A stretch of 60,779 bases of DNA from an uncultured Micrococcales bacterium (lineage in GTDB: Bacteria > Actinomycetota > Actinomycetes > Actinomycetales > Microbacteriaceae). The notes below the pieces were generated by a model. The model made no database searches. It was not told the DNA's origin and saw only the letters and a list, made by a program, of their open reading frames with translations. The DNA lies in NCBI GenBank assembly GCA_903909605.1, contig CAIVWH010000019.1, positions 1 through 60,779 on the forward strand, given 5' to 3'. This document shows positions 1 through 60,779 of this stretch, piece after piece (within the stretch, counting starts at the first letter, position 1; each line of letters starts with the position of its first letter). Made by a program: the position numbers and the translations under genes.

Positions 1-141
1 CACCGCCTGGCCACCGTGGTCGACAGCGACCTAATCATCGTTCTCCAGGATGGCGCCGTGGTCGGCGCCGGCACCCACAAGGAGCTGCTCAAGTCGACCC
101 CGCTCTACAAGGACCTGGCCAAGCAGCAGAAGCTCGCCTAG
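1..141 (+). CDS. ABC transporter ATP-binding protein, C-terminal fragment
   Basis: The gene enters from the left edge and only the last 46 residues are visible. They begin with HRLATV, the H-loop (switch histidine) of an ABC ATPase, and continue with DSDLIIVLQDGAVVGAGTHK, the usual C-terminal strand and helix of exporter-type nucleotide-binding domains. The frame ends at TAG 139-141. Substrate and partner cannot be told from this piece. It is separated from the next gene by 63 bases holding the GATC array. Confidence 0.85.
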   Translation, partial: HRLATVVDSDLIIVLQDGAVVGAGTHKELLKSTPLYKDLAKQQKLA

Positions 142-144
142 GTC

Positions 145-188
145 GATCGGCGTGGATCCCCGCTTTATGGGTGGGATCGCCTAAGATC
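145..188 (+). promoter_or_regulatory. Phased GATC array and hairpin upstream of the methyltransferase gene
   Basis: Four GATC tetranucleotides start at 145, 155, 175 and 185, spaced 10, 20 and 10 bp and symmetric about position 166.5. The inner pair sits in an inverted repeat (GATCCC 155-160 and GGGATC 173-178, extended by GGC 149-151 and GCC 179-181 around a three-base bulge). TAAGAT at 182-187, a possible -10 box, overlaps the last site. The downstream methylase and endonuclease look GATC-specific, so this may be an autoregulatory operator. The sites are seen directly; the role is inference. Confidence 0.6.
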
Positions 189-204
189 CTTGAAGGAGCG
201 TGAA

Positions 205-1458
205 ATGTCTTACAAGTCGCCGAAGTTCAAGGAACCAGCAAAGCCAGTCGGTAAAGTCGCTGAGCTATTCGCTGGCGTTGGCGGCTTCCGTATTGGTTTG
301 GCGGCAGCTGGGTGGGAAACGATTTTCTCTAACCAATGGGAGCCTTCGACCAAAACCCAGCATGCTTCAGATGTTTATGCGGCGCGCTTCGGTACCAAGG
401 GCCACACGAATGTTGACGTTGCAACCATCAAGGCTCTTCCAGAAGACACAGACCTCCTTGTCGGTGGCTTTCCTTGCCAGGACTACTCAGTTGCAAAATC
501 AAAGAGCGCTGCAAAAGGCCTTGAAGGCAAAAAGGGTGTCCTCTGGTGGGAGATTCTTCGCTTAGTTCAGGGTCAGAAACCAAAATTCATTTTCCTGGAG
601 AACGTCGATCGCCTGCTCAAGTCCCCATCCAGTCAACGCGGTCGCGACTTTGCAATCATGCTCAAGACACTCGGCGATGAAGGTTACGTCATTGAGTGGC
701 GAGTGGTGAACGCAGCTGAATACGGATTCCCGCAACGTCGCATCCGCGTCTTTATTATTGCCCGCAGGCTAGACACTATAGGCAAGGGTTGGGAGCTAAA
801 CCCGTGTGAGCACCTGTTCAAGACCGGCATTCTTGCCCGCGCTTTACCAATTCACCAAGAAGCTCTGCCCTTGAATGAAATCGACCTTTCCGAAGAAGCC
901 GATGTCATCTCCAGAACGTTCAACAAGGGCGCTGCCAAGTCTCCTTTCCTAAATGCCGGCGTCTACTTGAATGGTGTTGCGCATACAGTCAAAACATCTG
1001 CAGTTCTCGCTAAGGCACCTGTTGTGCTGGGCGACGTGATTCTCGAAGACAACGAAGTCCCGGCTGAATACTGGGTCTCGAAAGACAAATTGCCAGAGTG
1101 GAAGTACCTAAAAGGTGCCAAGAACATCGAGCGTACCCACGCTGGTGGAGGCACTTACACCTATAGCGAGGGTTCAATGGCCTTCCCGGATCTGCTAACC
1201 AATCCAAGCCGCACAATTTTGACGGGTGAGGGTGGAACCACAGCATCGCGCTTCAAGCACATCATCAAGACAGCCAAGGGTTACCGCCGCCTTATGCCTA
1301 TCGAGCTCGAGCGTTTAAACGGCTTCCCTGACAACTGGACTCAAACTGGCGCTGATGGAAACGAGATTTCTGACGTTCGCCGATCTTTCTTTATGGGAAA
1401 CGCGCTAGTCATTGGTCTCATCGAAAAAGTCGGCAAAGTTATTGCCAAGGAGCTCTAG
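205..1458 (+). CDS. DNA (cytosine-5-)-methyltransferase, Sau3AI-type (GATC) specificity likely
   Basis: C5-cytosine methyltransferase of a type II restriction-modification system; it transfers a methyl group from SAM to cytosine in the recognition site. Start chosen at ATG 205 because AAGGAG lies at 193-198; a TTG at 190 is in frame but overlaps that site. The protein has 417 residues. Motifs in order: I FAGVGG (22-27), IV PCQ with catalytic Cys91, VI ENV (132-134), VIII QRR (177-179), and motif X GNALV near residue 398. The stretch KGVLWWEI after PCQ and the DRLLKSP segment resemble, as I recall the family, M.Sau3AI. The convergent neighbour is a MutH/Sau3AI-fold nuclease, which supports GATC as target. 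The target-recognition region (about 200-340) cannot be read for specificity by eye. The gene looks more AT-rich than its neighbours, suggesting acquisition. Confidence 0.93.
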   Translation: MSYKSPKFKEPAKPVGKVAELFAGVGGFRIGLAAAGWETIFSNQWEPSTKTQHASDVYAARFGTKGHTNVDVATIKALPEDTDLLVGGFPCQDYSVAKSKSAAKGLEGKKGVLWWEILRLVQGQKPKFIFLENVDRLLKSPSSQRGRDFAIMLKTLGDEGYVIEWRVVNAAEYGFPQRRIRVFIIARRLDTIGKGWELNPCEHLFKTGILARALPIHQEALPLNEIDLSEEADVISRTFNKGAAKSPFLNAGVYLNGVAHTVKTSAVLAKAPVVLGDVILEDNEVPAEYWVSKDKLPEWKYLKGAKNIERTHAGGGTYTYSEGSMAFPDLLTNPSRTILTGEGGTTASRFKHIIKTAKGYRRLMPIELERLNGFPDNWTQTGADGNEISDVRRSFFMGNALVIGLIEKVGKVIAKEL

Positions 1459-1470
1459 CGGCTCGCTTCA

Positions 1471-2781
1471 TTAAAGATTCGCTACTACTTTTTCGATGTA
1501 CCTCTGATTTAGCCAGAAGCTCTTCTTCATCCGATATTCGCCGTCTGGGCAAAGAACGACGTCACGGCTGTCACGACCATGTGGGCGAACATGGGCTACA
1601 GTCGACCCGGCAATGCCCGGCAATACATAAGTGCCATCCTTGATTGCCGATTGCGTCTGACCGTAAACCTTCTCAGCCTCCTGGCGATCACTGAAGGGCA
1701 TATTCCAGTAGCCAAATTTGACGAACCGCTCCACACCGTTCACGTCAGCCTGAAATACAGCCAGCAGGAATTTTCTTTCAAGGGCTTCCGCAAACCCGCT
1801 TTCTTCCCAGGGTGTCGCTAGTACATCACCATAGTCGAACGGGGAAAACGACATAGATTCCCTGGCTTTGCCATTGGCCTTGAGATTGACAATCTTTAGC
1901 TGGATACCAGCAGCTTTTAGTTCCTTAACCGAAGTGTGGCCATTGGTAAGCATCCGCTCAACAAGAGTTCTGACCACTGACTTGGATGCACCGTTCGCAT
2001 CGAACTCCTGAACTAGCTCATCTTTCGATCGACCTAGATAAGGCCTGAGCTTGGCCGAAGTGGCTTGCTCAAAGGTCTGCCCTGGAACAATCGAAAGTGA
2101 ACCAGCCTCCGGGGCGGCGGCAATCAGGGACGTCAGGTAGCCCTGGCTAAAAGAAAATCCTCTTCTATTGGCAGGGAGGTCAGAAAAAGGTTGGGGTGTG
2201 GCGTCCCTGCCTTTACCAGCACCCTTCCTGCTCGCTTTTAAGTAGAACGTGTCACCCTCGGATAGCTCATGCGCGCGCCCATCAGCAACGATTTGCTGGA
2301 TAGTCAGCCAATCCCTCCGTATTTGATCAATATCGTGTTCGGTCATTACGTGAACAAATTGATTAGGGGTAAATCTGAGATCAATCTCGTTAGTGCCTGG
2401 CAGGTACTCGTAGCAGAGAATAAGCATTCTTTCGCACTTGGAAAGGAGGCTGCTTGATTCAAACTTTTCAGAGACTAACTCCATGAAATTGATAAGGGTT
2501 AGCGAGAGCCTTTCCTTTGCCTGAAGCTGACCGCCTTTAGTTCGCTTTAGGCCAGTTACTTTCAATTCAAGTTTTGCAAGGGGGAAGTCTGGCTCAGAAA
2601 AACTATTGGGCTCAATCCCGAAATAGTATTTCTCAACCAGGTTGCCCAACCGGCCTTTACCTGTACTGACTTTAATTGCAGAAGGTAAAGAGACCGCCTC
2701 TGCAAGGCTTTTCCTGATCAAGCCCTTCGCGTATCGAACAATATCTTCTTCCGAAGTCTCGTCATAATCTTCGATTGGCAT
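1471..2781 (-). CDS. Type II restriction endonuclease, Sau3AI/MutH family
   Basis: Predicted restriction endonuclease of 436 residues, somewhat shorter than Sau3AI (about 490). The N-terminal domain carries the MutH-type site: Glu50 in NLVEKYYFG, then Asp65-x6-Glu72-Leu-Lys74 (EPDFPLAKLELK), the same spacing as the D-x6-E-x-K of MutH. The C-terminal half (about 220-436) would match the second MutH-like, DNA-binding domain of Sau3AI. Both known relatives recognise GATC, which is the basis for the specificity call. ATG 2781 is preceded by GGGGGAG. The gene is tail-to-tail with the methyltransferase (12-base gap) and starts 24 bases after folD on the same strand, so it may be read from the glyA-folD promoter rather than one of its own. 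Exact cut site is unproven. Confidence 0.85.
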   Translation of the reverse strand: MPIEDYDETSEEDIVRYAKGLIRKSLAEAVSLPSAIKVSTGKGRLGNLVEKYYFGIEPNSFSEPDFPLAKLELKVTGLKRTKGGQLQAKERLSLTLINFMELVSEKFESSSLLSKCERMLILCYEYLPGTNEIDLRFTPNQFVHVMTEHDIDQIRRDWLTIQQIVADGRAHELSEGDTFYLKASRKGAGKGRDATPQPFSDLPANRRGFSFSQGYLTSLIAAAPEAGSLSIVPGQTFEQATSAKLRPYLGRSKDELVQEFDANGASKSVVRTLVERMLTNGHTSVKELKAAGIQLKIVNLKANGKARESMSFSPFDYGDVLATPWEESGFAEALERKFLLAVFQADVNGVERFVKFGYWNMPFSDRQEAEKVYGQTQSAIKDGTYVLPGIAGSTVAHVRPHGRDSRDVVLCPDGEYRMKKSFWLNQRYIEKVVANL

Positions 2782-2805
2782 TTCTCCCCCTGAGCCAAAA
2801 TCCGG

Positions 2806-3675
2806 TTAGCCGCGAGAGGCGATCTCGACCACGTTCTTGAGCAGCATCGCGCGGGTCATTGGGCCCACGCCACCAGGGTTCGGCGATAGCCAGCCGGCGA
2901 CGGCGGCAACATCCGGGTGAACGTCGCCGAGCAGAACAGACGAGGTGGCGTCATCGTGACGGGTTACGCCCACGTCAAGCACGGCCGCGCCGGGCTTGAC
3001 CCACGAGGGCTGCACGAAGTGCGCAACGCCAAGGGCAGCAACCACGATGTCGGCCCGAGCGACCGAAGCGGCAATGTCACGCGAGGCCGAGTGCAACAGG
3101 GTGACGGTTGAGTCGACGCCCTTGCGGCTCATCAGCAGGCCTAGCGGGCGGCCGACCGTGACCCCGCGACCAATCACGGCAACCTCTGCCCCGCGGGTTG
3201 GCACGTCATAGCGACGCAACAACTCGAGAATGCCGGCAGGGGTGCAAGGCAGTGGCGAAGTGATCTCTGAGTTCACACCAAGCACCAGTCGACCGAGGTT
3301 GGTCGGGTGCAGGCCGTCGGCATCCTTGGCCGGGTCGATCAGTTCGAGCATCTCGTTGGTGTCGATGCCAACCGGCAGCGGCAACTGCACGATATAGCCG
3401 GTGACCTCGGCAGCAGCATTGAGTTCGCGAATCGCGGCGCGCACATCATTCGCCGAAGCCGTTGCCGGCAAATCGATGCGAATCGAGTTCACGCCAATCT
3501 CGGCGCAGTCGCGATGTTTGCCGCCAACATACTTATGCGAACCCGCGTCGTCGCCAACCAGCAGGGTTCCCAAACCAGGATGCACATCCCGCTGCTTAAG
3601 CGCGATGACCTGCTGTGCCAACTCGGCCTTGATGGCCTTGGCGACAGCGAGTCCGTCGAGCTTAATTGCGGTCAT
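2806..3675 (-). CDS. folD: Bifunctional methylenetetrahydrofolate dehydrogenase / methenyltetrahydrofolate cyclohydrolase
   Basis: FolD oxidises 5,10-methylene-THF with NADP and hydrolyses the methenyl product to 10-formyl-THF, the one-carbon donor for PurN and PurH. The 289-residue length is normal. The active-site segment [13 protein letters not shown] contains Tyr49 and the catalytic Lys53. The C-terminal NADP-binding part is seen in [13 protein letters not shown], and the family end motif [12 protein letters not shown] is intact. It follows glyA by 3 bases on the same strand, a natural pair because SHMT makes its substrate. Confidence 0.97.
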
Positions 3676-3678
3676 TGG

Positions 3679-4965
3679 TTACCAGGTCTCTAGGCCTGGG
3701 TACAGCGGGAACGCGTCGGTCAACTTCTTGACGCGAGCCTTCAGCGCCGCGATGTCTGGGTTTGGCAGAAGCACGCCGGCGATGATGTCGGCAACCTCGG
3801 TGAACTCCTCGTGACCGAAGCCGCGAGTTGCAAGTGCCGGGGTGCCGATGCGAACACCCGAGGTGACCATTGGTGGTCGTGGGTCGTTCGGAACCGAGTT
3901 GCGGTTCACGGTGATGCCAACTTCGTGCAGCAGGTCTTCGGTCTGCTTGCCGTCAATTGGTGCATTGCGCAAATCAACGAGTACGAGGTGAACCTGTGTG
4001 CCACCGGTTAGCACCGAGACGCCGTTGCCAACCACGTCGGCCTGGGTCAAACGCTCGGCGATGATGCGCGCGCCATCGATGGTGCGCTGCTGACGGTCTT
4101 TGAACTCTGGGCCCATGGCGGCCTTGAAGGCCACCGCCTTGGCGGCAATCACGTGCATCAGCGGGCCGCCCTGCTGACCTGGGAACACCGAAGAGTCGAT
4201 CTTCTTGGCGAACTCTGCCTTGCAAAGAATCAAGCCAGAGCGCGGGCCGGCGAGGGTCTTGTGCACGGTGGTTGAAACCACATCCGCGTAAGGAACCGGC
4301 GATGGGTGCAGACCGGTTGCAACGAGACCTGCGAAGTGAGCCATGTCGACCCAAAGCTTTGCGCCAACCTCATCGGCGATCTTGCGGAACTCGGCGAAGT
4401 CGAGGTGGCGTGAGTAGGCAGACCATCCGGCGATGATGACGGCCGGCTTCACTTCGTGTGCACGCGCGCGCACGACGTCCATGTCGATCAAGAAAGTCTC
4501 TGGGTTCAACTCGTATGCGTGTGCCTCATACATGCGGCCCGAGAAGTTCAACTTCATGCCGTGAGTCAGGTGACCGCCGTGAGCAAGTTCCAAACCTAGG
4601 ATGCGGTCGCCAGGATTCGCCAACGCCATCAGCACCGCAGCATTTGCGCTCGCACCCGAGTGTGGCTGCACGTTTGCGTGCTCAGCTCCGAAGAGTTCCT
4701 TCGCGCGGTCGCGAGCAAGGTTCTCGGCAATGTCAACGACCTCGCAGCCACCGTAGTAGCGCTTGCCTGGGTAACCCTCGGCGTACTTGTTGGTGAGCAC
4801 CGAACCCTGCGCCTCAAGAACGCTGCGCGAAACGAAGTTCTCGCTTGCGATCATCTCGAGGAATCCGCGCTGACGGTCGAGCTCGCCCTGCAAAACTGCA
4901 GCGATTTCTGGGTCGGTTTCGACCAGCGGCATATTGAAGGTTGAAGGCAATTTTGAGGAGGTCAT
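3679..4965 (-). CDS. glyA: Serine hydroxymethyltransferase
   Basis: PLP enzyme that converts serine and THF to glycine and 5,10-methylene-THF. The open frame reaches back to 5031, but the added 22 residues have no family character; ATG 4965 gives 428 residues beginning [11 protein letters not shown]. The PLP lysine is Lys236 in [14 protein letters not shown]; the folate and PLP pocket motifs [15 protein letters not shown] and QPHSGASAN are intact. No Shine-Dalgarno is visible before 4965; instead TAAAAT lies 7 bases upstream, so the mRNA may be leaderless. First gene of glyA-folD, possibly extended to the endonuclease. Confidence 0.96.
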
Positions 4966-4972
4966 GGCCACA

Positions 4973-4978
4973 ATTTTA
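4973..4978 (-). promoter_or_regulatory. Candidate -10 box of glyA (leaderless start)
   Basis: On the minus strand TAAAAT is followed by 7 bases and then the ATG of glyA, placing the expected transcription start at or beside the start codon. No clear -35 element is visible 16-18 bp upstream, which lowers confidence. Confidence 0.45.
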
Positions 4979-5019
4979 CCCGCCGCCGTGTTGCCGCCGA
5001 GACGAAACCGGATGTTCGT

Positions 5020-5025
5020 TAGAAT
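5020..5025 (+). promoter_or_regulatory. Candidate -10 box for the miniprotein-purU transcript
   Basis: TAGAAT lies 42 bases before the ATG of the 41-residue ORF and faces away from the glyA promoter. It would give a leader of about 35 bases that includes the GGGAG ribosome site at 5058-5062. No convincing -35 is visible. Confidence 0.35.
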
Positions 5026-5067
5026 GAACAAAATTGTTGGGGAAACGTAAAGCCGAAGGGAGACTCA

Positions 5068-5193
5068 ATGCCTAGCCTTGCCCTCTTCATCGGCATCGCG
5101 ATGGTTGTTGTCGGCCTCGGCCTCGGCGTCTACATCGCCATCAAAATCGTCGAGGAAAGCCGCAACGGCCGCGACGATTCCTTCGACAAATAG
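5068..5193 (+). CDS. 41-residue single-pass membrane miniprotein
   Basis: Small ORF with a good ribosome site (GGGAG five bases before ATG 5068). The peptide starts MPSLALFIGIAMVVVGLGLG and forms one glycine-rich hydrophobic helix (about residues 4-25), then a short charged tail ending DDSFDK; the tail would be cytoplasmic if the N terminus is outside. It ends 10 bases before purU, so the two are probably co-transcribed and perhaps translationally coupled. I do not recognise a family. Support comes from position, ribosome site and a coherent helix-plus-tail pattern; no homologue was checked. Confidence 0.65.
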   Translation: MPSLALFIGIAMVVVGLGLGVYIAIKIVEESRNGRDDSFDK

Positions 5194-5203
5194 ACTGGTG
5201 GCC

Positions 5204-6061
5204 ATGACCGCCTCGACAGACCACTGGGTTCTAACCCTGGTCTGCCACGACCGTCCGGGCATCGTTCACGCCATTTCTGGGGCCATCCTGGCTGGCGGCG
5301 GCAACATCACTGAGTCGCACCAATACTCGTCAAACGACACAGGCCGGTTCTTCATGCGCCTGCAGGTTGAGGCGGCTGTCGACCGGGCCAAGTTTGAAGC
5401 CCTGATTCGCCCAATCGCCGACAACCTCGGGGCCGAATGGGTGCTCGACACCGTTGGCCGCCCGATGAAAACCCTGGTTCTGGTTTCAAAGGCCGGTCAC
5501 GCACTCGGCGACCTGCTCTACCGCCAGCGCTCGGGCCAGCTGCCAATCGAGGTGCCGGCCGTCTTCGGCAACCACCCCGACCTAGGCTCGCTCGCCCAGT
5601 TCTATTCGGTGCCGTTCGAAACCCACGCCATCAACTCGGATGCCGAAAAGCGCGCCTTCGAACAAATGCTGCGCACCTACATCAAAGCAACCGGCATCGA
5701 ACTGATTGTGCTTGCCCGTTTCATGCAGATTTTGTCGCAGGAGTTTTGCGACGAATTCGCGGGTCGCATCATCAACATTCACCACTCGTTCTTGCCCGGC
5801 TTCAAGGGCGCAAACCCATACGCGCAGGCGCACGCTCGCGGTGTGAAGCTCATCGGGGCAACTGCGCACTTCGTCACAAGCGACCTTGATGAAGGCCCGA
5901 TCATCGAGCAAAACGTGGTTCGCGTCGAGCACGACGACAGCAAGGCGAAACTCGTTTCAATTGGCCAGGATGTCGAGTCGCAGACCCTCACCACCGCAGT
6001 GCGCTGGTTTGCCGAGCACCGAGTGTTGCTCGACGGCGACCGCACTGTGATCTTCAGCTAG
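5204..6061 (+). CDS. purU: Formyltetrahydrofolate deformylase
   Basis: PurU hydrolyses 10-formyl-THF to THF and formate, balancing the folate pool. Start at ATG 5204 gives 285 residues beginning MTASTDHWVLTLVCHDRPG; the longer open frame from 5078 reads through the miniprotein gene in another frame and is rejected. An N-terminal ACT domain (about 8-85, with ITESHQYS) precedes the formyltransferase domain (about 88-285). The catalytic set is Asn191-x-His193 in NIHHSFLPGFKG and Asp229 in SDLDEGPIIEQ. No Shine-Dalgarno is seen; the preceding stop is 10 bases away, which favours coupling. Confidence 0.96.
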   Translation: MTASTDHWVLTLVCHDRPGIVHAISGAILAGGGNITESHQYSSNDTGRFFMRLQVEAAVDRAKFEALIRPIADNLGAEWVLDTVGRPMKTLVLVSKAGHALGDLLYRQRSGQLPIEVPAVFGNHPDLGSLAQFYSVPFETHAINSDAEKRAFEQMLRTYIKATGIELIVLARFMQILSQEFCDEFAGRIINIHHSFLPGFKGANPYAQAHARGVKLIGATAHFVTSDLDEGPIIEQNVVRVEHDDSKAKLVSIGQDVESQTLTTAVRWFAEHRVLLDGDRTVIFS

Positions 6062-6075
6062 TCGCTGACTCCTTT

Positions 6076-7338
6076 TTAGATCGCAACTCGTAGGTCTCGG
6101 GCTCGCTTGCTATTTCTGCGGATTCGCGCGCGCAACTTAATCAGTGCCACTGCCAGCGCAGCCAGGCCGATCGTGCCGACCACGCCGCCGACTACTTTCA
6201 ACAACGGATTTGCTGGTTCTGCTTTGAGTTCAACCGGCCGATAGATCTGCGGCGGCGGAGTGGCGGTGAGCGCGGGCGTGACGAGGTCGATCGTGGCCCT
6301 GCTGGTTCCGAAAGTGTTTGCGGGTTCATCCTGGTTTTGGGGCGTCGTCACGAGCCCGCTGTCATCGGCCAGCGGAGTCGTGCCGGGGTCGGTCGCGGGC
6401 TGAGGTGCTGACGTGACCAGCACGTCTGGCGGGGTTGGCCCCTCGCCCAGGCCGAGCATCTGGGCAATGGTGGCCGTAGCGGGTGCCGCGCTGGCACTGG
6501 CCGTTGGGCTCGGCGAACCTGTTGGCGTTGCGCTTGCCACAGCCGTCGGGCTGATCGTTGGCACAGGCGCAGGTGACGACACCACCGGTGCGGCCAGCGT
6601 AATGCTGGGCGAAACCAGCTGGCTTGCCGGTCCGGCGTTGCCATACCAATCCAAGAACGCGTAGGGCTCGAGCTTCACGTGAATCGGCATCCCAACCGGG
6701 CAACCGGTCACCGAATAGCTGATGTCTGTGCTGCTGTAGAAAACCTGACTCGCAACACAGCTCGGGTAATCGAACTCGAAGGCGGCGGCATCCGAGCCCA
6801 GAATGCCGGTTGGCGTGAACAAGTGAAATTCGAATGCGCCGCCGTTTTCGCGAAGGCCGCCAATCGAAAAGTTTGGTGCCGCATGCGAGATGCGCGTGAA
6901 GTCGCTCCAAACGATGTCGGCGGGCCCGAGGTTGCCGGCCGAGTCTCGAATGGCGTTGGCGGCAACACCAACCCGAATGTCGCCATCGCTGCAGCCACTC
7001 ACCGCAACATCGAAGACCACGCCGCTCGCCCGAAACGGAACCCGCTGACAACCCGATGCGCTGCCATCGATCATGAATTGCTGTTCGGTGAGATCGGTTA
7101 GCGACTCGTCGAAGATGACGTCGAAGTGCTGCACTGCCGCGTTCGAGAAATTGCTCAGCGGGAACACGGCAACGACAGCTGGGCCGCTAGCCGCCGCGAG
7201 CGCGTGCGGCACCTGACCAAGTGGCCCTGCAAAGGTAATCACGGCCAACAAAACACGGATGCTCGTGCCGAGCCCCTTGCGATGTTTCGGAGTTCTTGCG
7301 CGCTTGGCGTTCTGGTTTCTCGTTCTAAAGGTTTTCAC
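6076..7338 (-). CDS. Membrane-anchored surface protein with two Ig-like repeats and a Pro/Ser/Thr stalk
   Basis: Unrecognised 420-residue protein with a clear architecture. A basic N terminus leads to a signal peptide core at about 27-45, ending near ALAAA. Repeat 1 (about 53-148) and repeat 2 (about 153-245) resemble bacterial Ig-like domains: each has a Cys pair (97/116 and 194/213), and the first has the AANAIRDSAGNLG loop typical of the fold. Residues 246-376 are rich in Pro, Ser, Thr and Ala, like a mucin-type stalk. A helix at 381-401 and a basic tail anchor it; there is no LPxTG. Start is GTG 7338 without a visible Shine-Dalgarno, so the exact start is uncertain. It is convergent with purU (14-base gap). 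Likely an adhesion or surface-layer protein; function unknown. Confidence 0.75.
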   Translation of the reverse strand: MKTFRTRNQNAKRARTPKHRKGLGTSIRVLLAVITFAGPLGQVPHALAAASGPAVVAVFPLSNFSNAAVQHFDVIFDESLTDLTEQQFMIDGSASGCQRVPFRASGVVFDVAVSGCSDGDIRVGVAANAIRDSAGNLGPADIVWSDFTRISHAAPNFSIGGLRENGGAFEFHLFTPTGILGSDAAAFEFDYPSCVASQVFYSSTDISYSVTGCPVGMPIHVKLEPYAFLDWYGNAGPASQLVSPSITLAAPVVSSPAPVPTISPTAVASATPTGSPSPTASASAAPATATIAQMLGLGEGPTPPDVLVTSAPQPATDPGTTPLADDSGLVTTPQNQDEPANTFGTSRATIDLVTPALTATPPPQIYRPVELKAEPANPLLKVVGGVVGTIGLAALAVALIKLRARIRRNSKRARDLRVAI

Positions 7339-7348
7339 CCGAACAGCA

Positions 7349-7381
7349 AATAACCCCGGCGCTTTTCACGCTGGGGTTATT
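7349..7381 (-). terminator. Terminator after icd
   Basis: AATAACCCC (7349-7357) pairs with GGGGTTATT (7373-7381), and four more inner pairs close a 7-base loop, giving a stem of about 13 bp. On the minus strand it follows icd by 39 bases and is trailed by TTATTTG, a short T-rich run. It lies just before the start of the surface-protein gene and insulates it. Confidence 0.8.
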
Positions 7382-7420
7382 CACAGTCTCGAGTTGCCTC
7401 GAGTTATAAACAGATTTCAA

Positions 7421-8638
7421 CTAGCCGAGGCGAGCCTTCAGGTTTTCAGCCAAGGTAGCCATGAATTCGTCGGTCGACTGGAAGGCCTGGCCGTGTCCGA
7501 CAAGAAGCGAAAGGTCCTTTGTCATGTGTCCAGATTCAACGGTCTTCACGATCACGTCTTCGAGGGTCTCTGCGAAGTGGGCAACCTCTGGGGTGCCGTC
7601 GATGGCGGCACGAGCCGAAAGGGCGCGGGTCCATGCATAGATAGAGGCAATCGGGTTGGTCGAGGTCTTCTTGCCGGCCTGCCAGTCTCGGTAGTGACGG
7701 GTCACGGTGCCGTGAGCCGCCTCTGCCAGGGTGGTCTTGCCGTCAGGGGTGGTTAGCACCGAGGTCATCAGGCCAAGCGAACCAAAGCCCTGTGCAACGG
7801 TGTCTGACTGAACGTCGCCGTCGTAGTTCTTGCAGGCCCAGACGTAGCCACCCTCCCACTTGAGAGCTGCCGCGACCATGTCGTCGATCAGGCGGTGCTC
7901 ATAGGTGAGGCCGGCTGCTTCGAAGCGCGCCTTGTACTCGGCGTCGAATACTTCCTGGAACGCATCCTTGAACGCGCCGTCGTATGCCTTCAAGATGGTG
8001 TTCTTGGTCGACAGGTAGACCGGGTAGTTGCGAGCAAGGCCGTAGTTGAACGATGCGCGAGCGAAGTCGCGAATCGAGTCCATGTAGTTGTACATACCCA
8101 TGGCCACGCCGCCGTGCTCTGGGTATTCGGCAACGGTGTAGGTCACTGCCTCGCCACCGTGGGCAGGGGTCCAGGTCATGGTGACGGTTCCCTTGCCAGG
8201 CACCTTAAAGTCGGTTGCCTTGTACTGGTCGCCGTGTGCGTGACGGCCGATGATGATCGGCTTGGTCCAGCCTGGAACCAAACGTGGAACGTTCGAGATG
8301 ATGATTGGCTCGCGGAACACAACGCCGTCGAGGATGTTACGGATTGTGCCGTTTGGCGACTTCCACATCTTCTTGAGCTTGAACTCTTCGACGCGGGCCT
8401 CATCCGGGGTGATGGTTGCGCACTTGACGCCAACGCCGTGCTTCTTGATGGCGTGGGCTGCGTCGATGGTCACCTGGTCGTCGGTTGCATCGCGGTGCTC
8501 GATGCTCAGGTCGTAGTACTCGAGGTCAACGTCGAGGAACGGCAAGATCAGGGAATCCTTGATGTTCTGCCAGATGATGCGGGTCATTTCGTCGCCGTCG
8601 AGCTCGACGACCTTGCCAACTACCTTGATTTTCGACAT
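7421..8638 (-). CDS. icd: NADP-dependent isocitrate dehydrogenase
   Basis: TCA-cycle enzyme converting isocitrate to 2-oxoglutarate with reduction of NADP. The 405-residue length and N terminus ([20 protein letters not shown]) match the homodimeric eukaryote-like IDH group rather than the E. coli type. Substrate-binding signatures include [20 protein letters not shown] and RHAHGDQY; the family region [20 protein letters not shown] is intact. GGAG about 10 bases before ATG 8638 serves as ribosome site. It is divergent from the amylase gene and monocistronic, with its own terminator. Confidence 0.97.
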
Positions 8639-8699
8639 GCGTTACTACTCCGTAATTATTGGATTTCCGACCCTCGGGCCAGAGCTGGTTTAAGCCTAT

Positions 8700-8705
8700 T
8701 AGGTT
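8700..8705 (+). promoter_or_regulatory. Candidate -10 box of the amylase gene (leaderless start)
   Basis: TAGGTT ends 6 bases before ATG 8712, and no Shine-Dalgarno is present, the arrangement of a leaderless transcript. The -35 region is not convincing. Confidence 0.4.
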
Positions 8706-8711
8706 TGAGCC

Positions 8712-10148
8712 ATGAGCCTACGTATGCCTAAAGTCGCCACCTTCGCGGCCCTAATCGCCACCACTGCCCTTTTGCTCTCAGGATGCTCGGGACAGAGTTT
8801 CCCGGCAGCAAAGCCGATCACCACCGCCGATGTTGGCGTGCAGATGCACATGTGGCCATTCGATTCGCTAGCCACCGAGTGTTCGACCCTGGCCAAGGAT
8901 GGCTACAGCTGGGTTCTGGTGTCGCCACCCGAAGAAGACATCATGGGTCAGGAGTGGTGGGATCACTATCAGCCGGTCTCATACAAGATTGGCTCTAGCC
9001 TCGGCACCGAGAAGCAATTCAAGAACATGGTCACCAGCTGCAACAAAGCTGGCGTTCAAGTTGTGGTCGACGTGGTGCTCAACCACATGACCGCAGACCG
9101 CACCGGCGGTCAGGGCTTCCTCGGTTCGAAATACACCAAGTATGACTACCCGGGCCTTTACACCAACACCGACTTCCACACCTGCCCAACCGGAGTAGAC
9201 CAAATCACCGACTACTCGAACGTTGTTGAAGTTCAGCAGTGTGAGCTGCTCGGCCTTGCCGATCTGAACACCGGCTCGGGATCGGTGCGTGACAAAGAGG
9301 CAAACTTCCTGAAGTCGATGCGCGCGATGGGAGTCGCCGGATTCCGCATCGATGCTGCAAAGCACATCGCCGCATCCGAGTTGAAGCAAATCACCGACCA
9401 ACTGCCGAGCGATACTTTCTGGGTCGACGAAGTTATCGGCGACATTCCACCTCAGGCCGACTACTACGCGTTTGGAAATGTCTTCTCGTTTGATTGGGTC
9501 ACGCAGATGCACAACATCTTCGGCTCATCGGGCTTGCTGGGCGGCTCGGCCGACGCAAACTACTTCAAGCTGCTTTCTCCGAGCGACAAGACCGTGACCA
9601 TGGTTTCGAACCACGACACCGAGCGCAACGGCAGCGCCATCACTTACAACTGGGGCCCGCAGTATTTGCTGGCATCGGCATTCACTCTGGCCGTGCCCTA
9701 TGGCAAGCCGATGATGTACTCGAGCTATGCCTTCAACGACAACGATGCCGGCCCGCTGACCGACCCGAGCGGCTTTGAGCTGCCCGCCAGCTGCGTGGCC
9801 AACCCCGGCCCGAACCACGCGAGCTACCCGAATGGCCAATGGGTTTGCCAGCACAACTGGGCAGGCATCGTCGGCATGATCGCCTTCCACAAGGCCGTGG
9901 GCAACGCAGACTTTGCCAACATCTTCCAAGACAAGGATGCCTATGGCTTCGGACGCGGAAACAAGGGCTACATTCTGTTCAACACCGGCACCAGCGCCTA
10001 CAGCGGCAAGGTTCAGACCGGGCTCGCCGCAGGCAACTACACCGACAGAATCGGCGGTGGCACCATCACCGTGAACACGGATGGCACCATCGACGCCAAG
10101 TTGAGTTCGTGGAGCGCCCTGGCGATTGACGTGAAGGGCAAGAACTAG
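8712..10148 (+). CDS. Alpha-amylase family (GH13) lipoprotein
   Basis: Predicted exported alpha-glucan hydrolase of 478 residues. A signal peptide ends in the lipobox LLSG-Cys25, so the enzyme should be lipid-anchored outside the membrane. All four GH13 regions are present: DVVLNH (120-125), GFRIDAAKH with nucleophile Asp214, VDEVIGD with acid Glu240, and VSNHDTE with His301-Asp302. VSPPEEDIMG followed by EWWDHYQPVSYKI resembles Streptomyces secreted alpha-amylases (GH13_32 type). After the barrel, residues about 395-478 form the C-terminal beta domain; no starch-binding module follows. It would let the cell trim starch or glycogen at its surface. Substrate preference is inferred. Confidence 0.92.
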   Translation: MSLRMPKVATFAALIATTALLLSGCSGQSFPAAKPITTADVGVQMHMWPFDSLATECSTLAKDGYSWVLVSPPEEDIMGQEWWDHYQPVSYKIGSSLGTEKQFKNMVTSCNKAGVQVVVDVVLNHMTADRTGGQGFLGSKYTKYDYPGLYTNTDFHTCPTGVDQITDYSNVVEVQQCELLGLADLNTGSGSVRDKEANFLKSMRAMGVAGFRIDAAKHIAASELKQITDQLPSDTFWVDEVIGDIPPQADYYAFGNVFSFDWVTQMHNIFGSSGLLGGSADANYFKLLSPSDKTVTMVSNHDTERNGSAITYNWGPQYLLASAFTLAVPYGKPMMYSSYAFNDNDAGPLTDPSGFELPASCVANPGPNHASYPNGQWVCQHNWAGIVGMIAFHKAVGNADFANIFQDKDAYGFGRGNKGYILFNTGTSAYSGKVQTGLAAGNYTDRIGGGTITVNTDGTIDAKLSSWSALAIDVKGKN

Positions 10149-10177
10149 CCGAGCTAGATCTAGGGGCTTTTGGCTAG
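10145..10177. terminator. Possible bidirectional terminator between convergent genes
   Basis: CTAGCC (10145-10150) and GGCTAG (10172-10177) are inverted around a loop that contains the perfect 10-bp palindrome CTAGATCTAG (10154-10163) and a short run TTTT. It fills the 25-base gap between the amylase and the ABC exporter stops and overlaps both ends. Stems are weak, so termination is only plausible. Confidence 0.4.
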
Positions 10178-11979
10178 GCCAGCGAGTCGCGCCAGGCTTT
10201 ATGCATCTTGGCGAACTTGCCGGTTCCGGCAATGAGTTTTGCCGGGGCATCGTCTTCGATGATGCGGCCGTGTTCCATGACCAGCACGCGATCGGCAATC
10301 GATACAGTCGAGAGTCGGTGCGCGATGATGATTGCGGTTCTGCCCTTGAGCAGCGTCTGCAATCCGTGTTGAACCAAACGCTCGCTCGGAATATCCAGTG
10401 ACGCGGTTGCCTCATCCAAGATGAGCACTGCAGGGTCGGCGATGAACGCACGCGCGAACGAAATCAACTGACGCTGACCGGCAGACACACGGCCGCCGCG
10501 CTTGTTGACGTCGGTTTGGTAGCCATCTGGCAGCGACATGATGAACTCATGAACGCCAACCGCCTTGGCCGCGGCCATGATTTCGTCGCTGGATGCATCG
10601 GGCTTACCGAGTGCTATGTTGTCGCTGATGGTGCCGGCAAACAGGTATGCCTCTTGGGTGACCATCACGATTGCGCGACGCAGGTCGTCGTTTGCAATCT
10701 TGCGCAGGTCGTGACCATCGAGCGCGACGGTTCCGGCGCTTGGGTCGTAGAAACGCGAGACCAGCTTGGCGAGCGTCGACTTGCCGGCGCCGGTGGTGCC
10801 AACCAGTGCGATGGTCTGACCGGCCGGGATGTGCAAATTGAAGTCGGGCAAGATCGTCTTGCCGTTTGAATAGTGGAACTCGACGTTGTCGAAGTCGAGC
10901 GCACCCTTAGGCTCGGCAAGCACATCCGGGTGGGTTGGCTCGGGCACCGTTGGGTCTTCTTCGAGTACGCCCGAGACCTTCTCGAGCCCCGAGTTGGCCG
11001 ACTGGTAAGCGTTGTAGAACTGGGCGATGTTCTCCATCGGGTCGAAAAAGCGCTTGGTGTAGAGGATGGCGCCGGTCAGCAGACCAATCGAGAAGTCGCC
11101 GTGCATGGCCCGCATGCCGCCAAACAGCAGCACCGCTGCCACGGTGATGTTGCCGATCATGGTCAGGCCCGGGTCGTAGATTCCGAAGATCTGAATCACC
11201 TTGGCGTTGATGCTGCGGTAGTCCTCGACCAGAACGTTGTAGTCATCCTGGTTGCGCTTTTCTTTGCGGAAAGCCTTGACCGCACGGATGCCGGTCATGG
11301 TCTCGACAAAGTGCACGATCAGCTTGGCTGAGGCCACGCGACTCTTGCGGTACCAGAACTTGGTTTGCTTCTGGAACCAGCGAGTCAGAATTGCCAGCGG
11401 AACAAAGGCGAAAAGCAAAATTAGGAACGACTGGAAGTCGAGCGAGGCAAGCGCGATGCCAGTAAAAATCATGTAGATGATGCCGGCGACCATTTCGTTG
11501 CCACCGGTGTCGAGCAACTCTTTGATCGAGTCGATGTCGTTGGTCTGACGCGAGATGACGCGGCCCGAGGTGTACTTCTCGTGGAACTCGAGTGAGAGCA
11601 TCTGAGTGTGGCGGAACAGTCGATCGCGCAACTGGAACAGCACGGCCTGGTTGGTGCGCTGTGCGTAAACCAGGAAGAACGAAGTTGTGGCAGCCGAACC
11701 GATTGCACAAATCAGATAGGCACCGGCGGTGAGCCAAGCCAGCTTCATGTCGCCCTTGATTGCCGCGGGCAGTGCGCGGTCGATTGCGAAAGTGATCAGA
11801 CCTGGGCCGACAACGCGAAGCGCCTGCGACACCAGCACCATGAAGAACGAGCCGACCAAGCGAAGGCGAATGCCTCGGATTAGCGAGAACAGCAGTCGCA
11901 GCGAACGGCGGCGAACCTCGCGAGATTGCTGCTTGTTGAGATCAACGTTGTCTTCGTTGTTTACGCCCTGCATGCTCAT
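10174..11979 (-). CDS. ABC exporter half-transporter, subunit with intact Walker B glutamate
   Basis: 601-residue fusion of a six-helix exporter domain (about 35-325) and an ATPase domain (about 360-601). Walker A is GTTGAGKS (394-401), the Q-loop has Gln442 (VTQEAYLF), Walker B ends ILDE with catalytic Glu523, and the H-loop is AHRLST. Its ABC signature is VSAGQ (498-502) instead of LSGGQ. ATG 11979 overlaps the stop of the upstream half-transporter (ATGA), so the two form a heterodimer in one operon. As in TM287/288-type exporters, this subunit has the canonical catalytic residues and gives a deviant signature to the degenerate site. Substrate unknown; multidrug or lipid export is usual for the family. 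Confidence 0.93.
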
Positions 11980-13736
11980 CGCTTATTCGCCTCCTCTTCG
12001 ATGCTCGAAATGACGTGACGGTAGTGCTCGTTGGTGGCAAGCAGTTCGCTGTGCTTGCCGACTGCGGTGATGCGGCCATCCTCGAGCAGGGCAACGCGGT
12101 CTGCGAGCATCACGGTCGATGGGCGGTGCGCGACAATCAGCGCGGTGGTGCTCTTGAGCACCGTGCGCAGTGCGTCTTCAACCATGGCTTCGGTGTCGAC
12201 GTCGAGCGCGCTCAGTGGGTCGTCTAGCACCAACACGGATGGACGTGCCGCCACCGCTCGGGCAAGGGCCAGGCGCTGGCGCTGTCCGCCAGACAGGCTG
12301 AGGCCCTCCTCGCCAATCTTGGTGTCCAGGCCATCTGGCAGGTCATAGACGAAGTGCGCCTGAGCGATCTCGAGGGCCTGCTTCAGGTCGGCATCGCTGG
12401 CATCTGGGCGGCCGAGCAAAACATTGTCGCGAACGCTCGACGAAAACAGCGTGGCATCTTCGAAGGCCATGGCGATGTGCTGGCGCAGCTCCTCGCGAGT
12501 GAGGTCACGCACGTCTACCCCGTCGAGCTCAATCGAGCCGGCGGTTGCGTCATAGAGACGAGTGGTTAGCGCGGTGAGCGTGGTCTTGCCGCAACCGGTG
12601 ATTCCGATGAGCGCAATCGACTCGCCAGGCTGAATCTCAAGGTCGACTCCCTTTAGTAGGTCAGCCTGATCCTCAGGGGCATCCGGATACTTGAAGTGCA
12701 CATCCTTGAAAACCAAGCGACCCTGCGGGTTCTCGATGTGCTTCGGGTGTTCTGGGTCTGCGATGTCGACGTTGGTGTCGATGACTTCGAAGAAGCGCTC
12801 GACCGCGGTCTTTGCATCCAAGGTCATCGAAATGAAGAAGCCGATTGATTCGGTTGGCCAGGTGAGCACGCGCGCGGTTGCAAAGAACGCAACGAGGCCA
12901 CCGATGGTGAGTTGGTTTTGCGAAACGAGATAAATGCCAACCAGCATCGAAACGCCAACCGCGGTTTCGGGAATCATGATCAGGTAGAGCCAAAGGCTCG
13001 CGATCATGCGAGCCTTCTTGAGCTCGGTGCTGCGCAACGCGTTCGCATCGCGAGCAAATTTGTCTGCAAAGAAGTTGCCGCGACCGAATGCCTTCAAAAC
13101 ACGGATGCCGTGCACCGCTTCTTCGACCGAGGTGGCCAGATCGCCGGCCTGGTCTTGCGACTGACGTGCGACCCGGTGGTATTCGGTTTCAAACTTGAAA
13201 CCCTTGAACCAAATTGGAATCGAGGTGACGATGAAGATTGCGCCGAGAATCCAGTGATACGAGCACAGGATGACCAGACCGACCACAATCGTGATCACGT
13301 TCGAAACCATCAGCACCAGCCCGAACGAAAGCCAGCGACGAATCAGGCTGAGGTCTCCGGTAACTCGGCTGAGCAGCTGACCGCTTGGCCACTTGTCGTG
13401 AAAACCGACCTCGAGGTCTTGCAACTTGGCATAGAGCGAGCGGCGAAGTCCGGCCTCGACGTGGGTGCCAGGGGTCAGCACCAGCCAGCGACGAAGCAGC
13501 ACGAAGGTTGCCTCGCCGATGCCCAGAACGAGCACGGCAATGACGCCCGGGATGAGAGCCGAAACCGACGGATTGGTCTTTAGGTTGTTGACGATGCCGC
13601 TGAGAAAGGTGGGCACCGTGAGTGCCAATAGCTGGGTGCTGAGGGCGGCCACAATGCCGAGGATTACTCGGGGAAGGGCTCGTTTCGCGTAGGGGAAAAT
13701 GCGCAACAGGGTAGCCACTGTGCCGCGATTGTTCAC
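11976..13736 (-). CDS. ABC exporter half-transporter, subunit with degenerate catalytic residues
   Basis: 586-residue membrane-ATPase fusion with six helices (about 20-310) and an ATPase domain (about 340-586). Walker A is GITGCGKT (378-385) and the signature LSGGQ (481-485) is canonical, but Walker B reads LVLDD, putting Asp506 in place of the catalytic Glu, and the Q-loop Gln is replaced by Glu426 (AFEDATLF). The H-loop is AHRPST. Paired with the next gene this predicts one active and one degenerate ATP site. GTG 13736 is the first usable start; no strong ribosome site is seen. First gene of the pair. Confidence 0.93.
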
Positions 13737-13831
13737 TTCATTACCTAACTGCCTGGCGGGGGATTTATTCCGGCCAAGCCCTCCAGCCTAAGGGAGTTGA
13801 CGCCCGCAAACCGGCTACCCGACGGCCTTTC

Positions 13832-15484
13832 CTAGTGGAAGAAGTGGCGCTCTCCGGTGAAATACATGGTGATTCCGGCTTGCTCGGCGGCCTCGATAAC
13901 CTCGGCATCGCGCTTCGATCCACCGGGCTGAACCACGGCTTTCACGCCGCCGTCGATGAGCACCTGAAGGCCATCCTTGAACGGGAAGAATGCGTCGCTG
14001 GCGGCAACCGAACCGCGCGAACGAGACTCTGCGCGCGAGATTGCGAGCTTGCACGAATCGACCCGGTTGACCTGGCCCATGCCGACACCAACCGATGCCC
14101 CGCCGCTAGCAAGCAGAATCGCGTTCGACTTCACCGCGCGGCAGGCGCGCCAGGCAAACTCGAGGTCGCGCATGGTTTCCGGGTCTGCGTTCTTGCCGGC
14201 AACGAGTTTCCATCCGGTGGTGTTGAACCCGCTGAATACATCTGGCTGCTGCACGAGCAAACCGCCAGAGATCTGCTTGACCTCAAACTCTTCGCGCGCA
14301 TAACCTGCAGGCAATTCAAGGATGCGCAAATCCGACTTCTTCAAAAGAATCTGCAGCGCCTCCAGCTCGTAGCCAGGAGCCACGATGACCTCGGTGAAAA
14401 TTGGTGAGATCTGCTTTGCCATCTCAACCGTGACAAGTCGGTTAGCCGCAATCACTCCACCGAACGCGCTCATTGGGTCGCACAGGTGCGCCTTTGCGTG
14501 TGCATCGGCAATCGGGTCTGCGCTGTTTGGGTCACCGATTGCAATGCCGCAAGGGTTCGCGTGCTTGATAATCGCAACGGCCGGCTCGGTGAAGTCGAAT
14601 GCTGCACGGAGCGCGGCATCCGCATCCACGTAGTTGTTGTAAGACATCTCTTTGCCACCGAGCAAACGTGCCTGAGCTATGCCTGCAACAGCGTCGCTCG
14701 CGCTGTTGCGATAGATAGCAGCGGCCTGGTGAGAGTTTTCGCCATAGCGAAGCACGCTGGCGAGTTCGCCACCGGCCGAGAACTTTGCAGGGAAGCCAGG
14801 GTTCTTGCTTGCTGCATCGCCAGTCTGATCGGCAGCGCGACGCCAGTCTGCATCGAGCTCGCCGGCCAGCCAGCCAGCCACGGCCGCATCGTAGCGAGCC
14901 GTGTGGCTAAAGGCCGCCAGGGCCAAGGCCTTGCGCTGAGCAAGCGTGGTGCCGCCCTGCTCGAGTGCCGCGATGACCTCGCCGTAGCGGCCGGGCTCGA
15001 CCACGATGGCAACGTTCGCGTGGTTCTTGGCACTGGCGCGAACCATTGCCGGGCCACCGATGTCAATCTGGTCAACCACTGAATCGCCCTTTGCGCCAGA
15101 CTGCACGGTCTGCACGAATGGGTAAAGGTTCACCACGACGAGTTCGAACGGCTGAATCTCGAGTTCACGCAGCTGCTGCTCATGAGCAATCAGACGCATA
15201 TCGGCAAGCAGGCCGCCGTGAATCTTTGGATGCAGGGTCTTCACGCGGCCATCGAGCGACTCGGGAAAACCAGTGACCTCAGAAACCTCAACAACCTGGA
15301 TGCCCGCAGCAGCAATCGTCTTTGCGGTCGAGCCGGTCGACACCAGTTCGACACCGTGCGCGTTCAGCGCAGTGGCCAATTCGATCAGACCGGTTTTGTC
15401 TGAAACAGAAAGAAGCGCGCGCTTGATTGCCACGCGGTCGAAGTGTCGGTAGTCGGCCGGTGAGTGCGGGTTAGTCGCTGCCAT
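13832..15484 (-). CDS. purH: Bifunctional AICAR transformylase / IMP cyclohydrolase
   Basis: Catalyses the last two steps to IMP: formylation of AICAR with 10-formyl-THF, then ring closure. Start set at ATG 15484 (550 residues, MAATNPHSP) because AAGGA lies 5 bases upstream; the ATG at 15490 overlaps that site. The N-terminal MGS-like cyclohydrolase domain (about 18-160) has [17 protein letters not shown] and [13 protein letters not shown]; the C-terminal transformylase domain has [18 protein letters not shown] and [10 protein letters not shown]. It overlaps the end of purN by 14 bases. Confidence 0.97.
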
Positions 15485-16100
15485 GTGCATCCTTGTTTGT
15501 TGATTGGTGCAACCGAGCGATGTTGCTCAGTGAAATCTTGTGCTGGCCAATCTGCTTCACCACGTCGACAAGCAGCGCGCGCTCGACCACCTTGATGCGC
15601 TCATGCAAATCGTGCTCGCTGTCATCGGCGTGAATGGCGACTCGCTCCTGCGCGATCTGCGGGCCGGTGTCGACTCCCTCGTCGACGATGTGAATGGTCA
15701 CGCCGGTCTCGGTTGCCCCGGCGACGAGTGCATCGCGAACCGCGTGGCCACCCGGAAACAGCGGCAACAAACTCGGATGGGTGTTGATGAGTTTCGGGGT
15801 GAGTGCGCGCACGAAGTTCGACGGCAGAATGCGCATGAAGCCGGCAAGCACGGTCAGGTCTGGCTTGAAGAAGTTGATGTTCTCGAGCAGCATCTCGGCC
15901 CAGGCCTCGCGGCTGGCAAAGGACTGTGGGCTGACCACGAAGGTCGGCACACCGAACAGCTCGGCGTGGGCCAGGCCATCGCAGGGGTTGTCGGCTCCGA
16001 CGGCCAGGATGCGCATGCCGTTTCGCGGGTCGTCGGCGGCTTCTAGCAGGGCTCGCAGGTTCGAGCCTGCACCAGAGATGAGAACCACGAGCGACAGCAC
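15471..16100 (-). CDS. purN: Phosphoribosylglycinamide formyltransferase
   Basis: PurN formylates GAR using 10-formyl-THF, the third step of purine synthesis. 209 residues with [10 protein letters not shown] at the N terminus binding phosphate, the catalytic segment [13 protein letters not shown], and Asp in [13 protein letters not shown]. Start GTG 16100 has no Shine-Dalgarno; TAAACT lies 6 bases before it, so the transcript may be leaderless and begin here. The order perM-purN-purH on one strand matches mycobacteria. Confidence 0.96.
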
Positions 16101-16106
16101 CCCTCA

Positions 16107-16112
16107 AGTTTA
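16107..16112 (-). promoter_or_regulatory. Candidate -10 box of purN (leaderless start)
   Basis: Minus-strand TAAACT is followed by TGAGGG and then the GTG start of purN. No good -35 is visible. If real, purN-purH has its own promoter independent of perM. Confidence 0.4.
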
Positions 16113-16138
16113 AGCGCTGAGGGCCGCGCCAATTCGCA

Positions 16139-17392
16139 CTAGCGGCGAAGCAGCGGGTGGTCTGCCTTGTCTGGTTTTGCCGAATAGAACGAGGTCAGGA
16201 AAGACGCGGCTGCCACCTCAACGAAGGCAACGACAAAGAGGATCAACGAGTTCACGCCTGCGGTCTGGAATCGACCTGGGCCGAAACCACCGGATGCGAG
16301 CCAGCCGACCACTGCCAGCTCGGTCGCCGCAACGAATGCGATAGCCAGGCCGAGAGTTAGCGCCGAGGCGAGCGGGGTCGCGAACTCGTAGCGAACATCG
16401 CGGGCATGATCGCGCACCCAAACCGTTGCGAGAAACGCAAGCACCAGTGGCACAACCACGGCAACCATGCCGAATGCGAAACTGCCCTGCGGCAGAACCG
16501 CAAGCATCGGCACAATTGGCAATGGGCCGGCCGCCGATGCAACCGGTGAAAACAGCGAGCCCGCGCCGATAATGAAACCAGAACCGGTGAACCAGGATGC
16601 GGCCCAGACCACCAAGTTCGGCATCAGTGCAATTTGCCCGAGAGTGAGCAACAGGCCACCGAAAACGGCAACGTGGATGCTCTCATAAAAAGTGATGACG
16701 TTGATCCAGTTGAACAGCACCAGAATTCCGATGGCAATTGCCGAGACGGCAAACAACCCAACCACGATTGCGGTGCCGGCGCGCCAAGCGGGAGACCAAA
16801 CCACTCTTGCCCACCAGGGCAGATTTTCGAATCGGGTTTCGAACCAGCTGCGGATCTGAATTCGCTCCGGCGCCTGAACCTGACGGCTTACTCCGTAGAT
16901 CGGCTTTGGTTCACCGATGGTCGAACCGAGCACTAGAAATGCGCCGAAGAAAACGACGGGAACAATAAGCGCTGCCGCCGAATTCGGGCTGGCTGGGGCG
17001 AAGTCGGCCGAGCGAGTCAGTGCAAAGGTGACGGCTGCATACGCCCCGGCAGCCCCGAGCCAACCGGGCCAAATCGAAGGTGCTGCACTGAGTTTGCGAC
17101 CGAGACGGTAGCTGAGCCAGGCCAGGAACGCCGAGTAGGCCAGCGGCAACATCGAAATGGTGAAGCCCGTAAAGGTCAGTCCGGCAAACTGCCCGGCAGC
17201 AACATCCAGGGGAACCCCCTGCGCCAGCAGCCAAAGATCAACGGCACTGCGATAGGCAACCAGGATATTGGTCATGCCGTTTTGCTCGATCAGCCACAAA
17301 AGGAAAAGCGGCACCACAAGCACACCGAGGCCAATGGCCATAACGGTGAGCGCCTGTAGTGCCCCTACCCCAGCAGTCAGTCGACGGTTCAC
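16139..17392 (-). CDS. perM: DUF6350 / PerM-like integral membrane protein
   Basis: 417-residue polytopic membrane protein with roughly ten hydrophobic helices and one longer hydrophilic loop near residues 155-190 (KPIYGVSRQVQAPERIQIRS). Its place between sucD and purN is that of mycobacterial PerM (Rv0955), a protein tied to cell division under stress; sequence features (GLTFTGFTISMLPLAYSAFLA near residue 70) fit that family. Start GTG 17392, 6 bases after the sucD stop. The symbol rests largely on synteny and membrane topology. No catalytic motif is apparent. Confidence 0.75.
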   Translation of the reverse strand: MNRRLTAGVGALQALTVMAIGLGVLVVPLFLLWLIEQNGMTNILVAYRSAVDLWLLAQGVPLDVAAGQFAGLTFTGFTISMLPLAYSAFLAWLSYRLGRKLSAAPSIWPGWLGAAGAYAAVTFALTRSADFAPASPNSAAALIVPVVFFGAFLVLGSTIGEPKPIYGVSRQVQAPERIQIRSWFETRFENLPWWARVVWSPAWRAGTAIVVGLFAVSAIAIGILVLFNWINVITFYESIHVAVFGGLLLTLGQIALMPNLVVWAASWFTGSGFIIGAGSLFSPVASAAGPLPIVPMLAVLPQGSFAFGMVAVVVPLVLAFLATVWVRDHARDVRYEFATPLASALTLGLAIAFVAATELAVVGWLASGGFGPGRFQTAGVNSLILFVVAFVEVAAASFLTSFYSAKPDKADHPLLRR

Positions 17393-17398
17393 GTGCGA

Positions 17399-18286
17399 CT
17401 AAAGGCTCTGAATAACCTCACGCATAAGCGCGGCGGTCTCGCTTGGAGTCTTGCCGACCTTCACGCCGCAAGCCTCGAATGCTTCCTTCTTTGCCTGTGC
17501 GGTTCCGGCCGAACCAGAAACGATTGCACCGGCGTGACCCATGGTCTTGCCCTCTGGTGCGGTGAAGCCCGCAACATATGCGACGACAGGCTTGGTCACG
17601 TGTGCCTTGATGTATGCAGCGGCCTTCTCTTCTGAGTCGCCACCGATCTCACCAATCAACACGATTGCCTTGGTCTCTGGGTCTGCTTCGAATGCGGCGA
17701 GCGCGTCGATGTGAGTGGTGCCGATAACTGGGTCGCCACCGATACCGATTGCGGTCGAGATGCCGATGTCGCGCAGCTCATACATCATCTGGTAGGTCAG
17801 GGTTCCCGACTTCGATACCAAACCGATTGGGCCAAAGCCCGCGATGTCGCTCGGGGTGATTCCCGCGTTCGACTTTCCTGGGCTGATGATGCCTGGGCAG
17901 TTCGGGCCGATCAAACGAGTCTTCTGCCCCTTGGCAACGTTGTATGCCCAAGCCGAAGCCGAGTCGTGAACCGGGATGCCCTCGGTGATTGCAACCGCCA
18001 GCGGAATCTCTGCGTCGATTGCCTCAACGATTGCCGCCTTTGCAAAGGCTGGTGGAACGAAGATGACCGAAACGTTTGCGCCGGTTGCGGCCATTGCCTC
18101 GGCAACGGTGCCGAATACTGGCAGCGACTTGCCCTCGACCTCGACGGTCTCGCCGGCCTTGCGTGGGTTCACGCCGCCAACGATGTTTGAGCCGCCCTTG
18201 AGCATACGGGTGGTGTGCTTCATGCCCTCGGCACCGGTCATGCCCTGAACGATGATCTTCGAGTTTTCGTTTAGAAAGATTGCCAT
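17399..18286 (-). CDS. sucD: Succinyl-CoA ligase [ADP-forming] subunit alpha
   Basis: Alpha subunit of succinyl-CoA synthetase, TCA-cycle substrate-level phosphorylation. ATG 18286 (295 residues, [18 protein letters not shown]) is preceded by AGGAG; the frame upstream to 18391 runs into sucC and is not coding. CoA-binding Rossmann domain at the N terminus; the phosphohistidine lies in [13 protein letters not shown] near the C terminus, and [11 protein letters not shown] is intact. It follows sucC by 19 bases. Confidence 0.96.
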
Positions 18287-18305
18287 TTTGTGTTTCTCCT
18301 CGCGC

Positions 18306-19466
18306 CTAGCGGTTTGCCAGCTCGGCGGCCTTGTCGGCAGCGTCGTCCATGGTGGCCACAACAGTGACCAGTGGGTGGTTGTAGTCGGCAAGGATGCGGC
18401 GACCCTCGTTCACGTTGTTGCCATCGAGACGAACAACCAGCGGCTTGGTTGCGCTTGCACCCAGGGTGTTCAGCGCTCCAACGATTCCGTTTGCAACTGC
18501 GTCACAGGCGGTGATTCCACCGAAGACATTTACGAAAACGCTCTTCACCTGTGGGTCGCCGAGAATAACGTCGAGGCCGGCAGCCATGACCTCAGCCGAA
18601 GCGCCACCGCCGATGTCTAGGAAGTTCGCTGGCTTCACGTGACCGTGGCGCTCGCCCGCGTAGGCAACGACATCCAAGGTCGACATAACCAGGCCGGCAC
18701 CGTTACCGATGATGCCAACTTCTCCGTCGAGCTTCACGTAGTTGAGGTCCATGGCCTTTGCCTTGGCCTCCAGTGGGTCGAGTGCGTCGCGCTCCATGTG
18801 CTCGCGCTCTGCGTGACGGAACTCGGCGTTGTCGTCGAGGCTGACCTTGCCATCGAGTGCCAGGATGTCGCCATCCTTGGTGAGCACAAGCGGGTTGACC
18901 TCAACGAGGGTTGCGTCCTCTTCAACGAAGACCTTGTAGAGAGTTACGAAAACTGGTGCGACCTTTGCGGCCATGGCGTCATCGAAGCCACCGGCCTTTG
19001 CGATCTCAAGGGCCTTGTGCAGATCGATGCCGTTGACTGCATCAACTGCAACCTTGGCCAGTGCATCCGGGCGCTCTTCAGCAAGCTGCTCGATCTCCAT
19101 GCCACCCTCAACGCTGCACAGCGAGAGGAAGGTGCGGTTCGATCGGTCGAGCAGAATCGAGAAGTAGTACTCCTTGTCGATTGCTGCACCCTGCGCGATC
19201 ATTACGCGCTTTACAACGTGACCCTTGATGTCGAGTCCGAGAATCTTCTCTGCGGCTTCTTTAGCCTCGGCTGGGTTGTGCGCCAGCTTCACGCCGCCGG
19301 CCTTGCCGCGACCACCGGTCTTGACCTGTGCCTTGACGACTACGGTGCCGCCAATCTTGGCTGCTGCGGCCTCTGCCTCTGCCGGGGTGTCTGCGGTTAG
19401 ACCCTGGAGGACTGGCACGCCGTGACGCTCGAACATGTCGCGCGCCTGATATTCAAATAGATCCAC
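18306..19466 (-). CDS. sucC: Succinyl-CoA ligase [ADP-forming] subunit beta
   Basis: 386-residue beta subunit with the ATP-grasp fold: [19 protein letters not shown] at the start, [15 protein letters not shown] lining the nucleotide site, [20 protein letters not shown] for metal binding, and a C-terminal CoA-ligase domain with [16 protein letters not shown] 19466 follows GGAA; the 63-base gap to pcrA is the likely promoter region. Forms the sucCD pair with the next gene and may continue into perM. Confidence 0.96.
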
Positions 19467-19529
19467 TTGATTGTTCCGTTCAAAATTCGGCTAACCCAGC
19501 AAGTCTAAGCCAGCAGGATGCGCGTGCCG

Positions 19530-21860
19530 CTAGAGCTTGGTGATTGGCGCGACTTTGACAAGCAGGCGCTTTTTTGAGCCCGAGTCGAAACGAATTTCGG
19601 CGGTCTGCTTGGTGCCCTCGCCCGAGGTGTCGATGACTTTGCCGCGGCCGAAGTCTGCGTGCTCGACGATGTCGCCGATGGCCAGTTGTAGGTCGCCGTT
19701 GTCGCGAACCGAGCTGATTGCGCCGGCCCACTGGGTCTTTGGCTTCTGGCTGGCGGCTGGGCTGAGGTCTCCGATGTGGCCGCCGGTGACAGCGCGGCTC
19801 GAGCCGTAGCCCGAGCTAGAGCCGTAGCCGGATGAACCCCTGTGCCCAATTGCCCGACCAGCGCCACTTTCGCGCCAGGCGATCAACTCGACCGGAATCT
19901 CGTTCAGGAAGCGAGACGGGATGCTCGATTCGCTCTCGCCAAAGGTGGTGCGCTGCATGGCAAGCGAGATGTGCAGTTTTTTCTTGGCGCGAGTGATGCC
20001 CACATAGAACAGACGTCGCTCTTCAGCCACTCCGCCTGGCTGCAGGAACGCCATCTTGTGAGGCAGCAGCGACTCTTCGATGCCGGTTAGGAAAACCGCG
20101 TCGTACTCGAGGCCCTTTGCGGTGTGCAGAGTCATCAACGAAACGGTTCCGGATGCGTCGTCGATTTCATCGGCAGCAGCAACCAGTGCAACCTCGTTCA
20201 AGAAGTCGGGTAGTCGACCCTCTGGATTGTTGCGTTGGAATTCCTTGGCAACGGAAACCAATTCTTCGAGGTTCTCGACTCGAGCTTCGTCTTGCGGGTC
20301 GCGCGAATTGCGCAGTGCCTCGAGCAGGCCGCTCTTGTTCAGCACCTCACGCAAAATTGCGTCGACAGTGTCGGTCTCGATGCGAGTCTCGAGTTCTTCG
20401 AGCATCTTGTCGAGCGAAGAAATTGCGCCGGCGATCTTCGGGCCGAAGCCGAGCTCCTTGGTGAAGGCAAGCGCCTGGCGAACCGAAATGTTGTTGCGCT
20501 CGGCGAAGCCGGCGATTGCGGTTTCGGTTGCGTCGCCGATGCCGCGCTTTGGCACGTTGAGGATTCGGCGCACGGCAAAGTTGTCGCGCGGGTTGGCGAT
20601 GGTGACCAGGTAGGCGAACGCATCCTTGATTTCTTGACGCTCGTAGAACTTGGTGCCGCCGACCACGCGGTATGGCAGACCAGAGCGAATGAAAATTTCT
20701 TCGAGGGCACGGGTTTGGGCATTGGTGCGGTAGAACACCGCCATGTCGCGGTAGTTGGTGCCGGCGCGGTGCAGGTCGCCGATCTCGTCTGCGATGAACT
20801 GGGCCTCGTCGTGCGCCGAATAGCCGGTGTAGCCCACGATCTTTTCGCCGTCGCCACTGTCGGTCCAGAGGTTTTTGTTCGGGCGGTCGAAGTTGTTCGA
20901 GATCACGGCGTTGGCCGCGCTCAGAATGTTCTGGGTCGAACGGTAGTTCTGCTCGAGCAGAATCGTCTTGGCGCCGGCGAAGTCCTTTTCAAACTCGGCG
21001 ATGTTGCGAATGTCTGCCCCGCGAAACGCATAGATCGACTGGTCGCTGTCGCCGACCACGGTCAGGCTGGCGCCCTCCAGGCCCGGGCCATCTGGCCCCG
21101 CCTCGATAGGCCGAGTGAGCTCGCGAATCAAGGCGTACTGCGCGTGGTTGGTGTCTTGGTATTCATCGACCAGGATGTGACGGAACTTGCGCTGGTAGAT
21201 CGCGGCCACCGCCGGGAAGGCGCGGAACAGGTAGACCGTTTCGGAAATCAGGTCGTCGAAGTCGAATGCGTTGTTGCTGCGAAGCTCGGCCTGGTACTGC
21301 GAGAACAGCGTGGCGATGGCGCGCGCCTTCGGGTCTTCGTTGTCTGAGTTGCGCAGGAAAGTTTCGGCATCACCGAGTTCATTCTTCGAGTTCGAAATCA
21401 CCGCTGCCAAACCAGCAGGAGTCAGACCGTGCACGTCGGCACCCGACTCTTTGATCAGTCGCTTGAGAATCGCACGCGAGTCACCGCTGTCGTAGATGGT
21501 GAAGTTTTTGTCGTGACCAAGCCGCTCGCTCTCGCGGCGCAGAATCAAAACACAGGCCGAGTGAAAAGTCTTAATCCACATTCCGTCGGCATCTTCGCCG
21601 AGCAGGTGGCGAACGCGCTCGCGCATTTCGGCAGCGGCCTTATTGGTAAATGTGATTGCCAAAATCTGGGATGGCCATGCCTCTTTGTTGGCGAGCAGGT
21701 GCGCGATGCGGTGAGTCAGCACGCGGGTCTTGCCGGAGCCGGCGCCGGCAACGATGAGCAGAGCCGGGCCGCGATGCACGACGGCGGCGCGCTGCTGCGG
21801 GTTCAACCCTTCGAGCAGGTGGTTGCCGCCCGCAGTCAGGCTAAACAAAAGATCAGACAT
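19530..21860 (-). CDS. pcrA: ATP-dependent DNA helicase PcrA/UvrD
   Basis: Superfamily 1A 3'-5' helicase for repair and for clearing replication conflicts. About 776 residues. Motif Q/I region LNPQQRAAVVHRGPALLIVAGAGSGKT, Walker B LVDEYQDTN, motif III GDSDQSIYAFRGAD, motif V TLHTAKGLEYDAVFL and motif VI YVGITRAKKKL are all present. The C-terminal tail has a Tudor-like end (GDIVEHADFGRGKVI), as in PcrA, after a Gly/Ser-rich linker around residue 690. ATG 21860 is taken; TTG 21866 is an alternative. TAGGAT lies 9 bases before ATG and there is no Shine-Dalgarno, so a very short leader is possible. Confidence 0.95.
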   Translation of the reverse strand: MSDLLFSLTAGGNHLLEGLNPQQRAAVVHRGPALLIVAGAGSGKTRVLTHRIAHLLANKEAWPSQILAITFTNKAAAEMRERVRHLLGEDADGMWIKTFHSACVLILRRESERLGHDKNFTIYDSGDSRAILKRLIKESGADVHGLTPAGLAAVISNSKNELGDAETFLRNSDNEDPKARAIATLFSQYQAELRSNNAFDFDDLISETVYLFRAFPAVAAIYQRKFRHILVDEYQDTNHAQYALIRELTRPIEAGPDGPGLEGASLTVVGDSDQSIYAFRGADIRNIAEFEKDFAGAKTILLEQNYRSTQNILSAANAVISNNFDRPNKNLWTDSGDGEKIVGYTGYSAHDEAQFIADEIGDLHRAGTNYRDMAVFYRTNAQTRALEEIFIRSGLPYRVVGGTKFYERQEIKDAFAYLVTIANPRDNFAVRRILNVPKRGIGDATETAIAGFAERNNISVRQALAFTKELGFGPKIAGAISSLDKMLEELETRIETDTVDAILREVLNKSGLLEALRNSRDPQDEARVENLEELVSVAKEFQRNNPEGRLPDFLNEVALVAAADEIDDASGTVSLMTLHTAKGLEYDAVFLTGIEESLLPHKMAFLQPGGVAEERRLFYVGITRAKKKLHISLAMQRTTFGESESSIPSRFLNEIPVELIAWRESGAGRAIGHRGSSGYGSSSGYGSSRAVTGGHIGDLSPAASQKPKTQWAGAISSVRDNGDLQLAIGDIVEHADFGRGKVIDTSGEGTKQTAEIRFDSGSKKRLLVKVAPITKL

Positions 21861-21902
21861 AACCAAGCAATCCTAGAAACCACCACCGACTTGCGGCGGC
21901 GG

Positions 21903-23455
<1,553 letters not shown>

Positions 23456-23459
<4 letters not shown>

Positions 23460-23896
23460 TTGGCGGCCTTAGCGCCGACCGCCGGAACCTGCCAGGTCTG
23501 CGCGAATTTTTGGAAGTAGCGCTCGGTGAAGAAAGACAGGAACGGAATGACGCCACCGAGTGCGATCACGAAGAAGCGGGTCAGGCCCCAGCGCAGGTTG
23601 ACCCAGAGCTGGAAGTTGCCGTAGAGGTAGGCCACGTAGAGCCAGCCGTGCACGATCAAGGCAACGGTGGTGAGGCTGAAGCCCGCAGCCGGCAAGCCCA
23701 CGCGGGCCCCGGTGCTTGGGTCGGTAGAGAACTGAGCCAGCGAGATAAAACCGTTTGGGCCACCAACCCAAAGCTCAGAACTAAGGCTCAGGCGCAGGGC
23801 GAAGAGCACCGAGATGACGAGCAGGAAAACGCCTGTGATGTAGGAGGTCACCTTGAAGTAACGCAGCATTGAGGCGAGTTTGGTGGTTTCTGGCAT
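23456..23896 (-). CDS. DUF3817 integral membrane protein
   Basis: 146-residue protein with about four hydrophobic helices (near 15-32, 72-92, 104-120) and the DUF3817-type segments [15 protein letters not shown] and [16 protein letters not shown]. Function of the family is unknown. The four-base overlap with guaA implies coupled translation, an association that may be purely positional. Starts at 23896, 9 bases after the SURF1 stop. Confidence 0.8.
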
Positions 23897-23905
23897 GGCT
23901 CTAGT

Positions 23906-24622
23906 TTAACCTTCGGCCACGAGGGCATCTTTCACGGTTCGATACCAGAGGAAGACGGCGAAGCATGCGAAAACCGTCCACTCGATTGCATAGAAGGCGC
24001 TGAGCCAGTTGACCGAGCCATCCAGGTAGGTCTTGCCGTCGATTGCATCGAGCAGGGTGGTGAATTTGCCGCCAGCACAGGATGCACATACCTTGAGGTA
24101 GTTCGGATAGCTGGCGATCGGCTTATCGGGTGAATAGAGATTGATCAGCTGCGGCACCGAGATCGAGTGCAGCACGTATGGCGCTGCCGGATCGATGCGC
24201 TGCGGATCTTCGCTTGGCAACCAGGTGCCGGTGACCGGCAGGAAACTGTCTGGGCGAATCGAGTTCTGAATGTCGAAGCGCGCGGCCTCTGCCTGAATCA
24301 GGCTGCTCGTTGTGCCAAGCGCGAGGGTTACCGACTTGCCGGATTCGTCATTTGCGTTTGCAATTACCCACCAGGCGTCTTTGAAGTTTTGTTTGCGACC
24401 GGCGACAACGTAGACGTGCCGCAGGTCGAGAAAGAGACCCAACGTGACCGGTTTGGTTTCCGAAACCGTGGCGGTTGCATCCGGGCGATTGACCGCGCGA
24501 TCTAGCTGCCACTGCCCCAGCCAGGCGAACGCGCTGGCCATGACAAGTGCGGACAGCAAGCCGCCGATGTATTTCGGTCTGCGCGCGACCGAGAAGAAAC
24601 TACTGCGCGTCGTACGGGGCAA
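23906..24622 (-). CDS. SURF1 family protein
   Basis: 238 residues with the SURF1 plan: an N-terminal helix (about 18-36) followed by WLGQWQLDR, a periplasmic domain, and a C-terminal helix (about 206-225) with NWLSAFYAIEW. SURF1 proteins assist heme-copper oxidase assembly, here presumably the aa3 oxidase. Four Cys occur, including CASCAGG at about 179-185, unusual enough to note. TTG 24622 is the likely start (GAGG six bases before) and overlaps the end of guaB3 by 23 bases. Confidence 0.85.
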   Translation of the reverse strand: MPRTTRSSFFSVARRPKYIGGLLSALVMASAFAWLGQWQLDRAVNRPDATATVSETKPVTLGLFLDLRHVYVVAGRKQNFKDAWWVIANANDESGKSVTLALGTTSSLIQAEAARFDIQNSIRPDSFLPVTGTWLPSEDPQRIDPAAPYVLHSISVPQLINLYSPDKPIASYPNYLKVCASCAGGKFTTLLDAIDGKTYLDGSVNWLSAFYAIEWTVFACFAVFLWYRTVKDALVAEG

Positions 24623-25721
24623 CGACTACCTCGGCGCGCTGGAACTCTTTGAGATCGCTGTAACCGGTGGTTGCCATCGCGCGGCGCAGTGCGCCCATCA
24701 CGTTGGTGAAACCATCTGCTGACTTGGATGGACCGTGCATGATTTCCTGCAAGGTGCCGGCGGTGCCGACCTTCACGCGGTTTCCGCGAGGAAGCTCTTC
24801 GTGCGCAGCCTCCTGGCCCCAGTGCCAGCCCTGACCAGGCGCCTCTTCGGCGCGAGCAAGGATGGTGCCGAGCATCACTGCGTCTGCGCCTAGGGCAATC
24901 GCCTTGGCAATGTCGCCCGAGGTGCCGAGGCCCCCGTCGGCGATGACGTGCACGTAGCGGCCACCAGACTCATCCATGTAGTCGCGGCGAGCACCGGCAA
25001 CGTCGGCGACCGCGGTTGCCATCGGGGCGTGGATGCCGACCACCTTGCGCGAGGTCGAGGCAGCGCCGCCACCGAAGCCAACCAGCACGCCGGCCGCACC
25101 GGTGCGCATCAGGTGCAACGCGGCGGTGTAAGTCGAAGCGCCGCCAACGATAACCGGCACATCCAGCTCGTAGATGAACTGCTTTAGGTTGAGAGCGTCA
25201 CTTGAGCGCGAAACGTGTTCTGCCGAAACGTTGGTGCCGCGAATTACGAAGATGTCGACACCGGCCTTGATGACGGTCTGGTAGAACTCCTGGGTCGACT
25301 GTGGCGAGAGTGCACCGGCAACGGTTACGCCCGCCGCGCGAATCTCTGCGATGCGGTCGCGAATCAGTTCTGCCTTAATCGGAGCCGAGTAGATCTCTTG
25401 CATGCGAACGATTGCACGCTCGGCTGGCAGGTTTGCAATCTCGTTTAGCTGTGCACTCGGGTCTTCGTATCGAGTCCAGAGGCCCTCGAGGTCGAGCACG
25501 CCGAGACCTCCGAGCTTTCCGATTGCGATTGCCGTTGCCGGAGAAACGGCGCTGTCCATCGGGGCCGCAATCACCGGAAGTTCGAACTTGTATGCGTCGA
25601 TGTTCCAGTTGGTCGAGACATCCTGCGGATCGCGAGTGCGACGCGATGGCACGAGTGCAACATCGTCGAATGCCCAGGCGCGACGACCGCGCTTGCCGCG
25701 ACCAATTTCGATTTCGCTCAT
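24600..25721 (-). CDS. guaB3: GuaB3-family IMP dehydrogenase-related protein
   Basis: 373-residue IMPDH/GMPR-superfamily barrel without CBS domains. It has the actinobacterial GuaB3 signatures IGRGKRGRRAWAFDDVALVPSR (split at residues 6-27), RRDYMDESGGRYVHVIADGG and ATTGYSDLKEFQ. The catalytic loop reads GGGAASTSR (217-225), so Ser222 stands where IMPDH has its catalytic Cys. GuaB3 proteins were long annotated as IMPDH; recent work on relatives points to GMP reductase activity, but that is not shown here. ATG 25721; guaB ends 42 bases upstream, with a palindrome between. Confidence 0.9.
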   Translation of the reverse strand: MSEIEIGRGKRGRRAWAFDDVALVPSRRTRDPQDVSTNWNIDAYKFELPVIAAPMDSAVSPATAIAIGKLGGLGVLDLEGLWTRYEDPSAQLNEIANLPAERAIVRMQEIYSAPIKAELIRDRIAEIRAAGVTVAGALSPQSTQEFYQTVIKAGVDIFVIRGTNVSAEHVSRSSDALNLKQFIYELDVPVIVGGASTYTAALHLMRTGAAGVLVGFGGGAASTSRKVVGIHAPMATAVADVAGARRDYMDESGGRYVHVIADGGLGTSGDIAKAIALGADAVMLGTILARAEEAPGQGWHWGQEAAHEELPRGNRVKVGTAGTLQEIMHGPSKSADGFTNVMGALRRAMATTGYSDLKEFQRAEVVVAPYDAQ

Positions 25722-25744
25722 CGGGATTCTTTCTGTTCTATGCC

Positions 25745-25758
25745 TGCCGAGATCGGCA
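25745..25758 (-). repeat. Intercistronic palindrome between guaB and guaB3
   Basis: TGCCGAGATCGGCA is a perfect 14-base palindrome, extendable by GCC/GGC with one bulged base. It has no T-run, so it reads as an RNA hairpin for processing or partial termination rather than a full terminator. Confidence 0.45.
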
Positions 25759-25763
25759 AGGCA

Positions 25764-28195
<2,432 letters not shown>

Positions 28196-28209
<14 letters not shown>

Positions 28210-28492
28210 TTGCGAGAACGTCGCGAGCCGAGAGCACCAGGTACTCCTGGCCTTCGTACTTGAGCTCGGTGCCGCCGTACTTCGAGAAGATCACCTTGTC
28301 GCCGATCTTTACGTCAACCGGGATGCGGGTGCCATTTTCGGCAACGCGACCTGGTCCTACTGCTACGACCTCGGCCTCCTGCGGACGCTCCTTGGCGGTG
28401 TCTGGAATTACCAGACCAGATGCGGTGACCTGCTCTGCCTCAAGTGGACGAACGACGATGCGATCTTCAAGTGGCTTAATCGAAACCGACAC
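28196..28492 (-). CDS. groES: Co-chaperonin GroES
   Basis: 10-kDa lid of the GroEL chaperonin, 98 residues. Mobile-loop region [24 protein letters not shown] and [12 protein letters not shown] are typical. GTG 28492 has GAGG upstream. No groEL follows; the next gene is rarD, so GroEL must be encoded elsewhere. A CIRCE operator overlaps its promoter, so HrcA-type heat-shock control is expected. Confidence 0.98.
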
Positions 28493-28547
28493 TTTGACCT
28501 CTTCTGAATCTAGTTTTTGGGTTAGTTGGCCGTCTGGCCACCCGACA

Positions 28548-28589
28548 AGACTAAACGATGTTCTAGCACTCGGTCAAACAGAGTGCTAA
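28548..28589 (-). promoter_or_regulatory. groES promoter with CIRCE operator
   Basis: CTAGCACTC (28563-28571), nine bases, GAGTGCTAA (28581-28589): a CIRCE element with one mismatch to TTAGCACTC-N9-GAGTGCTAA. Read on the minus strand, TTGACC (28577-28572) in the CIRCE spacer and TAGTCT (28553-28548), 18 bp apart, form a promoter, so HrcA binding would cover the -35. Confidence 0.85.
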
Positions 28590-28637
28590 CTGTGACTGGG
28601 GCGGGCATTTGCCCCGCCTTGCAACTAGCCTTGGCAG

Positions 28638-29840
28638 GTGAACCGCGACGAACTAGCCCATCTGCTCACCCCGGATGCCCTGCAGCTGCTGGGCTCCATC
28701 GGCGATCTGGATGCCAAGGCCGATGTGGTCAAGCTGGTTTCGAGCCTGCGGGCCGAGGGCTACCACCCCAGCCTGGTCGCGGCCGTGCTTAGTCAGGCCA
28801 AGCTTCGACGCCGGGCCCGCAAGAAGTTCGGCGACTTCACCGACGGCCTGCTGTTCACCGAGGATGGCCTAGAGCAGGCATCCCGGTTGCAGGCGGCAGC
28901 CCTGCACGCCGGCCGCTTTCTCGGGGCAAAGCTCGAACGCATCGCCGACCTTGGCTGCGGCATCGGGGCCGAGTCGCTGGCCATGGCCGCAGTCGACCTG
29001 CACATCGATGCCTTCGAGATCGATGAGGCCACGGCAGCCCTGGCGGTTTTCAACCTCGGTGCCTTCGACAATGTCGAGGTTCACCACTCAGATGTCACCA
29101 CTGTCGACCTCGCCCAGTTCGACGGTCTGTTCTTCGACCCTGCTCGGCGCGAGCTCGGTGGTTCGCGTGGCGAGCGCGCCGTGCGCAAGTTTGACCCGGC
29201 CGAATACTCACCCAACTTCGATTGGGTCATCGAGCAGGCGCGCACAAAGCCGACCGGCATCAAGCTTGGGCCAGGTCATCCGCATGAGGCCATCCCGGCT
29301 GATGCCGAGGCGCAATGGGTTTCGATCGATGGCGACCTGGTCGAGTGCACGCTCTGGTTTGGCGCGGTTCGTCGCAAGCACGTGGCTCGCGCGGCAACCC
29401 TGATCAACTCCGAGGGCCGTCACGAAATCACCAGCGAGACCAGCGACGAAAGACAGGCGCCGCTTGGCGAACTCGGTCAGTACATTTACGAACCAGACAA
29501 CGCCGTGATTCGCTCGCACCTAATTGCGCAACTGGCCGAACTCACCGGCACAACACTCATCGCGCCGGCGATTGCCTACCTGTCGAGCAACGAGCGAATT
29601 ACCTCGCCATGGATGCGCGGCTTCGAAGTTGTCGAAACCATGGCGTTCGACCGCAAGAAGTTGAAGGCCTACCTTCGCGAACGAAACATCGGCGTTCTCG
29701 AAATCAAGAAGCGCGGAGTCGACATCACGCCTGAGGCGCTTCGCAAAGAACTTGCACTGCACGGCCAAAACTCAGCGACGTTGATAGTCACGCGCATCGG
29801 CGACGCCCACCGCGCGATCATCGCCCAGCCGATTAACTAA
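28638..29840 (+). CDS. SAM-dependent methyltransferase with THUMP-like C-terminal domain
   Basis: 400-residue protein. Residues about 1-60 are helical; a Rossmann methyltransferase core follows with motif [15 protein letters not shown] (about 102) and motif IV-like [11 protein letters not shown] (about 160). The C-terminal part, with [14 protein letters not shown] and a basic stretch near [14 protein letters not shown], matches the THUMP-like domain of actinobacterial relatives. RNA methylation is likely; the target is unknown. GTG 28638 is the start. It is convergent with rimI-tsaD, the two stops overlapping by four bases (CTAA, 29837-29840). Confidence 0.85.
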
Positions 29841-31378
29841 AGGGTTTGAACTGTGGTGACCGGCAGGGTCGAGTCGGCACCGAAGTCGAGACTTGATGGC
29901 GCACGACCATCCATGATCAATTGCGCGCCTAGAGCCGCAATCATCGCCCCGTTGTCTGTGCAAAGCGAAAGCGCCGGGATGCGCAACTCGATGCCATGCT
30001 TGGCACACCGTTCGGCAGCCAGTTCGCGCAGGCGCTTGTTGGCAACCACGCCGCCGCCGAGCAGCAGGCGCTTCACCCCGAGGTCGAGACATGCGTTGAC
30101 CGCCTTGCTTACCAGCACATCGGCAACTGCCTCGCGGAAGCTGGCCGCGACATCGGCCTTCGAGTACTCGCCAACGCCGGCCTCTGCGGTCGCCCGACCT
30201 GCCTGAGCCTGCCCCTCGGCAACCTCGACCCAGCGGGCCACGGCGGTCTTTAGGCCGCTGAACGAGAAGTTGTAGCGGTTGCGCTCCATGTCTTTCGGCA
30301 GGGTGAGTCCACGGGGAAAGCGAATGGCCTTCGGGTCGCCGCCCTCGGCAGCACGGTCGATCTCTGGCCCCCCCGGGTACTTCAGCCCAAGGATGCGCGC
30401 CACCTTGTCAAAGGCCTCGCCCGCCGCATCGTCGATCGTCTCGCCAAGCAGCTCGACGTCGTTGAGCAAATCGCGAACCAGCAGCAATGAGGTGTGACCG
30501 CCACTGACCAGCAACGCGATGGTTGGGGTTTCGAGTTTGCCGCGTTCGAGAATGTCTACGCCGACGTGACCGACCAGATGGTTCACCGCATAGATCGGTT
30601 TGCCGAGTGCAACCGCAAGTGCCTTGGCCGCACCGACGCCAACCATGAGCGCGCCGGCAAGACCCGGGCCATTGGTCACAGCAATGGCGTCGACCTCATC
30701 GAGTGAAACCTGCGCCTTTGCCAGCGCCTCATGCAGCGTCGGCTTCAACGCCTCGAGATGTGCGCGAGCGGCAACCTCGGGAACCACGCCACCAAACCTT
30801 GCATGTGCATCCATGGATGAAGAAATCACGTTGGCAAGCAGAGTGTTGCCGCGCACAATGCCGATGCCGGTTTCATCGCAAGACGATTCGATGCCAAGCA
30901 CCAGCGGTTCGCGATTGGTTACCTCGATTGGCAACAGCATTTCGATCGCATCAACATCATCCGGTTGGTAGTAGCGTGGGCGAACTCGCACCTGCTCGAA
31001 ACCCAGCGAGCGATAGAGCGACTGCGCACTCTCGTTGTCTGCACGCACCTCGAGAAAAATCTTGGCGAGGCCAGAGCGTTTCGCCTCGGCAATCAAACGT
31101 TGCATCAACTCGCGACCGAGGCCAAGCCCGCGATGCGCGTGACCGACTGCAATAGTTTGCACGTCGGCGGCGCCGGCTATCGGGTTCTTTGCAAGGCCGG
31201 CGTATGCAATCACCTGGTCTTCGAGATAGGCAACCAGGTAGTAGCGCTCGGCACCGACTAACTCGTCGCGCATGCTCTCGCGCGGCCAGGCATCGCTGGT
31301 GAAGCAGGCCTCCTCGATGGTCATGATTGCATCGAGGTCGCCTTCGTCGGCCAGGCGGATCGCCCAAGGAGTGCTCAC
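29837..31378 (-). CDS. tsaD: RimI-TsaD fusion: ribosomal-protein alanine acetyltransferase plus tRNA t6A transferase
   Basis: Single 513-residue frame joining two enzymes. Residues 1-150 are a GNAT acetyltransferase of the RimI type (acetyl-CoA motif [10 protein letters not shown] at 82-91; [12 protein letters not shown] near 137). From about residue 157 ([14 protein letters not shown]) a complete TsaD follows: AHLEALKP metal site, [38 protein letters not shown]. TsaD with TsaB and TsaE makes threonylcarbamoyl-A37 in ANN-decoding tRNAs. No stop, and no ribosome site at a suitable distance, separates the halves. Start GTG 31378 follows AAGGTGA and overlaps the tsaB stop; the open frame up to 31654 is antifunctional read-through of tsaB. 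Confidence 0.93.
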
Positions 31379-32037
31379 GAGCTCACCTTCTTGCCGAACT
31401 GGCCGGGCGACTTTGGTTCGACCGCATCCGGGGCTCGCAGGTAGAGCGCGGTCACGTCGCCGCTGAGAGTGCCGGCGGCATCCTGGGCAAGGGCAACTTC
31501 GGCAAGTGCCGAGGCGGTCACGGCTTGGACCGTGGTGTGCGGTTCTAGGCCCTCGAGAGACAACAACTGAGCCAGGGCACCCGGCTTGGCCACCGCCGGC
31601 CCCTGCATTCGAACCGGCACGCCATGCCTGTCGAGCCCAGAGTAGAGAGCCCAATAGACCTCGCCGCGACGAGCATCCGTGGTGACCAAAAGCGGTTTGC
31701 TCGCGCTCGGCACCACACCCGCACTGATGGCCGACAGAGCAAGCGCGTCGAGCGAAACAACGCCGGCCAACTTCGCGCCGGCACCTTCGGCGAACATGAC
31801 GGCAGCGGCAAGACCGACGCGCAGGCCGGTGAATGGAGCCGGGCCGCGACCGACGATCACGCGGTGCACCTCGATGCCGGCAAGGCCCGCATCGCGCAGC
31901 ACGGTGGCTATTGCCCCGCCGATGTTTTCGGCGTGCTTCATGTGGTTTTCGAGATTGACCTCGGCTAGCACGAGGCCGTCGCGCAGCAGAGCAACCGAGG
32001 TTCCGGCAGAGGTGTCGATGGCGAGCAGAACTGACAT
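31375..32037 (-). CDS. tsaB: tRNA threonylcarbamoyladenosine complex dimerisation subunit TsaB
   Basis: 220-residue ASKHA-fold partner of Tsa[18 protein letters not shown] at the N terminus and [17 protein letters not shown] are the family signatures; it lacks the catalytic metal histidines, as expected. The stop overlaps the start of rimI-tsaD and the ATG touches the tsaE stop by one base, giving a tightly coupled tsaE-tsaB-(rimI-tsaD) operon with balanced translation. Confidence 0.95.
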
Positions 32038-32507
32038 CAGAAGCTCACCGACTTCCAGCGTTCGCCAAAGCCGCTGACCCGCACCTGACGAACCTCGCTC
32101 TCGCCGCTGTGATCGCGTTCGATTTCAATCTCGAGCCAATTGCTGGCAACACCATCGAGCATGCCCTTACCCCACTCAACCAAAACAATCGAGTTGGCAA
32201 AGTCGATGTCGAGATCGTCGAGTTCGGCTACGCTGCCGAGTCGATAGGCATCGGCGTGAACGAAGAGTTCTTCACGGTTTTCCATGTGATGCGTTCGCGC
32301 AATCACAAAAGTTGGCGATGACACATTTCCAACGACACCGAGTGCTTGACCGACACCGCGGGTGAAAGTTGTCTTGCCGGCCCCGAGGGGCCCAACCAGA
32401 ATCACAAGGTCGCCGGCGCGAAGTTCGCTGGCAATGCGAGCGCCGAGCTGGTGCATCGCGTCTTCATCTGGCACCTGCAGTTCGGCCAGCAGGTAAGGCC
32501 CGCTCAC
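32037..32507 (-). CDS. tsaE: tRNA threonylcarbamoyladenosine complex ATPase TsaE
   Basis: 156-residue P-loop ATPase of the t6A complex. Walker A is GPLGAGKT (39-46), followed by SSPTFVIA and HADAYRLGS, and the Walker B-like VLVEWGKGM. The GTG start at 32507 overlaps the alr stop by four bases. Some actinobacteria fuse Alr and TsaE; here they remain separate. Confidence 0.95.
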
Positions 32508-33628
32508 TTGACCGAACCGAGGTAACTGCGCTTGAAGCGCCCGCCGATGCGAGTGACGATTTCGTAGTTAATGGTCGATGCCGCAATTGCAAGCTCGTCG
32601 ACGCTCGGCGCGTTGTTGGCCTCGTCGCCAAACAGCACGACCTCGTCGCCAACCGCAACCTCGTCGTCGCCCACATCAACCACAAACTGGTCCATAGCGA
32701 TGCGCGACAAGATCGGGTAACGCTTGGTTCCGATGACCACACCAGCAATCGGGCCATCCTGGTCGCTCGCGCCCCTAGGCAAGCCCTCTGCATAACCAAC
32801 CGGAATCAGCGCGAGGGTGGTCTCGGCCTTGGTCTTGTAGAGATAGCCGTAGCTCACGCCGACACCGGCGGCAACGCGCTTGGTCTGCGCCACCACCGAG
32901 CGGGCAATCATCGCGGGTTTCAGCCCGAACTCGCTGCCCTTGCGGCCGACAAACGGCGAGAGGCCATAGAGCCCAAGCCCGACTCGCACCATCTCCAGGC
33001 CTAGGCCGGGGTAGCTAATCGTGCCGTCGGATGCGGTCAGGTGGCGCAGTTCGAAGCTGAGGCCGGCATCCTTGGCCCGCTGCACCGCGTCGCCAAAGCT
33101 GGCAATCTGGGCCTTGTCGTCGGCCTCGGATGTCGATGACAGGTGACTGAAAACACCAACCACGTGCACCAGTTTTTGCGAGGTGAGGTCGAGCGCACCC
33201 TGAACCAGCAGTCCCCACTCGGCAAGGGTCGCTCCGTTGCGGCTGAGGCCGGTATCGACCTTGAGGTGGATGCGCGCAATCTTCTTGGTGTGGTCTGCCG
33301 CCTTGGCAACTCGGTCAAGCTGCTCGAGGTTTGACACACCGATTTCAACATCGCCCTCGAGGGCTGCCAAGAAATCCTGTTTCGGATCATGCAGCCAACT
33401 GAGTACCGGAGTGGTCACACCGGCGGCCCGCAACTCAAGCGCCTCGTCGACATCGGCAACTCCGAGATAGTCGATGTTCGCGAATTGCAATTTGCGGGCA
33501 ACCTCGACCATGCCGTGACCGTAGGCATTCGCCTTGACCACACCCATGATCTTTGCTCCGCCAGAAATCTCTTTGAAGCGATTCAGGTTAGACACGATTG
33601 CATCGAGGTCGATGATGAGTTCGCGCAT
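32504..33628 (-). CDS. alr: Alanine racemase
   Basis: PLP enzyme making D-alanine for peptidoglycan. 374 residues from ATG 33628, which has GGGAGG six bases upstream; a GTG one codon earlier is less likely. The PLP lysine is Lys32 in VVKANAYGHG; the catalytic Tyr lies in GVSYGYLY in the C-terminal beta domain. RHLTASDGTISYP is close to the family pattern. The start overlaps the acpS stop. Confidence 0.96.
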   Translation of the reverse strand: MRELIIDLDAIVSNLNRFKEISGGAKIMGVVKANAYGHGMVEVARKLQFANIDYLGVADVDEALELRAAGVTTPVLSWLHDPKQDFLAALEGDVEIGVSNLEQLDRVAKAADHTKKIARIHLKVDTGLSRNGATLAEWGLLVQGALDLTSQKLVHVVGVFSHLSSTSEADDKAQIASFGDAVQRAKDAGLSFELRHLTASDGTISYPGLGLEMVRVGLGLYGLSPFVGRKGSEFGLKPAMIARSVVAQTKRVAAGVGVSYGYLYKTKAETTLALIPVGYAEGLPRGASDQDGPIAGVVIGTKRYPILSRIAMDQFVVDVGDDEVAVGDEVVLFGDEANNAPSVDELAIAASTINYEIVTRIGGRFKRSYLGSVK

Positions 33629-33984
33629 CACACACCTCCCTCGGCAATCACGTAGGCAATTGCGAAATCGCCATCGTGCGAAATCGAAAGGTGCAACTTG
33701 TGAATGCCCTTATCAATCGCAACCAGCGCTGTTGATCCGCTCAGCGAAAACGACGGTGCGCCGAGTTCGTTCTTACCGACAATCACCTCGTGCCAGTGCA
33801 TCCCAGTAGAACCACCGAAAGCCTTCACCAGTGCCTCTTTGGCGGCGAACCGTCCGGCCAGGGTGCGAGTTGGGGCTTCACGCTCATCCTCGTGAAAAAT
33901 CTTTTCGATCAACGCTGGCGTGCCAGCCAGTTTGTGTTCGAAGCGGTTCATATCGACCAAGTCAACACCGACACCGATGATCAT
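33628..33984 (-). CDS. acpS: Holo-[acyl-carrier-protein] synthase
   Basis: Transfers 4'-phosphopantetheine from CoA to acyl carrier protein. 118 residues with both family motifs: GVDLVDMNRFE (Mg-binding Asp) and RFAAKEALVKAFG; SISHDGDFAIAYVI closes the fold. ATG 33984 is 2 bases after the glmS stop. coaA, needed for the CoA it consumes, is divergent two genes away. Confidence 0.96.
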   Translation of the reverse strand: MIIGVGVDLVDMNRFEHKLAGTPALIEKIFHEDEREAPTRTLAGRFAAKEALVKAFGGSTGMHWHEVIVGKNELGAPSFSLSGSTALVAIDKGIHKLHLSISHDGDFAIAYVIAEGGV

Positions 33985-33986
33985 GG

Positions 33987-35843
<1,857 letters not shown>

Positions 35844-35849
35844 GGGTCT

Positions 35850-35863
35850 AATTTACCTAGACT
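35850..35863. promoter_or_regulatory. Back-to-back -10 boxes of glmS and coaA
   Basis: In the 27-base divergent gap, TAAATT (minus, 35855-35850) ends 6 bases before the glmS ATG and TAGACT (plus, 35858-35863) ends 7 bases before the coaA ATG; two bases separate the boxes. Both genes lack a Shine-Dalgarno. Any -35 elements would lie within the opposite coding sequence. Confidence 0.5.
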
Positions 35864-35870
35864 TGCTCAG

Positions 35871-36818
35871 ATGAGCGCTGAAAAGACGGGCATTGACCAG
35901 GCGGTTAGCCCATTCGTCGAGATTTCCCGCTCAGACTGGGCCGCACTGGCACAAACCACAGAGCAACCACTCACCGAGGATGAGCTATCCCAGATTCGTG
36001 GATTGGGCGAAGAACTCGATCTCGATGAGGTCGCCGATGTTTATCTGCCGCTCAGCCGCCTGCTGAACATTTACGTAACCCAGGCCAAGGCGCTGCACCA
36101 GGCAGAGGCCGCATTCATGGGTGAGCGCGCCGCTGGCACTCCGTTCATCATCGGCGTCGCGGGTTCGGTGGCAGTAGGCAAGAGCACAGTCTCGCGCGTG
36201 CTTCGCGAACTGCTATCGCGCTGGGAAACCACGCCTCGGGTTGCGCTGGTGACCACGGATGGATTTCTCTATCCGAACGCCGAACTCGAGCGCCGCGGCC
36301 TGATGGCTCGCAAGGGCTTCCCTGAGTCATACGATCGCAAGGCGCTGCTGAACTTCGTGGCAGAGATCAAATCGGGGGTGGCCTCGGTCAGCGCCCCGAT
36401 CTACTCACACCTGTCCTATGACATCACCGACCAGCGCGTGGTGGTCGAGGCGCCGGATGTCGTCATCATCGAAGGCCTGAATGTGCTGCAACCCCCTGCC
36501 CCGGGCCAAGAGGTGGCGCTCAGCGACTACTTCGACTTCAAGATCTATGTCGATGCCGAGGTCAGCCAAATCACCAAGTGGTTCCTGCACCGCTTTGAAC
36601 AGCTGCGCGCAGGGGCATTTACCAACCCGAAGTCCTACTTTCACCGCTACGCCGAGCTGCCACTCGATAAGGCCCTCGAACGCGCAACCGAGATCTGGCA
36701 GACCATCAACCTGCCGAACCTGACCGAGAACATTTTGCCGACCCGCTCGAGAGCCACCTTGGTGTTGCAAAAGGGCGATAACCACCGGGTCGATTCGGTT
36801 TTGCTGCGCAAGAACTAG
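35871..36818 (+). CDS. coaA: Pantothenate kinase (type I)
   Basis: First committed step of CoA synthesis. ATG 35871 gives 315 residues (MSAEKTGIDQAVSPF); the open frame back to 35658 overlaps glmS antisense and is not used. P-loop GVAGSVAVGKSTVSRVL near residue 95, then TTDGFLYPN, SHLSYDI and IIEGLNVLQ, all typical of the bacterial CoaA/PRK-like family. No ribosome site; a leaderless transcript is likely. The actinorhodopsin gene follows 188 bases later on the same strand. Confidence 0.96.
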   Translation: MSAEKTGIDQAVSPFVEISRSDWAALAQTTEQPLTEDELSQIRGLGEELDLDEVADVYLPLSRLLNIYVTQAKALHQAEAAFMGERAAGTPFIIGVAGSVAVGKSTVSRVLRELLSRWETTPRVALVTTDGFLYPNAELERRGLMARKGFPESYDRKALLNFVAEIKSGVASVSAPIYSHLSYDITDQRVVVEAPDVVIIEGLNVLQPPAPGQEVALSDYFDFKIYVDAEVSQITKWFLHRFEQLRAGAFTNPKSYFHRYAELPLDKALERATEIWQTINLPNLTENILPTRSRATLVLQKGDNHRVDSVLLRKN

Positions 36819-36847
36819 CGATTGCCCAGCCACGAGCGGTTTTAGGC

Positions 36848-36869
36848 GTTACCAAACCGTTACAAAACC
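36848..36869 (+). repeat. Tandem 11-bp direct repeat upstream of actinorhodopsin
   Basis: GTTACCAAACC (36848-36858) is followed directly by GTTACAAAACC (36859-36869), 10 of 11 positions identical and one helical turn apart. Two tandem 11-bp units are how OmpR/PhoB-type regulators (for example actinobacterial PhoP or GlnR, whose half-sites contain GTnAC with a 6-base spacer) usually bind. The repeat is seen; the regulator is a guess. Confidence 0.5.
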
Positions 36870-36930
36870 CCGCAAGGCTGAGCCAAGCCTGAGAGTTAAC
36901 TAAGACTAGGCCATTCGTATGGGTGTCGCC

Positions 36931-36954
36931 CGGAGCATCAATTCCGAGGCTCCG
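36931..36954 (+). promoter_or_regulatory. Hairpin in the actinorhodopsin 5' leader
   Basis: CGGAGC (36931-36936) pairs with GCTCCG (36949-36954) around a 12-base loop, 52 bases before the ATG. The ribosome site GAAAGG lies at 36995-37000. No known riboswitch is recognised. The promoter between 36870 and 36930 could not be assigned; no clean -35/-10 pair is visible. Confidence 0.4.
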
Positions 36955-37006
36955 ACGATGCAAACGATGACTTTCTTCATAAAGAACATCAATTGAAAGG
37001 CTTTAC

Positions 37007-37798
37007 ATGAATCAACTCTCAGCAACGCTGAGCGACGGCCAGTTCATCCTGGTTTACAACGTTTTGTCGCTCGGTCTAGCCTCAATGCTCTTCACGTCGA
37101 TCTTCCTATTCGTCGCACGTGAACGAGTTCTGCCTCGCTACCGCTTGGCCGTAATGGTTTCTGGCACTGTAACCGCAATCGCCACCTACCACTACTTCCG
37201 CATGTTTGACAACTTCAACCACGCATTCGCTGGCATGACTGGAAACAACCCTGCCGCCTACAACGTTGGCTACCGCTACGTTGACTGGCTGCTCACTGTT
37301 CCATTGCTATTGGTCGAGCTGGTTGCCGTGCTTGCACTTGCACGCGCTGCCCAGAGTTCAATGCTGAACCGACTAGTACCTGCAGCTGCCGCGATGATCT
37401 TGCTTGGTTACCCTGGCGACGCACACCTAACCGTGTTCGGCATCAGCGACCCAGGCATCTGGGGCTTGCTGTCAACCATTCCGTTCCTCTACATCTTGTA
37501 CGTGCTGTTCATCGAACTCGGCAAGAGCCTCTCGCGCCAGTCGAAGGCAGTCCAGACCAAGATCAAGTTGCTCCGCATTCTGCTGATCGCAACTTGGGGT
37601 GTTTACCCAATCACCTTCATCCTCGCAATGGGCGCCACCGGATTCGACCCAAGTCGATTCGTAGCACGAGAGGTTGGCTACAGCATCGCCGACATCTTGG
37701 CTAAGTGCCTCTTCGGTTTGATCATCTTCTCGGTCGCACGCATCAAGTCGGCAGAAGACGACAAGGAATTCGCAAAGAGCGAATTCAAAGACGAGTAA
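37007..37798 (+). CDS. actR: Actinorhodopsin, light-driven proton pump
   Basis: Seven-helix microbial rhodopsin of 263 residues, xanthorhodopsin-like. Helix C reads YVDWLLTVPLLLVELV, giving proton acceptor Asp93, Thr97 and donor Glu104, the DTE set of outward proton pumps. Leu101, at the proteorhodopsin 105 position, predicts green absorption. His62 in helix B can pair with Asp93. Helix G has Asp229 and Schiff-base Lys233 (SIADILAKCLFG). Gly153 in IWGLLSTIPF corresponds, as I align it, to the xanthorhodopsin glycine that opens room for a carotenoid antenna. GAAAGG precedes ATG 37007. No retinal or carotenoid gene is nearby. It stands alone with its own terminator. Confidence 0.97.
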   Translation: MNQLSATLSDGQFILVYNVLSLGLASMLFTSIFLFVARERVLPRYRLAVMVSGTVTAIATYHYFRMFDNFNHAFAGMTGNNPAAYNVGYRYVDWLLTVPLLLVELVAVLALARAAQSSMLNRLVPAAAAMILLGYPGDAHLTVFGISDPGIWGLLSTIPFLYILYVLFIELGKSLSRQSKAVQTKIKLLRILLIATWGVYPITFILAMGATGFDPSRFVAREVGYSIADILAKCLFGLIIFSVARIKSAEDDKEFAKSEFKDE

Positions 37799-37816
37799 AA
37801 CTCCTTAGTAAGTTTT

Positions 37817-37850
37817 GCGGGCCATCGATTTCGGTGGCCCGCATTTCTTT
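37817..37850 (+). terminator. Strong terminator after actinorhodopsin
   Basis: An 11-bp stem, GCGGGCCATCG (37817-37827) against CGGTGGCCCGC (37832-37842) with one G-T pair and an ATTT loop, is followed by ATTTCTTT. It lies 19 bases after the stop and ends the plus-strand transcript before the convergent GyrI-like gene. Confidence 0.92.
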
Positions 37851-37894
37851 AACTCGGATACTCGTGCAGCAGTTTGCGCGTCGATGGCAGATCT

Positions 37895-38386
37895 CTAGAG
37901 AACCGGTGCGCCAATCAGCATGATTGAGTCTTCACGTTGGAGGTCGAAACGCTGGTCGTAAATTTCCAGTTCTAGTGACCACGGGGACGGCTGCTTGAGG
38001 CCCGAGGCTGGCAGCACCTCGTTGTAGAGGCGCTGGATCGACTGCACCAAGCCGTTCATCGACCCGTGGTGTTCATAGGTGGCAAGGCGCATGGCAGGCA
38101 GCCGGTGCACCTCGAGGCCGTTCAGGTCTGCAGGCAGCTGGGCGACTTCTAACCCAACGAACTGAGTGAGCAGGGATTCCTCGCCAGAACCGGCAGGCCG
38201 AGTTGCCGCGATCATGCGACCGGTAAAGGCAAGGCCAAGCTCCGCGAGCTTGCCGTTGACCTTGCCCCAGAGTGGGCCGAGCACTTCTTGCCCGTTGAAC
38301 TTTGGAGACATGCCACCATAGAAATCGGACTCGAGGCCAATCAGAGTGGTTTCAGGAAAGTCGATGACTTCAAACTTTGGCTGCAC
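37895..38386 (-). CDS. GyrI-like / effector-binding domain protein
   Basis: 163-residue single-domain protein of the SOUL/GyrI-like small-molecule-binding fold: MQPKFEVIDFPETTLIGLE at the start, a central RLPAMRLATYEHHGSMNGL and an EVLPASG segment match AraC-effector/GyrI patterns. No DNA-binding domain is fused. Such proteins bind hydrophobic or cationic ligands; the ligand here is unknown. GTG 38386 shares one base with the glmM stop, implying coupling to glmM. Confidence 0.75.
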   Translation of the reverse strand: MQPKFEVIDFPETTLIGLESDFYGGMSPKFNGQEVLGPLWGKVNGKLAELGLAFTGRMIAATRPAGSGEESLLTQFVGLEVAQLPADLNGLEVHRLPAMRLATYEHHGSMNGLVQSIQRLYNEVLPASGLKQPSPWSLELEIYDQRFDLQREDSIMLIGAPVL

Positions 38387-39732
38387 TAGATAGCCAAGCG
38401 CTTTTCGACGACGCGAGCGATGCGGTCAGCCCAAGACTGTGCGGTTCCTTCGTCGGCGGCTTCGACCATAACGCGCACCAGCGGCTCGGTGCCAGATGCG
38501 CGCAGCAGAACTCGGCCGGTGCCGTGAAGCTCAGCCTCGGCCTGCGCAACTGCGGCCTGCAGTTCGTCGTCTGTGTCTACTCGGGTCTTGTCGACCCCTG
38601 GCACGTTGATCAGCACCTGAGGCAAAATCTTCATTGCGCCGGCCAATTCAGCCAGGCTCTTTTTGGTGCGGGCAACCTCGGCCATCAGTTTCAGGCCGGT
38701 CAGGATGCCATCTCCGGTGGTGGCCCAGCGCGAGAAAATGATGTGCCCGCTCTGCTCGCCACCTAGCGTGTAACCGCCAGACCGAATCTCTTCGAGCACA
38801 TAGCGGTCGCCGACTTTGGTCTCGATCATTTCGATGCCGGCATCTCGCATCGCGATCTTCAAACCGAGGTTGCTCATCACAGTGGCAACCAGAGTGTTGC
38901 GCGCAAGCTGCCCGCGCTCTTTGAACGACAGGGCCATGATGGCCATGATCTCGTCGCCGTCAACAATCTTGCCGGTGTGGTCGACAGCCAGGCAACGATC
39001 GGCGTCACCGTCGTGTGCGATGCCCGCATCAGCGCCGTGCTCGAGCACCGCAGACTGCAGGGCTGAAAGATGAGTCGAACCGTATCCCAGGTTGATGTTG
39101 TGGCCGTCTGGCTCAGCGCCAATCACAATTACCTGCGCACCGGCGTCGACAAATGCCTGAGGCGATACCCCGGATGCCGCACCGTGTGCACAATCGACGA
39201 CAATCTTCAGACCGTCGAGGCGGTTAGGCAGCGCCTTAAGCAGGTGCACGATGTAGCGATCTTCGGCATCGGCGAAACGAGTGACGTGGCCAACGCCACC
39301 GCCAACCGGGGCAAGCATCTGACCAGCCATGGTCGCTTCGATTTGGTCTTCTATTGCGTCTGCAAGTTTGTGACCACCGCGAGCGAAGAATTTGATGCCG
39401 TTATCTGGCGCGGGGTTGTGCGATGCCGAGATCATCACGCCGAAGTCAGCCGAAATGTCTGCGGTGAGAAATGCGGTTGCAGGGGTTGGCAGCATGCCCG
39501 CATCGAGAACGTCAACGCCAGAGCTAGCCAATCCAGCGGCGACTGCGGCGGCGAGAAATTCGCCTGAGATTCGTGGATCGCGACCGATTACGGCCTTTGG
39601 CTTTTCGCCGCGCTTGCGGGCATCTTCACCTAAAACAATGGCCGCCGCTTGGGCTAGCTTCAGAGCTAGTTCGACGGTGAGGTCTCGGTTAGCGAGACCA
39701 CGAACTCCATCGGTTCCAAACAGGCGGGCCAT
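38386..39732 (-). CDS. glmM: Phosphoglucosamine mutase
   Basis: Converts GlcN-6-P to GlcN-1-P. From ATG 39732 it has 448 residues ([12 protein letters not shown]). The phosphorylated serine is Ser104 in ISASHNP, the metal loop is DGDADRC, and the sugar-binding EQSGH and the phosphate-binding [14 protein letters not shown] are intact. TTG two codons earlier is not needed; TAACCT lies 6 bases before ATG and no Shine-Dalgarno is present, so a leaderless transcript is likely. Confidence 0.97.
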
Positions 39733-39738
39733 GTTCAA

Positions 39739-39744
39739 AGGTTA
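39739..39744 (-). promoter_or_regulatory. Candidate -10 box of glmM (leaderless start)
   Basis: Minus-strand TAACCT, six bases, then ATG 39732. It sits in the 41-base gap after rpsI, so glmM has its own start rather than depending on the rplM-rpsI transcript. The -35 is not clear. Confidence 0.4.
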
Positions 39745-39773
39745 GTCGTGGCAGAAGCCAGACAGAAAGCGAA

Positions 39774-40259
39774 TTAACGCTTCGAGAACTGCGAAGCCTT
39801 GCGAGCCTTCTTGAGACCGGCCTTCTTGCGCTCGATGACACGTGGGTCGCGCTTGAGGAAGCCAGCCTTCTTGAGTGCAGGGCGGTTGTTGTCGCGGTCG
39901 ATTCCGTTTAGTGCACGGGCGATGCCGAGACGAAGTGCGCCAGCCTGACCTGCGATGCCACCGCCGTTGATGCGAGCAATGACGTCGTATGCGCCCTTGA
40001 GCTCAAGCACGGTGAATGGGTCGTTGATCAGCTGCTGGTGCAACTTGTTTGGAAAGTAGTCCTCGAGTGCGCGACCGTTGACCTTGATCACGCCGGTGCC
40101 AGGCACGATGCGAACACGTGCAACTGCTTCCTTGCGACGACCGAGGCCAGCGCCTGGCTGGGTCAGTGCGCCGCGCGAGCGTGCAGGTGCCGACTTTGCA
40201 GCAGGAGTCTCGGTGCTGTAGCTCTCTGGTGCTACGTCTACGGTTTCGTTCTTAGCCAC
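39774..40259 (-). CDS. rpsI: Ribosomal protein S9
   Basis: 161 residues from GTG 40259 (GAGAG upstream). An N-terminal extension of about 38 residues rich in Ala/Glu/Ser, common in actinobacteria, precedes the conserved [15 protein letters not shown]; the C terminus ends SQFSKR, reaching the P-site tRNA. Co-transcribed with rplM (42-base gap). Confidence 0.96.
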
Positions 40260-40301
40260 GGATGCTTCTCTCAAATTTCTTCGTTAGTGAATGCGGTGCT
40301 A

Positions 40302-40745
40302 CTACTGAGCGACCTGGTCGATGATGAATGGCTTTGGCTGCTGTGCAGCGTGTGGGTGTGCAGCACCTGCGTAAACCTTGAGCTTGGTGAACTGCGCGTT
40401 GCCGAGCTTGGTCTTAGGCAGCATGCCCTTGATTGCCTTCTCGACTGCCTTCTCTGGGCTCTTCTCAAGAAGCTCTGCGTAGGTAGTCGCAGTCAAACCA
40501 CCTGGGTAACCAGAGTGGCGGTATGCCTTCTTGTTGAGCAACTTGGTGCCAGTCAGCGCGACCTTGTCGGCGTTGATGATGATAACGAAGTCACCGTTGT
40601 CCATGTGAGCAGCGAAAGTCGCCTTGTGCTTGCCGCGCAGCAATGCCGCAGCGTGAGTTGCGAGACGGCCGAGCACAACGTCGGTGGCGTCGATGATCAA
40701 CCACTCGTTCTTCAGCTCATGAGCCTTCGGTGAATAAGTACGCAC
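40302..40745 (-). CDS. rplM: Ribosomal protein L13
   Basis: 147 residues from GTG 40745 ([15 protein letters not shown]), AAGG nine bases upstream; the open frame to 40856 lies in the leader and is not coding. Core motifs [28 protein letters not shown] and [11 protein letters not shown] are present. In other bacteria L13 represses its own rplM-rpsI mRNA, which would fit the structured leader here. Confidence 0.96.
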
Positions 40746-40816
40746 GTTAAATTGCCTTCTACTTCTTGTTCGGATTGAATCGCCACCCAGAACGGGATTC
40801 GGCAAATTCAGAATTC

Positions 40817-40831
40817 GTCGGTGAAACCGAC
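40817..40831 (-). promoter_or_regulatory. Hairpin at the 5' end of the rplM leader
   Basis: GTCGGT and ACCGAC form a perfect 6-bp stem with a three-base loop, within about 20 bases of the predicted transcript start and 72 bases before rplM. A possible L13 binding site or 5' stabiliser; inferred from position only. Confidence 0.4.
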
Positions 40832-40842
40832 ACCAAGGGTCA

Positions 40843-40872
40843 AGTTTAGCCAGCAAAAGGGCTCTCGGTCAA
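40843..40872 (-). promoter_or_regulatory. rplM-rpsI promoter
   Basis: TTGACC (40872-40867) and TAAACT (40848-40843) on the minus strand are 18 bp apart, a good housekeeping-sigma promoter. It begins 17 bases after the truA stop and gives a leader of roughly 90 bases. Confidence 0.7.
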
Positions 40873-40888
40873 ACCCTAATTGGAGGCG

Positions 40889-41764
40889 CTACTCGAAGGT
40901 TGCCTCATCCAGGCTACGCAGGTTCTTGGCCATTGCCGCCTGGGCGGCCAGAAGTTCATCGCTTGGGTAGCCGATAGCCAGCAGGGTTAGCCCATGCGGG
41001 GCTACCACCTTGAAGCTGCCCTCCCGGCCCCTTTTCTCGAGCAGTTCGCGCAGCTTGATGCCGTCGGCCTTGCCTCGACCCACGGCAATCAGGGCCCCAA
41101 CAATCGAGCGAACCATGTTGTGGCAGAAGGCATCGGCCCGCAGCTCGATCTCAATGACCCCGGAGTCACCCCGAATGACCGAAACCGCTTGCAACTCACG
41201 GATGGTGGTTGACTTCTCGCGCGGCTTACAGAAACTGGCGAAGTCGTTCAGGCCGAGCAGGCTCTGGGCGGCCTGGTTCATGGCCACCTCATCCAAGGCC
41301 CAAATCACCGAGAGGGTGTGCCTGGCCTCGAGAGCATTGGCGCGGGCCAACTTGTCTGCGATGCGGTAGCGATAGCGCCTGCTGATTGCCGAGAATCGAG
41401 CGTCGAACCCCTCGGGGGCAACCACGACCGACTGAACCCTGAGGTCATTCGGCAGCAGCCCGTTCAACTTGTATACCAGGTCGTCGACGCTTTGGCGACC
41501 GAGTCGCGCAAGCTGCTCATCCGTTAGATCGCAGTGAGCAACGCAGCCGATCGCGTGCACCCCGGCGTCAGTTCGCCCGGCAACGCGCAAACCGAAATCG
41601 TTTTGCGATTCGCCAAAGATTGTGGTGAACGCCGTGATGAATTCACCTTGGATGGTGCGCAGACCCGGCTGCTTCGACCATCCATAGAAATCGGTGCCGT
41701 CGTAGCCGAAGTCGATCCTTAAACGAGTGAACCCGTCGACGTATTCGTCAACGGGCTCGCTCAT
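40889..41764 (-). CDS. truA: tRNA pseudouridine(38-40) synthase
   Basis: 291 residues. Catalytic Asp in AGRTDAGVHA; N-terminal RIDFGYDGTDFYGWSKQPGLRT and the motif RYRYRI are typical; DAFCHNMVRSIVGALI is the family C-terminal motif. Modifies the anticodon arm of many tRNAs. It follows rplQ by 27 bases and is probably the last gene of the rpoA-rplQ-truA unit. Confidence 0.96.
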   Translation of the reverse strand: MSEPVDEYVDGFTRLRIDFGYDGTDFYGWSKQPGLRTIQGEFITAFTTIFGESQNDFGLRVAGRTDAGVHAIGCVAHCDLTDEQLARLGRQSVDDLVYKLNGLLPNDLRVQSVVVAPEGFDARFSAISRRYRYRIADKLARANALEARHTLSVIWALDEVAMNQAAQSLLGLNDFASFCKPREKSTTIRELQAVSVIRGDSGVIEIELRADAFCHNMVRSIVGALIAVGRGKADGIKLRELLEKRGREGSFKVVAPHGLTLLAIGYPSDELLAAQAAMAKNLRSLDEATFE

Positions 41765-41791
41765 GAAACTTTTAGGTCTCGAGTACCGAAA

Positions 41792-42343
41792 TTACTCGGC
41801 TGCCTCTTCGGTCGCTGGAGCTTCTGCTGCTGCTGGCGACTCGGTGGCCTCGGCTTCAACCGCTGCTTCGGTCTCGACGACCTCTGCCTGGGCTTCTGCC
41901 TCTTCGAATACCTCTGCAGCCTCGACTGCGCTTGCCTTAACCGAGTTGACCAACTTGGTCTTGTGGGTTGCTGGCTTTGCGTTTACTGGCTCAAGAACCA
42001 ATTCGACGAGTGCCATCGGGGCGTTGTCGCCCTTGCGGTAGCCGAGCTTGGTGATGCGAGTGTAGCCACCCTGACGGTCTGCAACCTGTGGTGCGATGTT
42101 TGCGAACAGCTCGTGAACTACCGACTTCTCGGTGAGCTGTGCCATCACACGACGACGTGCTGCAAGGTCGCCGCGCTTTGCGAAGGTGACCAGACGCTCA
42201 GCAACCGGACGCAGGCGCTTGGCCTTGGTCTCGGTAGTGGTGATCTTGCCGTGCTTGAACAACGAGGTGGCCATGTTGCGAAGCATCATGCTCTCGTGGG
42301 CTGGTCCGCCTCCGAGGCGTGGGCCCTTAGTTGGTGCTGCCAT
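41792..42343 (-). CDS. rplQ: Ribosomal protein L17
   Basis: 183 residues; AGGAG precedes ATG 42343. The conserved core ends near residue 130; the remaining 50 or so residues are a low-complexity Glu/Ala/Val tail ([20 protein letters not shown]), longer than the E. coli protein but usual for high-GC Gram-positives. Lies 28 bases after rpoA. Confidence 0.96.
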
Positions 42344-42371
42344 TTTTATCTCCTATGGATGAGCGACCGGC

Positions 42372-43373
42372 TTATGCCTGGTCGTCCTCGTCGTCGTAGT
42401 TTGCTGCGTTGCTGAAGTAGGTTCCGTCGAAGCCTGGAACCGAGTCGCGGAACTTGAGTCCCATCGAAGTGAGCTTGTCGCGCACCTCGTCTACCGACTT
42501 GCTGCCGAAGTTGCGGATGTTCATCAGCTGGTCTTCTGACAGGTTGATCAGTTCGCCAACGTTGTTGATGCCCTCACGCTTGAGGCAGTTGTACGAACGA
42601 ACGGTCAGGTCGAGGTCTTCGATTGGCATGGCCAGCTCTGGCGAAACTGCAAGCTCGCTGCGTGCCTCGCCAAGCTCGATACCTTCGGCCTGGTCGTTCA
42701 AGTCTTTTGCAAGGCCGAACAGCGCAACCAGGGTGGTTCCGGCTGAGGCAACTGCGTCTGCAGGCTTGATCGAAGGCTTGGTCTCGACGTCGACAATCAG
42801 CTTGTCGAAGTTGGTGTACTCACCGGCACGAGTTGCCTCGACGCGGTATGAAACCTTGAGAACTGGTGAGTAGATCGAGTCGATTGGAATGACTCCGGCC
42901 TCGGCGCCAACCATGCGGTTCTGGCTCGCCTGAACGTAACCGCGGCCACGCTCGATGTTGAGCTGCAGGTCGATTGAACCCTTGGCGTCGAGGTGAGCAA
43001 TTACGAGGTCCTTGTTGTGGATGGTGACGTCTGCGTCAACAACGATGTCGCCTGCAGTAACAGGGCCAGGGCCCTTCTTTGCAACACGAGCAACCACTGG
43101 CTCATCGCGGTGGCTCGAAACAACGAGGTCCTTGATGTTCAGGATGATCTCGGTGACGTCTTCCTTCACACCGTCGATGGTGCTGAATTCGTGGCTTACG
43201 CCTTCGAAACGCACGTTGGTCACCGAAGCGCCTGGGATGGACGACAGCAAAGTACGGCGAAGCGAGTTTCCTAGGGTGTAACCGAAACCTGGCTCAAGCG
43301 GTTCGAGAACGAAACGCGAACGAGTAGGCGATAGTACTTCTTCTTTTAGCTCTGGACGCTGTGCAATCAGCAC
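42372..43373 (-). CDS. rpoA: DNA-directed RNA polymerase subunit alpha
   Basis: 333 residues, GTG start at 43373 with GGAAGGAACC before it. The N-terminal dimerisation domain has [20 protein letters not shown]; the C-terminal domain (about 245-315) has [17 protein letters not shown] and [11 protein letters not shown], the surface that contacts UP elements and activators. Ends in an acidic tail. rpsD, which usually precedes rpoA, is absent. Confidence 0.98.
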
Positions 43374-43389
43374 GGTTGGTTCCTTCCGT

Positions 43390-43411
43390 AGACATCCACT
43401 ATTTGATGTCT
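43390..43411 (-). promoter_or_regulatory. Hairpin in the rpsK-rpoA intergenic leader
   Basis: AGACATC (43390-43396) and GATGTCT (43405-43411) form a 7-bp stem with an 8-base loop, 16 bases before the rpoA start. The 144-base gap also holds the palindrome AGTGGCCACT and the small stem GCGAG/CTCGC. It may be a ribosomal-protein binding or RNA-processing site; no T-run, so not a terminator. Confidence 0.4.
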
Positions 43412-43517
43412 GCTTTTGTTTACTCCGAAGTGGCCACTACGAAGTGTGTTGCTAAACAGTTGTGGCGAGGATGCTCTCGCCGAGGCTTATGAGCGCTGTC
43501 GATGACGGCGCCACAAA

Positions 43518-43934
43518 CTAGACGCGACGACGCTTTGGAGGGCGGCATCCGTTGTGAGCCTGAGGAGTCACGTCAGAGATCGAACCAACCTCCAGACCTG
43601 CTGCCTGAAGCGAACGGATCGCGGTCTCGCGACCAGAGCCTGGACCCTTCACGAACACGTCAACCTTCTTCAGGCCGTGCTCCTGGGCCTTGCGGGCTGC
43701 AGACTCAGCTGCGAGCTGAGCTGCGAATGGAGTCGACTTGCGCGAACCCTTGTAGCCCACGTCGCCAGACGATGACCAAGAGATAACTGCGCCGGTAGCG
43801 TCGGTGATCGAAACGATGGTGTTGTTGAAGGTGCTCTTGATGTGCGCCTGACCAACGGTTACGTTCTTCTTTTCCTTCTTGCGAGGCTTACGTGCGCCTG
43901 CTGCGCCGGCCTTTGCCTTAGGTGCTGCTGCCAT
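43518..43934 (-). CDS. rpsK: Ribosomal protein S11
   Basis: 138 residues, AAGGAG well placed before ATG 43934. Basic N-terminal stretch, then [34 protein letters not shown] and the C-terminal [15 protein letters not shown], all standard. 27 bases after rpsM. Confidence 0.97.
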
Positions 43935-43961
43935 TTCTAATCCTTCTCCTTCAGGAGGCCG

Positions 43962-44339
43962 CTACTTAGCGGCCTTCTTCTTTCCAGCGACGGTGCGCTT
44001 TGGACCCTTGCGGGTGCGGGCGTTGGTCTTGGTGCGCTGGCCACGAACTGGCAGGCCCTTGCGGTGACGAATACCTTCGTACGAACCGATCTCTACCTTG
44101 CGGCGGATGTCGGCCTGAACATCACGGCGGAGGTCACCCTCAACCTTGAAGTTGCCTTCGATGAAGTCACGAATTGCGACAAGCTGGTCGTCGGTCAAGT
44201 CTTTTACACGGATGTTCTTGTCGACCTTGGTCTGCTCAAGAATCGAGACCGAACGAGTACGGCCAATTCCGTAGATGTAAGTGAGTGCAATTTCGACGCG
44301 CTTCGCGTCTGGAATATCTGCTCCGGCAACACGTGCCAT
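43962..44339 (-). CDS. rpsM: Ribosomal protein S13
   Basis: 125 residues from ATG 44339 ([14 protein letters not shown]), AGGAG upstream; the frame to 44372 is leader. Contains the helix-turn region [10 protein letters not shown] and the basic tail [21 protein letters not shown] that contacts tRNA and the subunit bridge. A 141-base gap separates it from rpmJ. Confidence 0.97.
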
Positions 44340-44480
44340 GGGATTTCTCCTAGTTTCAAAGGTCTTCAGCAATACACCCGAGTATTCGGCTCCGGCCTTT
44401 TCCGGAGGTTACATCTTTCGATGTTGTACTGCCTTGGTTTATTCAGTTGTGTTTTGTAAGAGCTGCGTCTGCTCTTGCGC

Positions 44481-44594
44481 TTAACCCTGGCGCTGTTTGT
44501 GGCGTGGGTTTTCGCAAATGATCATGACGCGACCGTGGCGACGAATGACTTTGCACTTGTCGCAGATCTTCTTAACGCTTGGGTTAACCTTCAT
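44481..44594 (-). CDS. rpmJ: Ribosomal protein L36
   Basis: 37 residues, [20 protein letters not shown] at the N terminus, ending HKQRQG. Zinc ligands Cys11, Cys14, Cys27 and His32 are all present, so this is the zinc-binding form. ATG 44594; 29 bases after infA. Too short for most ORF cut-offs, but unmistakable. Confidence 0.96.
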
Positions 44595-44623
44595 GTCTCT
44601 TGCTTCTGTTTGATGTTGCGTGG

Positions 44624-44845
44624 TTATTTGTAGCGATACGTGATTCGACCACGAGTCAGGTCATACGTGCTGAGCTCTACAACAACGCGATCCTCAGGGA
44701 GAATCTTGATGTAGTTCTGGCGCATCTTTCCCGAGATGTGAGCCAAGACTTTGTGACCGTTTTCGAGCTCAACGCGAAACATTGCGTTCGGTAGAGCTTC
44801 GACTACTGTGCCTTCGATTTCGATGACACCGTCTTTGTTGGCCAT
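44624..44845 (-). CDS. infA: Translation initiation factor IF-1
   Basis: 73 residues from ATG 44845 ([20 protein letters not shown]), GAGG just upstream. OB-fold protein of the 30S A site; [20 protein letters not shown] and the end GRITYRYK are standard. The 156-base gap to map suggests that an infA-rpmJ-rpsM-rpsK-rpoA transcript begins here. Confidence 0.97.
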
Positions 44846-44908
44846 AGCCTCACTTTTCACTAACTTTTGGCGTAACAAGCGCACGAAAATCGGTCACAAA
44901 TTCTTGTG

Positions 44909-44937
44909 GGATTACGTGCAGAAACACCGAATCTCAA
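44909..44937 (-). promoter_or_regulatory. Candidate infA promoter
   Basis: TTGAGA (44937-44932) and TAATCC (44914-44909) on the minus strand, 17 bp apart, about 64 bases before infA. The -35 is good, the -10 fair. Confidence 0.4.
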
Positions 44938-45001
44938 TCTTACGGACTTACAGGGGCTTCCGCTAGTCTGTGCCAGCGAAAAATCGGGGCCGGGATGGCC
45001 T

Positions 45002-45859
45002 TTAGCCCTGAACCGGTACCGGCACGATTCCGAACGGCGCCAAGCCAGCCAAACCGCCGTCTTCAGCGGTCAAAACCCAGATTCCACCCTCGTGAACCGC
45101 CACGGTGTGCTCCCAGTGGGCCGCGTCAGAGCCATCCTCTGACGATACGGTCCAGCCATCGGCCAAAACCTTCACCGAGTCGTCTCCCCCGGTGATCATC
45201 GGCTCGATGGCAACCACCAAGCCAGGGCCAACCTTCGGGCCCTTATGTCGAACGGCATAGTTGAAAACCGCCGGCTCTTCGTGCATTGTCCGACCAATCC
45301 CGTGACCGATGTAGTCCTCGAGAATTCCGTAGTCGCGACCGTGCTCGCTGGCCTTCTCGGCAACGAAAGCCTCAATGGCCGCTCCGACCTCATTCAGGTG
45401 GCTCGCCTTGGCAAGTGCGGCAATGCCAACCCAAAGCGACTGCTCGGTAACATCGCTCAGTTGCTGGCGAGCGACAACGATGGCCGCAGCGTCGGATGAT
45501 TCTCCCGGCACGACCATAGAAAACGCGCTGTCGCCGTTCCACCCGTCGATTTCTGCACCGCAGTCAATCGAGAGCAGATCGCCGGCACGCAGCACGCGGT
45601 CTTTGCTAGGAATACCGTGCACCACCTCATCGTTGATTGACGCGCAGATGGTGTGAAAGTAGCCATCTACCAATTGAAAGTTTGAGTGCGCACCGAGCGC
45701 GTTCATGGTGTCGTCTGCGATTTTGTCGAGCTCGAGCGTTGAGACGCCAGGCTTGACCGCCTTGCGAACTGCGTCGAGTGCGGCGCGAGTGATAAGACCG
45801 GCCTTGCGCATAAGCAACAATTGCTGGCTATTTTTTACGGTGTATTCAGCGCGCGACAT
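45002..45859 (-). CDS. map: Methionine aminopeptidase, type I
   Basis: Removes initiator Met. ATG 45859 (MSRAEYTVKNSQQLLLMRKA) gives 285 residues; the frame to 45907 overlaps adk and begins at a TTG, so it is not preferred. Metal ligands lie in IDCGAEIDGWNGDSA, GHGIGRTMHEEP, VAIEPM and WEHTVAV. No Shine-Dalgarno is seen in the 19 bases after adk, which contain a small inverted repeat AAACT/AGTTT; translation may depend on coupling to adk. Confidence 0.95.
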   Translation of the reverse strand: MSRAEYTVKNSQQLLLMRKAGLITRAALDAVRKAVKPGVSTLELDKIADDTMNALGAHSNFQLVDGYFHTICASINDEVVHGIPSKDRVLRAGDLLSIDCGAEIDGWNGDSAFSMVVPGESSDAAAIVVARQQLSDVTEQSLWVGIAALAKASHLNEVGAAIEAFVAEKASEHGRDYGILEDYIGHGIGRTMHEEPAVFNYAVRHKGPKVGPGLVVAIEPMITGGDDSVKVLADGWTVSSEDGSDAAHWEHTVAVHEGGIWVLTAEDGGLAGLAPFGIVPVPVQG

Positions 45860-45878
45860 AAAACTAAAAGTTTCAAAA

Positions 45879-46463
45879 CTAGATGCGGTCGAGGCCGCGT
45901 GCTTCAAGCGCCTGCATGATGCGCTCGGTTACTTCTTCGACAGCGCCAAGACCGTCGACCATGATGACCAACCCACGCTGCGCGTAGACCGAGGTGAGCG
46001 GAGCGGTCTGTTCTTCGTAAACCTCGAGGCGACGACGAATCACTTCTTCGGTGTCATCGGCGCGACCTTGCTCGATTGCGCGGCCCAGCAAACGGCGAAC
46101 GACCTCGTCGGTGTCTGCTGTGAGCTGCACGACAGCATCAAGCTTGTTGCCCTGCTGCAACAGAATGTCGTCGAGTTCTTCAACCTGTTCGCCGGTGCGA
46201 GGGTAGCCATCCAGCAAGAAGCCGGCAGCGGCATCCTGGTGTGAAAGTCGGTCGCGAACCAGTGCGTTGGTCAAACTGTCGGGCACGTATTCGCCGCGAT
46301 CCATGAACGCCTTGGCCTGCTTGCCCAACTCGGTTTCGTTCTTTACGTTGTGGCGAAAGATGTCGCCGGTCGAAATCGCTGGGATGCCAAAAGCCTGGGA
46401 TAGGCGCTCTGCCTGGGTTCCCTTGCCGGCACCTGGCATGCCGATCAAGAGCAGGCGGGTCAC
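45879..46463 (-). CDS. adk: Adenylate kinase
   Basis: 194 residues, the short form without the zinc-type LID insertion, as in mycobacteria. P-loop [17 protein letters not shown] site STGDIFR, and [21 protein letters not shown] is the conserved C-terminal part. The GTG start at 46463 overlaps the secY stop by four bases. Confidence 0.97.
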
Positions 46464-47773
46464 TTGAGGAGGCCCTCGTAGTTGCGTTGCTGCATCTGAG
46501 CGTTGATCTGCTTCACGGTCTCAAGACCAACGCCGACGATGATCAGGATGGTGGTTCCACCGAACGGGAAGTTCTGGTTTGCGCCAACCAAGGTGAATGC
46601 AATCAACGGAATCAAGGCAATCAGGCCCAAGTAGATAGCGCCTGGGAAGGTGATGCGGCTGAGCACGTACTCGAGGAACTCGGTGGTCGGACGTCCGGCA
46701 CGAATACCTGGGATGAAGCCGCCGTAGTTCTTCATGTTGTCGCTGACCTCTTCAGGGTTGAAGGTAATCGCGACATAGAAGTAGGTGAAGCCCACGATGA
46801 GCAAGAAGTACATCGCCATGTAGAGCGGGTGGTCGCCACGGGTCAGGTAGGTCGAAACCCAGGTAACCCATCCTGGAACGTTGCCGTTCTTGTCTGCCGA
46901 GCTGAACTGTGCGATCAACGAAGGCAGGTAAAGGAGGCTCGAGGCGAAGATAACCGGAACAACACCGGCCATGTTGACCTTGATTGGAATGTAAGTGCTC
47001 TGACCGCCGTATTCACGACGACCAACCATGCGCTTTGCATACTGAACTGGGATGCGGCGCTGCGACTGCTCGACCAAGATGACCAGACCGACGATGAGCA
47101 CACCGATGCCGATAACGACAAGCAGGGTCTCAGGTGACTTGGTGGTTGCAATCGCGATAAGCGCTGCAGGGAACTTGGCGGCAACCGAGGTGAAGATCAA
47201 AAGTGACATACCGTTGCCAACGCCGCGCTCGGTCAGCAACTCACCCATCCACATGATGAGGCCGGTGCCTGCGGTCATGGTGATGACCATCAGCACGATA
47301 GCCAACGGCGATGAGTCGGTGAGAATCGAAAGCGAGCACGAAGAACCGAACAGCGCACCCTGGCGAGCAACGGCGATCAAAGTGGTCGACTGAAGCAGGC
47401 CAAGTGCGATGGTTAGGAAACGGGTGTACTGGGTGAGCTTTGCCTGACCAGCCTGACCTTCTTTATAGAGGGTCTCGAAGTGCGGAATGACAACGCGAAG
47501 AAGCTGCACAATGATCGATGCGGTGATGTAAGGCATGATGCCAAGTGCAAAGACCGAAAGCTGCAGCAGTGCTCCACCGCTGAACAGGTTAATGAACTCG
47601 TAGAGTCCCGAAGTTGTCTGAGTCTGGTTCAAACAGCTCTGCACGTTGCCGTAGTTCACGTACGGCGAAGGGATGAATGATCCCAAGCGGAACAACGCGA
47701 CGATGAGCAAAGTGAAGCCAAGCTTCTTGCGCAGGTCCGGTGTGCGGAATGCGCGAACTACAGCTTTAAACAA
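46460..47773 (-). CDS. secY: Preprotein translocase subunit SecY
   Basis: 437-residue, ten-helix channel of the Sec translocon. Family segments: [44 protein letters not shown]-like [20 protein letters not shown]. It starts with TTG 47773, preceded by AGGAGG eight bases upstream; that ribosome site lies in a small inverted repeat (47780-47791). Classic rplO-secY-adk-map order. Confidence 0.97.
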
Positions 47774-47779
47774 CTTCAG

Positions 47780-47791
47780 GCCTCCTGAGGC
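47780..47791 (-). promoter_or_regulatory. Inverted repeat covering the secY ribosome site
   Basis: The minus strand reads GCCTCAGGAGGC, with GCCT and AGGC able to pair around CAGG, so the AGGAGG Shine-Dalgarno is half buried. The stem is only 4-5 bp. Together with a TTG start it suggests deliberately reduced translation of secY relative to ribosomal genes. Confidence 0.35.
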
Positions 47792-47803
47792 TTAGCTAGC
47801 TGA

Positions 47804-48427
47804 CTATTCGGTGACCGAACCGCCGGCAGCGACAATCTTCTCGGCTGCTGAGCGCGAGACCTTGTCGACACTGACGATCAGTTTAACCGCGATGTCGCCG
47901 TTGCCTAGAACCTTGACTGGCTCGCCCTTGCGAACGAGGCCCTTGGCTACTAGATCGGCCTTGGTTACAGCGCCACCGTTAGGGTACGCCTCGGCCAACG
48001 CCGAAACGTTGACAACCTGGTACTCCACGCGGAATGGGTTCTTGAAACCACGGAGCTTAGGGGTACGCATTACAAGACGAACGCCACCACCCTCGAAGCC
48101 AGGACGAACCTGGTAACGAGCGCTGGTTCCCTTGGTGCCTCGACCGGCAGTCTTACCCTTCGATGCCTCACCACGGCCCACACGAGTGCGCTCTTTCTTC
48201 GATCCCTCTGCAGGGCGAAGGTGGTGCAGCTTGATGACGGTTGACTTCTCCTTTGGAGCAGCAGCCTTCTTGGCAGCAGGTGCTGCCTTCTTAGCGGCTG
48301 GCTTCTCAGCATCGGTCGAAGCAGCCTTAGCGGCTGGCTTCTTTGCAGCGGTTGCAGGAGCGGCCTTTGCCGCTGCTGGCTTTGCTGCTGCCGCAGGCTT
48401 TGCGGCTGGCTTCTTTTCTTCTGCCAT
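47804..48427 (-). CDS. rplO: Ribosomal protein L15 with Lys/Ala-rich N-terminal extension
   Basis: 207 residues against about 145 for most L15. Residues 1-63 are a repetitive Ala/Lys/Pro stretch ([20 protein letters not shown]) resembling histone H1 tails; the L15 fold begins at [21 protein letters not shown]. The start is firm: GAGGAG lies eight bases before ATG 48427, which overlaps the rpmD stop (TAATG), and no good internal ribosome site is seen. The extension could be unstructured rRNA- or DNA-binding material. Confidence 0.94.
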
Positions 48428-48612
48428 TAGTTGATCTCCTCAACCTTTACGAGGTGGGCAACCGTGCGGATCATGCCGCGCAGCGAGCTCGAGTCTTCCT
48501 TGACGACAATGTCGCCAATTCGCTTGAGTCCGAGCGAACGCATGGTCTCGCGCTGGTTTGGCTTGCCACCAATTTCAGACTTGACCTGGGTTACCTTGAG
48601 ACGCGCGGCCAT
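48427..48612 (-). CDS. rpmD: Ribosomal protein L30
   Basis: 61 residues, [20 protein letters not shown] onward, with the family pattern [10 protein letters not shown] and [14 protein letters not shown] 48612 overlaps the rpsE stop by one base and its own stop overlaps rplO. Confidence 0.96.
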
Positions 48613-49274
48613 TAGGCACCAACCTTTGCTTGCTGTGCTTTCAGCAGACCGGCAGGAACTACCGCGTCAACTGGAAGGCCACGACGAGCGGCAACAGCAG
48701 CTGGCTCTTCGAGCAACTTGAGTGCCTCAACGGTGGCGTGAACGATGTTGATGGTGTTCGACGAACCGAGCGACTTGCTTAGAACGTCGTGGATGCCTGC
48801 ACACTCGAGCACGGCGCGAACTGGACCACCGGCGATAACACCGGTTCCAGCAGCTGCCGGACGAAGAAGTACGACACCGGCAGCCTTCTCACCCTGAGTC
48901 GGGTGAGGGATGGTGCTGCCAACGCGAGGAACGCGGAAGAAGTTCTTCTTTGCATCCTCGACGCCCTTGGCGATCGCGGCAGGAACTTCCTTCGACTTTC
49001 CGTAGCCAACACCAACGAGACCATTGCCGTCACCGACAACTACCAGAGCGGTGAACGAGAAACGACGTCCACCCTTGACCACCTTCGAAACACGGTTGAT
49101 GGTTACAACGCGCTCGATGAATGGGCTCTTCTCTTTTTCCTCGCGGTTGTCGCGGTCACGACGTGGTGCGCGGTCGCGTGAACCGCGGCGTGCCTCACGC
49201 TCGTTAGCGTCAACTGCTGGTGCGCCCTTGTCTGCCTCTACTGCAGCCACTTCTGGCTCCTGGATTTCTGACAT
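48612..49274 (-). CDS. rpsE: Ribosomal protein S5
   Basis: 220 residues with a charged N-terminal extension (about 1-48, rich in Glu/Arg/Asp) before [21 protein letters not shown], the dsRBD-like domain. The second domain has [20 protein letters not shown]. Contributes to the mRNA entry tunnel and fidelity. One-base overlap with rplR. Confidence 0.97.
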
Positions 49275-49651
49275 TAGATTGACAAACCTTCCTCGCGAGC
49301 AGCGTCTGCAATTGCAGCAACGCGACCTGCGTACTTGTTTCCGCCACGGTCGAAGACTGCCTCGCTGACACCAGCAGCCTTGGCACGCTGAGCGATCAGC
49401 TGGCCAACCTTTGCCGACTTAGCGGTCTTGTCGCCTTCGAACTTGCGAACATCTGCTTCCATGGTCGAAGCCGATGCCAGGGTGATGCCCTTGGTGTCGT
49501 CTACGAGCTGGACGAATACGTGACGTGACGAACGGTTGACGACCAAACGAGGACGAACCGGGGTGCCAGCGATCTTCTTACGAAGACGCAGGTGGCGACG
49601 GCTACGAGCCGCTGCCTTGCTCTTACCGCGTACGCGTGAAATGAGACCCAT
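49274..49651 (-). CDS. rplR: Ribosomal protein L18
   Basis: 125 residues; 5S rRNA-binding protein. Basic N terminus [15 protein letters not shown], then [20 protein letters not shown] and the end [20 protein letters not shown]. Two bases after rplF. Confidence 0.97.
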
Positions 49652-49653
49652 GA

Positions 49654-50190
49654 TTACTTACCTGACTTTCCGGCCTTGCGACGAACGTTCTCGCCCGCGT
49701 AGCGAACACCCTTGCCCTTGTAAGGCTCTGGCTTGCGCAGCTTGCGCAGGTTCGCGGCAACTTCTCCAACGGCCTGCTTGTCGATTCCCGACACGACGAC
49801 CTTGGTGTTGCCTTCGACAGTGAAGGTGATGCCCGCAGGCGCCTTCACCAAGATTGGGTGCGAGTAACCGAGAGCGAACTCAATGTCGCCGCCCTTAGCG
49901 GTCACACGGTAACCGGTACCGACGATCTCAAGTGCCTTGCTGTAACCAGCGGTAACACCAGTGATCTGGTTTGCAATCAAAGTACGGGTCAAGCCGTGCA
50001 GCGAACGCGATACGCGCTCGTCGTCTGGGCGGCTTACGACCAAAGTGCCGTCTTCAAGTGCAACAGTGATTGGGCTCTTAACCTCTAGGTTCAGCTGACC
50101 CTTAGGTCCCTTTACCGAAACGCTTGAGCCATCGATCTTTACTTCAACTCCGGCTGGAACCGGAATTGGCAACTTACCAATACGTGACAT
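49654..50190 (-). CDS. rplF: Ribosomal protein L6
   Basis: 178 residues, two L6 domains: [19 protein letters not shown] at the start and the C-terminal motif [23 protein letters not shown]. Near the sarcin-ricin loop and the GTPase centre. Six bases after rpsH. Confidence 0.97.
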
Positions 50191-50196
50191 CTGTGA

Positions 50197-50595
50197 TTAC
50201 CAAACGTAGGCGAGAACTTCTCCGCCTACTCCCTTCTTGGCTGCCTGACGGTCGGTTAGAAGACCGCTTGAGGTGGACAAGATGGCGATGCCAAGACCGC
50301 CGAGAACGCGAGGAAGCTCGGTCGACTTCGCGTAAACGCGGAGACCTGGCTTCGAAACACGCTTGATGCCCGCGATCGAACGCTCGCGGTTAGGGCCGAA
50401 CTTCAGCTCGACCGTTAGGGTCTTGCCTACAGTTGCGTCTTCTACCTTCACGCTTGCCACATAACCCTCAGTCTTGAGGATCTCTGCGATGTTGGCCTTG
50501 AGCTTGCTGTATGGCAGGCTCACAGACTCGTGATACGCAGAGTTGGCATTGCGCAGCCGGGTCAGAAAGTCTGCTACCGGATCTGTCATTGTCAT
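50197..50595 (-). CDS. rpsH: Ribosomal protein S8
   Basis: 132 residues, [17 protein letters not shown] with a second in-frame ATG at 50589. C-terminal [22 protein letters not shown] is standard. In other bacteria S8 represses the spc operon at rplE. The 76-base gap to rplE is too short to hold rpsN. Confidence 0.96.
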
Positions 50596-50671
50596 TTGTT
50601 GCTACTTTCCTCGGAGGTATCCAGGAGGCTTACGGGCCACTGGACCTTGCCGATTTTGGGTTGGTCTTTGG

Positions 50672-51241
50672 TTACTTCTCGTCAGACTTGAATGGGAAAC
50701 CGAGTGCAAGCAAAAGCGCGCGGCCCTCATCGTCGGTCTTGGCGGTGGTTACCAAGGTGATGTCCATACCGCGTGGGCGGTCAACAGCATCCTGGTTGAT
50801 TTCGTGGAAAACGGTCTGCTCGGTGAGGCCGAAGGTGTAGTTACCCTTGCCGTCGAACTGCTTGCCGTTGAGGCCGCGGAAGTCGCGGATACGTGGCAGG
50901 GCGAGGGTCAACAGACGGTCGAGGAATTCCCACATGCGGTCGCCACGAAGAGTGACGTGCGCACCGATTGCCTGGCCTTCGCGCAGCTTGAACTGAGCGA
51001 TCGACTTGCGAGCCAAGTTAACCTGTGGCTTCTGACCGGTGATTGCGGTGAGGTCCTTGATTGCGCCGTCGATGAGCTTGCCATCCTTGGCAGCGTCACC
51101 AACACCCATGTTCACAACGATCTTGGTGAGGCCCGGAATCTGGTGAGGGTTCGCGAAGCCGAACTCCTTAGCCAACTGAGCCGAGATCTCCGAACGGTAC
51201 TGAGCCTTCAGACGTGGCAATGCCTTTACTGGGGTAGCCAT
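50672..51241 (-). CDS. rplE: Ribosomal protein L5
   Basis: 189 residues; binds 5S rRNA and touches P-site t[44 protein letters not shown] (residues about 102-126) and the switch loop [11 protein letters not shown] are intact. Two bases after rplX. Confidence 0.97.
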
Positions 51242-51243
51242 GA

Positions 51244-51585
51244 TTAGATCTCCTTTCCTGACTTCTTGGCGATGCGAACACGAACGGTCTTCTTGACACC
51301 GTTCTTGGTCACGGTCTCAACCTTTGCGCCAATACGGGTTGGCTTCTTGGTCGATGGGTCTACAACCTGAACGTTTGAGATGTGGATCGGGGCCTCAGCC
51401 TGCTCGATGCCGCCCTGCTTTACGCCGCGGTCGTTCTGAGTCACACGGGTGTGACGAGTCTTCAGGTTGATTCCCTGAACGATTACCTTGTTGTCAGCGC
51501 CCAGCACAGCCAGAACCTGGCCCTGCTTGCCCTTGCTTGCGCCGGCGATTACCTGAACCAGGTCGCCCTTCTTGATGTTCGCCAT
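51244..51585 (-). CDS. rplX: Ribosomal protein L24
   Basis: 113 residues with the KOW motif [20 protein letters not shown] at the start, then [12 protein letters not shown]. Early 50S assembly initiator. Two bases after rplN. Confidence 0.97.
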
Positions 51586-51587
51586 GA

Positions 51588-51956
51588 CTAGATAACCTCC
51601 GGTGCCAACGAGATGATCTTCATGAACTTCTTGTCACGAAGCTCACGACCAACAGGACCGAAAATACGGGTGCCCTGTGGCTCGCCATCCTTCTTGATGA
51701 TTACGGCTGCGTTCTCGTCGAACTTGATGTACGAGCCATCTGCGCGACGAGTCTCCTTGACGGTGCGAACGATGACAGCCTTGACGACGTCACCCTTCTT
51801 TACGCTGCCACCAGGGATTGCATCCTTGACCGAAGCAACGATTACGTCGCCGAGGCCTGCGTAGCGGCGCTTTGAACCGCCGAGGATGCGAATAGCCAGA
51901 AGTTCTTTGGCGCCGGTGTTATCGGCAACCTTCATTCTTGACTCTTGCTGAAGCAT
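51588..51956 (-). CDS. rplN: Ribosomal protein L14
   Basis: 122 residues, [20 protein letters not shown]; the C terminus [23 protein letters not shown] is typical. The 55-base gap after rpsQ could hold a promoter or processing site, but no clear element is seen. Confidence 0.97.
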
Positions 51957-52011
51957 TTACTTCTTCTTTCCTTTTTATGGGCAGCCGATTACCGACCGGA
52001 TGCCTCGGGAT

Positions 52012-52305
52012 TTACTTGGCCTTTTCGATGATCTCGACTAGGCGCCAGTTCTTTGTTGCTGACAGTGGGCGGGTCTCTGCAATAAGCACGAGGTCGCCAA
52101 TGCCAGCCGAGTTCTGCTCGTCGTGAGCCTTGACCTTGGTGCTGCGGCTAAGAACCTTGCCGTAAAGCGGGTGCTTTACGCGGTCTTCAACTGCAACCAC
52201 GATGGTCTTGTTCATCTTGTCGCTGACTACATAGCCACGACGGGTCTTGCGGTAACCGCGAGCCTCATCGGTGGTTGCAGCAACTGCCTTCTTCTCAGCG
52301 GCCAT
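52012..52305 (-). CDS. rpsQ: Ribosomal protein S17
   Basis: 97 residues, N-terminal extension of about 18 residues and then [21 protein letters not shown], with the OB-fold end [20 protein letters not shown]. Two bases after rpmC. Confidence 0.97.
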
Positions 52306-52307
52306 GA

Positions 52308-52604
52308 TTAGTTCTCCTCGGTGGTAGCGGCGGTCTCAGCTTCGGCCTTCTTGGCCTTAGCTGGCTTGGCAGCGGCGGCAGGAAGCGCACGGATGCCGAG
52401 CTCGCGCTCACGGATGACGGTGTAGATACGGGCAATGTCACGCTTTACAGCGCGCAGGCGTCCGTGGCTTTCCAACTGGCCGGTAGCCGACTGGAAGCGG
52501 AGGTTGAACAGCTCCTCCTTGGCCTTCTTCAACTCTTCTACCAACAGAGCATCTTCGATCTTGTCGAGCTCAACTGGAGTGAGGTTCTTTGAACCGATCG
52601 CCAT
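52308..52604 (-). CDS. rpmC: Ribosomal protein L29
   Basis: 98 residues; the L29 helix pair with [19 protein letters not shown] is followed by about 25 residues of Ala/Lys/Glu tail that most L29 lack. Sits by the exit tunnel, where trigger factor and SRP dock. One-base overlap with rplP. Confidence 0.96.
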
Positions 52605-53023
52605 TATGCGTCACCTTCTTCGCGCTTGATGATGCGAGCCTTGAGTGGGAGCTTGTGGATCGCGCGGGTCATTGCCTCGCGAGCCAACTCTTCGCTTACG
52701 CCAGCAACCTCGAACATTACGCGGCCTGGCTTGACGTTAGCGACCCACCATTCTGGTGAACCCTTACCCGAACCCATGCGGGTTTCGGCAGGCTTCTTGG
52801 TGAGTGGACGGTCTGGATAAATGTTGATCCATACCTTTCCACCACGCTTGATGTGACGGGTCATTGCAATACGTGCAGCTTCAATCTGACGGTTGGTTAC
52901 GTATGCAGGAGTCAAAGCCTGGATGCCGTACTCACCGAACGAGACAGTGGTGCCACCCTTGGCTGCGCCTGAGCGCGATGGGTGGTGCTGCTTGCGGTGC
53001 TTTACGCGACGTGGAATCAACAT
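52604..53023 (-). CDS. rplP: Ribosomal protein L16
   Basis: 139 residues, [19 protein letters not shown], with [16 protein letters not shown] and [19 protein letters not shown]. Needed for the A-site side of the peptidyl transferase centre. Two bases after rpsC. Confidence 0.98.
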
Positions 53024-53025
53024 GG

Positions 53026-53784
53026 TTATGCCTCAACCTTCTCTGCAGGAGCCTCAGCCGCTGCAGGTGCTGCACCACGACGTGGGCGATCGTTACGGTC
53101 GCCTCCGCGCTTTGGTGCGTTTGCCTGCTGAACAGCAAGTTCCTTGTTGGTCATGTCACCCTTGTAGATCCAGACCTTTACACCGATGCGACCGAAAACG
53201 GTCTTGGCCTCGTAGAAGCCGTAGTCGATGTTGGCACGGAGGGTGTGCAGTGGTACTCGACCTTCGCGGTAGAACTCGGTGCGCGACATTTCAGCGCCAC
53301 CAAGACGACCAGAGGTCTGAACACGGATGCCCTTTGCACCGCTGCGCAGCGCGCCCTGCATTCCCTTGCGCATTGCGCGACGGAATGCAACACGAGCGTT
53401 GAGCTGCTCTGCGATGCCCTGTGCAACCAGCTGAGCGTTCACATCCGGGTTCTTAACCTCAAGGATGTTCAGCTGAATCTGCTTGCCGGTGAGCTTCTCG
53501 AGGTCGGCACGAATTGCCTCGGCCTCGGCGCCACGGCGACCGATTACCAAACCTGGACGAGCGGTGTGGATGTCTACACGAACACGGTCACGAGTGCGCT
53601 CGATCTCGATGTGCGAAACACCTGCGCGGTCAAGACGCTGGGTTAGCAGCTCGCGAACGCGAATGTCCTCGGTTACGTAGTCCTGGTAGCGCTGACCCTT
53701 TTTGGTTGAGTCAGTGAACCAGCGCGATACGTGATCTGTGGTTACACCAAGGCGGAAGCCGTATGGGTTGACTTTCTGACCCAT
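53026..53784 (-). CDS. rpsC: Ribosomal protein S3
   Basis: 252 residues: KH domain with [19 protein letters not shown], the [20 protein letters not shown] stretch, and a Glu/Ala/Arg-rich tail after residue 225. Part of the mRNA entry helicase. One-base overlap with rplV. Confidence 0.98.
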
Positions 53785-54176
53785 TAGTTCTTGCTCGCTT
53801 TCTTAGCGCCGGCCTTAGCAACCAGCTCATCTGGAGTCGAAACCACAACGGTGATGTGGCTGGTGCGCTTGTTGATCGCAAATGCGCGACCCTGAGCGCG
53901 AGGCATGAAGCGCTTGAGGGTGGTGCCCTCGTTCACGTATGCCTCAGAAATGATTAGGTCATCCTCGTCGAACAAGATGTTCGCTGCGTCTGCCTTTACC
54001 TTTGCGTTCGCAACAGCAGAAGCAACCAACTTGTAAATTGGGGTGCTTGCTGACTGTGGAGCGAACTTCAGGATCGCGAGCGCCTCAGTGGCCTGCTTTC
54101 CGCGGATCAAGTTGACCACGCGACGAGCCTTCATCGGCGTAATGCGGATTTGCTTGAGATGTGCTTGAGCTTGCAT
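53784..54176 (-). CDS. rplV: Ribosomal protein L22
   Basis: 130 residues, [23 protein letters not shown] split at the start, and the tunnel-lining hairpin [20 protein letters not shown]. The ATG overlaps the rpsS stop by one base. Confidence 0.97.
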
Positions 54177-54457
54177 TACTTACGCTTTCCCTTCTTGTCG
54201 TCCTTCACGTGACCACGGAAGGTACGGGTAGGTGCGAATTCGCCAAGCTTGTGACCAACCATGGTCTCGGTGACGAAAACTGGGATGTGCTTGCGACCGT
54301 CGTGCACAGCGATGGTGTGACCCAACATTGCTGGAACGATCATCGAGCGGCGCGACCAGGTCTTGATCACGTTCTTGCTGTTGGCCTCATTCTGGACTCG
54401 CACCTTTTTCATCAGGTGCTCGTCTACGAATGGACCCTTCTTCAAACTACGTGGCAT
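54176..54457 (-). CDS. rpsS: Ribosomal protein S19
   Basis: 93 residues, [19 protein letters not shown], with [20 protein letters not shown] and [15 protein letters not shown]. Fourteen bases after rplB. Confidence 0.98.
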
Positions 54458-54471
54458 ATTTCAGACTCCTG

Positions 54472-55305
54472 TTAGTGCTTGCCTGATGGGCGTCGACGGA
54501 CAATGAACTTGTCGCTCGGCAAGTTTGGCTTGCGAGTGCGACCCTCAGGCTGACCCCAAGGAGTAACTGGGTGGCGACCACCAGAGGTCTTACCCTCACC
54601 ACCACCGTGTGGGTGGTCGACTGGGTTCATGGCAACACCACGAACGGTTGGGCGAACGCCCTTCCAACGCATGCGGCCGGCCTTGCCCCAGTTGATGTTT
54701 GACTGCTCGGCGTTACCAACTTCACCGATGGTTGCGCGGCAACGAGCATCGACGTTACGGATTTCGCCAGATGGCAAACGCAGCTGGGCGTAAGGGCCAT
54801 CCTTAGCAACTAGGCGGATCGAGGCACCAGCCGAACGACCCAACTTTGCACCGCCACCAGGCTTCAGCTCGATGGCGTGAATCACGGTACCGGTTGGGAT
54901 GTTCTTCAATGGCAGGTTGTTGCCTGGCTTGATGTCGGCGGTTGGGCCCTGCTCAATACGGTCGCCCTGCTTGAGCTTGTTTGGGCAGATGATGTAACGC
55001 TTCTCGCCATCTGCGTAGTGCAGAAGTGCGATGCGGGCGGTACGGTTCGGGTCGTACTCGATGTGAGCAACAACAGCTGGGATGCCGTCCTTGTCGTGAC
55101 GACGGAAGTCGATCAGACGGTACTGACGCTTGTGACCGCCACCGATGTGGCGAGTGGTCACGCGACCCTGGTTGTTGCGGCCACCGGTCTTGGTCAGCGG
55201 GCGCAGAAGCGACTTCTCAGGAGTGGTGCGAGTGATCTCGGTGAAGTCCGAGACAGACGAACCACGACGACCTGGAGTCGTTGGCTTGTATTTACGAATT
55301 GCCAT
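54472..55305 (-). CDS. rplB: Ribosomal protein L2
   Basis: 277 residues. [20 protein letters not shown] and the peptidyl-transferase-proximal [20 protein letters not shown] (with the key His) are intact, as is the basic end [11 protein letters not shown]. 20 bases after rplW. Confidence 0.98.
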
Positions 55306-55325
55306 TTTTCTTTTTCCTCTTTGCC

Positions 55326-55625
55326 TTAGCCGACGTTCGAGAAGATGTCGATTGAGCCGGACTTGAGAGTGACAATGGCGCGCTTGGTGTTCTTGCGCTT
55401 ACCCAGACCGAACTTGGTTCGGAGGGTCTTGCCATTGCGGTTGAGAGTGTTCACCGAAGCAACCTGCACCTTGAAGATCTTCTCGATAGCCTGCTTGATT
55501 TCAGTCTTGTTCGAGTCAGGTGCAACTTCAAAGGTGTACTTGCCGTTGTCAATGAGGTTGTAGCTCTTCTCAGAAACGATCGGCTTGAGGATTACGTCGC
55601 GTGGGTCTTTGTTGATTGCGCTCAT
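55326..55625 (-). CDS. rplW: Ribosomal protein L23
   Basis: 99 residues; [20 protein letters not shown] and [20 protein letters not shown] are typical. Main docking site of trigger factor at the exit tunnel. Two bases after rplD. Confidence 0.97.
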
Positions 55626-55627
55626 CT

Positions 55628-56305
55628 TTATGCTTCCTTAGCAGCTTCGGTCGAAGTGGCGGTGGCCTTAGCCGAGCCCTTCGATGGACCTGCGATGAAT
55701 GCGTCGAGTGCAGCCTTGGTGAAGATCACGTCGTCACTCAGCAGTACGTCATACGCGTTGATCTGGTCAACAGGCAGAACGTGAAGGTTCTGGATGTTGC
55801 GCAGTGACTTGTAGCTCACGTCGTCGGCGCGGTCGAGAACGACCAACACGTTACGACGCTCGGTGAGCTTCAAGATGATTTCGGCAGCAGCCTTAGTCGA
55901 TGGCTTGTCGCCGAGCTTGAAGGCATCGACGATGTGCAGACGGCCGTTGCGTGCGCGGTCGCTCAATGCGCCCTTCACTGCAGCAGCGATCATCTTCTTT
56001 GGGGTGCGCTGTTCGTAGGTGCGAGGAGTTGGACCGTGTGAAACCCAACCGCCACGCATCTGTGGAGCACGGAGCGAACCCTGACGAGCACGACCGGTTC
56101 CCTTCTGCTTGAACGGCTTCTTACCGGTTCCCGAAACTTCACCGTGACGCTTGGTCGACTGGGTGCCCTGACGAGCAGCTGCCAGCTGAGCAACGACAAC
56201 CTGGTGAATCAATGGGATGTTTGCTGTGACGTCAAACAGTTCTGCAGGAAGAGTGGCGGTGCCAGCCTTCTTGCCTGTTACGTCGAGAACGTCTACCGAA
56301 GTCAT
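55628..56305 (-). CDS. rplD: Ribosomal protein L4
   Basis: 225 residues with the extended loop [20 protein letters not shown] then [16 protein letters not shown]. In enterobacteria L4 represses the S10 operon; whether it does so here is unknown. A short Ala/Thr/Ser tail ends the protein. Four bases after rplC. Confidence 0.98.
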
Positions 56306-56309
56306 TTCG

Positions 56310-56963
56310 TTAGGCTCCCTTCACTGCGTTACGAACGAATACGAGCTGACCCTTAGGGCCAGGAACTGCACCCTTCACGAGCAGCAGACCCTTTTCAGCG
56401 TCTACCGAGTGAAGAACGAGGTTGAGAGTGGTGACCTGAGTGCCACCCATGCGACCGGCCATGCGCATGCCCTTGAACACGCGACCCGGAGTCGAGGACA
56501 TACCGATCGAACCTGGCTTGCGGTGGTTGCGGTGTGCACCGTGCGATGCACCAACACCCGAGAAGCCGTGGCGCTTCATGTGACCTGCGAAGCCCTTGCC
56601 CTTTGAGGTTCCAACGACGTCGACCTTTGCGCCAACTTCGAGAACTTCAACACCGAGCTCCTGGCCAACAGCGTATGCCGATACATCTGCGGTGCGGATC
56701 TCTGCAACAAAGCGACGAGGCGCAACGCCAGCCTTAGCGAAGTGACCTGCCTGTGGCTGGTTTACCTTGCTTGGCTTGATTGCACCGTATGCAACCTGAA
56801 TGGCGTTGTAGCCATCGGTTTCGATGTTCTTGATCTGGGTGATTACGTTCGAGCCTGCTTCGATCACGGTCACAGGGATGAGACGGTTTTGGTCGTCCCA
56901 AACCTGGGTCATGCCGAGCTTCTTGCCCAGTAGTCCCTTTACGGTCTTGATTGAGGTAGTCAT
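56310..56963 (-). CDS. rplC: Ribosomal protein L3
   Basis: 217 residues. [20 protein letters not shown] at the start and [20 protein letters not shown] with the methylatable-loop Gln region replaced by the usual actinobacterial sequence. Eight bases after rpsJ. Confidence 0.98.
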
Positions 56964-56971
56964 CGTTTTCC

Positions 56972-57280
56972 TTAGAGCTTGATCTCGATGTTGACGTCAG
57001 CAGGAAGGTCGAGACGCATGAGTGAATCAACTGCCTTTGGAGTTGGGTCGATGATGTCGATCACGCGCTTGTGGGTGCGCATCTCGAAGTGCTCGCGGCT
57101 GTCCTTGTACTTGTGTGGTGAACGAATCACACACACAACGTTCTTCTCGGTTGGTAGCGGAACTGGTCCGACTACGGTTGCACCGGCACGAGTGACGGTG
57201 TCTACGATCTTGCGCGCAGAAACGTCAATGACCTCGTGGTCGTATGACTTAAGTCGAATGCGGATTTTCTGTCCGGCCAT
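56972..57280 (-). CDS. rpsJ: Ribosomal protein S10
   Basis: 102 residues from ATG 57280 ([19 protein letters not shown]); the longer frame to 57364 is leader. [20 protein letters not shown] and the C-terminal [12 protein letters not shown] are standard. First gene of the S10 operon; also the NusG/NusE partner in transcription coupling. Confidence 0.98.
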
Positions 57281-57300
57281 CTTGACTCGCTCTCTTTTCT

Positions 57301-57322
57301 CTCGCGACGATTTCGCCGCGAG
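57301..57322 (-). promoter_or_regulatory. Hairpin before rpsJ
   Basis: CTCGCG (57301-57306) and CGCGAG (57317-57322) form a perfect 6-bp stem with a 10-base loop, 20 bases upstream of the rpsJ start and next to its ribosome site. Could be an S10-operon leader element; no L4 target was recognised. Confidence 0.45.
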
Positions 57323-57641
57323 CGCTGTAGCACTACTTGAGTTGCACCACTTTTTATCTGTCAAACTCGGTCATCAAGGATGCTCGAGGTGTTGCTGTTC
57401 CGACCCACGCACTCGGGTGTGTCGCCCTCTCGAGCGCACGCGCGAAGCTGTAAATCAGAGAAGTTTTTTGTTCAGCTACGGCCGGACCGCCAATGTTTCA
57501 AAGGAAACTTGTCGTTCACAATGCCGCAGTGGTTCGAGCAGAATGCCCGAAAACTCGCGAACTTGTCTATCTTGCCACCTTGTCTGGGGGCAATGCAAAT
57601 TAAATCTGGGATGAATGGCCGAATATTTTGCGACCAGGCTG
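57323..57641. other. Intergenic region upstream of the S10 operon
   Basis: This stretch and the 20-40 bases beside it are the only gene-free interval over 300 bases. It must contain the S10-operon promoter. On the minus strand TTGAAA and TAGCTG 17 bp apart (about 57496-57476) are a fair candidate, and TTGACA (57364-57359) is a consensus -35 without a matching -10. A small stem GTTTC/GAAAC lies near 57500. No RNA gene or convincing ORF was found. Confidence 0.5.
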
Positions 57642-57926
57642 CTATTTGTCCGAAGTCTTTGAAATTGCCTTCTTGACGATCTTCGTGGCCGATTTGGTCG
57701 CCTTCTTCTTCGACTTGCCCCGAACTGCCTTGACCAACTTCTTGGTGAGCTTCTTTAGCTCCTTGGCATCGGCCTTGGCTTGAGCCTTCACCGGGTCGAC
57801 GACCTTCGAAGCCTTCGCCGGCTTAGCCGGCTTGGCTGCGGCTGGCTTGGCCGCACGTTTTACGGCCGGCTTCTTGGCAGCCGGGGCTGGGGTTGACGGG
57901 GTTGCTGGAGTCTGAGTTTCGTTCAT
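57642..57926 (-). CDS. Histone-H1-like Lys/Ala-rich basic protein
   Basis: 94 residues: an Ala/Pro/Lys N-terminal half with PAAKK/KPAK repeats and a more helical half (KAQAKADAKELKKLTKKLVK onward) ending KKAISKTSDK. Composition is that of bacterial histone H1-like (HctB/AlgP-type) or Lsr2-adjacent nucleoid proteins; no folded domain is obvious. GAGGG sits right before ATG 57926. It is 52 bases after the pirin gene. Likely a nucleic-acid-binding protein; the resemblance to the N-terminal tail of L15 in this window is by composition. Confidence 0.65.
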   Translation of the reverse strand: MNETQTPATPSTPAPAAKKPAVKRAAKPAAAKPAKPAKASKVVDPVKAQAKADAKELKKLTKKLVKAVRGKSKKKATKSATKIVKKAISKTSDK

Positions 57927-57978
57927 CCCTCAATCGTGGTTGCGAGGGCTTGCGCTAACCAAGTGAAATTTGCGTGAA

Positions 57979-58890
57979 CTAGCGAGCGTGAAGTTTTACG
58001 CTGGGCAGTTCTGGCGCCGGAATCCAGCCACCGATTTGATCCGGGAAGCTTCCGAATCGGGCCGAAGCCGCCGGGTCTTCTCGATGCCGATTCCACTGCT
58101 CCCGCATCTGGCTGATGTCGGCTTGTGTCCTTGCGATGAAGTTCCACCACATCAAAATGGGTTCGCCGAACGGTTCTCCGCCCAAAATAAGCAATATTGC
58201 CCCACTTTGCCCCGATTTCAGCACAATTTCCGCATCCACTTCGCCACTTGATAGGTAATACAGCCCAGAAAGCGGAACGTCTGCCCCATTTACGGCAAAA
58301 CTACCCTCGACATTCAGAAACCCATACTCGTACCCCACGGCTGCCTGAACCCGAAACTCGGTATTGGGTTCCAGCCGCAGTTCGACCCCGACCATCGGGC
58401 TGAATGCCTTCGTGGCTGCCTGCTGCCCAAGAAACTCTCCAACCAGGATGGTCGCCTGCCAGTCGCTTCCCAAAACCACCGGCAGATCATCCCGGTGTTC
58501 AAATGCCGGAGCGACGTTTCTAGCCGCATCGGGAAGAGCCACCCACAGCTGCACGGCGTGCAGTCGCTTGGTCTCGGTGAGTGAGAGCTCGCTGTGGGCG
58601 ATGCCGTGACCCGCGGTCATTAGGTTTAGCTGCCCCGGGCTAATGTGCTGCACCGAGCCGATGCTGTCGCGGTGTTCGATAGCCCCCTCGAGCAACCAGG
58701 TGACAGTCTGCAGTCCGGTGTGCGGGTGGGCCGCGACCACCATGCCATCTGTCTGCTCGGTTGGCCCGAAGTGATCAACGAAGCACCAGGGGCCGATCAT
58801 CTTGAGTTCTCGATGAGGGAGCGTGCGATTAACCGAAACACCGGTTCGAGTGGTGAGTTTGATTTCGCGTGACGGAATCAGCAGCGGCAT
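57979..58890 (-). CDS. Pirin family protein
   Basis: 303 residues, bicupin. The N-terminal cupin has the metal ligands in AAHPHTGLQT and HGIAHSE (two His, then His and Glu), and FVDHFGPTEQTDGM is typical; the C-terminal cupin includes GGEPFGEPILMWWNFIARTQ, a pirin hallmark. Some pirins are quercetin dioxygenases, others act as redox-sensing partners; the role here is unknown. Monocistronic or leading the H1-like gene. Confidence 0.93.
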   Translation of the reverse strand: MPLLIPSREIKLTTRTGVSVNRTLPHRELKMIGPWCFVDHFGPTEQTDGMVVAAHPHTGLQTVTWLLEGAIEHRDSIGSVQHISPGQLNLMTAGHGIAHSELSLTETKRLHAVQLWVALPDAARNVAPAFEHRDDLPVVLGSDWQATILVGEFLGQQAATKAFSPMVGVELRLEPNTEFRVQAAVGYEYGFLNVEGSFAVNGADVPLSGLYYLSSGEVDAEIVLKSGQSGAILLILGGEPFGEPILMWWNFIARTQADISQMREQWNRHREDPAASARFGSFPDQIGGWIPAPELPSVKLHAR

Positions 58891-58952
58891 TCGTTCAGCC
58901 TACGCCTGAGAATTCAAAGTGCACGCGCATCCCCTTGCCGCACGTTAAAGCA

Positions 58953-58982
58953 AGAACCCCCGAACCGAAGTTCGGGGGTTCT
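58953..58982 (-). terminator. Strong terminator after tuf
   Basis: AGAACCCCCGAAC (58953-58965) pairs perfectly with GTTCGGGGGTTCT (58970-58982) around a CGAA loop: 13 bp. It follows the tuf stop by 16 bases on the minus strand, trailed by TGCTTTAA. Ends the fusA-tuf transcript and insulates pirin. Confidence 0.92.
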
Positions 58983-58998
58983 CGAAGTGTTGCAAGAA

Positions 58999-60189
58999 CT
59001 ACTTGGTGATCTTGGTCACGGTTCCTGCACCAACGGTGCGGCCACCCTCACGGATAGCGAAGCGCAGACCGTCTTCCATAGCGATTGGCTGAATCAGCTC
59101 AACTGCCATCGAAGTGGTGTCGCCAGGCATAACCATTTCGGTGCCAGCAGGAAGGGTGATAACACCAGTCACGTCAGTAGTACGGAAGTAGAACTGTGGA
59201 CGGTAGTTCGAGTAGAACGGGTTGTGACGGCCACCCTCATCCTTCGAGAGGATGTAGACCTCTGCGTCGAAGTTGGTGTGAGGGGTGATCGAACCAGGCT
59301 TTACAACAACCTGGCCACGCTCTACGTCTTCACGCTTGGTTCCACGAAGCAACAGACCGACGTTCTCGCCAGCCTCTGCGTAGTCGAGGAGCTTGCGGAA
59401 CATTTCGATACCGGTAACGGTGGTCTTCTGCTTGTCGCGGATACCAACGATTTCAACTTCGTCGTTGACCTTAACCTGGCCACGCTCGATCTTGCCGGTG
59501 ATAACAGTTCCACGACCAGTGATGGTGAACACGTCTTCAACAGGCATCAAGAATGGCTTGTCGAGGTCGCGCTGTGGCTCTGGGATGAACTCGTCGCAGG
59601 CGTCCATGAGTGCGAGTACAGACTCGCCCCACTTTGCGTCGCCTTCGAGAGCCTTGAGGCCCGAGGTGCGAACAACAGGAGCCTTGTCGCCAGGGAATTC
59701 GTTCTTGGTCAGCAGGTCGCGAACTTCTTCTTCAACGAGCTGAAGGATCTCGTCGTCGTCAACCATGTCCGACTTGTTGAGTGCTACAACGATGTAAGGA
59801 ACGCCAACCTGACGTGCAAGGAGAACGTGCTCCTTGGTCTGTGGCATAGGACCGTCGGTTGCTGCTACTACGAGGATGGCACCATCCATCTGAGCTGCAC
59901 CGGTGATCATGTTCTTGATGTAGTCAGCGTGACCCGGAGCGTCTACGTGTGCGTAGTGGCGCTTCTCAGTCTGGTACTCAACGTGCGAGATGTTGATGGT
60001 AATACCACGCTGCTTCTCTTCTGGAGAGTTGTCGATCTGGTCGAACGCGTAAGAAGCGTTCAGGGTTGGGTACTTGTCGTGAAGCACCTTGGTGATAGCT
60101 GCAGTCAGAGTGGTCTTACCGTGGTCAACGTGACCGATGGTACCAATGTTGACGTGCGGCTTGGTGCGCTCAAATTTCGCCTTAGCCAT
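58999..60189 (-). CDS. tuf: Elongation factor Tu
   Basis: 396 residues. G1 GHVDHGKT, G3 DAPGH (Ala in place of the Cys of E. coli DCPGH, as is common in actinobacteria), G4 [24 protein letters not shown] is the effector region. GAGGAGGACC gives a strong ribosome site. A 109-base gap after fusA may hold its own promoter. The 429-residue antisense frame here is a codon-bias artefact. Confidence 0.99.
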
Positions 60190-60269
60190 TTTTGGTCCTC
60201 CTCAGGACTGTTTTGTAAATCGCCGGGCAGGGCTTCTGACCGACAAGTTTCAGGGTTTACAGACTTACT

Positions 60270-60298
60270 ATCTTAGTTTCTTTTGCCCAGGCGCGAAA
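60270..60298 (-). promoter_or_regulatory. Candidate tuf promoter
   Basis: Minus-strand TTTCGC (60298-60293) and TAAGAT (60275-60270), 17 bp apart, lie just after the fusA stop. The -35 is weak, so this is tentative. Confidence 0.35.
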
Positions 60299-60779
60299 CT
60301 ACTCGCCCTTGCTCTTCTGGACGATCTCGTCGGCGACAGCCTTAGGAACCTCGTTGTAGGTCTCGAAGGTCATCGAGTAGACCGCACGACCCGAAGTCTT
60401 CGAGCGCAGGTCACCGACGTAGCCGAACATTTCACTCAGTGGAACCAGGGCGCGAACGACCTTGACGCCAGAAGCGTCGTCCATTGACTGAATCTGCCCG
60501 CGGCGCGAGTTCAGGTCACCGATGACGTCGCCCATGTATTCCTCTGGGGTACGTACTTCGACGGCCATGATCGGCTCGAGCAGAGTTGGGTTAGCTAGGC
60601 GCGCGGCTTCCTTGTAAGCCATCGAACCTGCAATCTTGAAGGCCATTTCAGACGAGTCAACGTCGTGGTAGGCACCGTCGAGAAGGCTTGCCTTCACGCC
60701 GACTACCGGGTAGCCAGCGAGGGTACCGACGAGCATTGCGTCCTTGATACCGGCATCGACAGACGGGATGTACTCACGA
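60299..60779 (-). CDS. fusA: Elongation factor G, C-terminal part
   Basis: The last 160 or so codons; the gene runs off the right edge. Domain IV end ([20 protein letters not shown]) and domain V with [47 protein letters not shown] and FGYVGDLRS are standard EF-G. Upstream of tuf as in the str operon. Confidence 0.98.

What the first reader, a model, noticed from the sequence alone, without database searches (positions are those of the whole stretch)
145..188. Four GATC sites in a 10/20/10-bp symmetric array in front of a GATC-type methyltransferase
GATC starts at 145, 155, 175 and 185; by chance one is expected about every 256 bp. The array is mirror-symmetric about 166.5, the inner pair lies in an inverted repeat, and a TAAGAT -10-like box overlaps the last site. 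The gene it precedes encodes a C5-methyltransferase whose partner nuclease has the Sau3AI/MutH site. The helical spacing suggests two pairs of sites on one DNA face, so methylation or binding of the enzyme itself could set its own expression. Positions are seen; specificity comes from family knowledge; regulation is inference.
Basis: partly seen in the sequence, partly recalled or inferred. Interest (0 to 1): 0.72.

Follow-up and report, generated by a model that had tools for sequence, protein, structure and literature searches.

The report
Methylase promoter carrying its own sites
The switch region of a DNA-methylating defence gene carries several copies of the four-letter word that the enzyme is expected to methylate, and many related genes keep such copies there, which suggests that the enzyme senses and limits its own production.

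Summary
The four GATC sites at 145/155/175/185 are real and lie in the 63-bp gap before a C5-methyltransferase gene (M) convergent with a Sau3AI-family nuclease gene. Density alone is weak evidence: random placement gives such a cluster somewhere in the window in 14% of trials. Comparison is stronger. In 27 related actinobacterial loci, the 100 bp before M hold 43 GATC (8.4 expected). In the 13 outside Nanopelagicaceae, 18 of 29 site pairs are 10, 20 or 30 bp apart (random mean 1.5). The array belongs to the inserted cassette: six empty sites lack it. It occurs with Sau3AI-like and BglII-like partners, so M or its methylation is the likely reader. Distant M genes often have a TTGATC -35 box: 13 of 97 M genes against 0 of 402 other ORFs, and 9 of 22 plasmid records not used to find the pattern (5 of 13 groups). 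Best explanation: negative autoregulation through the enzyme's own sites in its core promoter, as in AhdI, CfrBI and LlaDII, here multi-site and conserved. Direction and mode are inferred. The exact four-site array is unique to the window; relatives have one to four sites, and three of 27 have none.

The parts
142..204 (+). intergenic promoter region of the methyltransferase gene
   Evidence: no GATC in the short gap of six empty sites in same-genus genomes
145..148 (.). GATC box A
   Evidence: at this spacing only in the window among the ten promoters aligned
155..158 (.). GATC box B, just upstream of the inferred -35 position; the most widely kept box (22 of 28 loci)
175..178 (.). GATC box C, 20 bp from B, in the inferred -35/-10 spacer
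   Evidence: also in L006, L017, L018, L019, L021, L086
185..188 (.). GATC box D, overlapping the -10-like box
   Evidence: also in L006, L014, L017, L018, L019, L030, L082
155..178 (.). inverted repeat GATCCC/GGGATC with a 12-nt gap
   Evidence: beyond GATC not conserved
182..187 (+). -10-like TAAGAT (TAnGAT in 8 aligned loci; TATGCT in most Nanopelagicaceae loci)
   Evidence: not found by the sigma-70 scan, so inferred
192..198 (+). ribosome-binding site GAAGGAG
   Evidence: by eye
205..1458 (+). C5-methyltransferase gene M (417 aa), 16 residues before the methylase domain, no room for an N-terminal HTH domain
   Evidence: PF00145 at residues 17-414, TIGR00675
1471..2781 (-). Sau3AI-family restriction endonuclease gene R, convergent with M
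   Evidence: NF040973 350.6 bits (cut-off 300), PF02976, PDB 4pxg
142..2805 (.). restriction-modification cassette inserted between an ABC-transporter-like gene and folD; right end approximate
   Evidence: six relatives have the two flanking genes adjacent; folD by Pfam; ABC identity of the 46-aa upstream ORF end judged by eye, no Pfam match

Best explanation
The GATC array is the operator of the methyltransferase's own promoter. M recognises GATC. In an unmethylated cell the sites are free and M is transcribed strongly. As M accumulates it occupies and methylates the sites beside the -35 position, in the spacer and on the -10 box, and transcription falls. M is thereby held at a level just sufficient to protect the genome; replication, which leaves the sites hemimethylated, could briefly relieve the block. 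Shown: the sites, their enrichment, spacing and conservation before related M genes, and that they travel with the cassette. Inferred: the promoter elements, GATC specificity in this strain, repression rather than activation, and whether binding or methylation does it.
For: (1) Enrichment: 43 GATC against 8.4 expected in the 100 bp before M in 27 actinobacterial loci; in the 13 outside Nanopelagicaceae GATC is 6.6-fold enriched, first of 16 palindromes (TATA next, 3.4-fold on 3 sites). (2) Spacing: 18 of 29 pairs at 10/20/30 bp, random mean 1.52, 0 of 20,000 trials as high; 14 of 25 after removing one of each close pair. (3) In four loci that share boxes B, C and D (window, L006, L017, L019) the 30 other promoter columns are only 33-63% identical between pairs. 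(4) Pattern search of 67 genus genomes, without reference to M, for GATC-N16-GATC-N6-GATC: 4 of 8 genomes with M have it, each only at the M promoter; 7 of 59 without a detected M have one stray copy. (5) Loci with B/C spacing lie in several branches of the M tree. (6) Same boxes with Sau3AI-like and BglII-like partners. (7) TTGATC -35 boxes: 13 of 97 M genes, 0 of 402 non-overlapping control ORFs; plasmid records 9 of 22, 0.07 expected. (8) A Sau3AI-partnered homologue, M. hominis DCM2, gives GATm5C (PMC10305163, passages). [quoted passage not shown]
Against: No expression, binding or methylation data exist for this strain. The window promoter has no recognisable -35 (CCCGCT at 17-bp spacing) and the sigma-70 scan found none, so the array could instead help activation. 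Fourteen of 28 actinobacterial loci (Nanopelagicaceae) keep a single aligned box and 4 lack it. The four loci of point (3) were picked because they share the boxes; L030 keeps 75% and L082 50-67% of the same 12 GATC columns. Among 70 distant loci the overall enrichment is only 1.9-fold, 52 of 70 have no GATC in 100 bp, and 13 of 22 plasmid records lack the TTGATC promoter. L015 has M without an array.
Confidence: 0.68

Rival explanations
1. The restriction enzyme itself (Sau3AI needs two sites and has a second GATC-binding domain; recalled) binds the array and regulates M.
For: The partner is Sau3AI-like and paired sites would suit a two-site enzyme (recalled).
Against: The same B/C/D boxes occur upstream of M genes whose partner is BglII-like (L006, L019) or a protein that profile comparison joins to that group (L017). 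A reader that is swapped out does not easily explain a conserved operator, though BglII-like enzymes also bind GATC-containing sites (recalled).
Confidence: 0.07
2. The array is a positive element: M, or another GATC reader, acting at box B just upstream of a poor -35, activates transcription.
For: The -35 of window-type promoters is non-canonical, and box B lies about 38 bp before the inferred start, where some activators bind (recalled). A GTC element lies in the spacer of many relatives.
Against: Boxes on the -10 (D) and in -35 hexamers (TTGATC) lie where binding or methylation would obstruct RNA polymerase. In CfrBI and AhdI own-site promoters are repressed (PMC12707154, PMC5333194; passages).
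Confidence: 0.12
3. Chance or inheritance: the cluster is an accident shared by descent, and box D is simply a TAnGAT -10 box followed by C.
For: Four GATC within 44 bp somewhere in such a window occurred in 14% of random trials. Box D is partly explained by TAnGAT.
Against: Fixed spacings recur in loci whose other promoter columns have largely diverged. TTGATC -35 boxes recur in other phyla and in plasmid records not used to find the pattern.
Confidence: 0.05
4. A host GATC-binding protein unrelated to M or R reads the array.
For: Not excluded by sequence alone.
Against: Promoter GATC sites follow M in several phyla and on plasmids, which a single host factor would not explain.
Confidence: 0.05

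Closest known systems
AhdI restriction-modification system, M promoter
   Same: M and R units convergent; M methylates sites overlapping RNA polymerase in its own core promoter, giving negative feedback (PMC5333194, passages)
   Different: AhdI has a C protein and a two-subunit M2S2 methylase (abstract start in listing); here the gaps around M and R leave no room for a C gene, M is a single-chain C5 enzyme, and there are up to four spaced sites
CfrBI system
   Same: the methylase's own site lies in its promoter and methylation blocks RNA polymerase there (PMC12707154, passages)
   Different: CfrBI genes are divergent with overlapping promoters, and methylation frees the R promoter; here the genes are convergent and the array lies before M only
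LlaDII system
   Same: listed as promoter methylation affecting only the methylase gene (PMC12707154, passages)
   Different: other recognition sequence (recalled); the original paper is not held, so details were not checked
Regulatory methylases with an N-terminal HTH (EcoRII, SsoII, ScrFI, MspI and others)
   Same: methylase represses its own gene (PMC3874152, passages)
   Different: they bind an operator through an N-terminal HTH domain; here only 16 residues precede the methylase domain and the conserved element is the expected catalytic target
Sau3AI- and BglII/BstYI-type systems
   Same: enzyme families of M's partners (plasmid annotations)
   Different: the listings seen in searches (15, 12 and 10 papers shown of 42, 23 and 797) include no title or abstract on GATC in their M promoters

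Membership tests
Sau3AI-type restriction-modification system | Sau3AI-family endonuclease next to M | tested here: met
   NF040973 350.6 bits against cut-off 300; phmmer to PDB 4pxg E 2.5e-45
Sau3AI-type restriction-modification system | C5-cytosine methyltransferase | tested here: met
   PF00145 E 4.1e-61, TIGR00675 209.6 bits against 100.65
Sau3AI-type restriction-modification system | M methylates GATm5C | tested here: inconclusive
   not measurable here; a Sau3AI-partnered homologue does (PMC10305163). Partners of 25 of 28 loci are Sau3AI-like (8) or BglII-like (17; of three scanned with Pfam two pass the PF09195 cut-off, one narrowly, one falls below; three join by profile only). Pooled GATC is the most depleted palindrome (0.68 in 26 actinobacterial loci) but lowest in only 3 of the 26 singly
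Promoter-methylation autoregulated R-M systems (AhdI, CfrBI, LlaDII) | enzyme's own recognition site(s) inside the core promoter of M | tested here: inconclusive
   GATC sites confirmed and conserved; promoter inferred from a conserved TAnGAT and not found by the consensus scan; specificity inferred
Promoter-methylation autoregulated R-M systems (AhdI, CfrBI, LlaDII) | methylation or M changes transcription from that promoter | not testable with these tools
   needs reporter and in vitro transcription
HTH-fused regulatory methylases | N-terminal HTH domain on M | tested here: not met
   only PF00145, residues 17-414 of 417
C-protein-controlled R-M systems | C gene beside M or R | tested here: not met
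   gaps before M, between M and R and behind R are 63, 12 and 24 bp; a C gene elsewhere in the genome was not sought

The most novel reading that the evidence does not exclude
Feedback through the enzyme's own target in its promoter is not a rarity but a widespread, portable property of the GATC C5-methylase family: in several phyla the -35 hexamer itself is the recognition site (TTGATC), whichever nuclease is attached. In freshwater actinobacteria it has been elaborated into a helically phased array of three to four sites that reads methylation state in a graded or cooperative way and could couple M synthesis to replication through hemimethylation.
Probability: 0.35. Interest if true: 0.78.

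Novelty: new variant of a known kind. Interest (0 to 1): 0.62.

Why it matters
How a restriction-modification unit without a C protein balances methylase and nuclease on entering a new cell is an old question. A 2025 review calls regulation by promoter methylation 'apparently rarely used' and, in the section seen, names CfrBI, AhdI and LlaDII (PMC12707154, passages). If the pattern found here is functional, the mechanism is common in one large methylase family, is visible from sequence alone, and lets one infer a methylase's target from its promoter. The multi-site array also offers a simple natural system for testing how the number and phase of methylated sites set a promoter's response.

Tried and rejected
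RNA structure: the 139-207 transcript folds no better than its shuffles (z 0.21). Canonical sigma-70 promoter: none found in 1-3000. TTGTCA of Nanopelagicaceae as a -35 box: rejected by eye, no -10-like box 16-18 bp downstream. R promoter in the window: one GATC (2821) lies upstream of R but within folD codons; not taken as evidence. R upstream regions of 9 plasmid loci: 2 contain GATC, both in the gap shared with a divergent M. Viral relatives: of 16 loci, 11 were counted (2 duplicates, 3 partial); one has a single GATC within 100 bp, none a TTGATC promoter.

Limits of the counts. Dropped before the count of 97: partial rows L020, L107, L110, L112 and duplicates. L164 came later and is in the 28 but not the 27 or 97. 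The M start codon was chosen by a heuristic and may be off in some loci. Expected GATC uses each locus's own density, promoter included. The TTGATC pattern was noticed in the same 70 loci in which it was first counted; only the plasmid set tests it independently. In the plasmid set the annotated start was used and all 22 records are counted (17: 7 hits; with the other 5, 9 of 22); second matches in two records were not examined. At more than 80% ungapped identity the 22 fall into 13 groups, of which 5 have the promoter. The first control of 596 ORFs included overlapping ORFs; a cleaner control of 402 non-overlapping ORFs of 150 aa or more also gave 0. ORFs are not proven genes, and Fisher tests ignore relatedness. 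The script printed an expectation of 0.13 for 100 bp; for the 130 bp scanned it is about 0.17, the hits themselves included in the rate.

Full report
OBSERVATION. GATC starts at 145, 155, 175 and 185, all in the 63-bp gap between an upstream ORF (stop 139-141) and the ATG (205) of a 417-aa C5-methyltransferase gene. The inner sites form GATCCC/GGGATC, and TAAGAT (182-187) overlaps the last. The window has 256 GATC, as expected, and one cluster of four within 44 bp; random placement gives such a cluster in 286 of 2000 trials. Density alone is weak evidence.

THE GENES. M matches PF00145 and TIGR00675. R (2781-1471, minus strand, convergent) is a Sau3AI-family equivalog above its cut-off (350.6 bits, cut-off 300) and matches Sau3AI structures. 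The upstream ORF looks like the end of an ABC transporter ATPase (judged by eye; 46 aa, no Pfam match). The window starts a contig of a 1.34-Mb, 31-contig genome. L091, from same-genus genome G421, has the same M sequence as L019, whose record is titled Rhodoluna sp., so the host is probably Rhodoluna-like (inference). M was found in 8 of 67 genus genomes and 7 of 398 sampled family genomes.

THE CASSETTE CARRIES THE ARRAY. Of 30 folD loci fetched from the genus, one the window's own, six have the ABC-like gene and folD convergent with only a short gap and no GATC in the 67-107 bp printed. One of these six (L142, G154) has M elsewhere in its genome. The other 23 did not show the ABC end within the fetched flank and say nothing. 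The array is thus part of the inserted unit.

CONSERVATION. Searches fetched M loci. Without duplicates and four partial rows 97 remain, 27 of them actinobacterial at 58% identity or more. In these 27, the 100 bp before the start codon hold 43 GATC against 8.4 expected from each locus's own density; 24 of 27 have at least one (7.2 expected). Among 13 outside Nanopelagicaceae there are 28 against 4.1; in the palindrome control GATC is enriched 6.6-fold and TATA, next, 3.4-fold on three sites. Of 29 site pairs in those 13 loci, 18 are 10, 20 or 30 bp apart; random placement gives 1.52 and never reached 18 in 20,000 trials. With one of each close pair removed it is 14 of 25.

Aligned on the last site: window A, B, C, D. 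L006, L017 and L019 share B, C, D exactly, and L006 and L017 have a fourth site farther upstream, giving 25/20/10 and 16/20/10. L030 has B and D; L082 has two sites 31 bp apart; L018 has C and D plus a site 24 bp before D; L014 has two sites 24 bp apart; L021 and L086 have B and C. In L014 and L018 the site 24 bp before D is part of a TTGATC -35 box. Fourteen loci of one family (f33; named Nanopelagicaceae from the titles of L012 and L013) keep box B inside a well conserved promoter. L015, L016, L087 and the later partial locus L164 lack B. In L015 the M start follows a GmrSD-type ORF by 5 bp. Among window, L006, L017 and L019, chosen because they share B, C and D, the 30 other promoter columns are 33-63% identical between pairs and the proteins 64-81%; L030 keeps 75% and L082 50-67% of the same GATC columns. 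In the M tree, drawn with outgroups, B/C spacing is found from the early-branching L021/L086 pair to the window; several inner branches have modest support.

PATTERN SEARCH WITHOUT REFERENCE TO M. GATC-N16-GATC-N6-GATC was sought in 67 genus genomes. Four of the eight M-bearing genomes have it (G000, G348, G421, G439), each only at the M promoter. Seven of the 59 without a detected M have one copy each; two of these copies are identical.

WHO READS IT. Partners of the 28 actinobacterial loci: 8 Sau3AI-like; 12 resembling one BglII-like protein and 2 another; 3 of a group that profile comparison joins to the BglII-like set (97.5% probability); 2 unidentified (L008, L011); 1 not seen because the contig ends (L164). 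The Pfam BglII match is narrow: L002 26.1 and L005 37.6 bits against a cut-off of 26, L019 23.0, below it. The B/C/D array occurs with a Sau3AI-like partner (window), BglII-like partners (L006, L019) and the more distant group (L017). The constant factor is M. It has no N-terminal DNA-binding extension, so the plausible link is its catalytic recognition of GATC.

SPECIFICITY. In Metamycoplasma hominis all four dcm2-positive strains among 22 sequenced, whose DCM2 has a Sau3AI-type partner, show GATm5C, and DCM2 is described as a homologue of M. hyorhinis Mhy3 (PMC10305163, passages). A methylase from M. hyorhinis next to Sau3AI-family genes is 46% identical to ours over 96% of the query; that it is Mhy3 is my inference. 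Pooled over loci GATC is the most depleted palindrome (0.68 in 26 actinobacterial, 0.54 in 70 distant loci), but singly it is lowest in only 3 of 26 and 18 of 70, and Campylobacterota loci deplete GGCC as much.

BEYOND ACTINOBACTERIA. Among 70 distant M genes GATC near the start is mildly enriched (27 against 14.5; 18 of 70 have any, 11.7 expected). Eleven have TTGATC-N16-18-TANNNT within 130 bp upstream. With the two actinobacterial loci it is 13 of 97, against 0 of 596 ORF starts or 0 of 402 non-overlapping ones; TTGACA occurs in 3 of 97 M genes and 2 of 402 controls. On plasmid records not used to find the pattern, 9 of 22 have it, 0.07 expected; 6 occurrences lie elsewhere in the same loci; 5 of 13 sequence groups are positive. 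Six of the first seven have TATAAT. Three more (L168, L169, L170) have GATC directly before a TGTTCA -35-like box (by eye). The other 10 records lack both; 8 of them have no GATC within 100 bp. Where TTGATC is the -35 box, methylation or binding would fall on the box itself.

MECHANISM. I conclude that M represses its own promoter through its own sites. Shown: site positions, enrichment, spacing, linkage to M, and occurrence with different R types. Inferred: specificity in this strain, the -10 and start site, the repressive direction, and binding versus methylation. Weak points: the window promoter lacks a recognisable -35, the consensus scan finds no promoter, and activation is not excluded.

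WHAT IS KNOWN. AhdI (convergent; methylation of sites in the M core promoter represses it; PMC5333194, passages), CfrBI and LlaDII (PMC12707154, passages; PMC3874152, passages) work this way. The original CfrBI and LlaDII papers are not held. The 2025 review calls the mechanism apparently rarely used. The listings of searches, which show only the top of longer lists, contain no title or abstract on GATC sites in promoters of Sau3AI-type methylase genes; the library holds open-licence papers only, so absence from print is not established. I rate this a new variant of a known kind: multi-site, phased, conserved and separable from the nuclease.

Noticed in passing
28 actinobacterial loci incl. 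window 205-2781: One methylase lineage is paired with Sau3AI-like, BglII-like or unidentified nucleases in different genomes, scattered over the M tree: repeated partner swapping beside a constant methylase.
   Followed up: partly
L035, L068, L070 upstream of M: These M genes have a TTGATC promoter-like sequence 111-118 bp upstream and share a similar leader (GAGTCTTCnCCGCC) before the start codon, possibly a second control element.
   Followed up: no
Nanopelagicaceae M promoters (L002-L005, L007-L013, L092, L093, L095): A conserved TGTC element lies in the -35/-10 spacer, about 11 bp before the -10-like box; a GTC is at a similar place in L006, L014, L017, L018, L019, L030 and L082 but not in the window, L021 or L086.
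   Followed up: no
window 1471-5031 (-): R lies directly downstream of glyA and folD on the same strand, so it may be transcribed by read-through from these housekeeping genes, against the direction of M.
   Followed up: no
L015:1983-3986: A GmrSD-type gene ends 5 bp before the M start in the same-genus locus that lacks the GATC array.
   Followed up: partly
L008:5260-9182 and L011: In two loci the gene beside M encodes an unidentified 182-191 aa protein, next to a 1123-aa ORF that in L008 is an SNF2-like helicase by Pfam.
   Followed up: no
L168, L169: Two Exiguobacterium plasmids have a very short patch repair endonuclease gene as the next annotated gene after this methylase.
   Followed up: no
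G000:C1:1319-1427: A 21-bp repeat with GATC in each unit gives several spaced GATC triples in the window's own genome.
   Followed up: no
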